64,000 nt of DNA from Ilex aquifolium (lineage: Eukaryota; Streptophyta; Magnoliopsida; Aquifoliales; Aquifoliaceae): positions 12,890,501-12,954,500 of the forward strand of contig OX637394.1 in assembly GCA_951799425.1 (NCBI GenBank). Direction: 5' to 3'. The position numbers and the translations under genes were made by a program. This document shows positions 1-64,000 of this stretch, piece after piece; position 1 is the stretch's first letter, and each line of letters opens with the position of its first letter. The notes beneath the pieces were generated by a model. The model was not told where the DNA came from, made no database searches, and saw only the letters and a program-made list of their open reading frames with translations.

Positions 1-3000
1 TTTCATGGCCGTCAGATCGTCTCGTGATTCAAGTGCTTGATGATTCAACTGACCCTGTTATCAAGGTACTCAATTCCATCATCCAAACAGTCCCCGGAAG
101 AAAAAAAAGGGTTTTACAATTGTTAATGACATCCAGTTAAAGTGCAGTTTCCGATACCCAAACTCCAAAATAGAAAAATCGTTCTTTTACTGGTTTTTAG
201 AGCTCAAATTGCTCAATTCCTGATCTGGGTTCTACTATAACAATCAATTCATTATGCTTTTGCTTAATGGGTGTCGGCACTTTTGAGTTCTCTACAGCAT
301 TACTCTGTTTTCTTGTCTTGGTGTAGACCTCATAATCCAATCATTTTGCCATACAGACTTGTCTTCTTTTTGCCATTTTACTTCATCCAAATCTATAATT
401 TCTGTCATAGGCCAACAACAATTATTGTTTTTCCACCATTAACATCAGATTTTCTTGAATTTCTCTTTCTGGGTCCAGCCAATTCAATCGAAATACAATC
501 TGGGTTTTTCTAATTTTGTCATCAAATTAACATTAATGCTATATGATATGGACCCAATCAATCAATTTATAATCTGGGCTTTGTTAATTTTGATACTAAA
601 ACCTCAATAATGCTATAGGATATGGTTGAGAAAGAATGCTTAAGGTGGGCAAGCAAAGGCATCAACATAATCTATCAAATCAGAGAAACCAGAGGCGGCT
701 ACAAAGCTGGTGCTCTCAAAGAAGGCCTAAAGCGCGACTATGTCAAAAACTGCGAATTCGTCGCGATTTTTGATGCCGATTTCCGGCCGGAACCGGACTT
801 TCTACGGCGAGCCATCCCTTTCCTTGTCCACAACCCGGAAATTGCACTTGTTCAAGCTCGTTGGAGGTTTGGTAAGCTACAAATCTTAGACCATGATTGA
901 GCTTTCTTGTTTAAACCTTGAATACATGTTACCCTATATAAACATTAATGGTCTTACATTTCGTGTGCTTCAACGTTGGAGAGTGTCGGTGGTCTACTCT
1001 ATAATTTGTGTATGTTTACATGTGATTTTGGGTACATTTTCTAGTTGCTTCTCCAACGTGATTGTTGCAGACGGCACGCTAGTCTGGGTCCAGGGCAACT
1101 CCTTTGATCACGGGAGGGGCCGCCAATTGCCGTCCCATCGCGACACTTAGTTTGTGTTGTGGCCGTACATCACGGGGGTTTAGCCAACAAGTCTAAAACA
1201 TCCAAGTAAATAATATTTAGAGTTATTTTAGTGGTTATACATTATATTTGGTAATTGAGATATCTAAGATTTAATCTCTTTTTATACTCTTTAAGGGTTA
1301 GTCATTTTTATCTCTTTAAAAACATATTCTAACTCAGCTTAAGTTACGGTGACTAATTATTAAATTCAAGGGAGTTGTCGATACAAACCTAAGCATCCTA
1401 TATAACTTAAAAAAAAATTATATGAGTAAATATTAACACCATATCACTATTATCATGTATTTTGTATCATCATTTAATATAAAACTTATAAATAAATAAA
1501 TAAACACCACTTGTTTTCGTGTTGTTACATGAACTTCACCTTGGACAATGTATATAACTTTAGACTGGACTTTAGAAATAATAATGAATAAAAATTAGAT
1601 TTATGGTTAAATGTGATTATGTCAATACATTCGATTGTCAATTTCCTTTGATTATTTCAATGAAGTATCCTTATAATTGGCGTCATTTTTTGCTAAAATG
1701 ACATAATTATTCTGACCTTTTGCTGAAAGCCCACCGTTCCCCGCAATAACCGGCATGGAAGCGGTAGATATCCGGGAAAGGTTTATCATTTAATTGCAAA
1801 TGGACAGCAAACATAATTAGGTCCAGTTTGGAAGGGCAGATTTGTCATTTCGTATTCGTCCACGTGCTCGTACGCCGTGGTCAGAACCAGAGGTGCAGTT
1901 GGTGGGCCTCACTGGGTTCACTCTACTCGCCGACACTTTAGTTTCATAAAACTGTTTATGGTAATTCTAGGGGTTGTGTCTTTGATGACGTGGAAAACTT
2001 TATTTTGTGGCACGTGACGACAGAAAAATAACGGCTCTTATCTAACTTATGATGGGGGCATTTATGTCTTTTCATGACATTTACCTTTTGATAGCGCTAT
2101 GATACCAAAATTTTGTTTATCAGTGGCATACAAATAAATATATACACATTGAAAGCAAGTTAGCAAACAAGTTAGCTATAGCTGAGCTGCCTTACTCTAA
2201 CAAGTAAGCAAGTAAATTACCTTTCCTAAGCTTAAGTTTACCTAGCCTAAGCAAGTATTGCAACAACAGTTCCCTACCCGACTACGAGCTAAGCTCACTC
2301 GTTTAACCGATAGCTTCGTTCATTGCTACGTTCTTACCTCCAGTTTGACTTTAACTACGAACTCATAACTACTAGTTCTCTTAAGATATAAACTCATTCA
2401 TAACAATGTCAGTGCATCGCGATTATGGTTTATAATTGGTCCAGAATAGACCCTCAATCTGCCTATTATCTGACTACATGTAAATATGGCTTGTTAGGTT
2501 GTCGTATTGATAAAAAAAGAAAAAGAAAAAAAGAATTGAATTAGTAATTCTGTATAAGTGAATAAATACAAGATTGAATAGATAATAAAAATACTTTCTA
2601 TTTTATCCAGCGTTTAGTATGACATCGGATTAAGATCTAGGTAACAGTTATCTTGTCTAATCTTACGTTTGTTTAGTCTACGAATGTTGTGGTATTAGTA
2701 TCACATTGACCAAAATACCCTTAATTTGACGTAGTCTAATTTTTTTACTTGAATTTGTACAATTAGAAATATATAGTAAATTCAAACAATTAATGATAAA
2801 AAAAATTACCTTACTTGGTTGATGATGTATAAAGGATGGGAAGGATCTTTGCTTAACAAAGGGGAGGAATTTTAAAAGTGCAGATGTGGGAAGAGATGTG
2901 AACTGATGAAGAAGGTTATCACAGGAAGAGACGTGAGTTATGTGAGTTACCATACTTTTGGAGATAAAACATTAAAACAATAACAATAATACTTTTAGAT

Positions 3001-5886
3001 TGGATTACAATACTACCTCTCGGGTGGTATTGAAAGTAGCTTAATAGTAGTAGTTGATGGTATTAAAAATATACGGTTGGAATAAATATTTGATTTTAGC
3101 CCTATACATAATATCGAGTGACTTTTGGCATCTAAATATTATATAAACCAGAATTGATGTATTTTAATCCTATACGATTCTTTAGTACCCTCTAACATGG
3201 CAAACCAAATAAGCCCTAATTGGATACTCTAGGAAAGATTATCTTACGAAGAAGGAGCTCTTTCTCGAAGTTTGGTTCTAATTTTTTTTTTGGAACAATA
3301 TTTAATTTTACTTTTCAAATGCATTGCAAATATAATACTTATTTCTAGAAAATGAAGCTAATGTTAAGGGTGGTAATTTAATGGGTGATATTGCAGTGAA
3401 TGCTGATGAGTGTTTGTTGACAAGGATGCAAGAGATGTCATTGGACTATCATTTCACTGTGGAGCAAGAAGTGGGTTCATCCACTCATGCCTTCTTTGGC
3501 TTCAATGGTAAACTATCTTCTGAAAAACAGCTACCAAATTATTATTTTTTTTTCACTTCTTCTTTGGAAAAATATTCAATTTTACTTTTCAAAACAGTCG
3601 CACAATGAGAATCGAATGGTCAAAATAAGTTTGGATTGTACAACTTGGAATCTCACTGAATTTGAATTCGAATTCTACTCAAATTCAAATGATCCCAAAA
3701 CTTCCACATTGACTCAAAACTGTTTGATGGATGTATGCCAGACAGTTCCTTAGAATGCAAATTGAGCAATAAACAAAAATGCAGGAACTGGTGGGATATG
3801 GCGAATTGGTGCAATTAATGAGGCAGGCGGGTGGAAGGACAGAACAACAGTTGAGGACATGGATCTTGCGGTCCGAGCTGGTCTTAAGGGCTGGAAATTT
3901 CTTTACCTCGCTGACCTCCAGGTATATATATGTGCGACTAAACGTCTAAGTTGATGTGGTATCCGCGATAATTGGCACCCGTATAATGTGATTCTTGTAA
4001 CACTTAAGATTTTTGGTTTCTTAGAGATTTTACTGTTTACAACAAGTTTTGGATCAAACTAGGACATTTTTCAAACCTTTAGAAGCTGGTCACCCCTTTC
4101 TGCCCTTGAACATAGAGAAGTGCTATGTGACCTTGACTACCTTGTCCCATTGCTTCTTCTTTCATTTGAAAAACAAGTGTATCAGTCCTTGTTCTTGTAG
4201 CCATTTTAAGTTCCATAGTGTCCTCAAAGCATTAGTTTTGGTGATTATTAGCAGACTGTTATGAGGAGACACAATGTATTCTGTGCCATCACAAGATCAT
4301 TAACTCATTCTAAGCACAATCGCGAGATTCAAACTCACGAACTTTTTTTTTGGCTGATGATGAACACTTTACAATTGGTTTTTCTGATAGGTGAAAAGTG
4401 AACTTCCAAGCACTTTCAAAGCATTTCGATTTCAGCAGCATCGATGGTCTTGTGGTCCTGCTAATTTGTTCCGGAAAATGGTGATGGAGATCATTAGAAA
4501 CAAGGTCAGTTTTTGAGTTTTATGACTCTAAACTTAAATAGATAAGTTTAAGAGTAGTAGTATCATAGAAGCAATCAGAAATCAATCATTTTGTGTTGTC
4601 ACAGAGAGTAGTCCTATGGAAGAAAGTATATATGATCTACAGCTTCTTCTTCGTTCGGAAGATAATAGCTCACATGGTCACCTTCTGGTTCTACTGCGTT
4701 GTACTTCCACTGACCATTATGGTTCCAGAAGTCGAAGTTCCAAAATGGGGAGCCATTTACATTCCTTGCATCATCACCGCTCTAAATGCAGTTGGGACTC
4801 CAAGGTCTAGAATGCAAATTTCGTTTTTCTCATTCATTCTCTTCCATGATGCATTCTTGCAGAATCAAAAACTTCAACATCATATATGTATTACTCAGAA
4901 GTTTTTAACTTGAACTTTCAGGTCAATCCATCTATTGTTTTACTGGATTCTTTTTGAGAATGTGATGTCCCTGCACCGGACTAAGGCGACCTTCATCGGT
5001 CTGCTAGAAGCAAAGAGAGCTAATGAATGGATTGTGACTGAAAAACTAGGAGATACTCTCAAGAATAAATCAAGCACCAAAACAATAAAGAGACCCCTGT
5101 TCAAGGTTGGAGACAGGTGAAAAGTCCTAACCAGTCCTTCATTGATTCATCCCTTAATATCATTTGTTCTGCTTTTTTTTTTTTTTTCTCTATTTCTTTG
5201 TTCTCTTCCTCCTTGCTAGGCCACAAAGACTCCTATTTTTTTTAATCTTGTTGGATTGTTGCACATTTAAGCATGCTCACATACACACCCGAGAAAAAGA
5301 AAAATCCCCTGTGCAATATAAAGACATCCACATTTCTGAGGTTATAATGGTTTAGCAAGATTACTAGATTCTCACTTTACTTCATCTAATAAAACTTTTT
5401 GAGGGAAATTGTTAGTTGACAATCTTTTCTTGAGGTAGGACAGCAGGATAAAGACCTTATTTATCAGAATGCCTTTTAGGTTCCATCTGGAAAGAGATAA
5501 CAAAGGGGCCTAATAAGTGAAAACTGCATAACAAGTTGCCAATTTGAAAGTAATATGAGTCCACCTGACTATGGATTTTATTTAATTTTTTTTTTTGGTG
5601 AAATTGATTTGGGTTAGACTACAATATGGTATCTAAGTCATTAACTTTGATGCTGCATGAATGGCAGGCACTTCTGTATTCAGAATTAACATTCTTATAC
5701 TGTTTCATTGTTTAAATTCTCAGGATTCACCTACTGGAACTGGGATTTGCAGCGTTCCTCTTCTTCAGTGGATGCTATGATTTTCTATATGGAAAGAACA
5801 ACTACTTTATATACCTGTTCCTACAAACTGTAACCTTTACCATCACTGGATTTGGCTACGTCGGAACTATCATCCCGAGCTCTTAG
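1..5886 (+). CDS. CSLA: Glucomannan 4-beta-mannosyltransferase, cellulose synthase-like A (3' part of gene)
   Basis: Golgi membrane GT2 glycosyltransferase that polymerises GDP-mannose (and GDP-glucose) into the mannan/glucomannan backbone of cell-wall hemicellulose. Eight exons are readable: 1-65, 619-871, 3397-3507, 3785-3921, 4391-4504, 4605-4804, 4922-5116 and 5724-5886 (TAG). All joins have GT-AG borders and phases that fit, giving about 411 residues. The family is about 530 residues long, so the N-terminus lies upstream of the window. The GT2 D,D,D,QxxRW signature is complete: QVLDDSTDP in the first exon, IFDADFRPE in the second, TTVEDMDLA in the fourth and QQHRW in the fifth. Hydrophobic membrane segments follow ([20 protein letters not shown] and others), and the protein ends GTIIPSS. 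The motif [19 protein letters not shown] is typical of CSLA rather than CSLC. No break is seen. The exact paralogue (CSLA2, CSLA9 or other) is not resolved. Confidence 0.95.
872..3396 (+). other. Long third-from-left intron gap of CSLA
   Basis: A 2.5-kb intron between the DADFRP exon and the exon coding [10 protein letters not shown]. The other introns are 100-610 bp. It is AT-rich with no credible coding stretch. A more GC-rich block at 1730-2060 contains CACGTG-type words and resembles promoter DNA, and a block at about 2160-2260 repeats AGCAAGTTAGC-like words. The extra length is probably inserted repeat DNA, but I found no clear element ends. Confidence 0.6.
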
Positions 5887-7370
5887 TACTGCTGCAATTC
5901 TCTCTAGCAACCCTATTCCTGTATCTTTCTCTTCTACACGAAAAGATATATAGAATCCGTTTCTGTTATCAACATTTGATTGGATTTCCAACCATTTCAG
6001 ATCACACAGACGAAAGCAGATCATTCATCTTGTTGAGCAGTAAAATTCATGCCTTCAGAGTTTCTTGGAAAGTTTCGTGACCGCGAGGGAGATATCAGAA
6101 GACACTAGAAAAAAAAATGGTGTTATTGTGAGAACATTATAGAGTCAAGAATCAGGTTGAAGAAGGGGAAACTCCACATGGGAAAAGGCCCCAACTTGTA
6201 TTTTCTGATCTGATTGTTTTGTTTTTAAGTTGTGGGACATTTATTTCTATCTTGTTGAGTCACCAGTTTCTCAGTTTTCCTTAGGTTGGGGGAGAATAAG
6301 CTAATGTCAGAAGGGTTAAACTTGTAAGCAGATTTTTGTTTGTTTTTGTAGTCATCATCTGTTTCTTGCTCATATATTGTATTAGAACTGCATAGAGTAA
6401 ATCTAAAGGAATATGTTTAATGAGTTTTATAGCCTCCAGGGGTTGCCTTTTTCACTTCTCTACATTCATCACTTGCCATTCAGATTTCCCCTGCAACCTT
6501 GGAAACATTTTCTTCCCCTCATGGCCTAGGACCATAGTGTTTTTTGGACTCTTGACAATGACATAAACTTAGTATGCACACAATTATGCACTGACCACTC
6601 AAAATCGAATCTTTTGGGGCATCTCTTGCAAGACTCGAACTTAAAACTTGAGTTATTATTTGTTGAATCCTAGTCAGACTTAACTTCATAATTTGAGGTA
6701 ATTGTAATATTTTTCGGAATAATACCCAGAAATGTCGAGCCAAGTTCTTAATAAGGCAAGCAATTATCACTAATTATGTCAAGGTTCCTGATAAAACTTT
6801 TTGTAGTGTGGAGGCAGGACACAAGAAAACATCATAATGGCCACTTTCCATGGCATGTTCCAAAACTTGATGCTTAAAACATGATTCATGTTATCATTCT
6901 GCTTTTGAAAAACCTACATGTAAATATAAAAGGCATTTTACCCATTTTAAGCAATAGATTAGGCATAAAAATGCTCAACTAGAGTTTCTTCTCAAGTAGG
7001 TCTCACTAGTGGGGAGCACCATTAACCTTTAGCTGTACCCTCCCATTTATAATAACCACTCTGCATAAAAATAATGTAGTTTGTGTGTGTGAGAGAGAGA
7101 GAGGGGGGGGGGGGGGGGGGGGGGGATAATTATAATTTCAGAAAAGACATGATGCATATCTCTAATTAATATAATATAGGATTCTTAAAGATCTCTTGAT
7201 AGCTTTGGGAAGGCCAAGCTTCAGATGATTAACTACAATCTCAAAAGATTACAAGAAGTAGCCTAGCTAGTTTATTATTCTTTGATTTCCTTACATCAGG
7301 GAAACTCTTAAAGCAAACGGCTATGATAGGTATATTGCAGCTTTCAGAAACCTTAATAATCCCATGCTAA
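5887..7370. other. CSLA 3' UTR and flank
   Basis: Non-coding. The first 500 bp are probably the CSLA 3' UTR (T-rich, with several polyadenylation-like words before about 6420). The rest shows no gene. Confidence 0.5.
7083..7125. repeat. GT/GA microsatellite running into a G23 homopolymer
   Basis: A short (GT)n is followed by (GA)n at 7091-7102 and an uninterrupted run of 23 G at 7103-7125. Confidence 0.9.
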
Positions 7371-8305
7371 GAGCATCTTCAACCATGACTCAAATCTAGA
7401 CTCAAAATTGAGTCTAAATTTGAGTAAAAAGTTTGATTTGGTATAGAGTACTCCAATGGCCAAACTCAAACATCTACTCAAATCTTTTAAAAAATTTCCT
7501 TATTATCCCAAAACTCATTTTTTTGTGTCATTCAAATCATAATATTTGATAAAATAAATGAAACTTTCATTTCCTCACAAATGGGTAATTAAAAAAAAAA
7601 AATTAATATGTATACAACACTACATGAAAATAAAGAAATCACCCCAGAATTCTAAGATTGTTCTAATTCCTTATTATTTTTTATAAATTTAGAAAAAGAA
7701 AAAGAAAAAAAAATATAACTATTTTGATATAAGTCTAATCTGAAGAACACAAAAACATACGTTTTTAACAAAAATGAAAAATTGAAGGAATAAAATGACG
7801 AATTTTCTAAATTTGTAGGTAGCGAAGGCTTAAAATTTCAGGAAGAATCGGTGGCCTGAAATTGTACTATCGATAGTGTTTAACTTGAAAAAAAAAAAAA
7901 ATTTGATGGGTAGGCTTAAAGTTTATATAGTATGAAAAATGAGTGAAATTAGGGTTTTAAAAAAAATGAAAAATTAAAAAGATGGAAGATGAAAAGCAAA
8001 AAACTTACTTATAAACCTTCAAATGATTTGTAAAAGTTTCGGTAGTGGTCGGCGATAGAAACAGCATAATAGAAAAGGCAAGAAGAGATTGATACAAGTA
8101 GTTGAAGAAATCTTTTAGTTTTGGATAGGTTAAAAAGTTTCCGTTAGAAATTTGGTATAGAATTTGAATTTGCTTCAATTTGGGTTCAGAATAAGTTTTG
8201 TCCTGATTTGGTATAAGTTTGACTCCAAGGTTGAAAAAATTTTTTAGGTCATTTTGACTCAAATTTAAATTTGAGTCTATATTTGAGTTAGAGTTGGAGA
8301 TGCTC
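7371..8305. mobile_element. Tourist-like MITE (PIF/Harbinger superfamily), 935 bp
   Basis: The left end reads GAGCATCTTCAACCATGACT. The right end is its inverted counterpart, TTGGAGATGCTC. A 3-bp TAA target duplication flanks the element at 7368-7370 and 8306-8308. The subterminal zones repeat GACTCAAAT/ATTTGAGTC words in both orientations. There is no transposase and the interior is AT-rich, so it is non-autonomous. GAGCATCTCCAAC-type ends with TWA duplications are usual for plant Tourist elements. Confidence 0.8.
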
Positions 8306-8308
8306 TAA

Positions 8309-10230
8309 TGCCAACAATTCAGAACTGAGCATGGTATCACAAAGAATATTGATGGCCAATACTTAGTACTATTCTTATATTTATATAGAATTCATCCCTC
8401 AAATTTTTTTAGTAAGTTATTCAAAGCCCTCATCCCTCTCTCCTTCCTCCGGGCACCTAATTCGTAAATCCATCCTATTTGTGCAGTGCTATTGAACACT
8501 GTCGATATTTATCTTTGTCCAAGTATAAAAACTTCTTGGTATCATTGTACTACTAGAAAAGTCATTTATTAGATGCATGGCAAGTAATATATCACGTCTA
8601 ACTCTGATACTAAAAAGTAAATTTTTCGTATTTTTTGTTCAATAAAAATGTGACGTACATGTAAAATTTTATTACTTTATTTTGTTAATTTATCAATGAC
8701 TGCATCGAACCAAGATCTACAGCTCATTCATTTTGATATGGTACCGAATTTATTTTTGTTCACACCATAGTCTTCTCCTAATGTATCTCCTTCTTTCCTT
8801 GGAGGCATTCGAAGCAGTCACTTTCATGGCAATATTCCCACTAGGGGGGGCTTCATTGAAAAGAAGCAAAATTAAGGAAAATCTATGTATTTAACCTAAG
8901 GCTTGTAAAGAACTGTGATACAGTCAGTACCTAGAACTATTATGACACGTTTTAAACAATGGGGATAATATAATGTTTACATGTTAAAAGAGTACCTAAA
9001 GTACGATTTTATTTGTTAGTGCGTAGTCTAGGAAAGATAAGATGTATGACTCCTTACCTTGCATGCGGTGAGAATGAAATTTGTGACATCCAAGTGATAA
9101 TAGAGTAATCTTACTGCTTCACCGATGATAAATTAACATGAGAATAAAACGAAGAGACACAATACAATGGGTCACTCACTCTAACAAGGAAGGAGTTACT
9201 GTTGTCAATCATCCCGTCATTCTTGACATTAAGAAGGAATGGAATAAGAGATGACATTTCAGGAAAGAGTTGATTTTTTCCATCCCGCTATTCCTGATCT
9301 TAGTCAGGAATGGAGTAAGGGATGCCCTTACTGTTGTCAACCATTCCGCCATTCTTGAACTTAGTTAAGAATGGCGTAAGGGATGACCTTTTGATAACAC
9401 GAGGAGTTTTGTTGGAGCTACCGTCGCGTCGACATAATCATGTCTAGTGCCATTGTCGAATAGGGCCCACCACCTCCGTTTGACCCAGAAATTTTGCCAA
9501 ATTTGTGTGTTTGGTGTTGTTATGGTTGATGAAGGAATAGTGTGTTGGTGATAGTACATTTGGCTTCCATGACATGTAGAATATACCCCAGAAGAGAAAA
9601 GTAGGAAAGGTAGACTACTAAACTCAAAGCAATCCTTGTAGATGATGATCTGTAAATCTTCTTTGTTAAGTGTTTTTTTTTTTCTAACAGTACATTATCC
9701 CAACCAAGCATTTTTAGGACTCATAGTTGCAACATAAACTTCGAATACACACAATCACCTTCAAATTATGGGCATTTGTGAAACTTGAATTATATGTAGC
9801 CAAAAAAATTGAACTTTGGATGTGCGAGTTTACAACTCGCATTTTGTCTTTTGATAATAAGGGTAAGGCTATGGCAGTGAGAGTTTTTTTCCGTACCATA
9901 CTTGCAAATAATTTTTGGCCTTAAGATCTTTCTTTAATTTATTTGTGACCATTAATCACAAAAAAATAATTAACTAAAACAAAATTATAAAAAATAAGTA
10001 ATTAGTCTCTACAAGTGTCATGTTTTTCATTTAGGGAAAAAAAAATGTAGTACAGAAAAAATAATTTTCTGTATAATAGTTGGGAACAACTTTCACATGG
10101 CCTCCTCTCTACCAACATTGATGAATGGAAGAGATCCCAACCATCCCACTTCTCTGCTCCACATAATATGGCAGAAATTAGAAGTTCTGTGGGTCCTTTT
10201 AACCACATTTTAAGTCTATGTCACAGGAAA
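8309..10230. other. Intergenic DNA without recognisable gene
   Basis: AT-rich with no conserved reading frame. The only structure I can support is the degenerate repeat at 9199-9389. Confidence 0.6.
9199..9389. repeat. Degenerate tandem repeat, three copies
   Basis: Three related units at about 9199-9257, 9281-9331 and 9331-9389. Each carries CAT(T/C)CCG(C/T)CATTC followed by AAGAATGG(A/C)(A/G)TAAGGGATG-like sequence. Spacing is uneven (about 82 and 50 bp), and each unit is itself partly an inverted repeat (CATTCTTG against AAGAATGG). Confidence 0.6.
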
Positions 10231-10231
10231 A

Positions 10232-10389
10232 AGCTGGTGGTCCAAATTTATAAAGCTGAACAAATTTATGTTGTTGTGTCTGTGTGTTTGAATGTGTACC
10301 AGTTTGTGTTTTGGGTTTTTATAAATTTGGACCACCAGCTTCGCACGTCACATGGCACATTCAAACACACAGACACGACATAAATTTGT
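10232..10389. repeat. Two interleaved inverted repeats (A-B-A'-B')
   Basis: Arm A (10232-10254, AGCTGGTGGTCCAAATTTAT plus AAA) is the perfect inverse of A' at 10318-10340. Arm B (10260-10296) is the near-perfect inverse of B' at 10356-10389, apart from a 3-bp gap. The arms alternate instead of nesting, so both hairpins cannot form at once except as a pseudoknot-like fold. Confidence 0.85.
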
Positions 10390-10476
10390 TGGGTGGGGTG
10401 GTCTTCTCATTCTGTTGTCTTCAGTCTTTGTGCTTGGCCAAGGGTACCTGTCCTCTTGTTTCATTATTGCTCCAAT

Positions 10477-11134
10477 TAGGGGTGTTCACTCTATCTTACG
10501 GGTAGAAAATATAGTGTTTCGTTTTCTTACCCGATACTTTGCAGAAAATTTTTTTCTTGACCTACCTTACCCGATCAGGTGTGGTATTCCTACCCAACTT
10601 CCTACCCGATTAATCGGGTAAGAAGTCGGGTAAACACTTTTGTAGCTATTAATTTTTAGATCATTTTAACAATTCAATTAAATAACATGCACTAATTTAA
10701 CAACACAATAAATCAATAATATTAAAACTTAAAACAACTACAATAACAATTACAATAAAACACAAGAAAACATGAACATCAATCCATCATAATTGTTAAA
10801 CAAATACAATAACAATTATTTTAAGTTTAAACCATATGAAACACATTAAAACCATAATTGGTCAAATAGATAACCAGTTCACCACAAATCATGTAACTTA
10901 CACAAAAAACAAGTCCATGTTTTAGCAACTCAAACATCCACAACAATAATAATGTTATAATATAAATTATACCACACAAATACTCTTATAATTACTAAAA
11001 AAATATAAAAAAGTTAAATATACCAAAAACTCTTCAGCATTCCTACCCGATTTTTGCGACTAGCCGTTCAGTAGAGTAGGGTAGAATCGGATAAAGTAGA
11101 AAATTGCGGCCAATCGAAAATTTGAACACCCCTA
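10477..11134. mobile_element. Non-autonomous hAT-type element, 658 bp
   Basis: Starts TAGGGGTGTTCA and ends TGAACACCCCTA, a perfect 12-bp terminal inverted repeat. The flanks GCTCCAAT (10469-10476) and ACTCCAAT (11135-11142) are an 8-bp target duplication with one mismatch. Several TTACCCGAT/ATCGGGTAA words lie near both ends, the usual place for transposase-binding repeats. There is no coding region. Confidence 0.8.
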
Positions 11135-11666
11135 ACTCCAATTCTACCATTGACACATGAGTTGCCATTACAAGTGAATACACATATGTATTTTGGCCCA
11201 AGACAAACAAACTGGCCTAAAAGCTTGACAGTCCAGTGGGTCATGGGAAGATCGGGCCCACTTCATGACTGTCTGTTGGTCAGTCGGGTAGTGCATAAGT
11301 CTTTTCTACCCAACATATGAGTCAGGCCTGATCCAGGAAGGCATTGTTGGATATGTTGTGGGCCACACTGTTCCCGGAAATCTGGGCCTACCTTAATTGG
11401 TTGTTCACTGATCGGCCTAGTATAACGGGTGGATACTTGCAATCTGCGATGAAAATTTCTCACCACAGTATGAAGAATTTAACTTGCACTTGCATAAACT
11501 GTTATTTAGATTTAATTTAAAGATTTAATTAATTACTTTATTTGATTAAATGTGAATTTTAATTAATTTTAAAATTCATAATTAATCTAATAATTATAAT
11601 AAATTAAATTCTCAAATTAGAGTTCTTTCCAAAGAAAGTATTGAAAAAATTAAATAATATGAGGAT
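11135..11666. other. Intergenic DNA, no gene seen
   Basis: Contains a moderately GC-rich stretch (11200-11460) with no recognisable protein, then AT-rich DNA leading to the tRNA terminator. Confidence 0.5.
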
Positions 11667-11748
11667 GGTGGCTGTGGGGTTCGAACCCACGCGCACTTAT
11701 GTGCAGAAGATCTTAAGTCTTCCCCCTTAACCTCTCGGGCAAACCACC
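11667..11748 (-). tRNA. tRNA-Leu (anticodon UAA)
   Basis: On the minus strand the 82-nt sequence folds as a class II tRNA. The acceptor stem is GGTGGTT with AGCCACC, the D stem is CCC/GGG, and the anticodon stem is GAAGA/TCTTC around loop CTTAAGA (anticodon TAA). A long variable arm TGCAC-ATAA-GTGCG follows, then the T arm GTGGG-TTCGAAC-CCCAC. The internal B box GGTTCGAAC is intact. A run of T follows within about 25 nt on the minus strand, suitable as a Pol III terminator. No intron is present. Confidence 0.95.
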
Positions 11749-12279
11749 CCCACATGGTTCAATATGCAAATAAAATTAAGTTACCTTCGGATAACGTAAA
11801 CGACTCCATACTCAATGAGCTATCTTTTTCTTAGCAACATCCTATACTCACAAAGAGAGAGAGGTATTATAGATGGTGATTTTTTATAATGTTGTGTGTA
11901 TTAAATTTTTTATGACAAATAAAGTGGTGTATCTTAGTCCTTGGATGATTAGTGGGAGTCAATCATTCTTACTTATTCGACCCATCATATTGATTAAAAA
12001 TAAGGATTTGATAAACATTTTGATTAGTATAAGATACTAATCAGAGAAAGACACAATGAATTATCCATTCTATTACAAGAAATCAAACGAATACATTTAT
12101 ATTTGCATATCAAAATATTTTTAAAAAAAATACAATGAGCGACTTTAGTGTTAATGATCAGTTTATAATCCTATGTAAAGGCTGGTTTTATGTATTATGC
12201 CAGTTGTTTTTGAGTTTATGATTTTTGTGCGCGTTGATTTTCTCACAATAAATAAAAAAGACAGTTTTCTTCTTTGGTG
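11749..12279. other. Intergenic DNA, nothing recognised
   Basis: AT-rich; no coding stretch, terminal repeats or RNA gene seen. Confidence 0.5.
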
Positions 12280-13290
12280 AACTTGTATTTATCTCGAAAG
12301 TCGACGATGAGTTGTTTTCAAGGTCGTTCGATCGATTCCGGCGAGTAGAAAGCGGTTTCTGGCACTCAAAAGAAGGGTTAGAGGGGCGACGGAGTATTTT
12401 CCGGCATATCCCCTCCGACAGTCGAGTCAGTTTATGTGAGAGAGGGGAAGGAAAAACACTGTGTAGTGAGAATTTGATTTTTCATACCTTTGTCTCACTT
12501 TGGTGAGCGTTATTTATACCTTCCACCAAAATCATCATTGTTGTCAAATGGATCTTGTCAAGAAGAGGCTCCCCATTGGTCCATTTGGGAGGCAGTAGGC
12601 AGTGCACAGTTATTGGGCAGTGCACCTCATATTTTGCGTGGGAGAGGCCCCATTATTAATTACTAGGGCTCCCGAGCATTTAATGCTCTTTCTCCTATGC
12701 ACAGGTATTAAATGCTTGGGCCTCGGAGCATTTAATGTTCCTTCCTCTCAGCTTTCCCAAGCTATCATGGATGTCCCATCCTTCTGAGGGCTTATTAATG
12801 TTTCTCTGGAATGACTGCATGTCAAAAAGGGTATTTTTGTCTATTTACCCCTTATCCTGTACTTTATGCCACATGTCTAACCCCTTTGGTTGCTGGTCTT
12901 GTTCATCCTGCCATTTTTGATTTCATTGGGACGGCAAGTCAATGATTCATTGTCAAGCTCTGAGATTGATGGCTGTAGTCGTCAATAATGTACCCTGGAT
13001 CCGATGTGACGTGTCAGAAAAAAAAAGTCATCAGGGTCGAACCACGCAGGGGGACTCGTGAACCAGGGCGTTTGGAGTTGTCCTCAGCACCGAGGACAGA
13101 TGTTAACTCCAGAGAGCAGGAATGTCTTCGATGCCGAGGACACGTGTCACCAAAATAGAAGGTGAAGGTGTCCTTAGTGTCGACGACACGTGTTATTGCT
13201 GGACTGCTTGAGAGTCTTCAGTACCGAGGACACGTGTCGGATCCCTGTTCCTTATCAGGAATGTCCCATCAATTTTCAAATTATCATTTG
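12280..13290 (-). mobile_element. Solo-LTR-like Gypsy remnant
   Basis: Read on the minus strand, this block has a TATAAATA box followed by GAGACAAAGGTATGAAAAAT (near 12490). The same arrangement, with nearly the same words, is in the LTR of the Gypsy element at 53465-53510. Upstream (minus) are GAGCATTTAATG-type words and a GC-rich repeat also in the style of that LTR. No internal coding part is attached. Ends are approximate and no target duplication was found. An old fossil. Confidence 0.55.
13078..13250. repeat. Four-copy ~44-bp tandem repeat inside the LTR-like block
   Basis: Four related units each carry the core GTC(C/T)T(C/T)AG-x-ACCGAGGACACGTGTC (positions near 13082, 13125, 13170 and 13214). 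Each holds a CACGTG-like palindrome, which resembles an enhancer array in an LTR U3 region. Confidence 0.65.
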
Positions 13291-13930
13291 AGTTTATAAC
13301 ACTTGACTTTTTGAATGTTTGTTTGTCCTTGATAGAACACACAATGGACAAATAGAATTCACAGAGCCTATCCTAAACAATAGTGATAAGCTTTTGGTGA
13401 GTTAACTTAGATGCGATATTAATTTCGATAAGTTCTTTTAGACAAAGAATAAATATTGAATACTTTTTTTCTTCTTTTCAAAAAGTAGAACACATTTTTG
13501 TTAAGCTCTATTAGGTCATGTTTATTGAGATTTGGCAACTCGACTAATCCGATATATTTTTATTATTTAGGCATGATAGACCTCACATATTTTTGAATTT
13601 AGTTCAAGTATAATTAAATCTTATAATCTTTTTCTATTCCGATCACAATACATACACCCTTTTGTACCGTAAAAAAACAACTTCTAGAAAATAATACTTG
13701 AAAAAACTCTTCTACTATTAAAGGATAACTTGGGCATTCAGTGTTTAATATGAGGAGAACATAGTAAATAGACAATCTACATTAAGTTTTTCAAACAAAT
13801 TTTGACGGGAAGGTGTAATAATATTTCAAAAACAAGGTGGGTATCTTTGCAAATTTGTAAATATAAGGGGTGCCAATATAATTATTCCAAAAATTTTGTT
13901 TCGAACTATCCAGAATCTCATAATCGGAGT
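13291..13930. other. U2AF35 upstream region
   Basis: AT-rich promoter-proximal DNA. No gene or mobile element recognised. Confidence 0.4.
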
Positions 13931-13932
13931 TC

Positions 13933-13941
13933 TATATATTA
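13933..13941 (+). promoter_or_regulatory. Probable TATA box of the U2AF35 gene
   Basis: TATATATTA lies about 50 bp before the first 5' UTR motifs and about 210 bp before the U2AF35 start codon, with a coherent leader between. Confidence 0.5.
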
Positions 13942-13985
13942 TCGAGTGAAATACTCATTTCAATCACAAACCGCCTTCGTCGCGG

Positions 13986-14142
13986 ACCATGAAACCCTAG
14001 AGAGAGAGAGAGAGAGAGAGAGAGCAAATAACTTCAAGAGATATCGGATCCGATTGCTGTTGCAGGCGAACCACGAACCCTAGGAGAGAGAAAGCAAACA
14101 GCGCCTAGAGATATCGCGCGCGGAGCCGATTGCTATTGCTGT
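13986..14142 (+). promoter_or_regulatory. U2AF35 5' leader with telo-box, GA repeat and internal duplication
   Basis: The leader holds an AAACCCTAG telo-box (13992-14000), a (GA)n tract (about 13999-14024) and a second ACCCTAG. Two related halves, about 13986-14065 and 14070-14142, each run ACC-x-GAAACCCTAG or ACGAACCCTAG, GA-rich, AGCAAA, AGAGATATCG, CGATTGCTRTTGC, so the leader is a tandem duplication. Telo-boxes are common in plant housekeeping promoters. A four-codon ATG AAA CCC TAG reading frame overlaps the first telo-box. Confidence 0.65.
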
Positions 14143-14153
14143 GTTGCGAAGCT

Positions 14154-17100
14154 ATGGCGGAACACTTGGCGTCCATTTTTGGAACGGAGAAGGACAGGGT
14201 AAACTGCCCATTCTACTTCAAGATCGGCGCTTGTCGCCACGGCGATCGGTGCTCGAGGCTTCACACTAAGCCCAGCGTCAGCCCAACGCTTCTCCTCTCG
14301 AACATGTACCAGCGGCCCGACATGATTACTCCCGGCGTTGACGCTCAGGGCCAGCCCATCGACCCCGACAAAATGCAAGAACACTTCGAGGTCACATTAA
14401 TCTTTCTCCTTTTCTATGAATGGATAACCATGTACTGTTCTTTTGAATTTTTGATACAGAACCATAGGTCTGTGTTTGGTGTCCGAACATTTTCAGTATC
14501 CATAATTGAATATTTATCATTCCATTCTGCACTCTGTTGATGATAATGCAATTCTTTATTCTTTATAGTATCTTAGGTTTAGGCTTTAGAATTGCTGATT
14601 CATTGTTCTCTGATTTTACTAAAATCAAAAGCTTAGAATCTTTCAATTTTCTTCCGCTTTTATAACCACTTACCTTCTTAGGTATCAGTTGAATTCTGTA
14701 TTGCTCTAACAAGGATTTTTATTCATAAGGATGAAATACATACAGGGCCGGCCCTATAGTATTAAAAAAAAAGCATGGGCTTTAGGCCCCAAATTTTTAG
14801 AAGGCCCCATAATTATAGATACATAACTAGTCCACATAAAAACTTTAAATCCATGAAAATTTTAGGCCTTATAAAAAGGCCCCAAAAAATTTAAGCCCAA
14901 TCAAAAAATTATAATTTCAATAATTTGGGCTTACAATTCAATCCATAATATTAGAAACTCAAAAATCAAAATTTTAAAAAATAAATAAATAAAATCTCTC
15001 CCTCTCTTAAAAAAACAAAAACAAAGTATCACATCCTCCTCTTTCACTTAAAAAAAATTAAAAATATTTAAAAAAAAAAAAATACTAAAAATAAAAAAGC
15101 CTCATTTATATTACCGCTTTAGGCCTCAATTTACCTTGAGCCACCCCTGAATACATAAGGTAATTTTCTTATACTAATGATCACGATGCCATACTGAAAG
15201 GTTGATCTTGATCAACGCTGCACACCATGCCCGTCATCAGCCCAACTCTTCACCTCTACTAAAGGCTAGCATTGTTGATGCTTATGCCAGCCTGTCGATC
15301 TCCACATGGAGAAAATGTTCATTACAACGGTGATATCACTCTTGACAATGCCGACTTGTTATCATCAGCAAATAATATCAAAACAAATGAGCAAATGAGC
15401 TTCACTAAAATTAATAACCAACTCTCCATTTAAGTAAATAACTAGTCACTCTTCCTCCATGTAAGTAAATAACTACTCACTCTTTTTCCATTTAAGCAAA
15501 TAACTATTCAAGTGAGGTTCACCTTGCCCACTTGGTGTTTTATTATTGGTTGGTGATATCACGTCAGGATTGTTGAGATAGTATCACCGTTGCATTCAAT
15601 ATTTACTCCTCCACATGATCTAACAACACTTCTAGGTTCACACCACAATTCCCCAAGTTCATCCACACAAACAAGTTTAGTTACATACATATATATACAG
15701 CCACACACATACGTGACTACTTTGTAATCAAGATTTGTTGCAAAAGAAAAACCCCAATTCCTGTGTTTTATTTTTTCCAGCAGCCTAACATGATTATTCT
15801 TTGTGTCGACGCCTCGACGCATATGCCAACCCATTACCCTAACAAAATGGAAGAACAGTTCCAATCACATCAGATTTTACTCCTGTTAAAGCATGAATAT
15901 ATAATATTTCTCTGAATGATTTGATTTAGCATCATGGGTGTTCTGTCATGTGTTTTGAAATTTCAGTATTGATCAATAAATCTTGACCATTCCATTCTGT
16001 GCTCTGATAACTATTATGCATTGCTTCATTTCAAAGTTCAAACTAATGTAATTTAGTTTGTTGCAGCTTAGGTTAGGCTTTAGAAATGCTGATTCATTGT
16101 TCCCTGATTTTACTCAACTCGAAAGGTTAGCTGTATTTTTCTGTTTATATTTTCCCTTGCATTCTTAGGTATCAGTTGAATTGTATATTGCTATGTCAAA
16201 GATTTTTAAGTATCCTTAAAAAGAAATCCACAAGAAGTAACTGAAAGATATTTTGAGAAAACGGATGGGTATTGTTTTTAGCCTATCGCTAACTCCTTCC
16301 CCACTTCTTGTCTCATGGTAATAATTTAAGACGGCCAAAAAGGTAATGCACAAGGAGGGTGTGATATAATCATCCACAGAAGGAGAAAAGGAAGATATAC
16401 AATGTGGAGCACATGCATGGGATGTTTCACCCCCTCTTGTGCATTAGATCAATTTATCTTCGTGTCGTTGGCTTAGAATGTCATGCTTATAAAATGATGT
16501 GCAGGAACAGTTTAATTTTTAGAGGGGTTTGTAGGGGTGATTTTACGCACATCTTTCTATTTTCTGCGCTACTGTTTCATCCGTGGAAGTAGATGTATTT
16601 CTTTCTTCTATTGAAATCTTTGTTGTATAAGCAGGTTTTAAGCTAAATATTTAGTCTGTCATCCTTTATTTGAACTTTGAATTGTTGTGTGTCTGGGGAC
16701 TTAAATTTGTAAATTTGTGTCTAGTAGTTGATTTGGAAAATGTTGATTATGAGGAGGAAAATAAAACTGTGGGTGGTTTCACATGGTGGTCAGTAGCCTA
16801 AGCCTTCTATGATTTTTTTGTTCTATGTCTGAGGTCCCATAAGCATTAAATCCTGGCCTTCTGTCTTAACACATGGGGAGAATGGTTTCTCAATTTATAA
16901 ATTGTATTGGAGACTTGGAGTCAAGGGTGGTTTTCTGTGACATTGCAGGATTTTTATGAAGATCTTTTTGAGGAGCTGAGCAAGTATGGAGAGATTGAAA
17001 GCTTGAATGTTTGTGACAATCTGGCTGATCACATGGTAAGTCTTTCCAAAAATGTGTCTATATCTGGTTTGTATTTTTTTTCCCTTGTGTTTGCTTATTT

Positions 17101-18052
17101 ACTTTCATATACATATCTAATGCCACTTATGCTGGCAGGTGGGAAATGTTTATGTTCAGTTTAGAGAGGAAGAACATGCTGCGAATGCCCTCAAAAATCT
17201 GACTGGAAGATATTATGCTGGTAATTGCTTCTTCCTGTTGTCATGTTTTCTTTGAAGCTTTGTTTCTAGCACCCCATTAATTTTCTGTTTTTGTGCTACT
17301 TGCTACAGTAATTGACGTTATTCAAGTATAAGTTTTCTGTACGTAATCTCATTCTTACTGATATCAACACTACAGGCAGACCAATCATCATTGATTTCTC
17401 GCCTGTGACTGATTTCCGTGAAGCCACGTGCAGACAATATGAGGAGAACAGCTGCAATCGTGGTGGGTATTGCAACTTTATGCATCTCAAAAGAATCGGC
17501 AGGTAATTTTTGCTGACATTCTTTAAAATTTTCTTGTTTTGGTTCTATTCAGATACCTGGTAGCGGAAACATAACTTTATTTATTTGCTGAAACAACTTC
17601 CTTTGCTTCTGAATGACAGGGAGCTGAGGCGCCAGTTATTTGGGAGGTATCGGCGAAGGCGTAGTCGAAGCCGAAGCAGGAGCAGGAGTCCCTACAGGCA
17701 TCGGAGCTATGATGAGCGGTCTCATGGCAGTCGTGGCCATAGTAGGAGGTATGATGACCGAGAGTACCACCATGAGAGTCGGAGCAGAAGGCACAAGAGC
17801 TCGAGCCCTGGGCATAGGAGAGGACGAAGCAGGAGCCCTGGGGGCAGGAGGAACCGTAGTCCAGTTAGGGAAGGTAGTGAAGACAGACGTGCTAAAATTG
17901 AGCAGTGGAATAGGGAAAGAGAACAAGCAGAGTTTGCTAACAAGAATGCTCATGATGCCACTGATATCAATGAAAATGACTACAATGGATACGTGCATAA
18001 TGGAGATCAGCACTACTGTCAGCAGCAGCAACGAAGTGGATATGGATATTGA
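14154..18052 (+). CDS. U2AF35: Splicing factor U2AF small subunit (U2AF35)
   Basis: Small subunit of the nuclear U2 auxiliary factor, which recognises the AG at 3' splice sites and bridges to SR proteins. Five exons: 14154-14390, 16949-17035, 17139-17220, 17376-17502 and 17620-18052. Borders are GT-AG and phases match, giving 321 residues; plant homologues are about 280-320. CCCH finger 1 is C18-x8-C27-x5-C33-x3-H37. A U2AF-homology RRM follows ([20 protein letters not shown] to [15 protein letters not shown]). CCCH finger 2 is [19 protein letters not shown]. The C-terminal tail is RS-rich from about residue 185 ([19 protein letters not shown]) and ends [10 protein letters not shown]. The start codon is the ATG of [10 protein letters not shown], the conserved N-terminus. 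No break is seen. Intron 1 is 2.56 kb and carries transposons and exon-derived repeats. Confidence 0.97.
14743..15149. mobile_element. hAT MITE in U2AF35 intron 1, 407 bp
   Basis: Begins CAGGGCCGGCCC and ends GAGCCACCCCTG, an imperfect inverted repeat. The perfect 8-bp target duplication AATACATA flanks it (14735-14742 and 15150-15157). CAGGG ends with 8-bp duplications are typical of hAT elements. The interior is AT-rich and non-coding. Confidence 0.85.
15215..15324 (+). pseudogene. Decayed copy of U2AF35 exon 1 (copy 1)
   Basis: Matches the 3' half of exon 1 in order: a GCACACCATGCCCGTCATCA to CAGCCCAACTCTTC block corresponds to the exon words around CACTAAGCCCAGCGTCAGCC, then GTTGATGCT-GCCAGCC-TCGATC corresponds to the [10 protein letters not shown] codons. 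Many substitutions; not readable as protein. Its right edge is interrupted by the element at 15325-15592. Confidence 0.5.
15325..15592. mobile_element. Small inverted-repeat element with internal minisatellite
   Basis: The left end is CAACGGTGATATCACTCTTG and the right end is its degenerate inverse, TAGTATCACCGTTG. Similarity of the arms continues for about 45 bp. Inside, a ~33-bp unit (CTCCATTTAAGTAAATAACT and variants) repeats three times at about 15419-15510. No clear target duplication, so the superfamily is open. Confidence 0.55.
15778..16210 (+). pseudogene. Decayed copy of U2AF35 exon 1 end plus start of intron 1 (copy 2)
   Basis: Collinear with 14310-14730: CAGC-GCC-ACATGATTA, then AAAATGGAAGAACA for exon AAAATGCAAGAACA. 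The shared intron words ACCATTCCATTCTGTGCTCT, TTAGGCTTTAGAAATGCTGA and TCTTAGGTATCAGTTGAATT follow in the same order. This is a degenerate intragenic duplication of about 430 bp. The donor-site region is not preserved. Confidence 0.75.
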
Positions 18053-20670
18053 TACATTGTGCATCTGGTATGTCCCAATTTGACTTGTGATTGTGACATT
18101 ATGCTTGGTTGCAAAGTAAAGTGTTCTTTTTTAGATGGATCACATGTCCTACTAAATATAAGCTCACAGGCCACTTTCAACTGTGCAGGTGGTGTGCAGG
18201 TTTACAGTTCTGTGATATGGAATGTGAAAAAAATTCTAACTGCATTCTACTTGCATGTTTGTGTGCTTGTATGCATCGCATGCTTTCAAACTCCCCTCAC
18301 TACTGCATTGCTGAATCTTTGTGCATTCTCCTCTACAAGTCTCTGTGACCTTTGTACCAATCCATTTCCTCCTGTTAGTCTCTCTCTCTCCCCCCTCCTG
18401 TGCTTACTCTCTGTCTAATTTTGAATTTATTGTTCACAATCTTATGTTAAGCATTCAACATAATGTAACCTTACAAACACCGTGGCGCATGTCTAAATTT
18501 AGTATTACAAGAACAACCAAATGAAGTTGTAATTATGCTTAATATTTTAATTTTTCTTAGAATTCTCTTATGTTGTTAAAAAGTTACAATAACCTAAAGG
18601 GTGGAAGGAATTTGGCTAATTATGAGAACCTAGGAGTTGGGAGACTTTAAATGGAAACTAACCTATAAATGGGCTCTCCTCCCCATGGTGAGAGATTACC
18701 TGAATATGAGTTATTTGACCTTCAGTTTTCTATAACATCACAAAAAAGGGAAAAAAAAGGAAATAAATATAGTAAGAAGAGAAAAATTCTGCTATGAGAA
18801 TATCTTCATACGAGGATGAGGTTACTATTTTCTCCCTGGAGGATCTCGTGAAAAACAGATTTTACTCTACAAAGTGTTATATTCTTTCTCCATTCATATA
18901 ATTTGGAAACCCTGATTCACACCTGCAAATTTTAGGAATCTGTTTTGAAGTTTGCGTCGATTTCAGCCATTTGATACTATGTTTGATTAGGGTCTTAACC
19001 TTTCTTTAGTTTGCCGGTTGTCCTTGGATAATGAACGATCGCATTCCGAGACTTCCTCGAGGAGAATGTTGTTCCTAGAATGATTATGTTGGATGGTTCT
19101 CATAAATAAGTTATCTTCTGGATTTGTCTTACACAAATTTCTAGCTCTAGAAAATTTGAACATCACTTTGTAAAATGGAGGATTTTTTTGGCTCCCCTTC
19201 GGATATTCCCTTCAAGCACCATGCTTGACAAAGTAGACCTGGTCATCACAAAAGGTTTGCCGACAAATTTGCCTAGCATGTTTCTTAGTCAGCTTTACCT
19301 TAAAGTGGCATATAATCTCTGTACCCTACTGAAAGTTTGGAATTCCCATTTATTGGATTAGATTTCAATGTCTTGTTAAGTCAGTACTGTGGGCATTCTA
19401 CTGTTCCTGCCAAAATGCAGTAGTGGTGCATATGCATTCTTTCCCTCCCACTTCAGTCTTTTCCTGCCAATAGGTTATTCTCGTTGGCCCATCTTCGTGC
19501 TGTTCCATTATTGTGTGGTTTGGTACATATGCATTCTTTACCTCCCACTTCAGTCTTCTCTAGAAGGCTACATAACAATAAGTGAAAACTGTGGGCACGT
19601 GAGTTTTCATAAAATTGCATGCATGCGTTTTTTTTTTCTTGATTTGTGCTTTATAGAGCATATTCATGTATTTGCAGTCTGGCACTCTGTGACAACTACA
19701 CATCCAGGCTAGTGATCTTTGATTTTTTTTTTTAATGTTTCTTATGTTGGATTTTCTTTTGTTTTTTGAATGTCTTCTTTCGAAGGTATCATCTTATGGA
19801 TATTATGAGTTTTGCAGGTCCAGATTTTCCTGCTTCTAAGGACTAAGGACTTGTTTTAATTGCAGCTTACTGTGAAATTTGTGTACAGGTTGTGTGATGC
19901 TGTGTTGAAGGTTTTGTTAGATGGTTTTACTGGACATGGGTGCAAGAGTTGAGCATGCTCCGGCGGTGCTTGGAATATTATTGATGAAGTGTTTAGTTAT
20001 TAACTGTCTTTTATTGCAATGCAGGTTAGGTATGGATGTAGCATGTTGTCCTTTGTTGGACCCATTATTATTATGGGGTTGAGGATGTTTGGATGCTTGA
20101 TGTTTTTGGTTGGAAAATTTCTACATCAACCTTTGCAGAACTTACATTTCCTGGTTTGATATTTTATGGTCCAATTTGATCAGTCTTTATCATCTTGCTC
20201 GTTTAAAACGAGTTTCTTGGTGGTTTGTTTTTTTAAATGCTTGCCTTTTGACCTTCCTTGAGATGTGATCGAAATTAAGCTGGAGTTCAAGCTGGCGACA
20301 AAGGAGAATTAATTCGAACCTCACAGGAACAGAACGGAACAATGCCTATAATTTGTTGTATTAGAGAAGAAAATGACGTTAGTGTTCAGCCTGCTTCAGT
20401 TATAATGCAAGTTATCGATAGGAGATCTGCAGACGAAAGAAAGTATTTCAAGAGTTGCCTAGGGCGAGCGACTTAGATTATGTTACCAGATGTAGAATAA
20501 ATCTGCTTTGAAACACGACTTTACTTTAAGTCAAGACTTACTCTGGACTCACTTTGGTTGTCTATCCAGGGTGCAGTTGACTCGGGTCTTGGAACAAGTT
20601 AAAAACTAACCAGTGCACCGTTTGAAGACCCCGCGTTTTGGTGTAATTGCCGAATGTCAATATATGGTTT
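18053..20670 (+). other. U2AF35 3' UTR and downstream flank
   Basis: T-rich, GT-containing DNA of the kind seen in plant 3' UTRs, with splice-like signals at about 18188 and 19865, so part may be a spliced 3' UTR. No protein-coding stretch is credible. The 3' end of the transcript cannot be fixed from sequence alone. Confidence 0.4.
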
Positions 20671-21045
20671 GCACCCCCGCCTGGGACTTTTAAGATAAAT
20701 TTTGATAGGGCCACATCAACTGTAGAGAAGATGTCTGGAGTCGGAGTTGTTGTTATAGATTATCAAAGAAACTTTGTTGCTTGATTATCGGGAAGAGTTG
20801 AGGGTTTGTTAAGAGCAAACATGTGGAAGCAATGGCGACTTTCACTAGAATGAAGGTTGCTAAAGATTTAGGCCTCATGGAACTCATCTTGGATGGAGAC
20901 AGAAAGAGTGTTATAGAGGCCAGAAGGGACACAAAGCTAAATCTTTTGAAAGTGAGGATCTTTGCTTTGGAAAGTGAGGCCACATACCTTTGGCCTAGGT
21001 CAACTTTTTGCAAGTTGCAAATTGGTTGCCAATTGTTTCGCTAGT
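20671..21045 (+). pseudogene. LINE-type RNase H (RVT_3) fragment
   Basis: Translation begins APPPGTFKINFDRATSTVEK and MSGVGVVVIDYQRNFVA, the classic start of the RNase H-like domain found at the end of plant LINE-type polyproteins and in many derived single-domain genes. After an in-frame stop (at about 20782) and a frame change near 20820 it continues FTRMKVAKDLGLMELILDGD and KSVIEARRDTK, the second conserved block with its Asp. No reverse transcriptase or start codon accompanies it, so it is a dead fragment of about 370 bp. Confidence 0.8.
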
Positions 21046-22559
21046 GGTGTTTGTTAAACTTAATTTAACACTTAAAATGAATATATTTCGTATTTATCTA
21101 ATTAAGTCAATTTACTAATTAAAATGAATATCTTTTAATATGTTAAGTATTTTTTAAAAATATATTAAAATATAGTAAATTCCTTATTTAATGTTGAAAG
21201 CCTAACAAAAATATTTTTTATATAACAATTTTACTTTGAAATGTTATACACTGTCAGACTTTCAGGTAAGTTCATATGCTTCTATATTCCTTTCGTCTTC
21301 CTCTCCTTTTACACACACACTCTCACGTACATAAACACACTCATTGATTTACCCACACAAACAAAATCACACGCTCGCGCGCACAAACACACACGCAGAC
21401 GCAGCACAGTACGCACACACAGACAATTCACACTTTACAGTACACATAGAATTATGTTACTCACACACACAACTTTACACACACACATACGGGCAGCTCC
21501 TTATATTTTATCAAATACATATTTCAATAGATAGTAGCATGACAATGTGATAATCATGATTATGATTTATGTTATAAATTATTTTTTTAGTAATATGTCA
21601 TGGTTGTTTATTAGATAAATATATATTTTATAAACAATTTTAAATGGAGTGGAAGGATAAAATTGAGAATAATTTATTTTTAAATGTTAGCTCTATGTAA
21701 TTATCAAATAATTTGGTTCAATTAAGTGTTTAAATTTTACTAGGTGTTTAAATTCAACTTTCAGTTTTATCAAACAACATTTAAGTCTGTTTTAATTCAG
21801 AAAGATCTATTTAATATTATAATTAGAAAGTTGAATTTTAATCTTATAAAAGCTCAACAACGATTAATATTCATTGAATTTTTATCTATTTTGATCTAAT
21901 GATATTAAATTCATCTAATTTTTTTTTCCCCTAAAAATATCATATTCTTTGCACGCCCCCAATGTCAGACAGTTCAACCAACACACTCTCAATGCTAAAC
22001 AACTCTATTAATCCACGTCTACTTACCCCCCCCCCCCCTATCTCTCTTAATTTCTTCCTCTTCACTTTAGCTATAAATAGCATATTTAAAATAAAAATAT
22101 TATATGATAAATATTTAATTTTCGTGTCTTTAGATACGAGATCAAAGAGCAAGCCCCTAGTTTACAAATAAAAGTTTAGCTTCAATAATATTATCTATCA
22201 TTTCATTAAAAAAGAGTATGAATCTGCCTGTTGTAGTTACCAAGATGGATCTAATTACAGGAGTAAAACTAAAAAAAAAAAAACACACCAAGTGCACAAA
22301 TTTTCACTTAAAATGAAGTCTAATAAATTAGTGATATATACCTCGATATATATATAAACACTCGAACGGATGAATACTTACCATAATTCTAATCCAACAC
22401 GTAATCTGACAGAACTGCTGTTCTTCTATATCACTTCTAATACAAATCAATTTCCTTGTGATACAAAAGTGAATTTCAAATCTTATCTGATATAGTGAAC
22501 TAGTTGATTCAAACCCCCCTCTACCCAAAAAAAAAAAAAGCTGAAACATCCAAAGGGTA
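21046..22559. other. AT-rich intergenic DNA
   Basis: Holds a CA-rich microsatellite (about 21310-21490), a C13 run at 22026-22038, and otherwise AT-rich non-coding sequence. TGTTTGTTAAACTTA near 21050 faces a loose inverse near 21775 and could mark the ends of an old MITE, but I cannot confirm it. Confidence 0.5.
21310..21490. repeat. CA-rich imperfect microsatellite
   Basis: Interrupted (CA)n with CACACG and CGCGCG variants over about 180 bp. The reading frames through it are low-complexity and not genes. Confidence 0.85.
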
Positions 22560-22687
22560 TAACCCAAAAGTTTCACTAATTATATTTACAACTAGTTTTC
22601 AGACCTAACTAATTTCCTCAATCTGAAACTAATACCTAGAGGAATTTTTGGAAATATAATACAAACTAAAGGCTCGGGTAGTTTGGT

Positions 22688-23390
22688 TCACAGCAAGAAA
22701 TCCATGAACTGAAGCCATGGCACTGCCAGCCCAATCTTCGTAGCTTTATCAACTTGCTTTGAACAGCTTGACGACGGCGCCGCCGCCACGCCACCACTAT
22801 CGGGGGTGGAGTTTTTAAGCCACAGAAAGAAGTTTCTTGATCCCAACGCCATCAGCTTCTCCTCTCGATCCAAACCTGCACAAACCATCCCAAAAATACT
22901 CTCGATATCATATCCGTCAAGTAAAATTCATTGCTCCCAACAAACTTGAAAACCTACAGTAGAGAGAGAGACAGAGAGGGAGAGATAACGAGAGCTCACT
23001 TTCTAAGCTGAACTGCGAGTAATGAAGATCGAACCCTTCGGGTTTATTTGACGCCAAAATCGGCCGTCGGCCTTCCTTCGCATACTGCCGGAGAACCGCC
23101 GCTATCAAATCAACCACCGTCGCTTCCAGTGACATAACCACCTGCACAGCCCCCAAACTCCTTTGTACAGTCACATTCACCAATAACTTCGTCAGCTGCG
23201 GACGTCCCGCCGGTGAATCACCTCCAGCCTCCCTGCCGCCGGCGCGCAAATCCGGCACCGTCCGTGGTCTCGGGATCGTCTCTCCCATACTTGCACCACT
23301 CCTTCCGTGAAACGATGGCACTTTCTCAGCCAACCTACCCTTCCCGTCCTTCTCTTTTTGTCCTCTCCGATGACTCTTCACCGTCGGCAT
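22688..23390 (-). CDS. Uncharacterised At4g22758-like protein (DUF7054 type)
   Basis: Two exons on the minus strand, 23390-23000 and 22875-22688, joined across a 124-bp intron (GTGAGC...TGCAG) to give 192 residues. The basic, low-complexity N-terminus begins MPTVKSHRRGQKEKDGKGR. The conserved domain runs from about residue 67: LTKLLVNVTVQRSLGAVQVV, then VVDLIAAVLRQYAKEGRRP, FDLHYSQFSLESLDREEKLM and LGSRNFFLWLK. This is the pattern of the plant At4g22758-like family, whose biochemical role is unknown to me; the fold looks ubiquitin-like by its strand/helix order, which is inference. The tail is Ser/Ala-rich. No signal peptide or membrane segment. The start was chosen as the first ATG in frame and gives the family's usual MP-x-K/R start. 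No break. Confidence 0.88.
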
Positions 23391-23690
23391 AATATTTGTA
23401 TATATGTGTAGATGTATGTGTGTGTGTATCTAGATACTTACGGGTAAATTTGAATTGGGTCTGGTGTTGTCCAGCCAAATCTCAGGCGCCGGTACCGGAA
23501 GAATCGGAGGCGAGGGAAGCCGAGAGCTAAAGAGGAGCGGAGGCTCTCAGTTTCCCGTTTTCCGGCAGCTATCATAACCCTAATGGTGAACCTGTAATTA
23601 TGTGAAACACCGAAGGGCAAGATGTTTATGGGGGAGTGTGAGGTGAATCATATACACTGAATATCCACGGGACATGTACCTTATTTATAT
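23391..23690 (-). promoter_or_regulatory. Promoter and 5' leader of the At4g22758-like gene
   Basis: On the minus strand ATATAAATAA (23690-23681) is a good TATA box about 290 bp before the start codon. If transcription starts just below it, the leader contains a 60-codon upstream reading frame (23620-23438, MPFGVSHNYRFTIRVMIAAG...). This has no resemblance to known proteins that I recognise and may be chance or a uORF. Confidence 0.5.
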
Positions 23691-24837
23691 GGGATTTTGG
23701 GGGGGGGGGGGGGGGTTTGCGGGGTGTGGAGGGAATTTGGTAGGGTAGGCGGTAAAAATAAGGCAATGGGTGACCAATTGAACCGGTTGTAGGAAGAGAA
23801 GATAGAGGGGGAAACAGTTTGGGCCCTTTTCCTAATTGGGTTCATGTTCAACATAACGAGCAACTTTTTCTTTTTCCTTTTTTTGTCAAGTAAAAAGTAT
23901 TATATTACTTGAGAAATATAACAAAAAGACCTTCAAAATTGTTTAGGGTATTTTTTTTAAAGTTAAAAAAATTCGTTTGAAATGACTTTTTAATTTTTTT
24001 ATGTTAAAATTAAAAAATAATTAATGTATGTATAAATTATGCATAATAGTTCCCAAAATAAGAATTTTAATTTTTTTTACGGCATTAATAATATTTTAGG
24101 AATATAATAAACTAAAAAATTATATAAAACCCGCAACAAAACTCCAAAAAATTGAAAAAAAAACTCATAAAATTAGTTTTTTGAATCAATTTAAATAAGC
24201 ATTTTTGGGTCTAAAAAGTTGCTGCATAAGCTGGTAAAAAAATCAAAAGTCTAAACGAATTTGGTTTATTTTATTCCAAAATCCTTAAAATCTATCTATT
24301 TAAACTAATTCTAAACAGACCCAACATTAAAAATTCAATTGACGATGAACATTTATATTTTGATAATTTTTAAATTACGCAATTTAAAATTAAAGTGAAC
24401 AGAGAGAAAAAATATGAGACATGTAAAAGAGGAGTGGGTATGAATTAGTAGAGTTGTCTAGTAGTAAAAAGTGTATTAATTGAGTTGTTTGACATTAAAC
24501 ATCGTATTGAAAAAAAAGATATTTTTTAGCAAGGAAAAAAAATTAAAATGAATTTTATACCATTGAATTAACCATTATTATGTTTTTATAAATTAAAAAT
24601 TCAACTTTTTAACTTCAATATCTATTATGAATTAAAAATTGACTTTATTTACTGACCTGATAATACAATTTCATTAAAATCATTTGATGAAGAGCAAATT
24701 CTAATATTTGAATGAGATTTACAATTAATTCAAAAGTTATAGTAAATCAAGTTAACAAATAAAATTAAATTTTTAGATTCAAATAGCATTACTCACCTAT
24801 TATATATCTATTGATTCTTATATCGCCTGCATTTTTT
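23691..24837. other. AT-rich intergenic DNA with G17 run
   Basis: A run of 17 G lies at 23699-23715, followed by AT-rich non-coding DNA. No element ends recognised. Confidence 0.5.
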
Positions 24838-24846
24838 GTGCTAACC

Positions 24847-25462
24847 TATGAAGCACGGATACGGATACGGCGATACGGGATACGACGATACGGCAAAATT
24901 TAAAAAAATAGGATACGGATACGACTATAATAAAATATTTTTATTATTTTCAACCAACTTAATACTTATATATTTTGGTAGTTCTTTAACATATAATAAG
25001 AAAAATTAGTAATTCTTTTTAGTTTCAAGAAAATATATATCGTATCGCTGTGGTATATTCACAAAGTGAAGTGACAAATTAAAGGAATCAAAGCTAATAT
25101 TTACCTAGTATTTAGAAGTAATTTTGCTAAAATTATAATGTAATAACTTTATTTTATACTCTTTTGACATGTAATTTTAGATAATACTTAAAAAACACTC
25201 ATGTACTTTTGAAGTAATATGAATTTGTTGTTAATGTATTGTATGGTATGTAAATTCGAAAAGAGATGTTAAAAGTTCAACTAAAAAATTATATATGTTG
25301 GTCGACTACAAAAGTATCCGTGAAGTATCCTAATATTTAATTATTATCGGATACGTAGAAAGTGTATCCGATACGTATCGGACGAGTATCCGACGAGTAT
25401 CGTATCCGTAAAGTATCCGATACGAATACGTCAACCTCAACGAAGTATCCGTGCTATGATAG
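24847..25462. mobile_element. Mutator-like MITE, 616 bp, with ATACGG-rich ends
   Basis: Flanked by a perfect 9-bp direct repeat GTGCTAACC (24838-24846 and 25463-25471), the duplication size of Mutator-like elements. The left end TATGAAGCACGGATACGG is mirrored at the right by CCGTGCTATGATA. Both subterminal zones are built of repeated GGATACG/CGTATCC words. AT-rich centre, no transposase. Confidence 0.8.
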
Positions 25463-25471
25463 GTGCTAACC

Positions 25472-25734
25472 AATTGTTTGGGCTTGAACTCGATTTCTCA
25501 AAGCAAACGAATTGCGTTGAACCCAAGTTAAAAAAAGAGTCTAATGTGCGCAGGTAGGCAGACTTTGGGTGGGGGCTGGTTTTATTTTTAAATCAACAAG
25601 TGGAGTGTTGACAGTGGCCATTCTGGATTGTGGCGTGCTATGTGGGGTCCATCCGTATGATCTCCTTAGTTGCTCTAGAGTCCGCATCAAATTTGACACG
25701 TGTAATCAGAGCTAACTGTTCTGACCGGAGAATA
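25472..25734. other. Spacer before the Helitron array
   Basis: No gene or repeat recognised in this 260-bp piece. Confidence 0.4.
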
Positions 25735-26261
25735 TCTATATAATAAAGTAGCTCACAATTCAAATCTCAAAAGATAAACAAAATGACTTTTGCTATTCGC
25801 GGTTGAGATCACTTTAAATTTTACTTTAAAGTTAATCTAACGGTTAATATTAACACTCCAAATTTAATAGGAAAAAGAGACCCCTAAGGGTGTGTTTGGG
25901 ATAACTTTTTAAAAGTACTTTTAGAACTTATAATTTTTCATATGTATATTAAAAAAAAAATAGTGTTTGAAACTGTCCCACCATTACCTCTACCACCACC
26001 ATCGCCACCACTATCACGGCCGCCGCCACCACCGCCGTTGCCACCACCACTGCCGCCGCCACCACCACCACCATCATCGCCGCCGCCACCACAACCATCA
26101 CCATCTCCTACCACCACCACCTCTCACCCCCACTACAACTGATATTTAAATTCATTTATTTATCCTCTATGTTTGTAATTTGATTTTGGATATAAATACA
26201 AATATATTTATTGTTTACCATTTTTTATTATTCTGTGCCTTCAGGCACAGGCAATAACTAG
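25735..26261 (+). mobile_element. Non-autonomous Helitron, array copy 1 (527 bp)
   Basis: Starts TCTATATAATAAAGTAG after an A and ends in the hairpin CTGTGCC-TTCA-GGCACAG, a short spacer and CTAG followed by T. This is the 5'-TC...CTRR-3' structure with A|T target expected of Helitrons. The interior holds a (CCA/CCG)n array at about 25978-26120 and no RepHel gene. Confidence 0.85.
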
Positions 26262-26265
26262 TATA

Positions 26266-26683
26266 TCTATATAATAAAGTAGCTTACAATTTAAATCTCA
26301 AAAGAATAACAAAATGACTTTTGTTATTCGCGGTTGAGATCGTTTTAAATTTTATTTTAAAATTAATCGAACGACTAATATTAACATCCTATATTTAATA
26401 GGAAAAATAAGTCCATAAGGGTGTGTTTGAAGTGACTTTTTAAAAGTACTTCTAGAAATTATTTTTCATAAGTATTTTAAAAAAAAAAATAGTGTTTGAA
26501 ACCGCTCCACCACCACCGCCACTACCACCACCACCATTGCGCCCGCCACCACCACCACCCCCACCACCACCACCGTCGGCACCACCATCACCATTATTGC
26601 CGCCATCACCGCCGCCACCACCGCTGCCGCCACCACCACCACCATTACCACCACTACTGCCGCCGCCACCGTTACCACCACCA

Positions 26684-26715
<32 letters not shown>

Positions 26716-26999
26716 GCCACCGCCGCCGTCGTCACTATCATCATCATCACTCAAAATCCACCACCACCGTCACCATTCCCACCCACGACTGCTACCACCA
26801 TGGTCATCGCCTTACCCACCACAACCATCACCGTCTCCCACCATCACCATTGTCGCCCACCACTGCTCACCCCCCACTACAATCGATACTTAAATTTCTT
26901 TATCTCTCCTCTATATTTGCAATTTGATTTTGGGTGTGAATACAAATATGTTGACCTTTTTTTTATTACTCCGTGCCTTCAGGCACGTGAAATAACTAG
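26266..26999 (+). mobile_element. Non-autonomous Helitron, array copy 2 (734 bp)
   Basis: Same 5' end as copy 1 (TCTATATAATAAAGTAG) and a 3' hairpin CGTGCC-TTCA-GGCACG followed by CTAG. Separated from copy 1 by only TATA. Contains the longest triplet array (about 26505-26740). Confidence 0.85.
26505..26740. repeat. CCA/CCG/CCT triplet array
   Basis: Trinucleotide repeat in Helitron copy 2; sister arrays at about 25978-26120 and 27242-27485. Translations in every frame are homopolymer-like (Pro, His, Gly, Val), so no gene is called. Confidence 0.9.
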
Positions 27000-27003
27000 T
27001 ATA

Positions 27004-27667
27004 TCTATATAATAAAGTAGTTTATAATTCAAATCTTAAAAGATAAGCAAAATTACTTTTACTTTTCGTGGTTGAGATCTCTTTAAATTATACTTTAAAG
27101 TTAATCCGACGGTTAATATAAACATCTCAAATTTAATGGAAAAAATGAACCTCTAAGTATGTGTTTGGAGTTACTTTTTAAAAGTACTTCTAGAAATTAT
27201 TTCTCATAAGTACTTCAAAAAAAAAAATAGTGTTTAAAACCGCCCCACCACTACCTCTATCACCGCCACCCCCACCACCACTACCACCACTACCACCACC
27301 ACCGTCGTCGTCGCCGCCATCACCACCACCATCACCACCACCGTCGTCGTCGCCGCCATCACCACCATCGCCGCCACCACCACCGCCGTCGCCACCACCA
27401 TTGCAGCCACCGCCACCGCCACCACCACCACCACCACAACTGCCACCGCCACCACCACCGCCGTCGCCACCGCCACCACGGTCATTGCCACTCACCATAA
27501 CCATCACCGTCTCCTACCACCACCACCTCTCACCCCCACTACAACCGATACTTAAATTCATTTATCTCTCCTCTATGTTTATGATTTAATTTTGGATATG
27601 AATACAAATATGTTTATTGTTTACCATTTTTTATTACTCTGTGTCTTCAGGCACAGACAATAACTAG
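27004..27667 (+). mobile_element. Non-autonomous Helitron, array copy 3 (664 bp)
   Basis: Same 5' end; the 3' hairpin is CTGTGTC-TTCA-GGCACAG with one G-T wobble, then CTAG and T. Separated from copy 2 by TATA. The triplet array at about 27242-27485 differs in length and phase pattern from the other two. Confidence 0.85.
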
Positions 27668-28510
27668 TTATCATATATAGTTGAAGAATCACTTTGAACA
27701 GTCGGAGTTCGTTCACAGTTGCCTGTTAAACCAACGAAGTTACTGGAGTCAGATTCGAGTTCGGGTTGTTTTGAGTTCAATTAATTTTATTTGTTTTGTA
27801 ATATTATCCAAAGAAAAAATTCTTTAGATTTATTTTCACTCTAGTCAAGTGAGAGTGGAGTTGAATTGAATTTAATTATCAAGCTCGAGCAGAATCTTAG
27901 TAAACCTGCCGGTGAGGTGAGCTGGTTCTAAGAACTAATCTAGTTTGAGCTTTTAAAAGAGAAAATAAGGCATAGACTGGTTGTCATTGACTGGTTGTTC
28001 TCTTGCCAAATTGTTAAGGGCAAGTTGGTGAGGGATGAATGCCTTTTGGGGTAGGGGTAGGGGTAGGGGTAGGGGTAGTGGGGTAGGGGAGGGATGGTAT
28101 ATTGATACACATACATAAGTATTACTATACACAACATTAAGGTTAATCCTGACATCAGAAAAAGGGGAAAAATTAAGAATCAACGCTAGATAAAAAGTAC
28201 TTAAAAACTAAAACGAAATGATATTTAAAACAAATATTACCAAATGGTACCTAAATTCAGTCCAAAGGAAAAAAGGCAATGCAACAAAACAGGACAAACC
28301 ATGTAAAACATAAAACTAAAAGAAGAATTGGGAGCCCCAACATGCTTAATAATGGAAATTAGAATACAAAATTTTCATCTTGCCAACTTGTCACCCATAA
28401 CAATCGAGTATTGGGTCAAACCGGACAACCAACAAAAAAAAAAAAATGCAAAAATGAGCATACAAATAAAAAAAAGCATCTGTAATTTATGTAATAATGG
28501 AAAATTTTGT
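27668..28510. other. Intergenic DNA
   Basis: No gene. Contains the G-rich repeat at 28048-28093; the rest is AT-rich. Confidence 0.5.
28048..28093 (+). repeat. GGGGTA repeat, G-quadruplex-capable
   Basis: Five GGGGTA units, then GTGGGGTAGGGGAGGG. More than four runs of at least three G lie within 46 bp on the plus strand. Confidence 0.9.
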
Positions 28511-28514
28511 TAAT

Positions 28515-28662
28515 CTCATACTTTCTAAACTCGGGTTAACAATACGAGAATGTCAATCGCGTACTTTCTAAACTTAGAAATACGTGACTTGATTAATCGT
28601 GACTGTCAATCGCGTATTTTCTAAACTTGGGTTAACAATACGTCACTTGATTAATCGTGCGT
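28515..28662. repeat. Degenerate tandem repeat, about 2.5 copies
   Basis: The core TA(C/T)TTTCTAAACT occurs three times (near 28520, 28562 and 28616). GGGTTAACAATACG, TGTCAATCGCGTA and ACTTGATTAATCGTG are each repeated once, with order preserved. Confidence 0.7.
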
Positions 28663-30189
28663 AATCACCCAGAAATTCTGCATTTAAGAGAAATGTAAAT
28701 AGAACCTACAGTTTGCCTATCCTAGCTAACCATATGGATAGTAGTGAAGTTCTTTGCAGCCATATTGTGCTTAGTATTCACTTAAATATTATTATTTTTT
28801 GGTTTAATGGTGAGAGATATTTGGGTCAACTAACGCGTATTTTGACTAATCCCTTTCCCGGTCCGATCAAAGACAGATTATCAATGCCGGAATTAGGGTA
28901 TTCATGAGGGATATTCCTCATGGCCCGACCCCAAGGAATTGACAAGATTCAAAATCAAGAGATCTAAATTTACAACTCATTCCTATTATCACTTAAAATA
29001 CCTGTTAGAGCTAGTTACTTATCATTTTCACATGTTGCCAATTTGGTCCTGCAACATGTAAAGACCCTTCCAAGCTGGTACTAATTGTAAAATATCTAAA
29101 GCTACTATGTAGTTGGCCACTTGTGACAAGATATGTTAAGGTGGCCACCCAGATTCAGCTCCTCCCCTAAGATATTTTTTGGGATAGACATGGACAAATT
29201 TAATGATTTGATTGTCTACTTGGTCTCCAAAGTTTTGCATCATTAGGTTAGTTATAAGTGGATGACGCTCACTTGTAATTCAACACCTATAATCGATTAG
29301 GTTTCATAATAATATTTTCCATTGTGCAATCAACAAGCACTTCTCCCACTGGTTGGAGGGAGGTAAAAGGGTTGTCAACCTCAATCGTTTATGATATATA
29401 TGCTCGAATTGTGTTATATTTATTATTCTTGTTAGTTGGTTGTGCAATCATATTGAATTGTCATATCCCTAAGTGGTATAACTTCTCCTTGCACTTGCGT
29501 TGAGGTCTCTTTCTCGCCGAACAAGAAAGACGTAAAAAAGAATGATATACAGGTAGGAGAAAATCTTGTTTAGTTTAAATTATTATTTTTTTCCAAGTCT
29601 ATCGTTTTGATTTGAAGATGAGATACGTATGATATACTATTATTAAACGGAGGGAGAGAGTTTGTCCAAGGTATTTGTTTTTTTTTCTCATGTGAATCAA
29701 ATTATTGATATTATAAGATGGAAAACTTGGTTTTTTTTTAATATCCGCAATGGGTTTTGAATATCCGATTCCTCCTTTTTGTTTGGTGTTGTATTGGTAC
29801 TTTACCAACCATGTTAAAATGATTTTGATGAAATAATGAAATAAATGAGCCTTAAACCAAGAGGGTTGGATAGCAAAACGTTTTGGAGAAGTGTTGTTCC
29901 CCTATGTTTTATAACAATAGATGTGGTACATGGTTAATCTGAAAATTTTACGACTTGTTTGGTTATCGAATTAAGGTGGGTAATGTGGAAAGTGGTATAA
30001 AGATTATCTAATCTGACTTTATTATATGTATTTGGCTTTAATCCTTCCAAAAACTAACAATATGAGAGGTGGTATTATATATAATGCTTACGGTTAATTT
30101 GTCCACTCCCTATATAGAGTTGGAATGAGATAATTTTAGCCTTAGAAAAAGCCCTTGGGACTATAATTGCTACCTATCACCACTACTAT
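28663..30189. other. Intergenic DNA, no gene seen
   Basis: AT-rich; short frames here have no conserved pattern. A block at 29940-30130 has the TTTGGTT-type words common in old plant MITEs, without definable ends. Confidence 0.45.
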
Positions 30190-30367
30190 TAGCGGTGTCA
30201 ATTGTGTCGAGTTAAACGGTTACGTGTCGGGTTAAACATGTGACATGTGAAAAACATATAAATCCATACACGATACGTTTAATAAATGGATAAATTTTTT
30301 TAACACGAACACGAATCGTTTAATAAACGGGTAACACAACACAACTCATTTAACCCGTTTAAAAACA
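30190..30367 (-). mobile_element. Terminal fragment of the 55-kb hAT family
   Basis: Begins TAGCGGTGTCAA. On the minus strand it follows the 3' end of the hAT element at 59600-59801 word by word: CGTGTCGGGTTAAAC, then CGTTTAATAAACGGGTAACAC. Only this end is recognisable; the other end is absent from the next kilobase. Old truncated copy. Confidence 0.75.
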
Positions 30368-31086
30368 GTAAAAAAAATAGCAAAATAAGTATTATTTTAA
30401 CAAATTTTTATACTTCATTTTGCTTGCAACTATACTTTCCTCAATTGAAGGAGTTCTAGCCAAAAGCCCATGTAAAAGTTACACCACAAAGGTTAGCCAA
30501 AATAAGAAGTCCACTATATATGTTAAATTATTATACACATGTAAATATATGTTATATTTTGTTCTTCAGTATGCAATAATATAATAATATTATAAGGGAT
30601 CTAATGAATCTATTTACACAAAATAAAAATTAATAATTCTATAATATAATTAGACAGACAAATTTTTTTTGACCAGAGAACACTACAACACTTCTACTTA
30701 AAAGCAGAAGTGTCATATGTCCTTATAACTCACACACACACCCAAAGGCTATCCGATGTGGGATAGCCCCATTAGATAGACAAATGACTAAAGGGAGTTG
30801 GAGAGATACATAAATAAATAATAGATTTGTTATTCAAAGACTTATAAAATAAATTAATAATTAAATTGAACAATAATTAAAATACGGATTAATTATTTAG
30901 TACCTAATTTATTATTTAATTTAATTACTCATATAATTTACGTTTTCTATAAAAAAAAATTATTTAAATTTATTTACGTATAACGCGCATTGTGCATTAG
31001 TAGTCCTTTAAAATGTTAAAGTATGTATTCTTTTTAACACAATATAGGAGAGGGAAATTGGAATTTGATTTACAAGATGGATGGCC
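30368..31086. other. Intergenic DNA with twin hairpins
   Basis: AT-rich apart from two strong stem-loops at 30688-30768; no gene seen. Confidence 0.45.
30688..30768. repeat. Two adjacent stem-loops
   Basis: Stem 1: ACACTTCTACT-TAAA-AGCAGAAGTGT (30688-30713, one mismatch). Stem 2: GGCTATCC-GATGTG-GGATAGCC (30747-30768, perfect). The CCGATGTGGGA word recurs near the ends of many plant retroelements, so this may be an element end, but none is defined. Confidence 0.6.
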
Positions 31087-31104
31087 GTAAATAACACTTT
31101 ACTA

Positions 31105-31958
31105 ACACTTTACAAATCTAAAGGTAGTTCAAGTGGTAATAAGAATGAGATATAAACGCAGATACTATGAATTCGAACCTTGACAACTCATTGAGGTCAG
31201 GTTATGAGGAATTTATTTTTCATGAATAATTTAGTCCTGACGTTGATGGTTTGCTTTTGATCGAACTAAGGAACAGTGGCATAGCAAAAAAATTTATTCA
31301 GAGTGAGCACACTAACTATAAACTTAATTTTTTTTTTCACTTAGATAAAAGTAACATAATACATTTAAATTTATTATATTATATTTAATACTCAAACATT
31401 TATTAGATACAAAAATAGTTTAACATCGATATGCGTAGAATATACAAAAAATAAATAAATAATGAAAAGAGGCTAATTATACTTATTTACAATTGATTTC
31501 GATGAGTTTTCATACTTTAAAGACGTTATATGATAACTTCATTATTCATATTATGAAAAATATCTTTTTCTATACAAATAATTAACTCACTCTTTTGATT
31601 ATGTAACTTAATCCTCACAATTTTTATAACTTAAAAAATTAAATTTGACACAACAAAAACTTGTTTAGGCGCGTCCGTAAAGTGTAAAGTGTTCAAAAAA
31701 TTCATAGTTAATTAAGTATTTGTCTATAGTACTTGATAGAACAAAAAATTGATAAATTGGATATAAAATATAAACTGTGGTTATCATAAAATATACCAAA
31801 AAAAATTTAAAATATATAGGTAATAAATTTATAAAAAAATTTAGGGTGAGCCTGTGTCCCCTGGTCCACTAGTGGCTCCACCACTGCCAATGAAGAGATT
31901 AATCGAAATCTATATAACTTGGTCCGAATCTCGCTAACTGTTGAAAAAAAAAAAAAAA
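31105..31958 (+). mobile_element. tRNA-derived SINE, split by a hAT MITE
   Basis: Flanked by a perfect 18-bp direct repeat GTAAATAACACTTTACTA (31087-31104 and 31959-31976), the mark of L1-type target-primed insertion. It has an A-box-like TAGTTCAAGTGG (31125-31136), a B-box-like ATTCGAACC (31171-31179) and an A15 tail (31944-31958). Without the inserted MITE the element is about 230 bp, a usual plant SINE length. The Pol III boxes are near consensus but not perfect. Confidence 0.8.
31274..31886. mobile_element. hAT-type MITE nested in the SINE, 613 bp
   Basis: Left end CAGTGGCATAGC; right end GTGGCTCCACCACTG, its imperfect inverse (CAGTGG-GGAGCCAC type, very common in plants). The flanks CTAAGGAA and CCAATGAA match at 6 of 8 positions, an aged 8-bp duplication. 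AT-rich, non-coding. Confidence 0.7.
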
Positions 31959-31976
31959 GTAAATAACACTTTACTA

Positions 31977-33048
31977 CTAAAGACAGAACCGACAAATAGC
32001 GACTATGGTGGGCATGCATGACTGGTGTAGGTGGGTGTTAAAACGTCCCGTCACAGCCAGCACTCACATAACACTACTTTGGACTTTATTAAAACTTCCA
32101 ATTTTTGTTTGGCATTACACCAACTGTATGGTCTTTAGCAAGTGGGTGATAATAATACATGCATGGTTGTGCTTTGCCTTCAAGTCCTTCACCAACCCTA
32201 CCTTCACTACCTGATTGGATGGGTCCAAGGTTCGAAATTACTCTCTCTCTCTCACACACACACACTTTGTGTGTCTCCTATTTGATCATTCAACATTGTC
32301 GATTCACCCTGTGTCCAAAGAAGCCAGAGTTTTGGTCTCAAATTTGTTTGGTACCATGGTGCCGTGTCTTTCTAGGTTTGAATTTGTTTGGACTTTATTC
32401 TATGTCGTGTTTGAATAACATTCTAATGCGTGGAAGGTATTCATTGTTACACCAAGCAAATTAGATATAGACTTAAATGTAGTTAGATATAGAGTCTGTT
32501 GTTGTCTTTACGTCACAACATAAGCCACAACCAAGGATCCATAGGGAATGCTAGAAGAGAGAGAATACTTTTGAATACGACCGGTAAGAGTTTGGTTAGC
32601 GAATGATGAATAATAATTAGCATATAATCTTTCTCGCATCAAATTAATTTTCTCATAAATAAATAACTTTTTCCCCCCTCTGAAAACAGAAGAAAGATAA
32701 AATTCTCCAATGAGAGCGATTACATATGATTTAAATTCCGGATTTGCCATATATTTACAATTTTAATTTGTCAATTATTTCCATATCAAAGCCATGTGTT
32801 GTATTATATGATTTTTTTTTATATATATTTTATAAAATCCTAGGACTATTGACTTTTTACATAATCTTTGTTTTCTACATTCCCCTAGTCTTGTTTTTTT
32901 CGTTAGCTTGCATTGTGCATGGTCCCAAATAGTATGGCCCCCCTAGGTGCACAATTTGGCAAGTTGATGAAACACAAGAATAGGACATCAGTTCTGTGAT
33001 ATAACCTCCATCTAATATGTTGTGATCCCTCTAATCTAGCTGTACACA
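31977..33048. other. Intergenic DNA, no gene seen
   Basis: Contains a CT/CA microsatellite at about 32240-32266 and otherwise no recognisable structure. Confidence 0.45.
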
Positions 33049-33186
33049 ATGGCTGTTCCATGGATTTTGTTCAGTTACAGCAAGTCCCACCCCAGGCGAA
33101 ATGATTTTGCTGCAAGATCAACAAGGTATCAAGACTTTGAGGAAGAAGACATTCGTATAAAAGATCACGGCTACATTTATGAGTGA
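33049..33186 (+). CDS. Unrecognised 45-residue reading frame
   Basis: ATG to TGA, starting MAVPWILFSYSKSHPRRNDF and ending DIRIKDHGYIYE. It stands out because the surrounding 500 bp are less AT-rich than the neighbourhood and codon use looks ordinary for a plant exon. I do not recognise the product. It could be a small gene, the first exon of a longer one, or chance. No TATA box or splice partner is obvious. Low confidence. Confidence 0.25.
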   Translation: MAVPWILFSYSKSHPRRNDFAARSTRYQDFEEEDIRIKDHGYIYE

Positions 33187-34039
33187 TCTTTCCCAATTCT
33201 TAAAGCTGGTGGTGATCTCACTTTCGAAAGAGAGTCTCGGAGTTTGCCGAGGATGGAGAGCTTTCATTGAAAGAGGGTCCAGGGAGTGCCAACCCACTGG
33301 AACGTAGGCAGCCGGCGGACCGGGAATTTAATGTAAAAAAGACCCACTTTGGGCAGTTCTTAGAGCAATGGCATACTAATTGTATGAACTAGCACATGCT
33401 TTTTCTAGAAAAAATATCTTCCAAGGAGATTTTACATTTCAATTTCCAGTAGCCGTAAATTATCATGGTAAAACAGAGTAGTTAATTAAGCAGAGAATAA
33501 CTGAAAAGGAAAGAAAATAAAAAGAAACCCATAATATTTAGCTATGCACTCAATGTGGTAATAACCCGTAAAGATAGTTTGGATTACAGGACTTCTGTTT
33601 GAGTCTCGTAAGAAACTTCCTAATTATCCTAATACCGAATGATGTCAAAGTGTCTACTCCATAGTACCCTCTTATTATTATCAAGCTGGGTCTAGGAGTT
33701 TAAAGAATCCATTCATTAATATCATAATAGTATGATGTTAATGAATGGATTCGCCACGGTAATGATAAATGGATAGTATATGGATACTCCATAGTACCCT
33801 CTTATTGAATTTGACCGTGGCAATATGCTCGCGGTCACTACTCCAATTGGTTTTTTTTTTTTCACAAGCCCATAGCCTCTGTTCAATAAAGTTGGGCGCA
33901 GTCTATGATTGCTCATCAGTTTCAGATCCAGTCCAGCAATCCAAAGTTGAGGCACATAAGAATCTCTCTTCAAAATACCATAAACAAACATCCACAAGCA
34001 TTTTTCACTTTGATGATACCTTGAATATGCTTAAGGTTG
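33187..34039. other. Intergenic DNA with hairpin cluster
   Basis: No gene. The supported structure is the hairpin and repeat cluster at 33655-33828. Confidence 0.45.
33655..33828. repeat. Hairpin flanked by direct repeats and a second inverted repeat
   Basis: A 21-bp stem (33705-33725 against 33732-33752, one mismatch, 6-nt loop) begins GAATCCATTCATTAA. The 20-bp word TACTCCATAGTACCCTCTTA occurs on both sides (near 33656 and 33783). Directly after the stem, GCCACGGT (33753-33760) is inverted as ACCGTGGC at about 33821. Confidence 0.75.
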
Positions 34040-34661
34040 AGCTAGGTAATTTGAGTCGTACTCTTCTAGATCGGGAGCCCAGTTCGCTTTGGATGTCCAT
34101 GGAGCTCGAGGTTAGACATCGAGCTCCCTGTAACTGCATCTCAAGGAGGGCAACATAGAAAACAGTTGGCTTGCACCAAATACCACCCCGATAGTAACAG
34201 TCGTTTATCCAGGCAGAAGAATCGAAACGGCACCAACACTCTCCACAACTATTGCGGGATAGTAGCAACAGTTACAAGGAGGAGCAAGGATCACACCAAA
34301 AATCAAGCAAAGCTCAGGGTCAACTATAAATAAGGGGCATAACCCCCAGCAATACAGACAAGTCATTGTAGCTAAAACAAGAATTCTATAATCTCTTTTC
34401 TTATCAATATAAGTCCCAAGAGTAAGAGATTCCCTTGAGAGTGAATTAGCAGAGCTCCCGAAATAGTGAACCACTATAAACTCGTCGCGTGTTAACTCCC
34501 ACTCCCTCGTCCCAAATCTTAAAGAGCCTAGAAGCTCAGATTGAATAACTCAGTGCTCACCAAATTCATATCTCTGTTTGTTCGTGTCACATGCACCATC
34601 AGTTGGCACCGTCTGTGAGAACGACTGTTCCTGTTAAAATTTTACTGATTTTTTTCAATAA

Positions 34662-36085
34662 TTGATTGTTTCCACGAGCAACAAGAGCAGAAGTAAGATA
34701 AATCTCCTTCGATTACAGAACCAACAAGAAACTGTCATCGGAAGACAACAGGAAAATCCTCGTGATTTCCTGCCTAATCCAGAGGTTGACCCACCCATGG
34801 TGGATCCTCCTCTGAATAATGAACTTGAAGTCCTTCGTTTAGTCAATCAGTGCCTCCTCCAGCAGAATGAGGAGTTACTAAATCTCATCCAACGTCCCCA
34901 GAGGGTACAACCAGCTCAGGATGATCCCCTACAGGGGAAACACCAACACCTCAACCCCCTGAGAAACATCACTGAGGGGGACTAACATAGGCAGACAGTG
35001 GGCAATGCCCATCGCCAAGTTCAGAGGAACAAAGACAACGAGGAGATACAGAGTCAAAACAGGGAATCTCATAAGAATGAATTTCTCCCATTCCAGCAGG
35101 AAATGAAGGAGCAGTTCTGGGAGTAGGGCTTCAAAGAGATCCAACAAGAGCTCAGCCGCATGAAGGAGGTTGTGAGGGGCAAAACCCCTATGTCCATGGA
35201 CGCCTTTGTCCAGCAGATAGAGTCTCCTTTTACTCCAGAAATACTGCATTTCCCTCTCCCACAAAAGTTCAGAATGTCGCAAATAGAAGCTTTTGATGGG
35301 ACAAGGGATCTCATAGACCATCTCAACACTTACAAGAACTAGATGGAGCTGCATGATTATCAAGATCCAGTGCGATGCCGAGCTTTCGCTATCATTCTAA
35401 AAGGCTCAGCCTTGGCCTGGTTCAACAGGTTGACCCCAACCTCTATTTCTTCGTTCAAAGAACTCTTGGTGCCGTTCGTGTCACATTTCATCGGAGCTCA
35501 GACCTACCGAGAGTCGAGCTACCACTTATTAAACGTGAAACAAGGGCCAAACGAAACGCTGCGAAGCTACGTTCAAAGATTCAACTCAGAATCTCTGAAA
35601 GTAGATGTCCCTGACGAGAAGTTTGCCCTCATCGCATTCATCGACGGGGTAGGAGTTCAGTCCAAAGACTTAATGTTCTCTATCTCCAAAAATTCACAAG
35701 CCAACATGAATGAGGTCCTTGCTAAGACAGAGAAGTACATCCATAGCGAGAAGGTTCTCCTCTCTAAGGTTGGAAGCTCGGGATCCCACAAGAAAAAGGA
35801 AAAAAGAAAATACCGAAGTCCGAAGAAGGAAAAAAGTTGAGAAAGGTCTCCACGAAGAGACAGAGATCGCTCCTAAAAAAAAAAAAAAAAAGACGTTAAA
35901 GATTGCCTGAGTCCCCCACATCAAGAATTACAGCCAAAGTACGCCCCAAGGTAGCTCACCCCCCTCAATGTCACGGTATCCCAAGTCCTCTACGAGGTGC
36001 AACATGAAAAATTCCTGAGATGACCACCTCGAATGAAAGCTGATCCCGCAAAACGGGATGCTACGAAATACTGCGAAATATAGAT
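34662..36085 (+). pseudogene. gag region of the first Gypsy element
   Basis: Recognisable retrotransposon gag: IEAFDGTRDLIDHLNTYKN, the conserved GSALAWFNRL core, YRESSYHLLNVKQGPNETLR and YVQRFN, followed by a basic Lys/Arg-rich linker and the RWPPRMKADPAKRD block before the nucleocapsid. Typical of Tat-lineage gag. Fossil. Confidence 0.85.
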
Positions 36086-36119
36086 TTTGGGGGGGGGGGG
36101 GGGGGGGGTTGAGAGGTCA

Positions 36120-36833
36120 ACATTAGCATAACTCTAAGTATATAATCTTCAACCCTAACCCTAACTCTACCTCAACCCGAATTTAATTCGGGCGGGCTCG
36201 GGTTGAATTCGAGTTACTTAATTCGGGCTGATTTCGGGTTAAAAATCTAGTTGGGCTTGAGTTACTTAATTCGAGTTGATTTTTTGAAGTATAGATTTGA
36301 TTTTTTGAAATGTAAATCTGATTTTTTGAAGTGTAAATCTGATTTTTTCAAGTGATCTGAGATGAAGGGCGAGGCGCAGATGAAGAGAGAGGGAGTGAGA
36401 GAAGGAGTGACGAGTGAGAGAGGGAGGCTGAGAGTCTGAGATGACTCAGACAAGTGACAATTGAGAGAGGGAGGTTGAGAGAGGGAGGAGTGACGAGTGA
36501 GAGATGGATCTGAGAATGATGGAGGCGCAGGGGTGAAGACTTGAAGTGAAGTGAAAGTCTGAACTCTAAAGATTGAAGATAAATACTAACCCTAATTAAA
36601 TATAGTTATATATTATTGTATATTCGGGTTCAACCCGATTTTAATAATCAGGTTTAACCCGATTTTAATATTTGGGTTGAACCCAACAACCCGAGACTTG
36701 CCCAAATTCAATTCGAGTTGAAATTTTTTTGCCCAAGCTCAACCCAAATATTAAAAATTCTAACCTTAACCCTGTTTTTTTTTTGTTTGGCTCGGGTTGA
36801 ATTCGAGTTGGCCCGTCCAAGTTGCACCCCTAT
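36120..36833. mobile_element. Repeat inserted in the first Gypsy element
   Basis: Dense in TCGGGTTGAA/TTCAACCCGA words in both orientations and ending TTGCACCCCTA, the style of a hAT-type MITE end. It includes ACCCTAACCCTAAC near 36154 and a 22-bp unit (TGATTTTTTGAAGTGTAAAT type) repeated four times at about 36269-36355. It separates the gag and integrase regions of the host element. Left end and target duplication are unclear. Confidence 0.55.
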
Positions 36834-36849
36834 CAGGGAGTACCTTCAG

Positions 36850-38055
36850 AATAGAACTTCACCTACAAATTCGAAAGAATCAACAAAGCTAAGGGTTAAG
36901 TCATCCAGATTCACCATCCTCCAAGGAAATCTGTACAAATAGGGCTTCTTGGCACCACTCCAGAGGTGTGTAGGAGACGAGAATGCCAATTACATTCTAA
37001 GAGAAATTCATGAAGGCATTTGCGACAATCATATAGGAGCTCAAGCTCTGCCTAGCAAAGCCCTAAGGCAGGGATATTTCTGACCCACCATACTAAGGGA
37101 TGCAGTAGAGCTTGTCAAGAGATGCAAAATCTGTCAAGTACATACCAATGTTACACACAGCCCACCAGAGATCCTCACCTCGATGATTAGCTCATGGTCG
37201 TTCCAGCAATGGGGACTAGACATACTCGACCCTCTTCCAACAAGCACAAGATAGTGCAAATTTGCCCTAATAAGGGTAGATTACTTCACCAAGTAGGCTG
37301 AGGTGGAACCTCTTGCGAAGATCATAGAGCAGAAAATCCAGAGTTTCACTTGAAAATCCATAATACGTAGGTTTGGAATCCCAAGGGCATTAGTCTCAGA
37401 TAATGGAAAACAGTTTGACAACTCAAAATTCAAGAGATTTTGTGCCGAGCTAGGCATAAAAAACTACTTCTCTACACCAGCTCATCCCCAGTCGAATGGA
37501 CAAGCAGAAGTAACTATCCGGACTATAAAAGTAACTCGGAAGACCAAACTCGAAGCCTTAAAAGAGCAATAGGTGGAACATCTATCAAAAGTGCTATGAG
37601 CTTACAGAACCACAGCCAGGTCGGCAACTCAAGAAACACCCTTCACCTTGGCTTATGGAACTGAAGCAGTAGCCCCTATGGAAATAGGCATCTCATCCCC
37701 AAGAACAGAGCTCGTCAACCCTAACCTAAACGACGAATCACTCCTGGTTAATCTAGACCTTCTAGATGAAAAGAGGGACAAAGTCTTACATCATATCCTT
37801 GATTATTAGAGGAAAACAGCTCGATTCTACAACAGAAAAGTCAGACACAAGAGTTTCACAGTAGGAGATATGGTCCTCAAGAAACTCCTTCCAAAAGAGA
37901 AAAACCCCACTCATGGGAAGTTAGGGCCCAATTGAGAAGGCCCGTACATCATATCCAGAATAATCAGACCAATAAATTACGAGCTACAAACTGAGGAAGG
38001 GAGAGTTTTGCCTCATTCCTGGAATGTTGAGCATTTGAAGAAGTTCTTCCAATAG
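36850..38055 (+). pseudogene. Integrase region of the first Gypsy element
   Basis: The H2C2 zinc-binding area (IHEGICDNHIGAQAL ... CKICQ) is followed by the catalytic core with LVSDNGKQFDN and YFSTPAHPQSNGQAEVTIR, then AYRTTARSATQETPFTLAYG and a C-terminal part ending WNVEHLKKFFQ. Matches the Tat-lineage integrase. Fossil with several breaks. Confidence 0.85.
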
Positions 38056-38134
38056 TAAAGAACTATACTATTGTAAAAACTTCATTACAATAACAGAGAA
38101 GTTCCAGTTCAGTTGTCATTCTCTTACTAACGCA

Positions 38135-38420
38135 TGATGAGCTCTTCAGCTCATAAAACAACAATGAACTCTTCAACTCATAAAACTAAAGATGAGCTCT
38201 TCAGCTCATAAAACAACGATAAGCTCTTTAGCTCATATAAATGATGAGTTTTTTAGCTCATAGAACAACGATGAGCTCTTTAGCTCATAAAACTAACGAT
38301 GAGTTCTTCAACTCATAAATACTACGATAAGCTCTTCAGCTTATAAAAACAAAGATGAACTCTTTAGCTCATAAAAACAACAATGAACTCTTCAGCTCAC
38401 CCAACTACAATGAGTTCTTC
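38135..38420. repeat. 27-bp tandem repeat, about 11 copies
   Basis: Units are variants of GATGAGCTCTTCAGCTCATA plus about 7 bp of A-rich linker. Each unit contains a small palindrome (GAGCTCTTCAGCTC). It lies just after the integrase region of the first Gypsy element, where Tat-lineage elements often carry minisatellites. Confidence 0.9.
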
Positions 38421-38609
38421 AAAAAACTAAGTTTCTTAGATATGTTCCTCAGCTTGAAAACATACCTCATACTTGACAAAAACAAAATTGTTTTTAGAAG
38501 AACAGAGTTCTCCTTGAAGCAAGGGGGCAAAGGGGAAACAGAACAAAATACAAGATACAAGTCTTTCATTCCCTCAAAAACTGTTATAAAAATCAAGTAC
38601 AAAGACAAG

Positions 38610-39400
38610 AAGTTTTAAAGAATAAAAAGGCATAGGGACGAGAAGTTTTAAAGAATAAAAAGCCATAGGGTCCATAACAGGATCTTTGATTTCCTCAGTT
38701 TGGGGCATCTCGGGTATAGTCACTCCCTCTGGCAGTGCAGGAGGAAGACCAGATGAAGCAGGAGAAAGATTAGACACAGTTGAAGGAAGAACAGATGAAT
38801 CAGAAGGAGCATCAGAAAGGACAGGAGCAAGGACTTCCACTTCAGCTGGGGGCAGAGTAATCTCAGAAAGTCCCACCTCTGCTGAAACAGTCACCTCAGA
38901 TGGAATAAGCCCAGAAGCCTCAACGCCAGTCTCAGCAGGAATAGCAGCAGAAGCTTTGGCCCCAGAAACAGCACCAGAAGCAGAAACCTCGTCCCCAGTC
39001 TCTTTATCTACAGCTGACCATTCCTTCTCTTTGTCTAGAGGAGGATCGAAGTCGAAGTCCTATTCGGGATATTTGTCCATGGCCTGCTCTTGGAAGACAA
39101 AGTATCCCGCTACCCAATTTGTAGCAGACTCGTCTTGAAGCACTGTTATCTGGATATCCTTCGCTTGAACCTTGGCTCTCTCCGCCTCAATCTCCTTCAA
39201 CAACACATCATTAACCTCAGTCAGCATGTCATACCCTCTCTCCATGGACTAGAGAGAATCAAGAGCTGCGAAGGCATCCTTCCACGCCTGAAGCAAGTTG
39301 TCAACCTTAAGCTTGAGCTCGTCATTGGCCTTTCTAGCTTCGATCTCTAAGCCCTTGTTCGCTGAGCTCAATCCCTTGACATGAGTGTCTACACATCAAT
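38610..39400 (-). pseudogene. Antisense reading frame of the first Gypsy element
   Basis: On the minus strand there is a charged, coiled-coil-like segment (KGLEIEARKANDELKLKVDN; VLLKEIEAERAKVQAKDIQI), then WVAGYFVFQEQAMDKYPE and an acidic Ser/Pro/Glu-rich tail. Tat/Retand-type Gypsy elements are known to carry an antisense frame between integrase and 3' LTR whose product has this layout. Broken fossil; function unknown. Confidence 0.6.
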
Positions 39401-41401
39401 GACGATTGTGGCCAACTCGTGGTCCCTGTGCAAAATACCCATGGAGCACTAGTTCCTTACAAGGGGCAATTTGATCCAAGAAACATAAATCACCACCCAA
39501 GGTTGATCTTGATTCTAAGACCATGCAAGTGTGAAAATTGTTGATGGAGGATGATGGAAGTGAAGTTATTGAAGAAGCGAACGAAGGTAAGGAAAAATGG
39601 TGGGAAGAACAAAGAGAAATATTCAGTGGAGGGTGGACTCATTTATTGCCCGTATGCATCTTATCCAAGGTATCACTCTATTACAATTTGCATTTGAAGT
39701 TACAACTTCTCTCATTCACCTTGAGGTAATCATAAAAAATGGAACACCATCAATACATTCGAACATGGCTGCATTGGTTTTCCAGTTGAACAATCATGTA
39801 CTCTAAAAGTTAAAATTGTTAGAGAGAGTGTTAACTTCAATATTCATACTTCAACACGTCTCCTTACGTGCAAGCTAGAGTTTCAGTCTAACACGTGACC
39901 TCCTATTTTGATATCATGTTGAGAAACTATAATTCAGCAAAAGACCACACCAAAAGCTCAAGAATCAACAACAGTTGACCCATATGCAACATGAAGCAAG
40001 TTCCAATTGTCCACCAATTGCAGCTTACATGCAAAATTCATGATTAGAAACACCCCACTTTCGAGCAACAATCACCCAAAATAAAATGATATCCAAATCT
40101 GAAACTACCACCAGAAAAAAGAAAAACAAGACTGAGGAGAAGCAAGAAAGTACAATTAACTGGGATAATTTAAGGAAAACTTACTCCAAGGGCAGAACAA
40201 GAAAACCTACCGATAAAACCAATGATTCCGTAGACTGGGAGAGAGTTAGGGGTGCATCAGTTGAAGAGGTTTCCAAGACTATTATGGAAAGAGGAATGGA
40301 CATACTTGCTGCACGAAATAACGGTACACATGAAAACAACAATTTTGAGAAATAGTTAAAAGCAGTAAGAAAATTTTCTACCTGACACTGACAGTCACTT
40401 CTGAAATTTTGCAGGAGTTCCTTGATCGAATGGTCAAAGATCATGGAAAAATTGATCTTGAGTGGCTGCGAGATGTTCCACCAGACAAAGCAAAGTAAGA
40501 CAACATGGATAGTTTGACCAACAGTCGCAAGTTTACATTTGTAGAAACGTCAGATAAGTGTTGATCACCAGCTAAATAAAATTTGGTTTCTGATCTTTTA
40601 TGCTTGTAGGGAGTACTTGTTAAGCATACGAGGACTGGGGTTGAAGAGTGTCGAGTGTATACGTCTTCTGACACTTCATCATCATGCCTTCCCAGTAAGT
40701 TAAGATTGGAAGTATCTACAATTCATTATCTTAATAGAGTTTAATTAGATTCTCAACAATCCATTTTTGTTGCTTCCAATAAGGTTGACACAAATGTCGG
40801 TCGAGTAGCAGTGCGTCTAGGATGGGTTCCCCTGCAACCAGTTCCTGTAAAGTTGCAATACATCTGCTAGACCAGTAAGTATCATATGTCTACTGATCAA
40901 TAACACCGAGGTTTCCAATCAAAAAAAAAAAAAAAAAGATTTCCTGATGTTGTTGCCCTTCAGGTACCCATTGGTGGATACCATTCAGAAATACTTGTGG
41001 CCATGCCTCTGCACCCTTGATCAACGAACATTGTAATTTCTTGTGCCCCTCCTTAAAAAATTTATCTTCAATGGATTTGCATGTAGTTCAGACCAACTTA
41101 CTTAAGTGAACATAACTATTGCTATGGAATTGGTTGCAATGCTTTTACTAATTTAATACGTATGTCCCTTAACAGGTATGAACTACATTATCAGATGATT
41201 ACATTTGGAAAGGTATGCTATCACATTCCTTGGGGATACTTGCTATATCATATATTTCTCATTTGACTCATCTCTAAAAGACACGAATGGTGATGAGTAG
41301 TGCTCCAAAAACGTATAGGTATTCTGTACAAAGAGGTGACCAAACTGTAACCCATGCCCAATGAGGGGAGACTGCTGGCATTTTGCAAGTGCATTTGCAA
41401 G

Positions 41402-43119
41402 GTTAGTATAACATTTTCTGCCGAATTATAATTTTTAAGCCTAATGAATGGCCATAATTAGAATAATAAGCTAGAAGTCCTTTAAAATGGGCCCTTGGTT
41501 AGGAGGAGTTGTCTTCCAAATGATCTCTCATTGTTCTGGTCAGGCGTTCGGTGATACAAACATCTAAAATAAGATGGTCAAAAGTTGATCAAGTTTGTGT
41601 AGCATCTTAACTTTTCGAATAGAAAATCAGTGGACACAAATTCTCACATAAATTACTTTACTTTTTTCTTCAAGATTGACAGAAAAGGAATAATAATCTA
41701 GTATGAGGATTCAATCATGTCTCTTCTAAGAATAAAGCCTTTATGATTTGTTGCAATGATATGGTCACTACAAGTTATTTGTTATATAGGTTTGGGATAA
41801 ATTACAACCACGCTGTTGTTGTATATTGTCATAAGATAGTGGGACAACCCTTTATTTTCTGAAATAACAGTTTCATCTCTTCTAGCAAATCCATCTATGT
41901 CATATTATACCTCTGTCGTGACAGACCGGTAGGTTCTTATTTTAATGTACAATGATGTATCTAGCCTCTTCCCAGAAGCAGCATATGTAGATTAAATTCA
42001 GCTCATCGGCCAATAAACTATGCCTTGTTTCAACTTCAAAAATATTAATGCTAATAACACTCAAATTTATAACTTCTTAGGTCCAATCTAAGTGGTTATC
42101 ATGAAAGGTGCTCATATCATTTGTTTCCTAAAGCATCACTTTTACCCTCAGATCAACGGATGAAATACTCCCTATTCTTAAGTCCAATATCCCTCATTGG
42201 AAACTCCTTTTTCTTTTTCTTCTTTGTCTCTCTCATAGACTCTATGATGGACCAAAACACACACCCATGGATGAACCCAAACCACCACCGTTCGCACCAC
42301 TATTAGTCTCCACTCACCACCACCCATGTACCAATTCCCTAATTAGCAATGGCAACTTCTTCTTCTTCTTCTTCTTCTCTCTCTCTCTCTCCCTCTCAAA
42401 CACACAAGCACATTACCTCAAATCAAACAATGGGATTCAACTGCATTAAATTCAATTCACACACATACATACACCAATATTTAACAAGTAAAAGTGGAGT
42501 AAACCTCAATCAATTTGGTTGAAGCCGCTGTGTGTGATTTGGGTTTTGTCAGAGTTTAGGTTTGATTAGCTTACCTGATTAGATCATGCAGAAGTGTCTA
42601 TTTTGTGTGGTTGATGTCGTGTGTTGAGAGATGATGATGGAAATGTGGCCTGATGAATCTTGTACTTACCAAGAGAAAGATAAAGAAAGTATGGGGGAGG
42701 TTTACTTAGGTCACGTGTGCATTTTTGTTTTTGTGCGTGCATGGGCTTATGGAGGTGGTACCAACAGGACGCATGTGTATTTGTATATATAAATTAACAC
42801 ACACACATATAAGTAGTAAAGGATAAATATATAGACACACAGACTCGCTGACAGAGAATGTCAATATTATTTAAGAAAAAGAAATGTGTGTCCCCCTATT
42901 TATTGTCATAAACAAAGGGTGTGGTTGTGTTTTACCCTACATTTTAGCATGACTATCAAAGGCATAATGTTGTTCTAACCCATTTCTACTACATAATGCA
43001 TATACATTAGCAATCTGGTTTTGCTAAGTACCAAAAAATGCAGCAGTTCATCGTAAAAAACAAATTTCCACAACATGTTTTCAAGAATTAGATTACTAAT
43101 TCAAACTTGCCAAATGCAG
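41402..43119 (+). other. Long intron of the DEMETER-like pseudogene
   Basis: 1.7 kb between the Fe-S cysteine exon and the SARHALPMPLDK exon. Holds a CTT/CT microsatellite at about 42356-42398 and no gene. Part may be inserted DNA, but no ends are seen. Confidence 0.6.
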
Positions 43120-43680
43120 TGCTAGACACGCCCTGCCAATGCCACTGGACAAGTATAGTGGCTTCAAAGTTGCCTTCTGCAACAGTCTGAAACCCTACCA
43201 TGCTCATTACACCAACACCATTGTCTTAGAATCAATATGCAGATCTCAGAATTGTGAACCTATAGCTGCTTCAATTCCTGTGCCCAAACTAAACCATGTG
43301 AGCCGGTTAAGGACAGTGCACCAAGTGTACGTATGCAATTTTCCATCTTCATATGACCCGATTATTCAAAACTCATGCCTACTAGTTAACTTGGGCAATT
43401 TGATAGCAAATGTTTCAAAGAAGGTCTGCAAGCTATTAAGCGACCCCACTCTGGTGACTTCAACTAGACTCAATAATGAAAACATGAACTATATCGTTGT
43501 GCTGCATTGAGGCTATGGAGAAAGAAAGAAAAAAAAACCTCTTCAAGTTTAGGAACTTTTGCTCATGTTTGACATGGGACACTTTTTTAAAGATAATCGG
43601 CTGAGAAAAGCTTAATTTTAGTATAGCAATATCTAAATTATATATGTGCAAAGTTCTATATTACAATGGACATTTTTAAA

Positions 43681-44407
43681 TTTTGTGTCAATGCATACAC
43701 AACACGATTAACCGACACGAATCGATACGAATTAAGCGGGTTTGGGTGAAATCTTAACGAATTTGGGTGATAAACGGGTTGACACGCCAAACACGTTTAA
43801 TAAAACGGTCATGTTCGGGTGAGACTTGTCAAACCGTTTATCACACGTTTACCCGTTTAAATAAATTTAATATAATAATAAATTAATAATTATTTTAAAA
43901 TTTTAGCAAGAAAAAAAGAAGTAAAGAAATCGATACAAAAAAAAAAAAAGTAAAGTAGTAGTTCAAAGACAAAGGAGGAGAGATGAGGAGCACTTCAAAG
44001 ACAAAGGCAAACCAATGTCTTTTGTTTTTGTCTCACATTGGCAAATGAGGGGAGATGGGGAGGGTTGAGTTGCCTATAAAAAACAATGACCTCTTGTATT
44101 TTTTTTAAGCCATCAAGTCTGATTTTTATGAGATTTAGCTAAAAATTCCTCTTTTTTGAGGTAAATACAATTGACAGTAAAAAAAAAAGTAGAGTATTAA
44201 AATTTGTTGATATAATTTTTTTAAAATTAAACGGATTAAACGAGTCGTGTCATGTTACCCGTTTATTAAATGAGTTGTGTTCGTGTTGAAATTTTTCACC
44301 CGTTTATTAAACGTGCCCTGTACGAGTTTACATATTTTTCAGCCGTCACCCGTTTAACCCGACACGTTTACCGTCACCCGTTTAACCCAACACGTTTGCC
44401 AACCCTA
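43681..44407 (+). mobile_element. Non-autonomous member of the 55-kb hAT family
   Basis: The left part (ACACGATTAACCGACACG, then GGTCATGTTCGGGTGAGAC) and the right part (TTAAACGAGTCGTGTCATGT, then GTTTACATATTTTTCA-CCGTCACCCGTTTAACC) match both ends of the autonomous element at 55248-59801 in the same order. The transposase region is replaced by about 350 bp of unrelated A/T-rich DNA. The right terminus is CCCTA; the left terminus is decayed and no target duplication is found. It interrupts an intron of the DEMETER-like pseudogene. Confidence 0.85.
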
Positions 44408-46654
44408 CTTGAGGTGGTAGAGTGGACCCACGTGATGCATTCAAATTGCCTCTACTCTATTGCAGATATGAACTTCCAGATTCACACCCTCTTGTGGCAA
44501 GGGTAAGTTTCCTCACCCTCTGTTACATTTATGTTTCCTCATACATCTATCATTCTGATCACTCTTTGTGCATACAAAAGCTAGACAAAAAGGGATCCTA
44601 ACGATCCATGCTCTTATTTTCTTGCAATATGGACAACAGGTATAATCTGTACACGTAAAGCATGGTATGAATACAGGAAATCCAATAGCTATAGCCAATG
44701 AGAAAAATGTTGCATCCATGCTGGAGAAAGCACCAAATTCTTACAAATTTACATTGTCATTACACCTCAGTTTTGAAGTTGAACACATATGACCTTTACT
44801 TTAGTGTAGAATAAACTTTCAAATAACCAAAAGATTGGTATCCTTCTATATGTTTGTTAATATTCAAATCTATTATGGATTTCTTCGAATAACTGAAACT
44901 GCGAAGCAATCTGAACAATATAGAAAACAATGCAACCCCCAGGAATCAGGACTATGGGATGAAAAGACGGTCTTCTCATGCAATAATATTCAAGAACAAG
45001 TTTTCCAAACAGTCAGTGGAACAATATTGGTGAGAAACAATACAACAAATACTTGTGTTGATTGTTATGCATGCAATTTTATTTGCCACAGTATAATGGA
45101 AAATTGACACAAACATGATAATGTATGAAATAGATACCTTGTCGAACAGCAAACAGAGGCAGCTTTCCACTTAATGGAACATACTTTCAGGTTAATGAGA
45201 TAAATTTATCCTAATTTTATCACTTTGATGCTTTCCAAAAATATTCATGTCAATGTTATTGTAGAATTATTAACTTATCTTAACCTTGTATACGGGTGTT
45301 TGTCGATGATGAATCTAGTCAACACCTAATAGATGTCCCCAGAACATGGATATGGAACCTGCCAAGGCGAACTTTATATTGTGGAACCTCTGCAACAACA
45401 ATATTTAGAGGTAAAAGAGTCATTTTTCATGTGATTTGGAGAAAGCTTCAACTATTATGTAAAGTTCCACATTGGCTAACAAAATGCTCGTTCTGCAAAC
45501 CAAGCTTATCAACAGAGGAAATTCACTACTGCTTTTGGAGAGGTATGAAATTACAACTTTCTGTATTTGGAGCCAAATGACTCCCTGTTAAGATGACAAA
45601 CAATTATATCTACTGTTTCTATAATTGGTGCCAAAGGTTTTAGTGAACATTCAGATGCCAAGGTAAAACTGGTATATGTAGACATTCTAATTAAATAAGC
45701 ATTTAGAGATCTCCTTGCATGAAGGCAAAAATAGACGAAAGAGATCCAGGATAGATATGATATACAAAGGTAACTGACATCTACAAATTTTCCAAAAACA
45801 TTGAGGATCATGCCTCAAAGTTTGAGGTCTCTGAGATGCAAATGTTACACCATTCCAAAGCATGCATTCTATATCCAAAGCATGCATTTCATGTACAATC
45901 CAAGTATTAGGTCTACCTCATGACTTGTACACATTTCCTGACATATGTACACATTACAACTCCCACTATAGGTGAAAACTCACCTTGTCTCACATTGGGG
46001 GATATGGATTACAGTTGTAGAAATAATGCGTTAGAGTAGAGCACGAGTCTTACTTTTGCAGAAAGAAGAAAAAGAAAATAGCCATATAAAAGAAACAAGA
46101 AAAAATAACCATCACAATGCAAAGCCATTTGTCTAACCTTGAAGAACCTCAAATCTCAAGGGAAAAAATAACCATCACGATGAATCGATAATATTAATGG
46201 ACACACATTTGCTCAGATTTCTGTCCATTATAGTTCTTGTGGTAATTATCTCTTAATTGCTGTAATCTTTTTCTGTTTTACCAGTACTCTATTTTTCCTT
46301 CCTTTCTTTCTCCTCCTCTCTCTCGCTCCATCGTGCATTCATGTGTTTTTACCCCTGTAATCATGTTAATCTCATTACAACTATCATCGAGTAAATATGT
46401 TCTCTTGCTCCTATTATCCATCTAGAATTATCCTGCTCAATCAGATTTGCTTTTTGGACTTATACATTCAAAATGTTCAAGGACTTGTTTGTGTGAGAGG
46501 ATTCAACAAAATCATAGGGGCACCCAGACCTCTGGCAAGGAGGTTCCATCTCTCAACAAGTGCAACAGGAAAGACAAAATCAACAGATAATGAGTAAGAT
46601 GATATCAAAAAGACAGACAAACAATGTCTCAAATACTGGTTCATACAAATTTGT

Positions 46655-47669
46655 GCCTCACATGCCATAGGAGGCAGAAACTTTTTATCATATAAATTCA
46701 CACTAAAGGAGCACCACTGCAGTGCATGCAGTTTTTGTTATTGCGAAATGTATAGTTATACTTATTACAAACAAACAAGTGTAAGTACCCATGAGAGATA
46801 AAAGGGGTTGAGAGAGAGGAGTCGTTGACATATTTGACTGACCTACAACCAATGATCAAAATTTTGTTTCGATGCATCGTTTCGGTCGCCCCGGAAACGG
46901 AAATATTTCAATGTATTTCGAAAATGTTTCGACCCGTTTCGGAAACAAAATGAAAAAAATAAAAAATTTAACACTTATTTTTTAAAAATATTGGTTGAAA
47001 TACACCAAAATATCTTAAAAATACCCTGAAACATTCCGAAATGATTGTGCAAATGCATTGAAATATAACAACATTTCAAAATATTATGGAACACCTCGAA
47101 ATATTAGAATTTCGATTCTATCACTGATTCGTTTCGGTCCCCTTGGAAACGGAAACGTTTCGAACGTTTCGACCATTTCGAAACGATATTTTGATTTTTG
47201 CCTACAACATATTTGGCATCGTGAAGTTCATCTGCCTCACATGCCATAGGAGGCATAAACTTTTTATCATATAAATTCACACTAAAGGAGCACCACTGCA
47301 GTGCATGCAGTTTTTATTATTGCGAAATGTATTGTTATTACAAACAAACAAGTGTAAGTACCCATGAGAGATAAAAGGGGTTGAGAGAGAGGAGTCGTTG
47401 ACATATTTGACAGGCCTACAACATATTTGGCATCGTGAAGTTCATCTGCCTCACATGCCATAGGAGGTAGAAACTTTTTATCATATAAATTCACACTAAA
47501 GGAGCACCACTACGGTGCATGCAGTTTTTGTTATTGCAAAATGTATAATTATTACAAACAAACAAGTGTTAGTACCCATGAGAGATAGAAGGGGTTGAGA
47601 GAGAGGAGAGAGGAGTCGTTGACATATTTGACACACCTACAACATATTTGGCACCGTGAAGTTCATCTG
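46655..47669. repeat. ~217-bp tandem repeat, three copies
   Basis: Copies at 46655-47233 (enlarged by an inserted MITE), 47234-47447 and 47448-47669. The unit starts GCCTCACATGCCATAGGAGG and runs through GGAGCACCAC, AAACAAACAAGTGT, GTACCCATGAGAGATA, GAGAGGAGTCGTTGACATAT and CCTACAACATATTTGGCA. Copies are about 95 percent alike. Not coding. It begins about 60 bp after the pseudogene's stop codon. Confidence 0.92.
46850..47200. mobile_element. MITE inside the tandem repeat, 351 bp
   Basis: Ends CAATGATCAAAATTTTG and the inverse of CAAAAATCAAAATATCG form an imperfect terminal repeat. The perfect 8-bp duplication CCTACAAC flanks it (46842-46849 and 47201-47208). The interior is full of GTTTCG/CGAAAC words. 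8-bp duplication suggests hAT. The other two repeat copies lack it and show the empty site. Confidence 0.85.
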
Positions 47670-49294
47670 CCTTTAATTAGTATTTATAGTGTGTTGTAAT
47701 AATTTTTGTCCAAATATAAGGTAACTAACGTGTTAACATGTCATTTGTAGCGGATTAGCAGGCAGCCCCATGCTGCATCAAAATGTTTGAACTCTTCATA
47801 TCATGAAGATTAATTTAGGTGGTAAGAACAATTACATGAGCATAAAAGAAATGAATGCAACATTAAGTCAAATATTGCAAATGTTTGCAAGCCTCGTTTT
47901 AAGGCTAGGTAACCACTTCATCACTATACATGCCAAGCATAAAAAAAAGTAAAATTTTATGTTACTAACAACCAAAAGTACTTCGGGTCCACAGAAATAA
48001 GATGGTGGCAAGACTAGCAAACCAACTAACCAATAAACAAGAAGATGAGTGCAAAGCGACAACTACAATCATATTTTGTGAAGCAAAGTGTTCCGAAAAT
48101 TTGTTACACATTTTTAGGATAGGTAACCAACATACACTTTGATCGGTTTACATGATAAAGATGAAGAAAAAGAAAAATAATTTGTTTCATCGAACAACAT
48201 CATTTATATAGTTGTGACAAGATTTAGGTCCACCATACTGGCAGTAGGCATTTGGGTGACTAGATTTGGGTGTTTAAACACAGATGCTTATAGTTTTCAT
48301 GCAAGATCAAGCTATCTTTATTGAGAGATAGGGAAGTACCTAATAAGATACCCAACCCCACATAGGTATTTGGAGTCTAAACACATAAAGATAAAGTGTA
48401 TGGTATTACCATTCATATTATATTAAATCCTCCTCAGTTACTTCTCCTTTCGACGTAAGATCAATCTAAACGTGATCTCTCCTCATGAGTGCACCACATC
48501 GGGTTTCAACTCCTCCTTGATTGTGATCCACCATTCTCTATAAGCATAGCATTGAAGTTTGCTCTTCAAAAACACCAATTAATTGTCCACCCTTCAACAA
48601 GTCAGTGTGTTTCCCTCCATTAGCATCTTGCTATGCTCCATTGAGGGTCAAAATTCTATATTTCTCACATCTCAAATAAAGTCCTCCACTATACATTCTA
48701 GTACATGAATAAGGTCAAATCTAAATTTAGGGCTTCTAAAATGGAGTCCTACACTGTATCTACATCGCAGATTAAATATCCTCCGATTCCAACTATATCT
48801 ATTCGCAAATTAATTGTCAAAATTTTGGGTTGTAACAGTAAGAGAGAGAATGATGGCTTGGTCTCTGAAACTAAGGACAACTGTATCTAGAACAGGCCAT
48901 CAATAACAAGGATCCAAATAGTTTTCAAACCCTACTGTTATCTCTCGTACTCTATATCACTAATATTTCCAGATCTAAAAGAAAAAAACAATCAAAATCG
49001 AAGACACTCTTCATAAATAAGAGTCAAATTATCAGAAATTTTCTACTACGTTTATCAATAAACAGATTCAACAAACAAAGAAAGCACGAAGAAAAATCAG
49101 TGTTGGACCAACCTTCGTACTCGAATGTCGCATTCGCAAGGGAAAAATTTGCAGTCACAACTCTTGGATTGATCATCCAGAATTGCCAATGAAGATGAAA
49201 CTTGGACCGGTTGAAGTTTAAATTGAGATCGACAGCCTGGGAGTTTCTGAATCGAATATGAATTTCGGAATCAAAAGAATCTAGAAAAAGCATA
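47670..49294. other. Intergenic DNA, no gene recognised
   Basis: Short frames on both strands (for example 49293-49024 minus) have no conserved pattern I recognise. No element ends seen. Confidence 0.4.
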
Positions 49295-50538
49295 TCTATA
49301 CTAATTTAAAAAAGTGACCATTTGAAAAACATTTTTTTTTTCATTTTTATCCTCCAAAATCACAATTATCTCATTTTGATCGCTCAAATATTAAAGCCAA
49401 AATAAACCTAAGCCTCCTCATGTTCCAAAAAAAATAAAAAACTTATACCTCCCAATCTTTTCTCTCTCCAGTGTCATTTCATCTTCATATTCCCCACTCC
49501 AAATAAACATCTTTCTCTCTCTTCTTTACCTTTTCCAGAAACTCTCGATGTTCCCCTCCTTCTTTCTGTCTTTCTCTGCTGCTCTCAGTATGCGTTACTC
49601 CACGCATTCAATTCTCTCTACATCTCAACATTTGGCGCATCTCTATTTTTTGTGGTATTGTTCTTCCACTGATATCTATTAGCATCTCAACGTTTGGTGC
49701 ATCTCTACTTTTTGTGGTATTGTTTTTCCACTAATATTTATTATAATTTTTTTTTGCGAATTCATCCCAGATTTTATGATACCAACAAAATTGAACTTTC
49801 ACGGAGAAAATAGGCACAAACACATCATGTGTATTAGCATTCAGAAGAATAATTAGAATTTGGTTACTGTTAAAAAGTCTAATAAATTGTTTGTTTAGAG
49901 TAATAACAATAAAAGAATTGTGTTATAATTATCAAGAATATGAATTACAACCAAACATTTTAGCGGAGATGTTTGTTGGATATTTTAATTAGCTTTGGTT
50001 GACTTTCATTAGTATGGTTGTGGTACATAATTTGAAGAAGGGGACTTAAATAGTTTCTCTAAAGTTACGTATGTGTGCTTCTTTTTAATTTGAAGAAGGT
50101 GATTTCACTCTTCATCAGCCAATTTGCAGGTTGAACTATTGGTCTGGGCCCATCCAAAATTTCCAAGAATTTTAGATCTATGCATCATTGTTTATTTGTC
50201 ATACATATGAATTGTTATCCTTGATTTTTTTTAATTTGTATTGTGATAATTAATTGCTTGTATTTGGTCTGACCTCCACTATACAACTGAGTCATCAGTT
50301 TACGGATCTACGATAAAATATAGGTTTTGATATTTGTAAGATGCCTAAACAAAACTACAAATTATTATACTAATTTAAAAAAGTTCATATGCAACACACA
50401 TGAGCATTGCATTCTTAAAAATTTTAGTATTGTCATTTAACTATAATTTGACCAAGCAATATTTTATTATAAAAGTAGTAAATAAAAATTTTAATAATTC
50501 GAAATAATCCACGTGCAACGCACGTGTGTACCAACTAG
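49295..50538 (+). mobile_element. Non-autonomous Helitron of a second family, 1244 bp
   Basis: Begins TCTATACTAATTTAAAAAAG after an A and ends with the perfect hairpin CACGTGC-AAC-GCACGTG (50510-50526), 8 nt of spacer and CTAG followed by T. Ends differ from the array at 25.7 kb, so this is another family. Contains a two-copy ~65-bp repeat (ATCTCAAC(A/G)TTTGG(C/T)GCATC core, near 49622 and 49684). No RepHel gene. Confidence 0.8.
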
Positions 50539-52955
50539 TCTTAAAAAACACACATCGTAAAAGTAGTTTTTTTTGGATTCACTTGTCATATTTATCACTT
50601 TTTAGTATGAATTACACTTTCTATCCTAAAAATTTTAAAAATTTTATTTTATTCTCTCAAATATTAAAATTTTCACATTTCACCTGTATTAAAAATATTG
50701 TAACGTCACATTTCTGTTAGTTTTCTGTTATTTTTTTTGTCAGTGTCAATAAGTTGATTTTTGACAAAAAAAATAACGAAAACTAACAGAAAGACAACAT
50801 TATAATACTTTTGATACATTGAGTATACAATATGAAAAATTTAATCTTTGAGAGTGTAAAATAAAAAATTTAAAATCTTTTCAGGCCGCAAAGTGCAAAA
50901 AACACCCACTTTTATGGTGAAACTTGCAATCTTTTGTAAATTTTTTTCACTTATCAGTATGGTACCCAAAAAAATGGGTATTTTTGTTGTATATCTATGC
51001 TAGATTGTTTATCTTAATCTTTTTGTGGCTCAGATCATTTGAAGATTATTGATCTGACGGTTTTAATGCGAAATTTCCCCCCTCCCAAATGTTTTGAGGA
51101 AGACTTTCATTTCTTCCACAACTTTAAGACTCCTATCTCTCATATAACTTTTTCTCTCTATCTATATTTCAATGTTGATGCAGCTCACATATTTCTCTCA
51201 CTCAACTCTCTCTCCCTTTCACATACCTCTCTCACTCAACTCTCATATACCCCTCTCTGTCTCTCTCTCTCCCTTCCACTTTGTCTCTACCTACACCCCA
51301 TAACACACACACGCGCCGACATCGGTCACTGTCTCAATCACGATATTTTCCTCTATCTCAATCATGTTTTTTGTGCGTGTGCGTGTGCGTTAAATGTGTG
51401 TTCTGTGTCAGTGTTATGGGTTTTTCCATCTCTTTCTCTCTTTCCACCAGCCATTCACCGGAGCAACACCCCTCTACCCCACTGTCTCAACCCCCCTTCT
51501 TCATCTACCCCCAACTGCGAACAACCAATACCCACCCATCCCACTGCCTCTTTCTCTATACCATTTCTATATGTCCTCTTTTTCCCCTCTCTCACTTAGT
51601 AGCCAGTGAAGCATGGTGTTTATGCATGTGTGTGTGTGTGTGTGTGTGTGTGTTCTGGGTCTCACAACTTTATGTTTAAATGCCTACAAAATCAAATCAA
51701 AACCAACCACCAACTAACTGACATATTGTTATTATTTGAAGTTGTCTATCCTAACTCATCCAAAGAATGAGGGATAGCTAACAATGGTATGTATTTCCAC
51801 TTATACAAAAAGCATGAAAATATTTTCTATTCTCTTAATGGTTCATTGGGACAATGCTCATTTGTTATATTAGCTATTGGATTGCTTTAGGACAATTTTA
51901 TGGGTTCCTTGGTTCCAGAAATGGTCAATTTTAGTCTACGGATAGTGATGTATGAGAACATATTTTGCCTTCATTATTCTATTTAGTGTTTCCTTTATTG
52001 TGACTTTCCAAATGGCAGTCACTTAGCAAGCAAATATTGTGCATGATTTATCATTGTCCACTGTTTATTTCTTACTTTTTATCATAGAAAGTGAGATTAT
52101 TTCATATTCTATTTTTTGCAATTCATTATGTTTTTAATATTTGGTTTGTTGTTGGTATTTATGTGCGGAATGACTAAAAACCTATTAACCAAGTTTTTTG
52201 TTGATATCTTTACAGGTTACATAGTCCTCATGTGTTCCACATATGTTTTGATATGAGGTTGGGTATATGAATTGTTCTCTATTTTGCATAGACAATGTTT
52301 TTTGGTTGACTCCATGTGGTTGTGGATCGAAAAAGTCACAAAATTGTAAGTTACGATTCTATCAAATATTGACTACATCTGATTTTTGGTTCTATTCGTG
52401 GACAGATTGAATATGTAAAGTTGGTGGCCTTTGTGGTAGTGAGTTATGTTTAACCATAACATGATCGTTGTGGTTGACAATGGTTATTGAAAAAAATCTA
52501 TAAAATATGGTCAATTCATTATATTCTTATGCCTTTAAAAAAGTTGTTTTTCAAGCACATCCATATCTATCTTCATATGGGTTTTTTGAATATTTTTGCA
52601 CCTGAAAATTTTTCTATTTTGGTGAAATATATATCATTGGTTAAAGAATGTGATTTATTGTTAAAAGGTGTAACTGATGGAGTAGAATTTGCTCCCCTGA
52701 TTATCATCTATGCTTTTGGGTCAATTTGTTACAATGTCCTTTTCTTGGTGTATGAGTTTGCATGCTTTGACTGAGGTCTTTTTATTAATTGTTTTTCCCG
52801 TCCTTCCTTAGAACATGCAACACTTTCATTATTTCGAGTCACTGCTCAGTAAAGTTACTAACTCACCGCTGATTTTTGAGGGAACTATGTCTGGATTTCT
52901 GAAAATTACTGGCCACATTATTTCTAAATTTTAAAAAATAAAAAATTAGAAATAT
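50539..52955. other. Intergenic DNA with foldback element and microsatellites
   Basis: No gene. Contains the foldback at 50605-50910, a CT-rich zone at about 51130-51300 and a (GT)n at 51626-51652. The frames through the CT/CA zone are low-complexity. Confidence 0.5.
50605..50910. repeat. Foldback (long inverted repeat) element, about 305 bp
   Basis: Two arms of about 140 bp are mutual inverses with scattered mismatches. The inner end is strongest: CTGTTAGTTTTCTGTTATTT against AAATAACGAAAACTAACAG, with a loop of about 17 nt. The outer parts pair ACACTTTCTATCC with GGCCGCAAAGTGC-type sequence. MITE-like, non-coding. Confidence 0.7.
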
Positions 52956-53727
52956 AATACATACTGGAGGGGCTTTAGGTGGCTCAGTAATCCCCAGACT
53001 GACGCGTGTAAAGATGTAGCCATTATGAAGGCTAGGAGTCGCCGAGGAGTGGCGCCGAGTACACCTACTGACACTCGCATTTATGGTGATACGACAGCAC
53101 ATTTATGGCGATGTGAGTGACTTAGACGACCATTAATGAGTGCATGCACCCTCGAGACCTGAGCCTGCGAGTCATGATTACTTGGCATTAATGGCTGAGA
53201 TACCGAGTATATTACCTCGGCATACCCCGGGGCACTGTTCCCCAGAGCATTGAATGCCCGAGAGTAGGTGTCAGGTTGACCAGAGGAACTCTGATCCCTC
53301 GGGGATAGCTGTAAGTGCTCGGCGTGAAGCCGAGCACTCGTCCTATCGCCCGAGCATTAAAGACATGAAAACTTGAGTGGAGAACACTCAATGCGCATGA
53401 GTAAGAGGGCCGGATATTAAATGCTGAGATGGGACTAAAAGTCTTGGCACTCATTACCTTCTCAGATATAAATACTCCGTAAAAAAGGAGACAAAGGTAC
53501 GAAAAATCAAATACAGAAAATTCATTAAGCTTGGGCCTCCAATCTCTTACTGACTTGAGCTTCGAAGGGGATAAGCCGGTTGTACACTTGGCCCCTTTTC
53601 TGACCCTGCGGATTGTTTCAGGTTCATCATACGGGTAACCGCTATCTCAAACTGTTGCAGGAAATATCCCGTGCAATTTGGTGCCGTCTGTGGGAAAAAA
53701 CGAACTTTTCCCCGTAGTGGTTGCGTC

Positions 53728-55187
53728 ATGGTGAACACGCGATCGCAAGGTGATGGGGTAGGGGGTTTACGCGTGAGAGACGCGAACGCTGCCCGGCTCC
53801 CAGTGGTCACAGAGTCAGGCCCATTGGACCAATTAGAAGGGAGCGGACGTCCTTCACAACAAACATTCCCCGTGGACCAGGGCCTTGGGGGGCAAGGCCT
53901 TTCAGCTCGCGATATTGTGGAGATGGTGGAAAAGCGAATGGGAAAGCGCATCAAGCAACTGGAGAGGGATAACGCCAAGGTGCGGCTGCGGCTTGATGGA
54001 TTCGAGCGGTCGGGCGATACCAGTTGGCAGAGCAGTGAGCCTAGAGATCGGAGTGTTAGTCGAGGCGCCTCCGGGGGTTTAAAGCAAGAAGCCCCCGGGA
54101 GAAATGCATGCGGCCGCACTACCGAGAGGCATAATCCACGAAGTCGGGGGAGGCCAGTCCCTGAGGAAGGCTCGAAGCGGGGGCACCATGGGGCAGACTT
54201 GTCCCGATGGGACCTCCGGCGTGGAATTCCAGAAGATGCCGTGGCGGAGTCCACGGCACAAGGGCCAAGAAAGAAGAAACTCCAACGGGACCTCCGAGGA
54301 TGTTTCGATGATAGGCATCGAGCACCAGAGCCCGATGAAGACGAGGACGAGCAAGTCAGTTCTCCGTTCGTGCGGGCGATCCGGGATACAAAAATGTCGA
54401 AGAAGTTCACCGTTCCCCGATTCAAAGTCTACGACGGGAGGGCGGACCCTGAAAGTCACCTGCAACAATACAAGTAATTGATGTCCATTTATGACACCGA
54501 TCACAGAATACTATCCCGGGTCTTCCCCATGAGTTTGGGAGACACGACCATGAAATGGTATGAGAACCTACTCCCTGAGAGCATCCGGTCCTGGAAACAA
54601 CTGGTGAAACTCTTTGTGGCTCTATTCATCACTAGCAGTAAAAGGCCGAAAGATATCGGTGCATTGCTTACGCTCAAAAGGAAGGGCGGGGACTCCCTCT
54701 GGCAGTACGCAATTCGGTACTGGAAGGAGGTGAACGAGGTCGAGTCGTGCTCGGAGGGGATGGCCACGACTTCGTTCCAACTAGGGTTGTCCCGAGACAC
54801 CGACCTCTACAGGTCCCTCACCAAGAAAGCCCCAGGAGACATGAAGGACCTGATGGCTCGGATAAACAAATACGCCAGGCTGGAGGAGGAATCCATTGGC
54901 CCCGAGAGCAGGGCTCCGATCCCAAGGAAGAGGGAAAAGGAGCCACCTGCTAAAAGGGGGGCACCTATCCCGCCTCCGAATCGTTTATCCTTTCAGGGGG
55001 TGAAAACAACCTTCAAGGAGCCTATCTATAAGATGTTGAACAAGATAAAAGACAAGTCATTCTTCAAGTGGCCCCCCAGGATGCAAGGGGACCCATCGAC
55101 GAGAGACTCAACGTCCCGTTGTTCTTATCATAAAGATGTGGGGCACATGACTGAGGACTGCAGGGTTTATAAGTCCTTCCTCGAGTA
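53728..55187 (+). pseudogene. gag region of the second Gypsy element
   Basis: Starts MVNTRSQGDGVGGLRVRD. Contains a coiled-coil-like stretch (DIVEMVEKRMGKRIKQLERD), the gag core (FKVYDGRADPESHLQQYK; MKWYENLLPESIRSWKQLVK) and a zinc-knuckle-like CSYHKDVGHMTEDC. Typical of the Tat lineage. Fossil. Confidence 0.88.
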
Positions 55188-55494
55188 GCTAGTCCGAGAA
55201 CGGCATCTGGGGGAGTTCATTGATAGGAGACCTATCGGGGTCCTAGCTAGGCCTGTCAAAATCTAACACGACACGATTAACCGACACGATTAACCGCAGA
55301 TTAAACGAGTTTAATAAACGGGTCATGTTCGGGTGAGACATGTTAACCCGTTTACAACCCGTTTAAATAAAAATAATAAATTAATAATTTTTTAAAAATA
55401 AATAACCAATTTTTTTTTTTAATAACAGCCACATAGAAAACATATAAAGCTATTTTTTCTTAACCCTAACCTAATTTTGCAGATTCTTGAACAG

Positions 55495-55830
55495 TTGAAC
55501 GGCTGAAGCTTTGTTCAGCTGTTGCGTCTCCAGGCCCTCCAGTCCGGTCCACTCTTTTGCTCCTCTCTCTTTCTCTCTCTCTTTCTCTCTCTCTCTCAGC
55601 GAGTTGCGATTTGAGTTGATTAGTTTGTTGCGATCTGAGTTGTTTAGTTGTTGCGATCTGAGTTGCGAGCTGCGAGTTGCGATCTGAGTTAGATCTGTAA
55701 ATCTTCGAGCAGATCTGTGTTAGATCTGAGTTGATTAGTTTAGTTGATCTTCGAGCAAATCTTCGAGCCAAGACTTCGAACAGATCTGTGTTAGATTTGT
55801 AAATCTTCGAGCCAAGACTGCGAGCAGGTA
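55495..55830 (+). repeat. Short repeats in the hAT leader
   Basis: The word GCGATCTGAGTT recurs about five times, AGATCTGTGTTAGATCTGAG-type words three times and AATCTTCGAGC four times. They follow a CT microsatellite (55560-55600). It lies between the left terminus and the transposase start, probably the transcript leader. Confidence 0.8.
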
Positions 55831-56852
55831 AATCTTCGACAACTTAGGCTTAGTCATGATTTGATTAGTTGATTTTGTGAATTTAAATCTTTTTATTTAG
55901 TGATCTGAGTTGATTAGTTTTATGTAAATTCAAGTAGAACTAGGCTTGTTGTGCCCCAAGCATGATAAAAAGTGAATATCAGAAAAAGTCACTCAATAGA
56001 GACTTAATTCGAATACTATCAAAGAATGCCAATCACGTACACCCCATCTTTTAGTCTGTTTTCAGTTTGTTGGTGAGCTATGGAATCAAAAGACTTTTGA
56101 ACCAGTTGAAGATCCAGTTTTAAACATTATATCTGTATCAGGGAGGCCAATACTGAAAAGTGAAAACAGATGTGAGATGTTCAGTATGATGGCATAAGAA
56201 AATAAAAATTGGTGGACAAAAAATTGTCGCCTGCACAATCTTTTTCAGGCTCCCAACACAGCTAAAAGTAAATAGTGAGAACAACACCATTCTCAAGTTT
56301 AGGACACGTGAATCCATAACTATAGTCCTGAACACCAACTCCTATAGTCCATTTAGACTCAGATAATGAACCAAATTACCACTATGATAAGTTGACTCTT
56401 TTCCTATAGTCCATTTGACTCTTTTCCTGTAACTCCTTTGTGTTTGAGGACTTAAGAATCTTCTCTTTATCATACTACTTTACTATATTATTGATAACAT
56501 TCTGACTCTTATTGGAAAAAGAACAAATTGTCCCCACTAAATTCATCAACTCAAATACAAGAGATTTTGACAGCCACTTGCACACATAAAACCAATACTA
56601 CAATAATGTGTATCTAAAGACAAGTTAATACAGGAAACTAAACATGCTGAATGGAAAGAAATATCAAGATGTTTGAATTCCTTGGAATTATCATTTGCAT
56701 AGTTTCTGGGTCTTTTAGTTATTTATTTAATCAAGCTTACATTGTTTATTAGGATATATTAACATCATATTTACTGTTTATTTTTTCTTATGTATCAGTT
56801 GTGTGTGTTGGGGGGTGATATCAGTTTAATTCTATTTTTTTGTTTTAAACAG

Positions 56853-59114
56853 ATGGATTCTTCCGATTGCAATATTATAATTTCTGATGAAGAAGATCAG
56901 GTCGGGCATGAATCCAATGTAGCTGCAGCTCCAACAACACAGACATCAATTGGTACAATTACAGAAAAAGGTAAATCTAATCGTAAGCGACAAAAGACTT
57001 CAATAGTATGGAAATACTTTACAGAATTAAATCAAAAATATCCAGACGGCAAAAAGCGTATTGCATGTAATATTTGTGGTATCAAATATATATGTGAGTC
57101 TAGTCATGGAACTGGTAACATGCATACTCACATGGAAAAATGTGTGAAAAAAGATCATGGGGATATTGGACAATTACTTCTAAGTCAAGGTCAAGGATCT
57201 ATGCTAATGCGATCCACAAAATTTGATCCTGAATAGTTTCGTGAGTTAGCGGTTGAGGCAATACTTAAGCATGATTTACCATTTCGATTTGTCCAATATG
57301 ATGGTATTAGAGCAATGTTCAAGTATGCTTATGAAAATATCAAGATGCCTTCTAGGAATACTGCAAAATCAGATATGTTAAAAATGTATAACAGAGAGAA
57401 GGATAAATTTAAAATTGTGTTGAGTTCCCTTCCTGGAAGAATTTGTTTGACATCTGATTTGTGGACTTCTATATCGACTGATGGATATGTTTCTCTCACA
57501 GCCCATTATGTTGATCTAGATTGGAAGTTGCAAAATTTTTTTTTAAACTTTTGTCTCATGCCTCCTCCCCACACTGGTATTGCCTTATCTGAGAAAATTT
57601 ATACATTTTTGACTGATTGGGGAATTGAAAGGAAATTATTTTCATTGACTTTGGATAATACTTCTAGTAATGATTGTTTTGTTGAGTTGTTAAAGAGTCA
57701 ACTTAACCTTAAAAATGCTCTCTTAAGGGATGGTGAGTTCTTCCATGTTCGGTGTTGTACACATATTCTTAATTTGATAGTTCAAGATGGACTTAAAGAA
57801 ATTGATGAATCAGTGATAAAAATTCGAGAAAGCATCAAATATGTTAAAGGTTCATCGGAAAGAAAAAAGAGGTTCATGGATTGTGTTGCTCAAGTTTCAT
57901 TAGAGAGTAAAAAAGGTTTGTGAGGAGATGTTCCAACTAGGTGGAACTCAACTTATTTTATGCTTGATAGTGCACTTTTTTATCGTCGTGCATTTATTCA
58001 TTTACAGTTGAGTGATTCTAATTATAGACATTGTCCTTCCCAAGAAGAATGGAGCAAAGTAGAGAAGATTTCTAATTTGTTGAGGGTGTTTCATAAAGTT
58101 ACTTGCTTATTCTCTGGTACAACATATCCCACAGCTAATTTGTACTTCCCCCAAGTGTTCCTAATTCAACATACTTTGAAGGAGGCATTGACAGACAATG
58201 ATAGTTTTATGAGGATAATGGGAAGTCATATGTATGCCAAGTTTGACAAGTATTGGTCAAAGTATAGTGTGATTCTTTCAATTGCTATCATCTTAGATCC
58301 TCGGTACAAAATTCAGTTTGTAGATTGGGCTTATTCAAAACTTTATGGTGGTGATTCCTATGAGTTCAAGTGTGTTCAGGATACTTTATTTGAGCTCTTT
58401 GAATTGTACTCTGTCAACTTGTCACATGTTGTTCCAAGTACTTCAAGTAGTGAGAAACAAGTTAGCGAGACTCATGGTCTTGATGATTCCGAAAGCCTTT
58501 TTCAGGTAAAATATAATTTATTTTGTTTGATTTGAATGTGATCTAGGTAGTTTATTGTATATTAATAATGATTTTGTATAAAATGTAGGATTTTGAAAAA
58601 CGTGAAGAAGAAAATGCTCCTGTTTCTCGAGTGACTGAGTTGCAGTTGCATTTTAATGAAAAAAGACTTGATCGAAAGAAGGACTTGGATATTTTAATCT
58701 TTTGGAAAGGAGAGCAGTTTCGACATCCTATATTGTCTCGGTTGGCTTGTGATGTGATGACAATTCCTATTTCTACAGTTGCATCTGAATCTGCATTTAG
58801 TACTAGTGGTAGAGTTTTGAATAAGTATCGAAGTTCACTTTTGCCAGAAACTGTCCAAGCTTTGATTTGTACTAGAGATTGGATTCATGGGAAGAGCAGT
58901 AAGTTTGATTCCATTTTACTAGTATTATTTTTCTCATTATACTAATTTATGTGATCATTGATTCATTTATGTTTTGTTGTGCTTAGTTGTAGATGATTCT
59001 AGTGATGATTCAGAAGGGGAAATAGATGATGATGTTTTCAATCAAAATATGAAGTCTAATAAAGCTATATCCGCTCAATGTTCTAATTCTATATCTATCA
59101 TTGATCATGACTAA
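56853..59114 (+). pseudogene. hAT transposase, zinc-finger BED and RICESLEEPER type
   Basis: Cuts and reinserts the element in the nucleus. Exons 56853-58505, 58589-58898 and 58987-59114 total 697 codons, the family's usual size, and a leader intron probably ends at 56852 (AAACAG before ATG). BED finger: CNICGIKYICESSHGTGNMH and MEKC (about residues 70-105). Catalytic-fold blocks include LTSDLWTSISTDGYVSLTAH, LTLDNTSSND and FHVRCCTHILNLIVQDGL, then DVPTRWNSTYFML. The C-terminal dimerisation domain is HPILSRLACDVMTIPISTVA and SESAFSTSGRVLNKYRSSL. Two in-frame stops, TAG at 57234 and TGA at 57921, break the long exon; both fit C-to-T change. Otherwise no frameshift is seen, so it is recently dead or read through. 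Confidence 0.9.
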
Positions 59115-59999
59115 AGAGAGGTAATGCTAAGTTTTTGGTACTTATCTAGTTATGAGTCTATTTAATTATTAATGTTATATAATATTTCATTTTAATTTGT
59201 GTAGGGCATGGAAATTTGGTTGTTGAACTTGCTTGTTGTCGTGGAGGAGGAGATTTGATATCTTTCACGGAATTTTGTGAATCATGGAATTTGTAGTTGT
59301 TTGAGATTGTAGTTTGTAATATGATTGTTATTTCGGATTGTATTTATGATTTGTAAAATGGTTGTTGATGGAATTTGGATATTTTGGATTGTAGTTTGTA
59401 CTTTATAATATGGTGGTGTTATATGATATCTCTAAATATTATATTTATTTGTGTTAGTTTGTTAGTTTTATAAAGTTATATAACATCTTTAAATAAATAG
59501 GTAAATAGTTAAACGGGTGATTTACCGTGTTAAATGGGTCAAACGGGTGGTAAACAGGTAAATGGGTCAAACGAGTGGTTTACCGTGTTAACCCGACCCA
59601 ACTCAACCCGAATTGTTTAAAATTAGACGTGTTAAACGAGTCGTGTCGTGTTACCTGTTTATTAAACGGTTCGTGTTCGTGTTCGTGTTTCAATTTTTTA
59701 CCCGTTTATTAAACGTGTCGTGTACGGGTTTACATATTTTTCACCCGTCACCCGTTTAACCCGACACGTAACCGTTTGACTCGACACGTTTGACACCCCT
59801 AGTCCCGGCGGGGAGGGAGGCCGAGGCTCCTCTAGAAGTGGTACCTGTGATTGACGTCATACACGCCTGTACTGTGGAGAGACCAACATACAACGCCCTC
59901 CGAGCCGAACTGCAAAAGGTCTCGCAAGCCATGAGGGTGGAGGAAAGCAGGTGTGTGGAACAGTCGTCCAAGAAGCCTCGGCGTGATGCCGAGGCCATT

Positions 60000-60330
60000 C
60001 ATTTTTCTGACGCCGACCTGGGCGGACTAGTGCTCCCCCACGAAGACGCACTGGTGATCACCTTGCGGGTCCACAAGTATGACGTCAAAAGAATCTTGAT
60101 AGACTCAGGCAGCTCCTCCGAAGTTCTGTACGACAACCTTTTTCGCAAGATGGGATTCACCCAGAGAGATCTGAAGCCAGTGAGGACTCCCTTGATAGGG
60201 TTCAACGGTTCTAGCGCCCTCCCTCTTGGGAAGATCATCCTCACGGTTCAGGTCGGGATTGTCGCTGTCCCGGTGGAATTCATGGTTATAGATTCGGACT
60301 CGCCTTATAACGCCATCATGGGCAGGACAT
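60000..60330 (+). pseudogene. Protease region of the second Gypsy element
   Basis: Retropepsin-type pattern: KRILIDSGSSSEVLYDNLF with the DSG active-site triad, then FMVIDSDSPYNAIMGRTWLH, the second conserved block (ILGR/IMGR type). Lies immediately after the hAT insertion. Fossil. Confidence 0.88.
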
Positions 60331-60779
60331 GGCTACATGCGATGAGGGCAGTGCACTCGTCGTACCATCAGAAGATCAAGTTCCCCACCCCGAAAGGTAT
60401 TATGGAGATTCGGGGGGATCAGGCATCGTCGAAACACTGTTTTTACACCGCCATGAAGACCGGAGTCATCGGCGGAGCCCAGGAGCGTGATCCCGAGGCG
60501 GTGATGGCTAAATAGCAATTACAGTCCGGTCGGCCTGGCATGGATGAACCCATCACGGAGCCAGCCGATCGTTCCACTGAAGCCCTGATCAAAGTTTTTC
60601 TGAGCCCTGGCAACGAGGAAAGGTATTTCCTGATAGGGGAGTCGTTGAACGATGCCGAGAAGTCTGAAATGATTTCATTCCTACGTCAGAATTCCGACGT
60701 CTTCACCTGGACGCAAGCCGAGATAACGGTGGTAAGTGCCGAAATGATTACCCACTGACTTCATATTGACCCATCCTTT

Positions 60780-61335
60780 AAACTCGTAAGACAGAAGGCC
60801 CGTAGAACGACACCTCATCATGCAAGAGCCGTGGATGAAGAGGTGGAAAGGTTGCTGGAGGTAGGCTCCATTAGAGAGGTGCAATTTCTCCAGTGGTTAT
60901 CTAACACCGTGTGTGCCAAGAAAAAGGAAGGAAAGTGGCGTGTTTGCGTGGATTTCATGGATTTGAACAAAGCATTCCCCAAGAACAAAGTAGACCAAGA
61001 AAAAACAGCGTTCATTACGTCCCGAGGAATCTATTGTTACACGGTGATGCCGTTTGGGCTGAAGAATGCTAGCGCAATTTATCAACGGCTGATGAACAGG
61101 ATGTTCAAATAGTTACTCGGCGTCACTATGGAGGTCTACATCGATGACATGTTGGTCAAGAGCAAAGAGGGTTCCGACCATCTCTGGGATCTCAGGACCA
61201 CGTTTTCTATACTCCGAGGCTACGGTTTAAAGTTTAATGCCTCGAAGTGCGCTTTTGGAGGAAGCTCGGGAAAATTTTTGGGGTATTTGGGCACCCACCG
61301 AGGTATCGAGGCCAATCCTCAACAAATACTAGCTG
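60780..61335 (+). pseudogene. Reverse transcriptase region of the second Gypsy element
   Basis: Conserved blocks WRVCVDFMDLNKAFPK, YCYTVMPFGLKNASAIYQRL and the polymerase YIDDMLVKS box, then LKFNASKCAF and FLGYLGTHRGIEANPQQI. The YIDDMLVKS form is typical of the Tat lineage. Fossil. Confidence 0.9.
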
Positions 61336-61499
61336 TGCAGAACGTCCAGGCTCCGAGGACTACCAAGGATGTCCAGAAGTTAACTGGGATGTTAGCCGCC
61401 CTCAACCGATTTATTTTCAAATCTTCTGACAGGTGCAAGTCATTTTTTGCCATGCTTAAAGGGACGGTAAAGGGCTCTTGGGACGAGGAGTGTGGCTGA

Positions 61500-61810
61500 G
61501 CGTTGGAGGGGATTAAGGAGTACTTGAAATGCCCTCCAACCTTGTCCATCCCAGTGGCGAGGGAGGTGCTCAAACTCTATTTATCTGTTTCAGAAGGGTC
61601 CATTACTAGAACACTCATCAGAGAGAATGAAGGGACTCAAAAGCCCGTCTATTTCATAAGCAAGACCCTGCTCAACGCCGAAACAAGGTACTTGCTGATG
61701 GAGAAATTGGTTCTGGCATTGGTAGTCTCAACGAGGAAACTCCGACACTATTTCCAGGCGCACGTCATAGAAGTCTTGACCGATCGCCCTCTCAAGCCTA
61801 TTCTTTAGAA
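61500..61810 (+). pseudogene. Gypsy-type RNase H region of the second Gypsy element
   Basis: Blocks KPVYFISKTLLNAETRYLLM, EKLVLALVVSTRKLRHYFQA and VLTDRPLKPIL follow the reverse transcriptase and correspond to the ordinary Gypsy RNase H. Fossil. Confidence 0.8.
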
Positions 61811-61959
61811 AGGCGACATGTCGGGGATGGTCGCCAAGTGGGCTGTCGAGCTCGGTGAGTTCGAGATAAAGTACAAGCCCCGTACCTCGATCAAAGGGCA
61901 GGTCCTTGCCGATTTCATTGTCGAGTTCTCTGCGTCTGAGCCCTCACCAGAGGCGCGAC

Positions 61960-62225
61960 CATTCGATGACGACGTCTGGAACCTTCATGTTGATGGGTCC
62001 TCGAACGCAAGGAGGGCAGGGATAGGTGTAGTATTGACCAGCTCAGGAGGGTTTATAATAGAGCGAGCTATCAGATTGATGTTCAAAGCGTCTAATAATG
62101 AGGTCGTGTACGAGGCCCTGCTGGCAAGACTCGACATAGCACACTCGGTCGGGATTAGGCACCTCCGAATTTTCTGCGACTCCCAGTTAGTAGTCAATCA
62201 GATCAACGGTGATTTTGAGGTTTGA
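61960..62225 (+). pseudogene. Second (archaeal-type) RNase H of the second Gypsy element
   Basis: WNLHVDGSSNARRAGIGVVL carries the first catalytic Asp; NNEVVYEALLARLDIA (Glu) and LRIFCDSQLVVNQINGDFEV (Asp) follow. A dual RNase H arrangement is a known hallmark of the Tat lineage. Fossil. Confidence 0.85.
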
Positions 62226-62579
62226 GACAGCAGAATGAAGGCGTACCATCAAAAGGCAAAATCCAGAATGGGGAAGTTAGAAAAGGTGGAAGTCTCTCAG
62301 ATCCCAAGGGATCACAATATTCATGCTGACGCGTTAGCATGCCTAGTTTCAGCGCTGGCCTCGAAGATAACACGGCGTATCATCGTCGAAAATTGGGAAA
62401 GACCGAGTATAGAATAAACGAGAGCCGAGCAAGTATTGTCAACTCAAATACAAATGCCTTCGGGGTGGATGAGCCCCGTAATCAAATACTTAACGGAGGG
62501 AATTCTTCCCGGGGATATCAAAGAAGCCAGGAAGATCAAACTCAAAGCTCCCAGATACTGAATATCTGCCGACCATCAG

Positions 62580-63675
62580 TTGTACAGGAGATCCTTCTCG
62601 GGGTCGTATTGGCTCTGTGTCTCCGAGGACAAAGTGGAGCCACTGCTCTACGAGGTCCATGAGGGAGTATGTGGGAGCCACACGGGAGGGAGATCCCTCG
62701 CACATCGAGCAATGACTCAAGGATATTGGTGGCCATACATGCAGAAAGATGCCAAGAGTTACGTTCAGAAGTGTGACAAATGTCAGAAATTCGCTCCCAT
62801 TATCCAACAACCGGCGGGAGATTTGAACTTGTTGACGAGTCCTTGGCCGTTCTCCCAATGGGGGATGGACATTGTGGGACATCTCCCGAGGGCCCCCTCG
62901 GGCAAGAAGTTCTTATTGGTGGCTACTGATTACTTCACCAAGTGGATTGAGGCCGAGCCCTTGGGCCGTATTCGGGACATAGAAACAAAGAAATTCGTAT
63001 GACAAAGTATTATCACTCGATTTGGAATCCACCGGGCGATTATCTCAGACAATGGAACTCAATTCAATAGCGGCCCTTTTAGAGAATTCTGTTCAGAATT
63101 CGGGATACGTAATTACTATTCTGCACCGGCCTATCCCCAGAGTAATGGGCAAGCAGAGGTTTCCAACAAAACGGTGCTAGCTGGAATCAAGAAGAGGCTT
63201 GAAAAGGCAAAGGGGATGTGGACCGAGGAGCTACTCAACATCTTATGGGCTTATAGGACCACGCCGAGGACGTCAACAGGAGAAACGCCATATGTCATGA
63301 CGTACGGGGTTGAGGCCGTCATCACATTAGAAGTAGGGCTCCCGACCATACGAAGCCAAGCGTTCGAGTTGGAAGACAACGATCAGACGCTTGCTAGGGA
63401 TCTCAACCTAGCCGAAGAGAGAAGGGAACTAGCATCCATCAGAGTGGCCAAATACCAAGCGGAACTGTCAAGGCAACACCAGAAGAAGGTTCGGACAAGG
63501 AATTTCCAAGTAGGGGACCTGGTGTTTACGCAAAGCGGTGGGCGCTTCTCGGGAAGGCCCTTACAAGGTGATTGTTGTGGGGGGCACTGGCGCATACCGG
63601 TTACAGGATATGGATGGCAACGATGTAATCTGACATTGGAATGTATCAAATTTGAAGAAATATTTCAGTTAAGCT
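62580..63675 (+). pseudogene. Integrase region of the second Gypsy element
   Basis: Zinc-binding domain with H-x-H and CDKCQKF, then catalytic core blocks WPFSQWGMDIVG, IISDNGTQFNSGPFREFC, YYSAPAYPQSNGQAEVSN-type sequence and WAYRTTPRTSTGETPYVMTY, and a C-terminal region. Same layout as the integrase at 36.8-38 kb. Fossil. Confidence 0.88.
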
Positions 63676-63702
63676 GAATTTTAAGCATTGTTTCTGGTTG
63701 CG

Positions 63703-64000
63703 ACACTAACACGAACCAAGCGCTCGGTCGTTAGGGGCACGGCCCCGAGGGGTGTAAGACTCCAGCTATGGAGCAACGCCCTTAAAACACTAACACGAGC
63801 CAAGTGCTCGATCGTTAGGGGCACGACCCCGAGGGGTGTAAGACTCCAGCCATGGAGCAACACCCTCAAAACACTAACACGAGCCAAGCGCTCGGTCGTT
63901 AGGGGCACGGCCCCGAGGGGTGTAAGACTCCAGCCTTGGAGCAACACCTTCAAAACACTAACACGAGCCAAGCGCTCGGTCGTTAGGGGCACGACCCCGA
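63703..64000. repeat. 84-bp tandem repeat after integrase, at least 3.5 copies
   Basis: Units begin ACACTAACACGAGCCAAGCG at about 63703, 63787, 63871 and 63955, a constant 84-bp step. Each contains GTTAGGGGCACG-CCCCGAGG and AAGACTCCAGCC-TGGAGCAAC. The array runs off the window end and replaces the usual 3' untranslated part of the second Gypsy element. Confidence 0.95.

Follow-up and report, generated by a model that had tools for sequence, protein, structure and literature searches.

How did three Helitrons come to lie head to tail at one site with nothing but TATA between them? The question is raised by a locus in a 64,000-nucleotide stretch of the Ilex aquifolium genome (C4:12890501-12954500, here called the window, from an 800-Mb assembly of 103 contigs), for which a preliminary description had offered two answers, repeated insertion at the same site or a rolling-circle concatemer, and had placed the expansion of internal triplet arrays after the tandem was formed. 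The limits it gave, 25735..27667, are exact: TC opens the first element at 25735 and the final G of CTAG closes the last at 27667. All three elements are on the forward strand, E1 at 25735..26261 (527 bp), E2 at 26266..26999 (734 bp) and E3 at 27004..27667 (664 bp), and judged by their nearest relatives elsewhere E1 would be the youngest and E3 the oldest. The TATA spacers, at 26262..26265 and 27000..27003, are likewise as described. Each element opens with TCTATATAATAAAGTAG and closes with a hairpin and AATAACTAG; over the first 17 bases the three agree completely, which bears out the claim of identical 5' termini, and divergence sets in beyond them. Identity over the 5' 235 bp is 0.875 for E1/E2, 0.830 for E2/E3 and 0.845 for E1/E3, and over the 3' 128 bp it is 0.820, 0.836 and 0.906, respectively. 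When both strands of the whole window were searched, the 5' tip (up to three substitutions) was found at these three places only, and the exact 3' pattern at E1, E2 and E3 alone, other matches needing 4-5 substitutions.

The stack is bordered on its 5' side by GGAGAATA (25727..25734), whose A precedes the TC, and on its 3' side by TTATCATA (27668..27675), with T following CTAG. Helitrons make no target duplication, and comparison of the two flanks reveals none here. The upstream neighbour of the stack is an element-like stretch (24852-25455) that consists of GATACGG / CCGTATC repeats and is bounded by 11-bp inverted termini.

By their ends and short reading frames, E1, E2 and E3 are non-autonomous Helitrons. 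Their longest ATG frames, judged on length alone, are 66, 93 and 104 aa; two frames with GTG/TTG starts, of 133 and 143 aa, cross the triplet array of E2. The 3' hairpins lie on the forward strand at 26233..26250 (11 bp before the end of E1), 26971..26988 (E2; six pairs, with the outer pair open) and 27639..27656 (E3; the weakest of the three, with a weak inner pair); in each, six or seven base pairs enclose TTCA, about 11 bases from the end. Relative to shuffled sequences, they fold with z values of -4.65, -3.13 and -2.27 for E1, E2 and E3, and 0, 3 and 11 of 200 shuffles, respectively, fold as well. The hairpin is also found across a set of 104 complete copies, drawn from 62 sources (the window and loci within L002-L082; L001 duplicates the window and was dropped): pairing holds in 637 of 728 cells, as against 251, 318 and 146 when the register is slid by 1, 2 and -1, and the second pair is TA in 84 copies and CG in 9. 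These copies start with TC (84, as in E1, E2 and E3), TA (18) or TT (2), and 97 end in CTAG, as do E1, E2 and E3, although the copies were chosen by their ends with mismatches allowed and these counts are therefore not independent of the search.

The family to which the three belong numbers thousands of copies in the 800-Mb genome. Exact matches to the 17-base 5' tip, with A or T at position -16, number 2561, and exact matches to the 3' pattern, ending in A or T, number 2277; the reversed control gave 0 in both cases. In the first 100 of the 2561 tips, from which all 5' flank statistics were taken (A or T at -16 only), the flank ends in A 94 times, TA 70, ATA 58, ATATA 25 and ATATATA 17. At the other end, T stands at +1 in 44 of the 45 right flanks of complete copies that have no following element. 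Other copies thus share the end points expected of them, as far as these samples go (A before TC in 94/100, CTAG in 97/104), and copies enter between A and T, duplicating no target sequence, with one exception. This is an E1-like copy on the minus strand of C18:10367690-10370983 (L008), which lacks the first seven bases (TCTATAT) and carries the identical ten bases TAAACTAATA on both sides, unusual for a Helitron. Separately, at C5:25700542-25701015, two family 5' ends stand head to head and, from their positions, apparently share a tip.

The three elements differ most visibly in their CCA/CCG-rich arrays, and the described difference in length is real: as delimited by a C-rich maximal-segment score on the forward strand, the arrays measure 141 bp in E1 (25993..26133), 226 bp in E2 (26502..26727, with degenerate C-rich sequence continuing to about 26880, past the scored segment) and 300 bp in E3 (27240..27539). 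None is pure, CCA and CCG being mixed with other triplets. Such an array is present in 93 of the 104 complete copies; the 11 without one seem to belong in part to other families. Counted from the 5' end its median start is at 238 bp, and counted from the 3' end its median stop is at 129 bp (10-90% range 128-236 bp); in the 93 array-bearing copies its length ranges from 72 to 637 bp and follows that of the element (r 0.82). In relatives of E1 whose 5' parts are 97-99% identical, the array is almost that of E1, and most gaps comprise whole triplets. Among 15 copy pairs at least 95% alike, which are not mutually independent, the middle differs by a median of 15 bp and in 14 by a multiple of three; in more distant classes of pairs the medians are 72-120 bp and one third are multiples of three, the chance level. 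Because the array sits at the same place in most copies and is nearly the same in the relatives of E1, it is inherited with the elements and drifts by whole triplets between close copies; it was not born at this locus, and the proposed expansion after tandem formation is not supported.

Is the stack, then, a concatemer? Under read-through, replication of one donor would run past the 3' hairpin and deposit its copies in series, and head-to-tail order is what such a process leads one to expect. The neighbours should then be sisters. When the 5' parts of the elements (301, 240 and 237 bp for E1, E2 and E3) were used to search the genome, the ten best relatives of E1 proved 96-99% identical over up to 301 bp, the best relative of E2 95% over 240 bp and that of E3 90% over 237 bp, in each case among the best candidates listed (40, 41 and 41 rows). 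The best matches lie on other contigs or more than 1 megabase away, and the array neighbours are absent from the best 40 candidates scored for each element, the 5' parts of E1, E2 and E3 being only 83-88% alike. The 90.6% identity of E1 and E3 in the 3' 128 bp weighs somewhat the other way, the genome-wide comparison having covered the 5' parts. The junctions also differ from those of a concatemer, in which CTAG|TC is expected; both junctions here are CTAG-TATA-TC. Local tandem duplication, or unequal crossing-over, affecting a single element and the TATA beside it would account for the two identical spacers, but the copies are too divergent, their arrays differ in length, a copy on another contig matches the 5' part of E1 at 99%, and the genome has 117 TATA junctions, counting the two in the window; we consider this origin extremely unlikely. 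That single or separate copies were wrongly joined in assembly has a next to negligible probability: the copies are divergent enough to be assembled separately, the longest contigs measure 62 Mb, and junctions of these types are found by the hundred elsewhere.

The preliminary description had suggested looking for other tandem pairs genome-wide, and a search with the tips found them in quantity. CTAG is followed by the 5' tip within 0-30 bp at 615 places in the genome, compared to 0 in the reversed control, so the arrangement is not due to chance. The spacing is far from uniform: exact zero-spacer junctions (CTAG|TC) number 348, TA spacers 4, TATA spacers 117 (out of 128 four-base spacers of any sequence) and TATATA spacers 9, and the 126 junctions left for all other spacers form a thin background. 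These counts were made without requiring a hairpin; in the sampled loci all 55 TATA junctions have one, as do 28 of the 30 with no spacer. The sample is non-random, 30 of its loci being the first places of the 0-30 bp list and 24 plus 20 coming from the TATA list. TATA stacks sit in TA tracts: TATATATA comes after the last element in 18 of 27 of them, compared to 6 of 15 after zero-spacer junctions and 1 of 6 for elements without an upstream neighbour. A further class, CTAG|TATATAATAAAG, whose second copy is missing its TC, accounts for 9 of 103 junctions (in L005, L039, L041, L056, L079 and others) and may be a product of 6-bp slippage from the TATA class.

The exact CTAG|TC form of the 348 zero-spacer junctions is that of the junctions in Helraiser circles (PMC5876387), which would favour read-through. 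Neighbours were compared across the wider sample. In 41 adjacent complete pairs (21 TATA, 19 zero-spacer and 1 longer), mean 5' identity is 0.869 compared to 0.864 +- 0.003 for shuffled partners (reached by 120 of 2000 shuffles), and 3' identity 0.834 compared to 0.827 (306 of 2000). Taken alone, the TATA pairs, the class found in the window, have a 5' identity of 0.856 against 0.855 (640 of 2000). The zero-spacer pairs, at 0.882 against 0.874 (61 of 2000), have a very slight excess, which leaves room for some true concatemers; a minority of these may exist among the zero-spacer pairs. Neighbours elsewhere are thus much like shuffled partners, and adjacent members are nearest neighbours within the sample in 2 of the 41 pairs. 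One locus (L005) does hold two copies of the E1 lineage, 96.5% alike. On this evidence we regard read-through of one donor as a very improbable origin of the stack in the window.

If different copies had already formed a dimer or trimer, and this had transposed as a whole with a 3' end bypassed, neighbours would not need to be sisters, and skipping of the 3' end is known for Helitrons (PMC5148889, PMC4067079). Junctions should in that case travel, the left half of a junction being related to other left halves as its right half is to other right halves. A first analysis of 96 junctions with a left hairpin did return such a correlation (rho 0.21, reached by 0 of 200 shuffles) and made co-mobilised dimers a candidate, but that set mixed Helitron families. 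By a similarity threshold of our own, both halves are in-family at 51 of the 96, the left only at 10, the right only at 13 and neither at 22, so that 23 junctions pair an in-family end with an out-of-family end. Once the set was limited to the 51, the correlation was gone (rho -0.014, reached by 572 of 1000 shuffles), and the dimer signal was dropped. Among the 1275 pairs that these junctions form, none is at least 95% alike in both halves, and 6 are at least 93% alike. The closest relatives of E1, moreover, have different neighbours or none: among the top 8 rows of the E1 search, E1 included, 6 touch another Helitron end, and in 5 of these 6 the E1-like copy is on the 5' side (the junction in L003 is damaged, and in L005 both copies are of the E1 lineage). 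It is very unlikely, then, that the stack arrived as a unit, and the closer relatives elsewhere, the mixed junctions and junctions that do not seem to travel as units all count against the concatemer of the preliminary description. In L002 the E1-like copy adjoins a different Helitron family that has the same tip, TCTATATAATAAA.

Neighbours that are not sisters and junction halves that are uncorrelated fit separate insertions, rather than concatemers or travelling dimers. We conclude that E1, E2 and E3, members of one high-copy non-autonomous family, were very probably inserted serially and independently at one TA-rich site; of the two origins first offered, repeated insertion is the best explanation. 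The original target would have had the form GAATA-TATA-TATA-TTATC, and a RepHel-encoding Helitron of the same genome may have mobilised the elements in trans. New copies would be attracted by the termini of residents and would use the closest A|T that is acceptable: entry at A|TC, where the resident itself is nicked at its 5' end, would give CTAG|TC, and entry 4 bp away in the flanking TATA would give CTAG-TATA-TC. The stack would have grown towards its 5' side, E3 arriving first and E1 last. With nearest-relative identity, taken from queries of unequal length, as a rough clock, the ladder of 99, 95 and 90% for E1, E2 and E3 perhaps places the newest copy at the 5' side. The wider sample leaves the order of insertion undecided, the younger member being on the left in 8, on the right in 5 and equal in 6 of the zero-spacer pairs, and in 9, 7 and 5, respectively, of the TATA pairs.

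Target preference accounts for part of the spacing. To leave a TA spacer, entry on the 3' side would have to accept G at -3 (A 73 and G 2 in the first 100 of 2561 flanks), and entry on the 5' side C at +4 (0 of 45 right flanks); these disfavoured bases may explain why TA spacers are rare. Their rarity (4) is nevertheless only partly covered by target preference, for a plain A|T rule predicts that TA should be commoner, and the rarity of TATATA (9) stays beyond such an account. The zero-spacer site has C at +2, found in 2 of 45 right flanks, yet it is the commonest class, so plain target preference is insufficient; our guess is that this class uses the nick site of the resident copy. A more specific possibility, to which we give somewhat less than even weight, is that insertion by this family is directed, at set distances, to the termini of its resident copies, complexes being held at the terminus so that entry occurs at 0 or 4 bp and seldom at 2 or 6. 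If so, hundreds of head-to-tail Helitron arrays would be records of self-targeted insertion and not of rolling-circle read-through.

Adjacent Helitrons have been published before, and the strict spacing of 0 or 4 bp is the one unexpected detail. The closest precedent is a maize pair in which, as here, CTAG abuts the TC of the next element and the two members differ in sequence; its authors conclude that they were inserted consecutively, at the resident's A|TC or G|T (PMC2267711), and zero-spacer entry at the resident A|TC is one of the two orders that they propose. The maize case, however, is one pair with captured genes and no spacer (PMC2267711), whereas the junctions here, 348 without spacer and 117 with TATA, involve non-coding elements. 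In Metarhizium acridum, three tandem Helitrons are described for which the authors allow either repeated insertion at the 5' end or rolling-circle replication, and a FoHeli4 copy lies 2 bp upstream of the partial 5' end of another (PMC5148889). Like our elements these fungal self-insertions are tandem copies, but they are single cases of non-canonical Helitrons, and the text examined gives no statistics of neighbour identity (PMC5148889). Tandem Helitrons of Myotis lucifugus, which have perfect head-to-tail junctions like those here, have been attributed to rolling-circle replication (cited in PMC2267711, PMC4067079); unlike those tandems, the members of the present stack are not sister copies.

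More generally, tandem Helitron arrays have been attributed to bypassed termination (PMC4067079) or circular intermediates (PMC5148889); Helraiser circles contain precise end-to-end, head-to-tail junctions, and head-to-tail junctions are cited as support for rolling-circle transposition (PMC5876387). Since neighbours are mostly not sisters in 41 complete pairs, such junctions alone are no proof of concatemers and should not be taken as such. To the known kind of adjacent Helitrons the present arrays add scale, a failed sister-copy test and a spacing rule, which the distribution of 348, 4, 117 and 9 for TA spacers of 0, 2, 4 and 6 bp makes measurable. The literature searched, which excludes most subscription papers, contained no report of a 0-or-4-bp spacing rule for Helitrons or of a Helitron family with a CCA array.

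De novo Helitron insertions in wheat prefer AT (PMC13286980). The internal organisation of the family is reminiscent of two others. Rice DHH_Mothra is also high-copy and non-coding, with TC...CTAG ends and internal tandem-repeat blocks that vary between subtypes, but it is longer (1252-2741 bp), and its blocks consist of a few long repeats (block A is 20% GC) and not of C-rich triplets (PMC4683698). The DINE-1/HINE Helentrons similarly enclose a length-variable simple repeat in recurring non-coding flanks, yet have subterminal repeats and a TT target (PMC4067079, PMC7492417) in place of TC/CTAG ends and an A|T target.

The genome contains RepHel-type genes (150 scored matches to the Helitron_like_N profile), with loci near C4:1.52 Mb and C3:50.70 Mb among them. 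Within the range covered, 3 of 47 rows, at 2 loci, have a zero-spacer junction on their own strand no more than 6 kb downstream; uniform placement, with the length of C2 assumed, predicts 0.2 rows, and 2.25% of 2000 draws gave at least 2. On the other side of the junction the same strand gave 0, and the opposite-strand controls gave 1 and 2. A link between the family and RepHel genes through shared ends is thus suggestive only.

Apart from the Helitrons, the window holds a tRNA-Leu (TAA) gene on the minus strand (11666-11748) and several tandem arrays: GGGGTA repeated 7.5 times (28048-28093), a 28/55/107-bp unit (38134-38422), a 214-bp unit present about twice (47200-47672), and an 84-bp unit that runs from 63703 to the window end at 64000.
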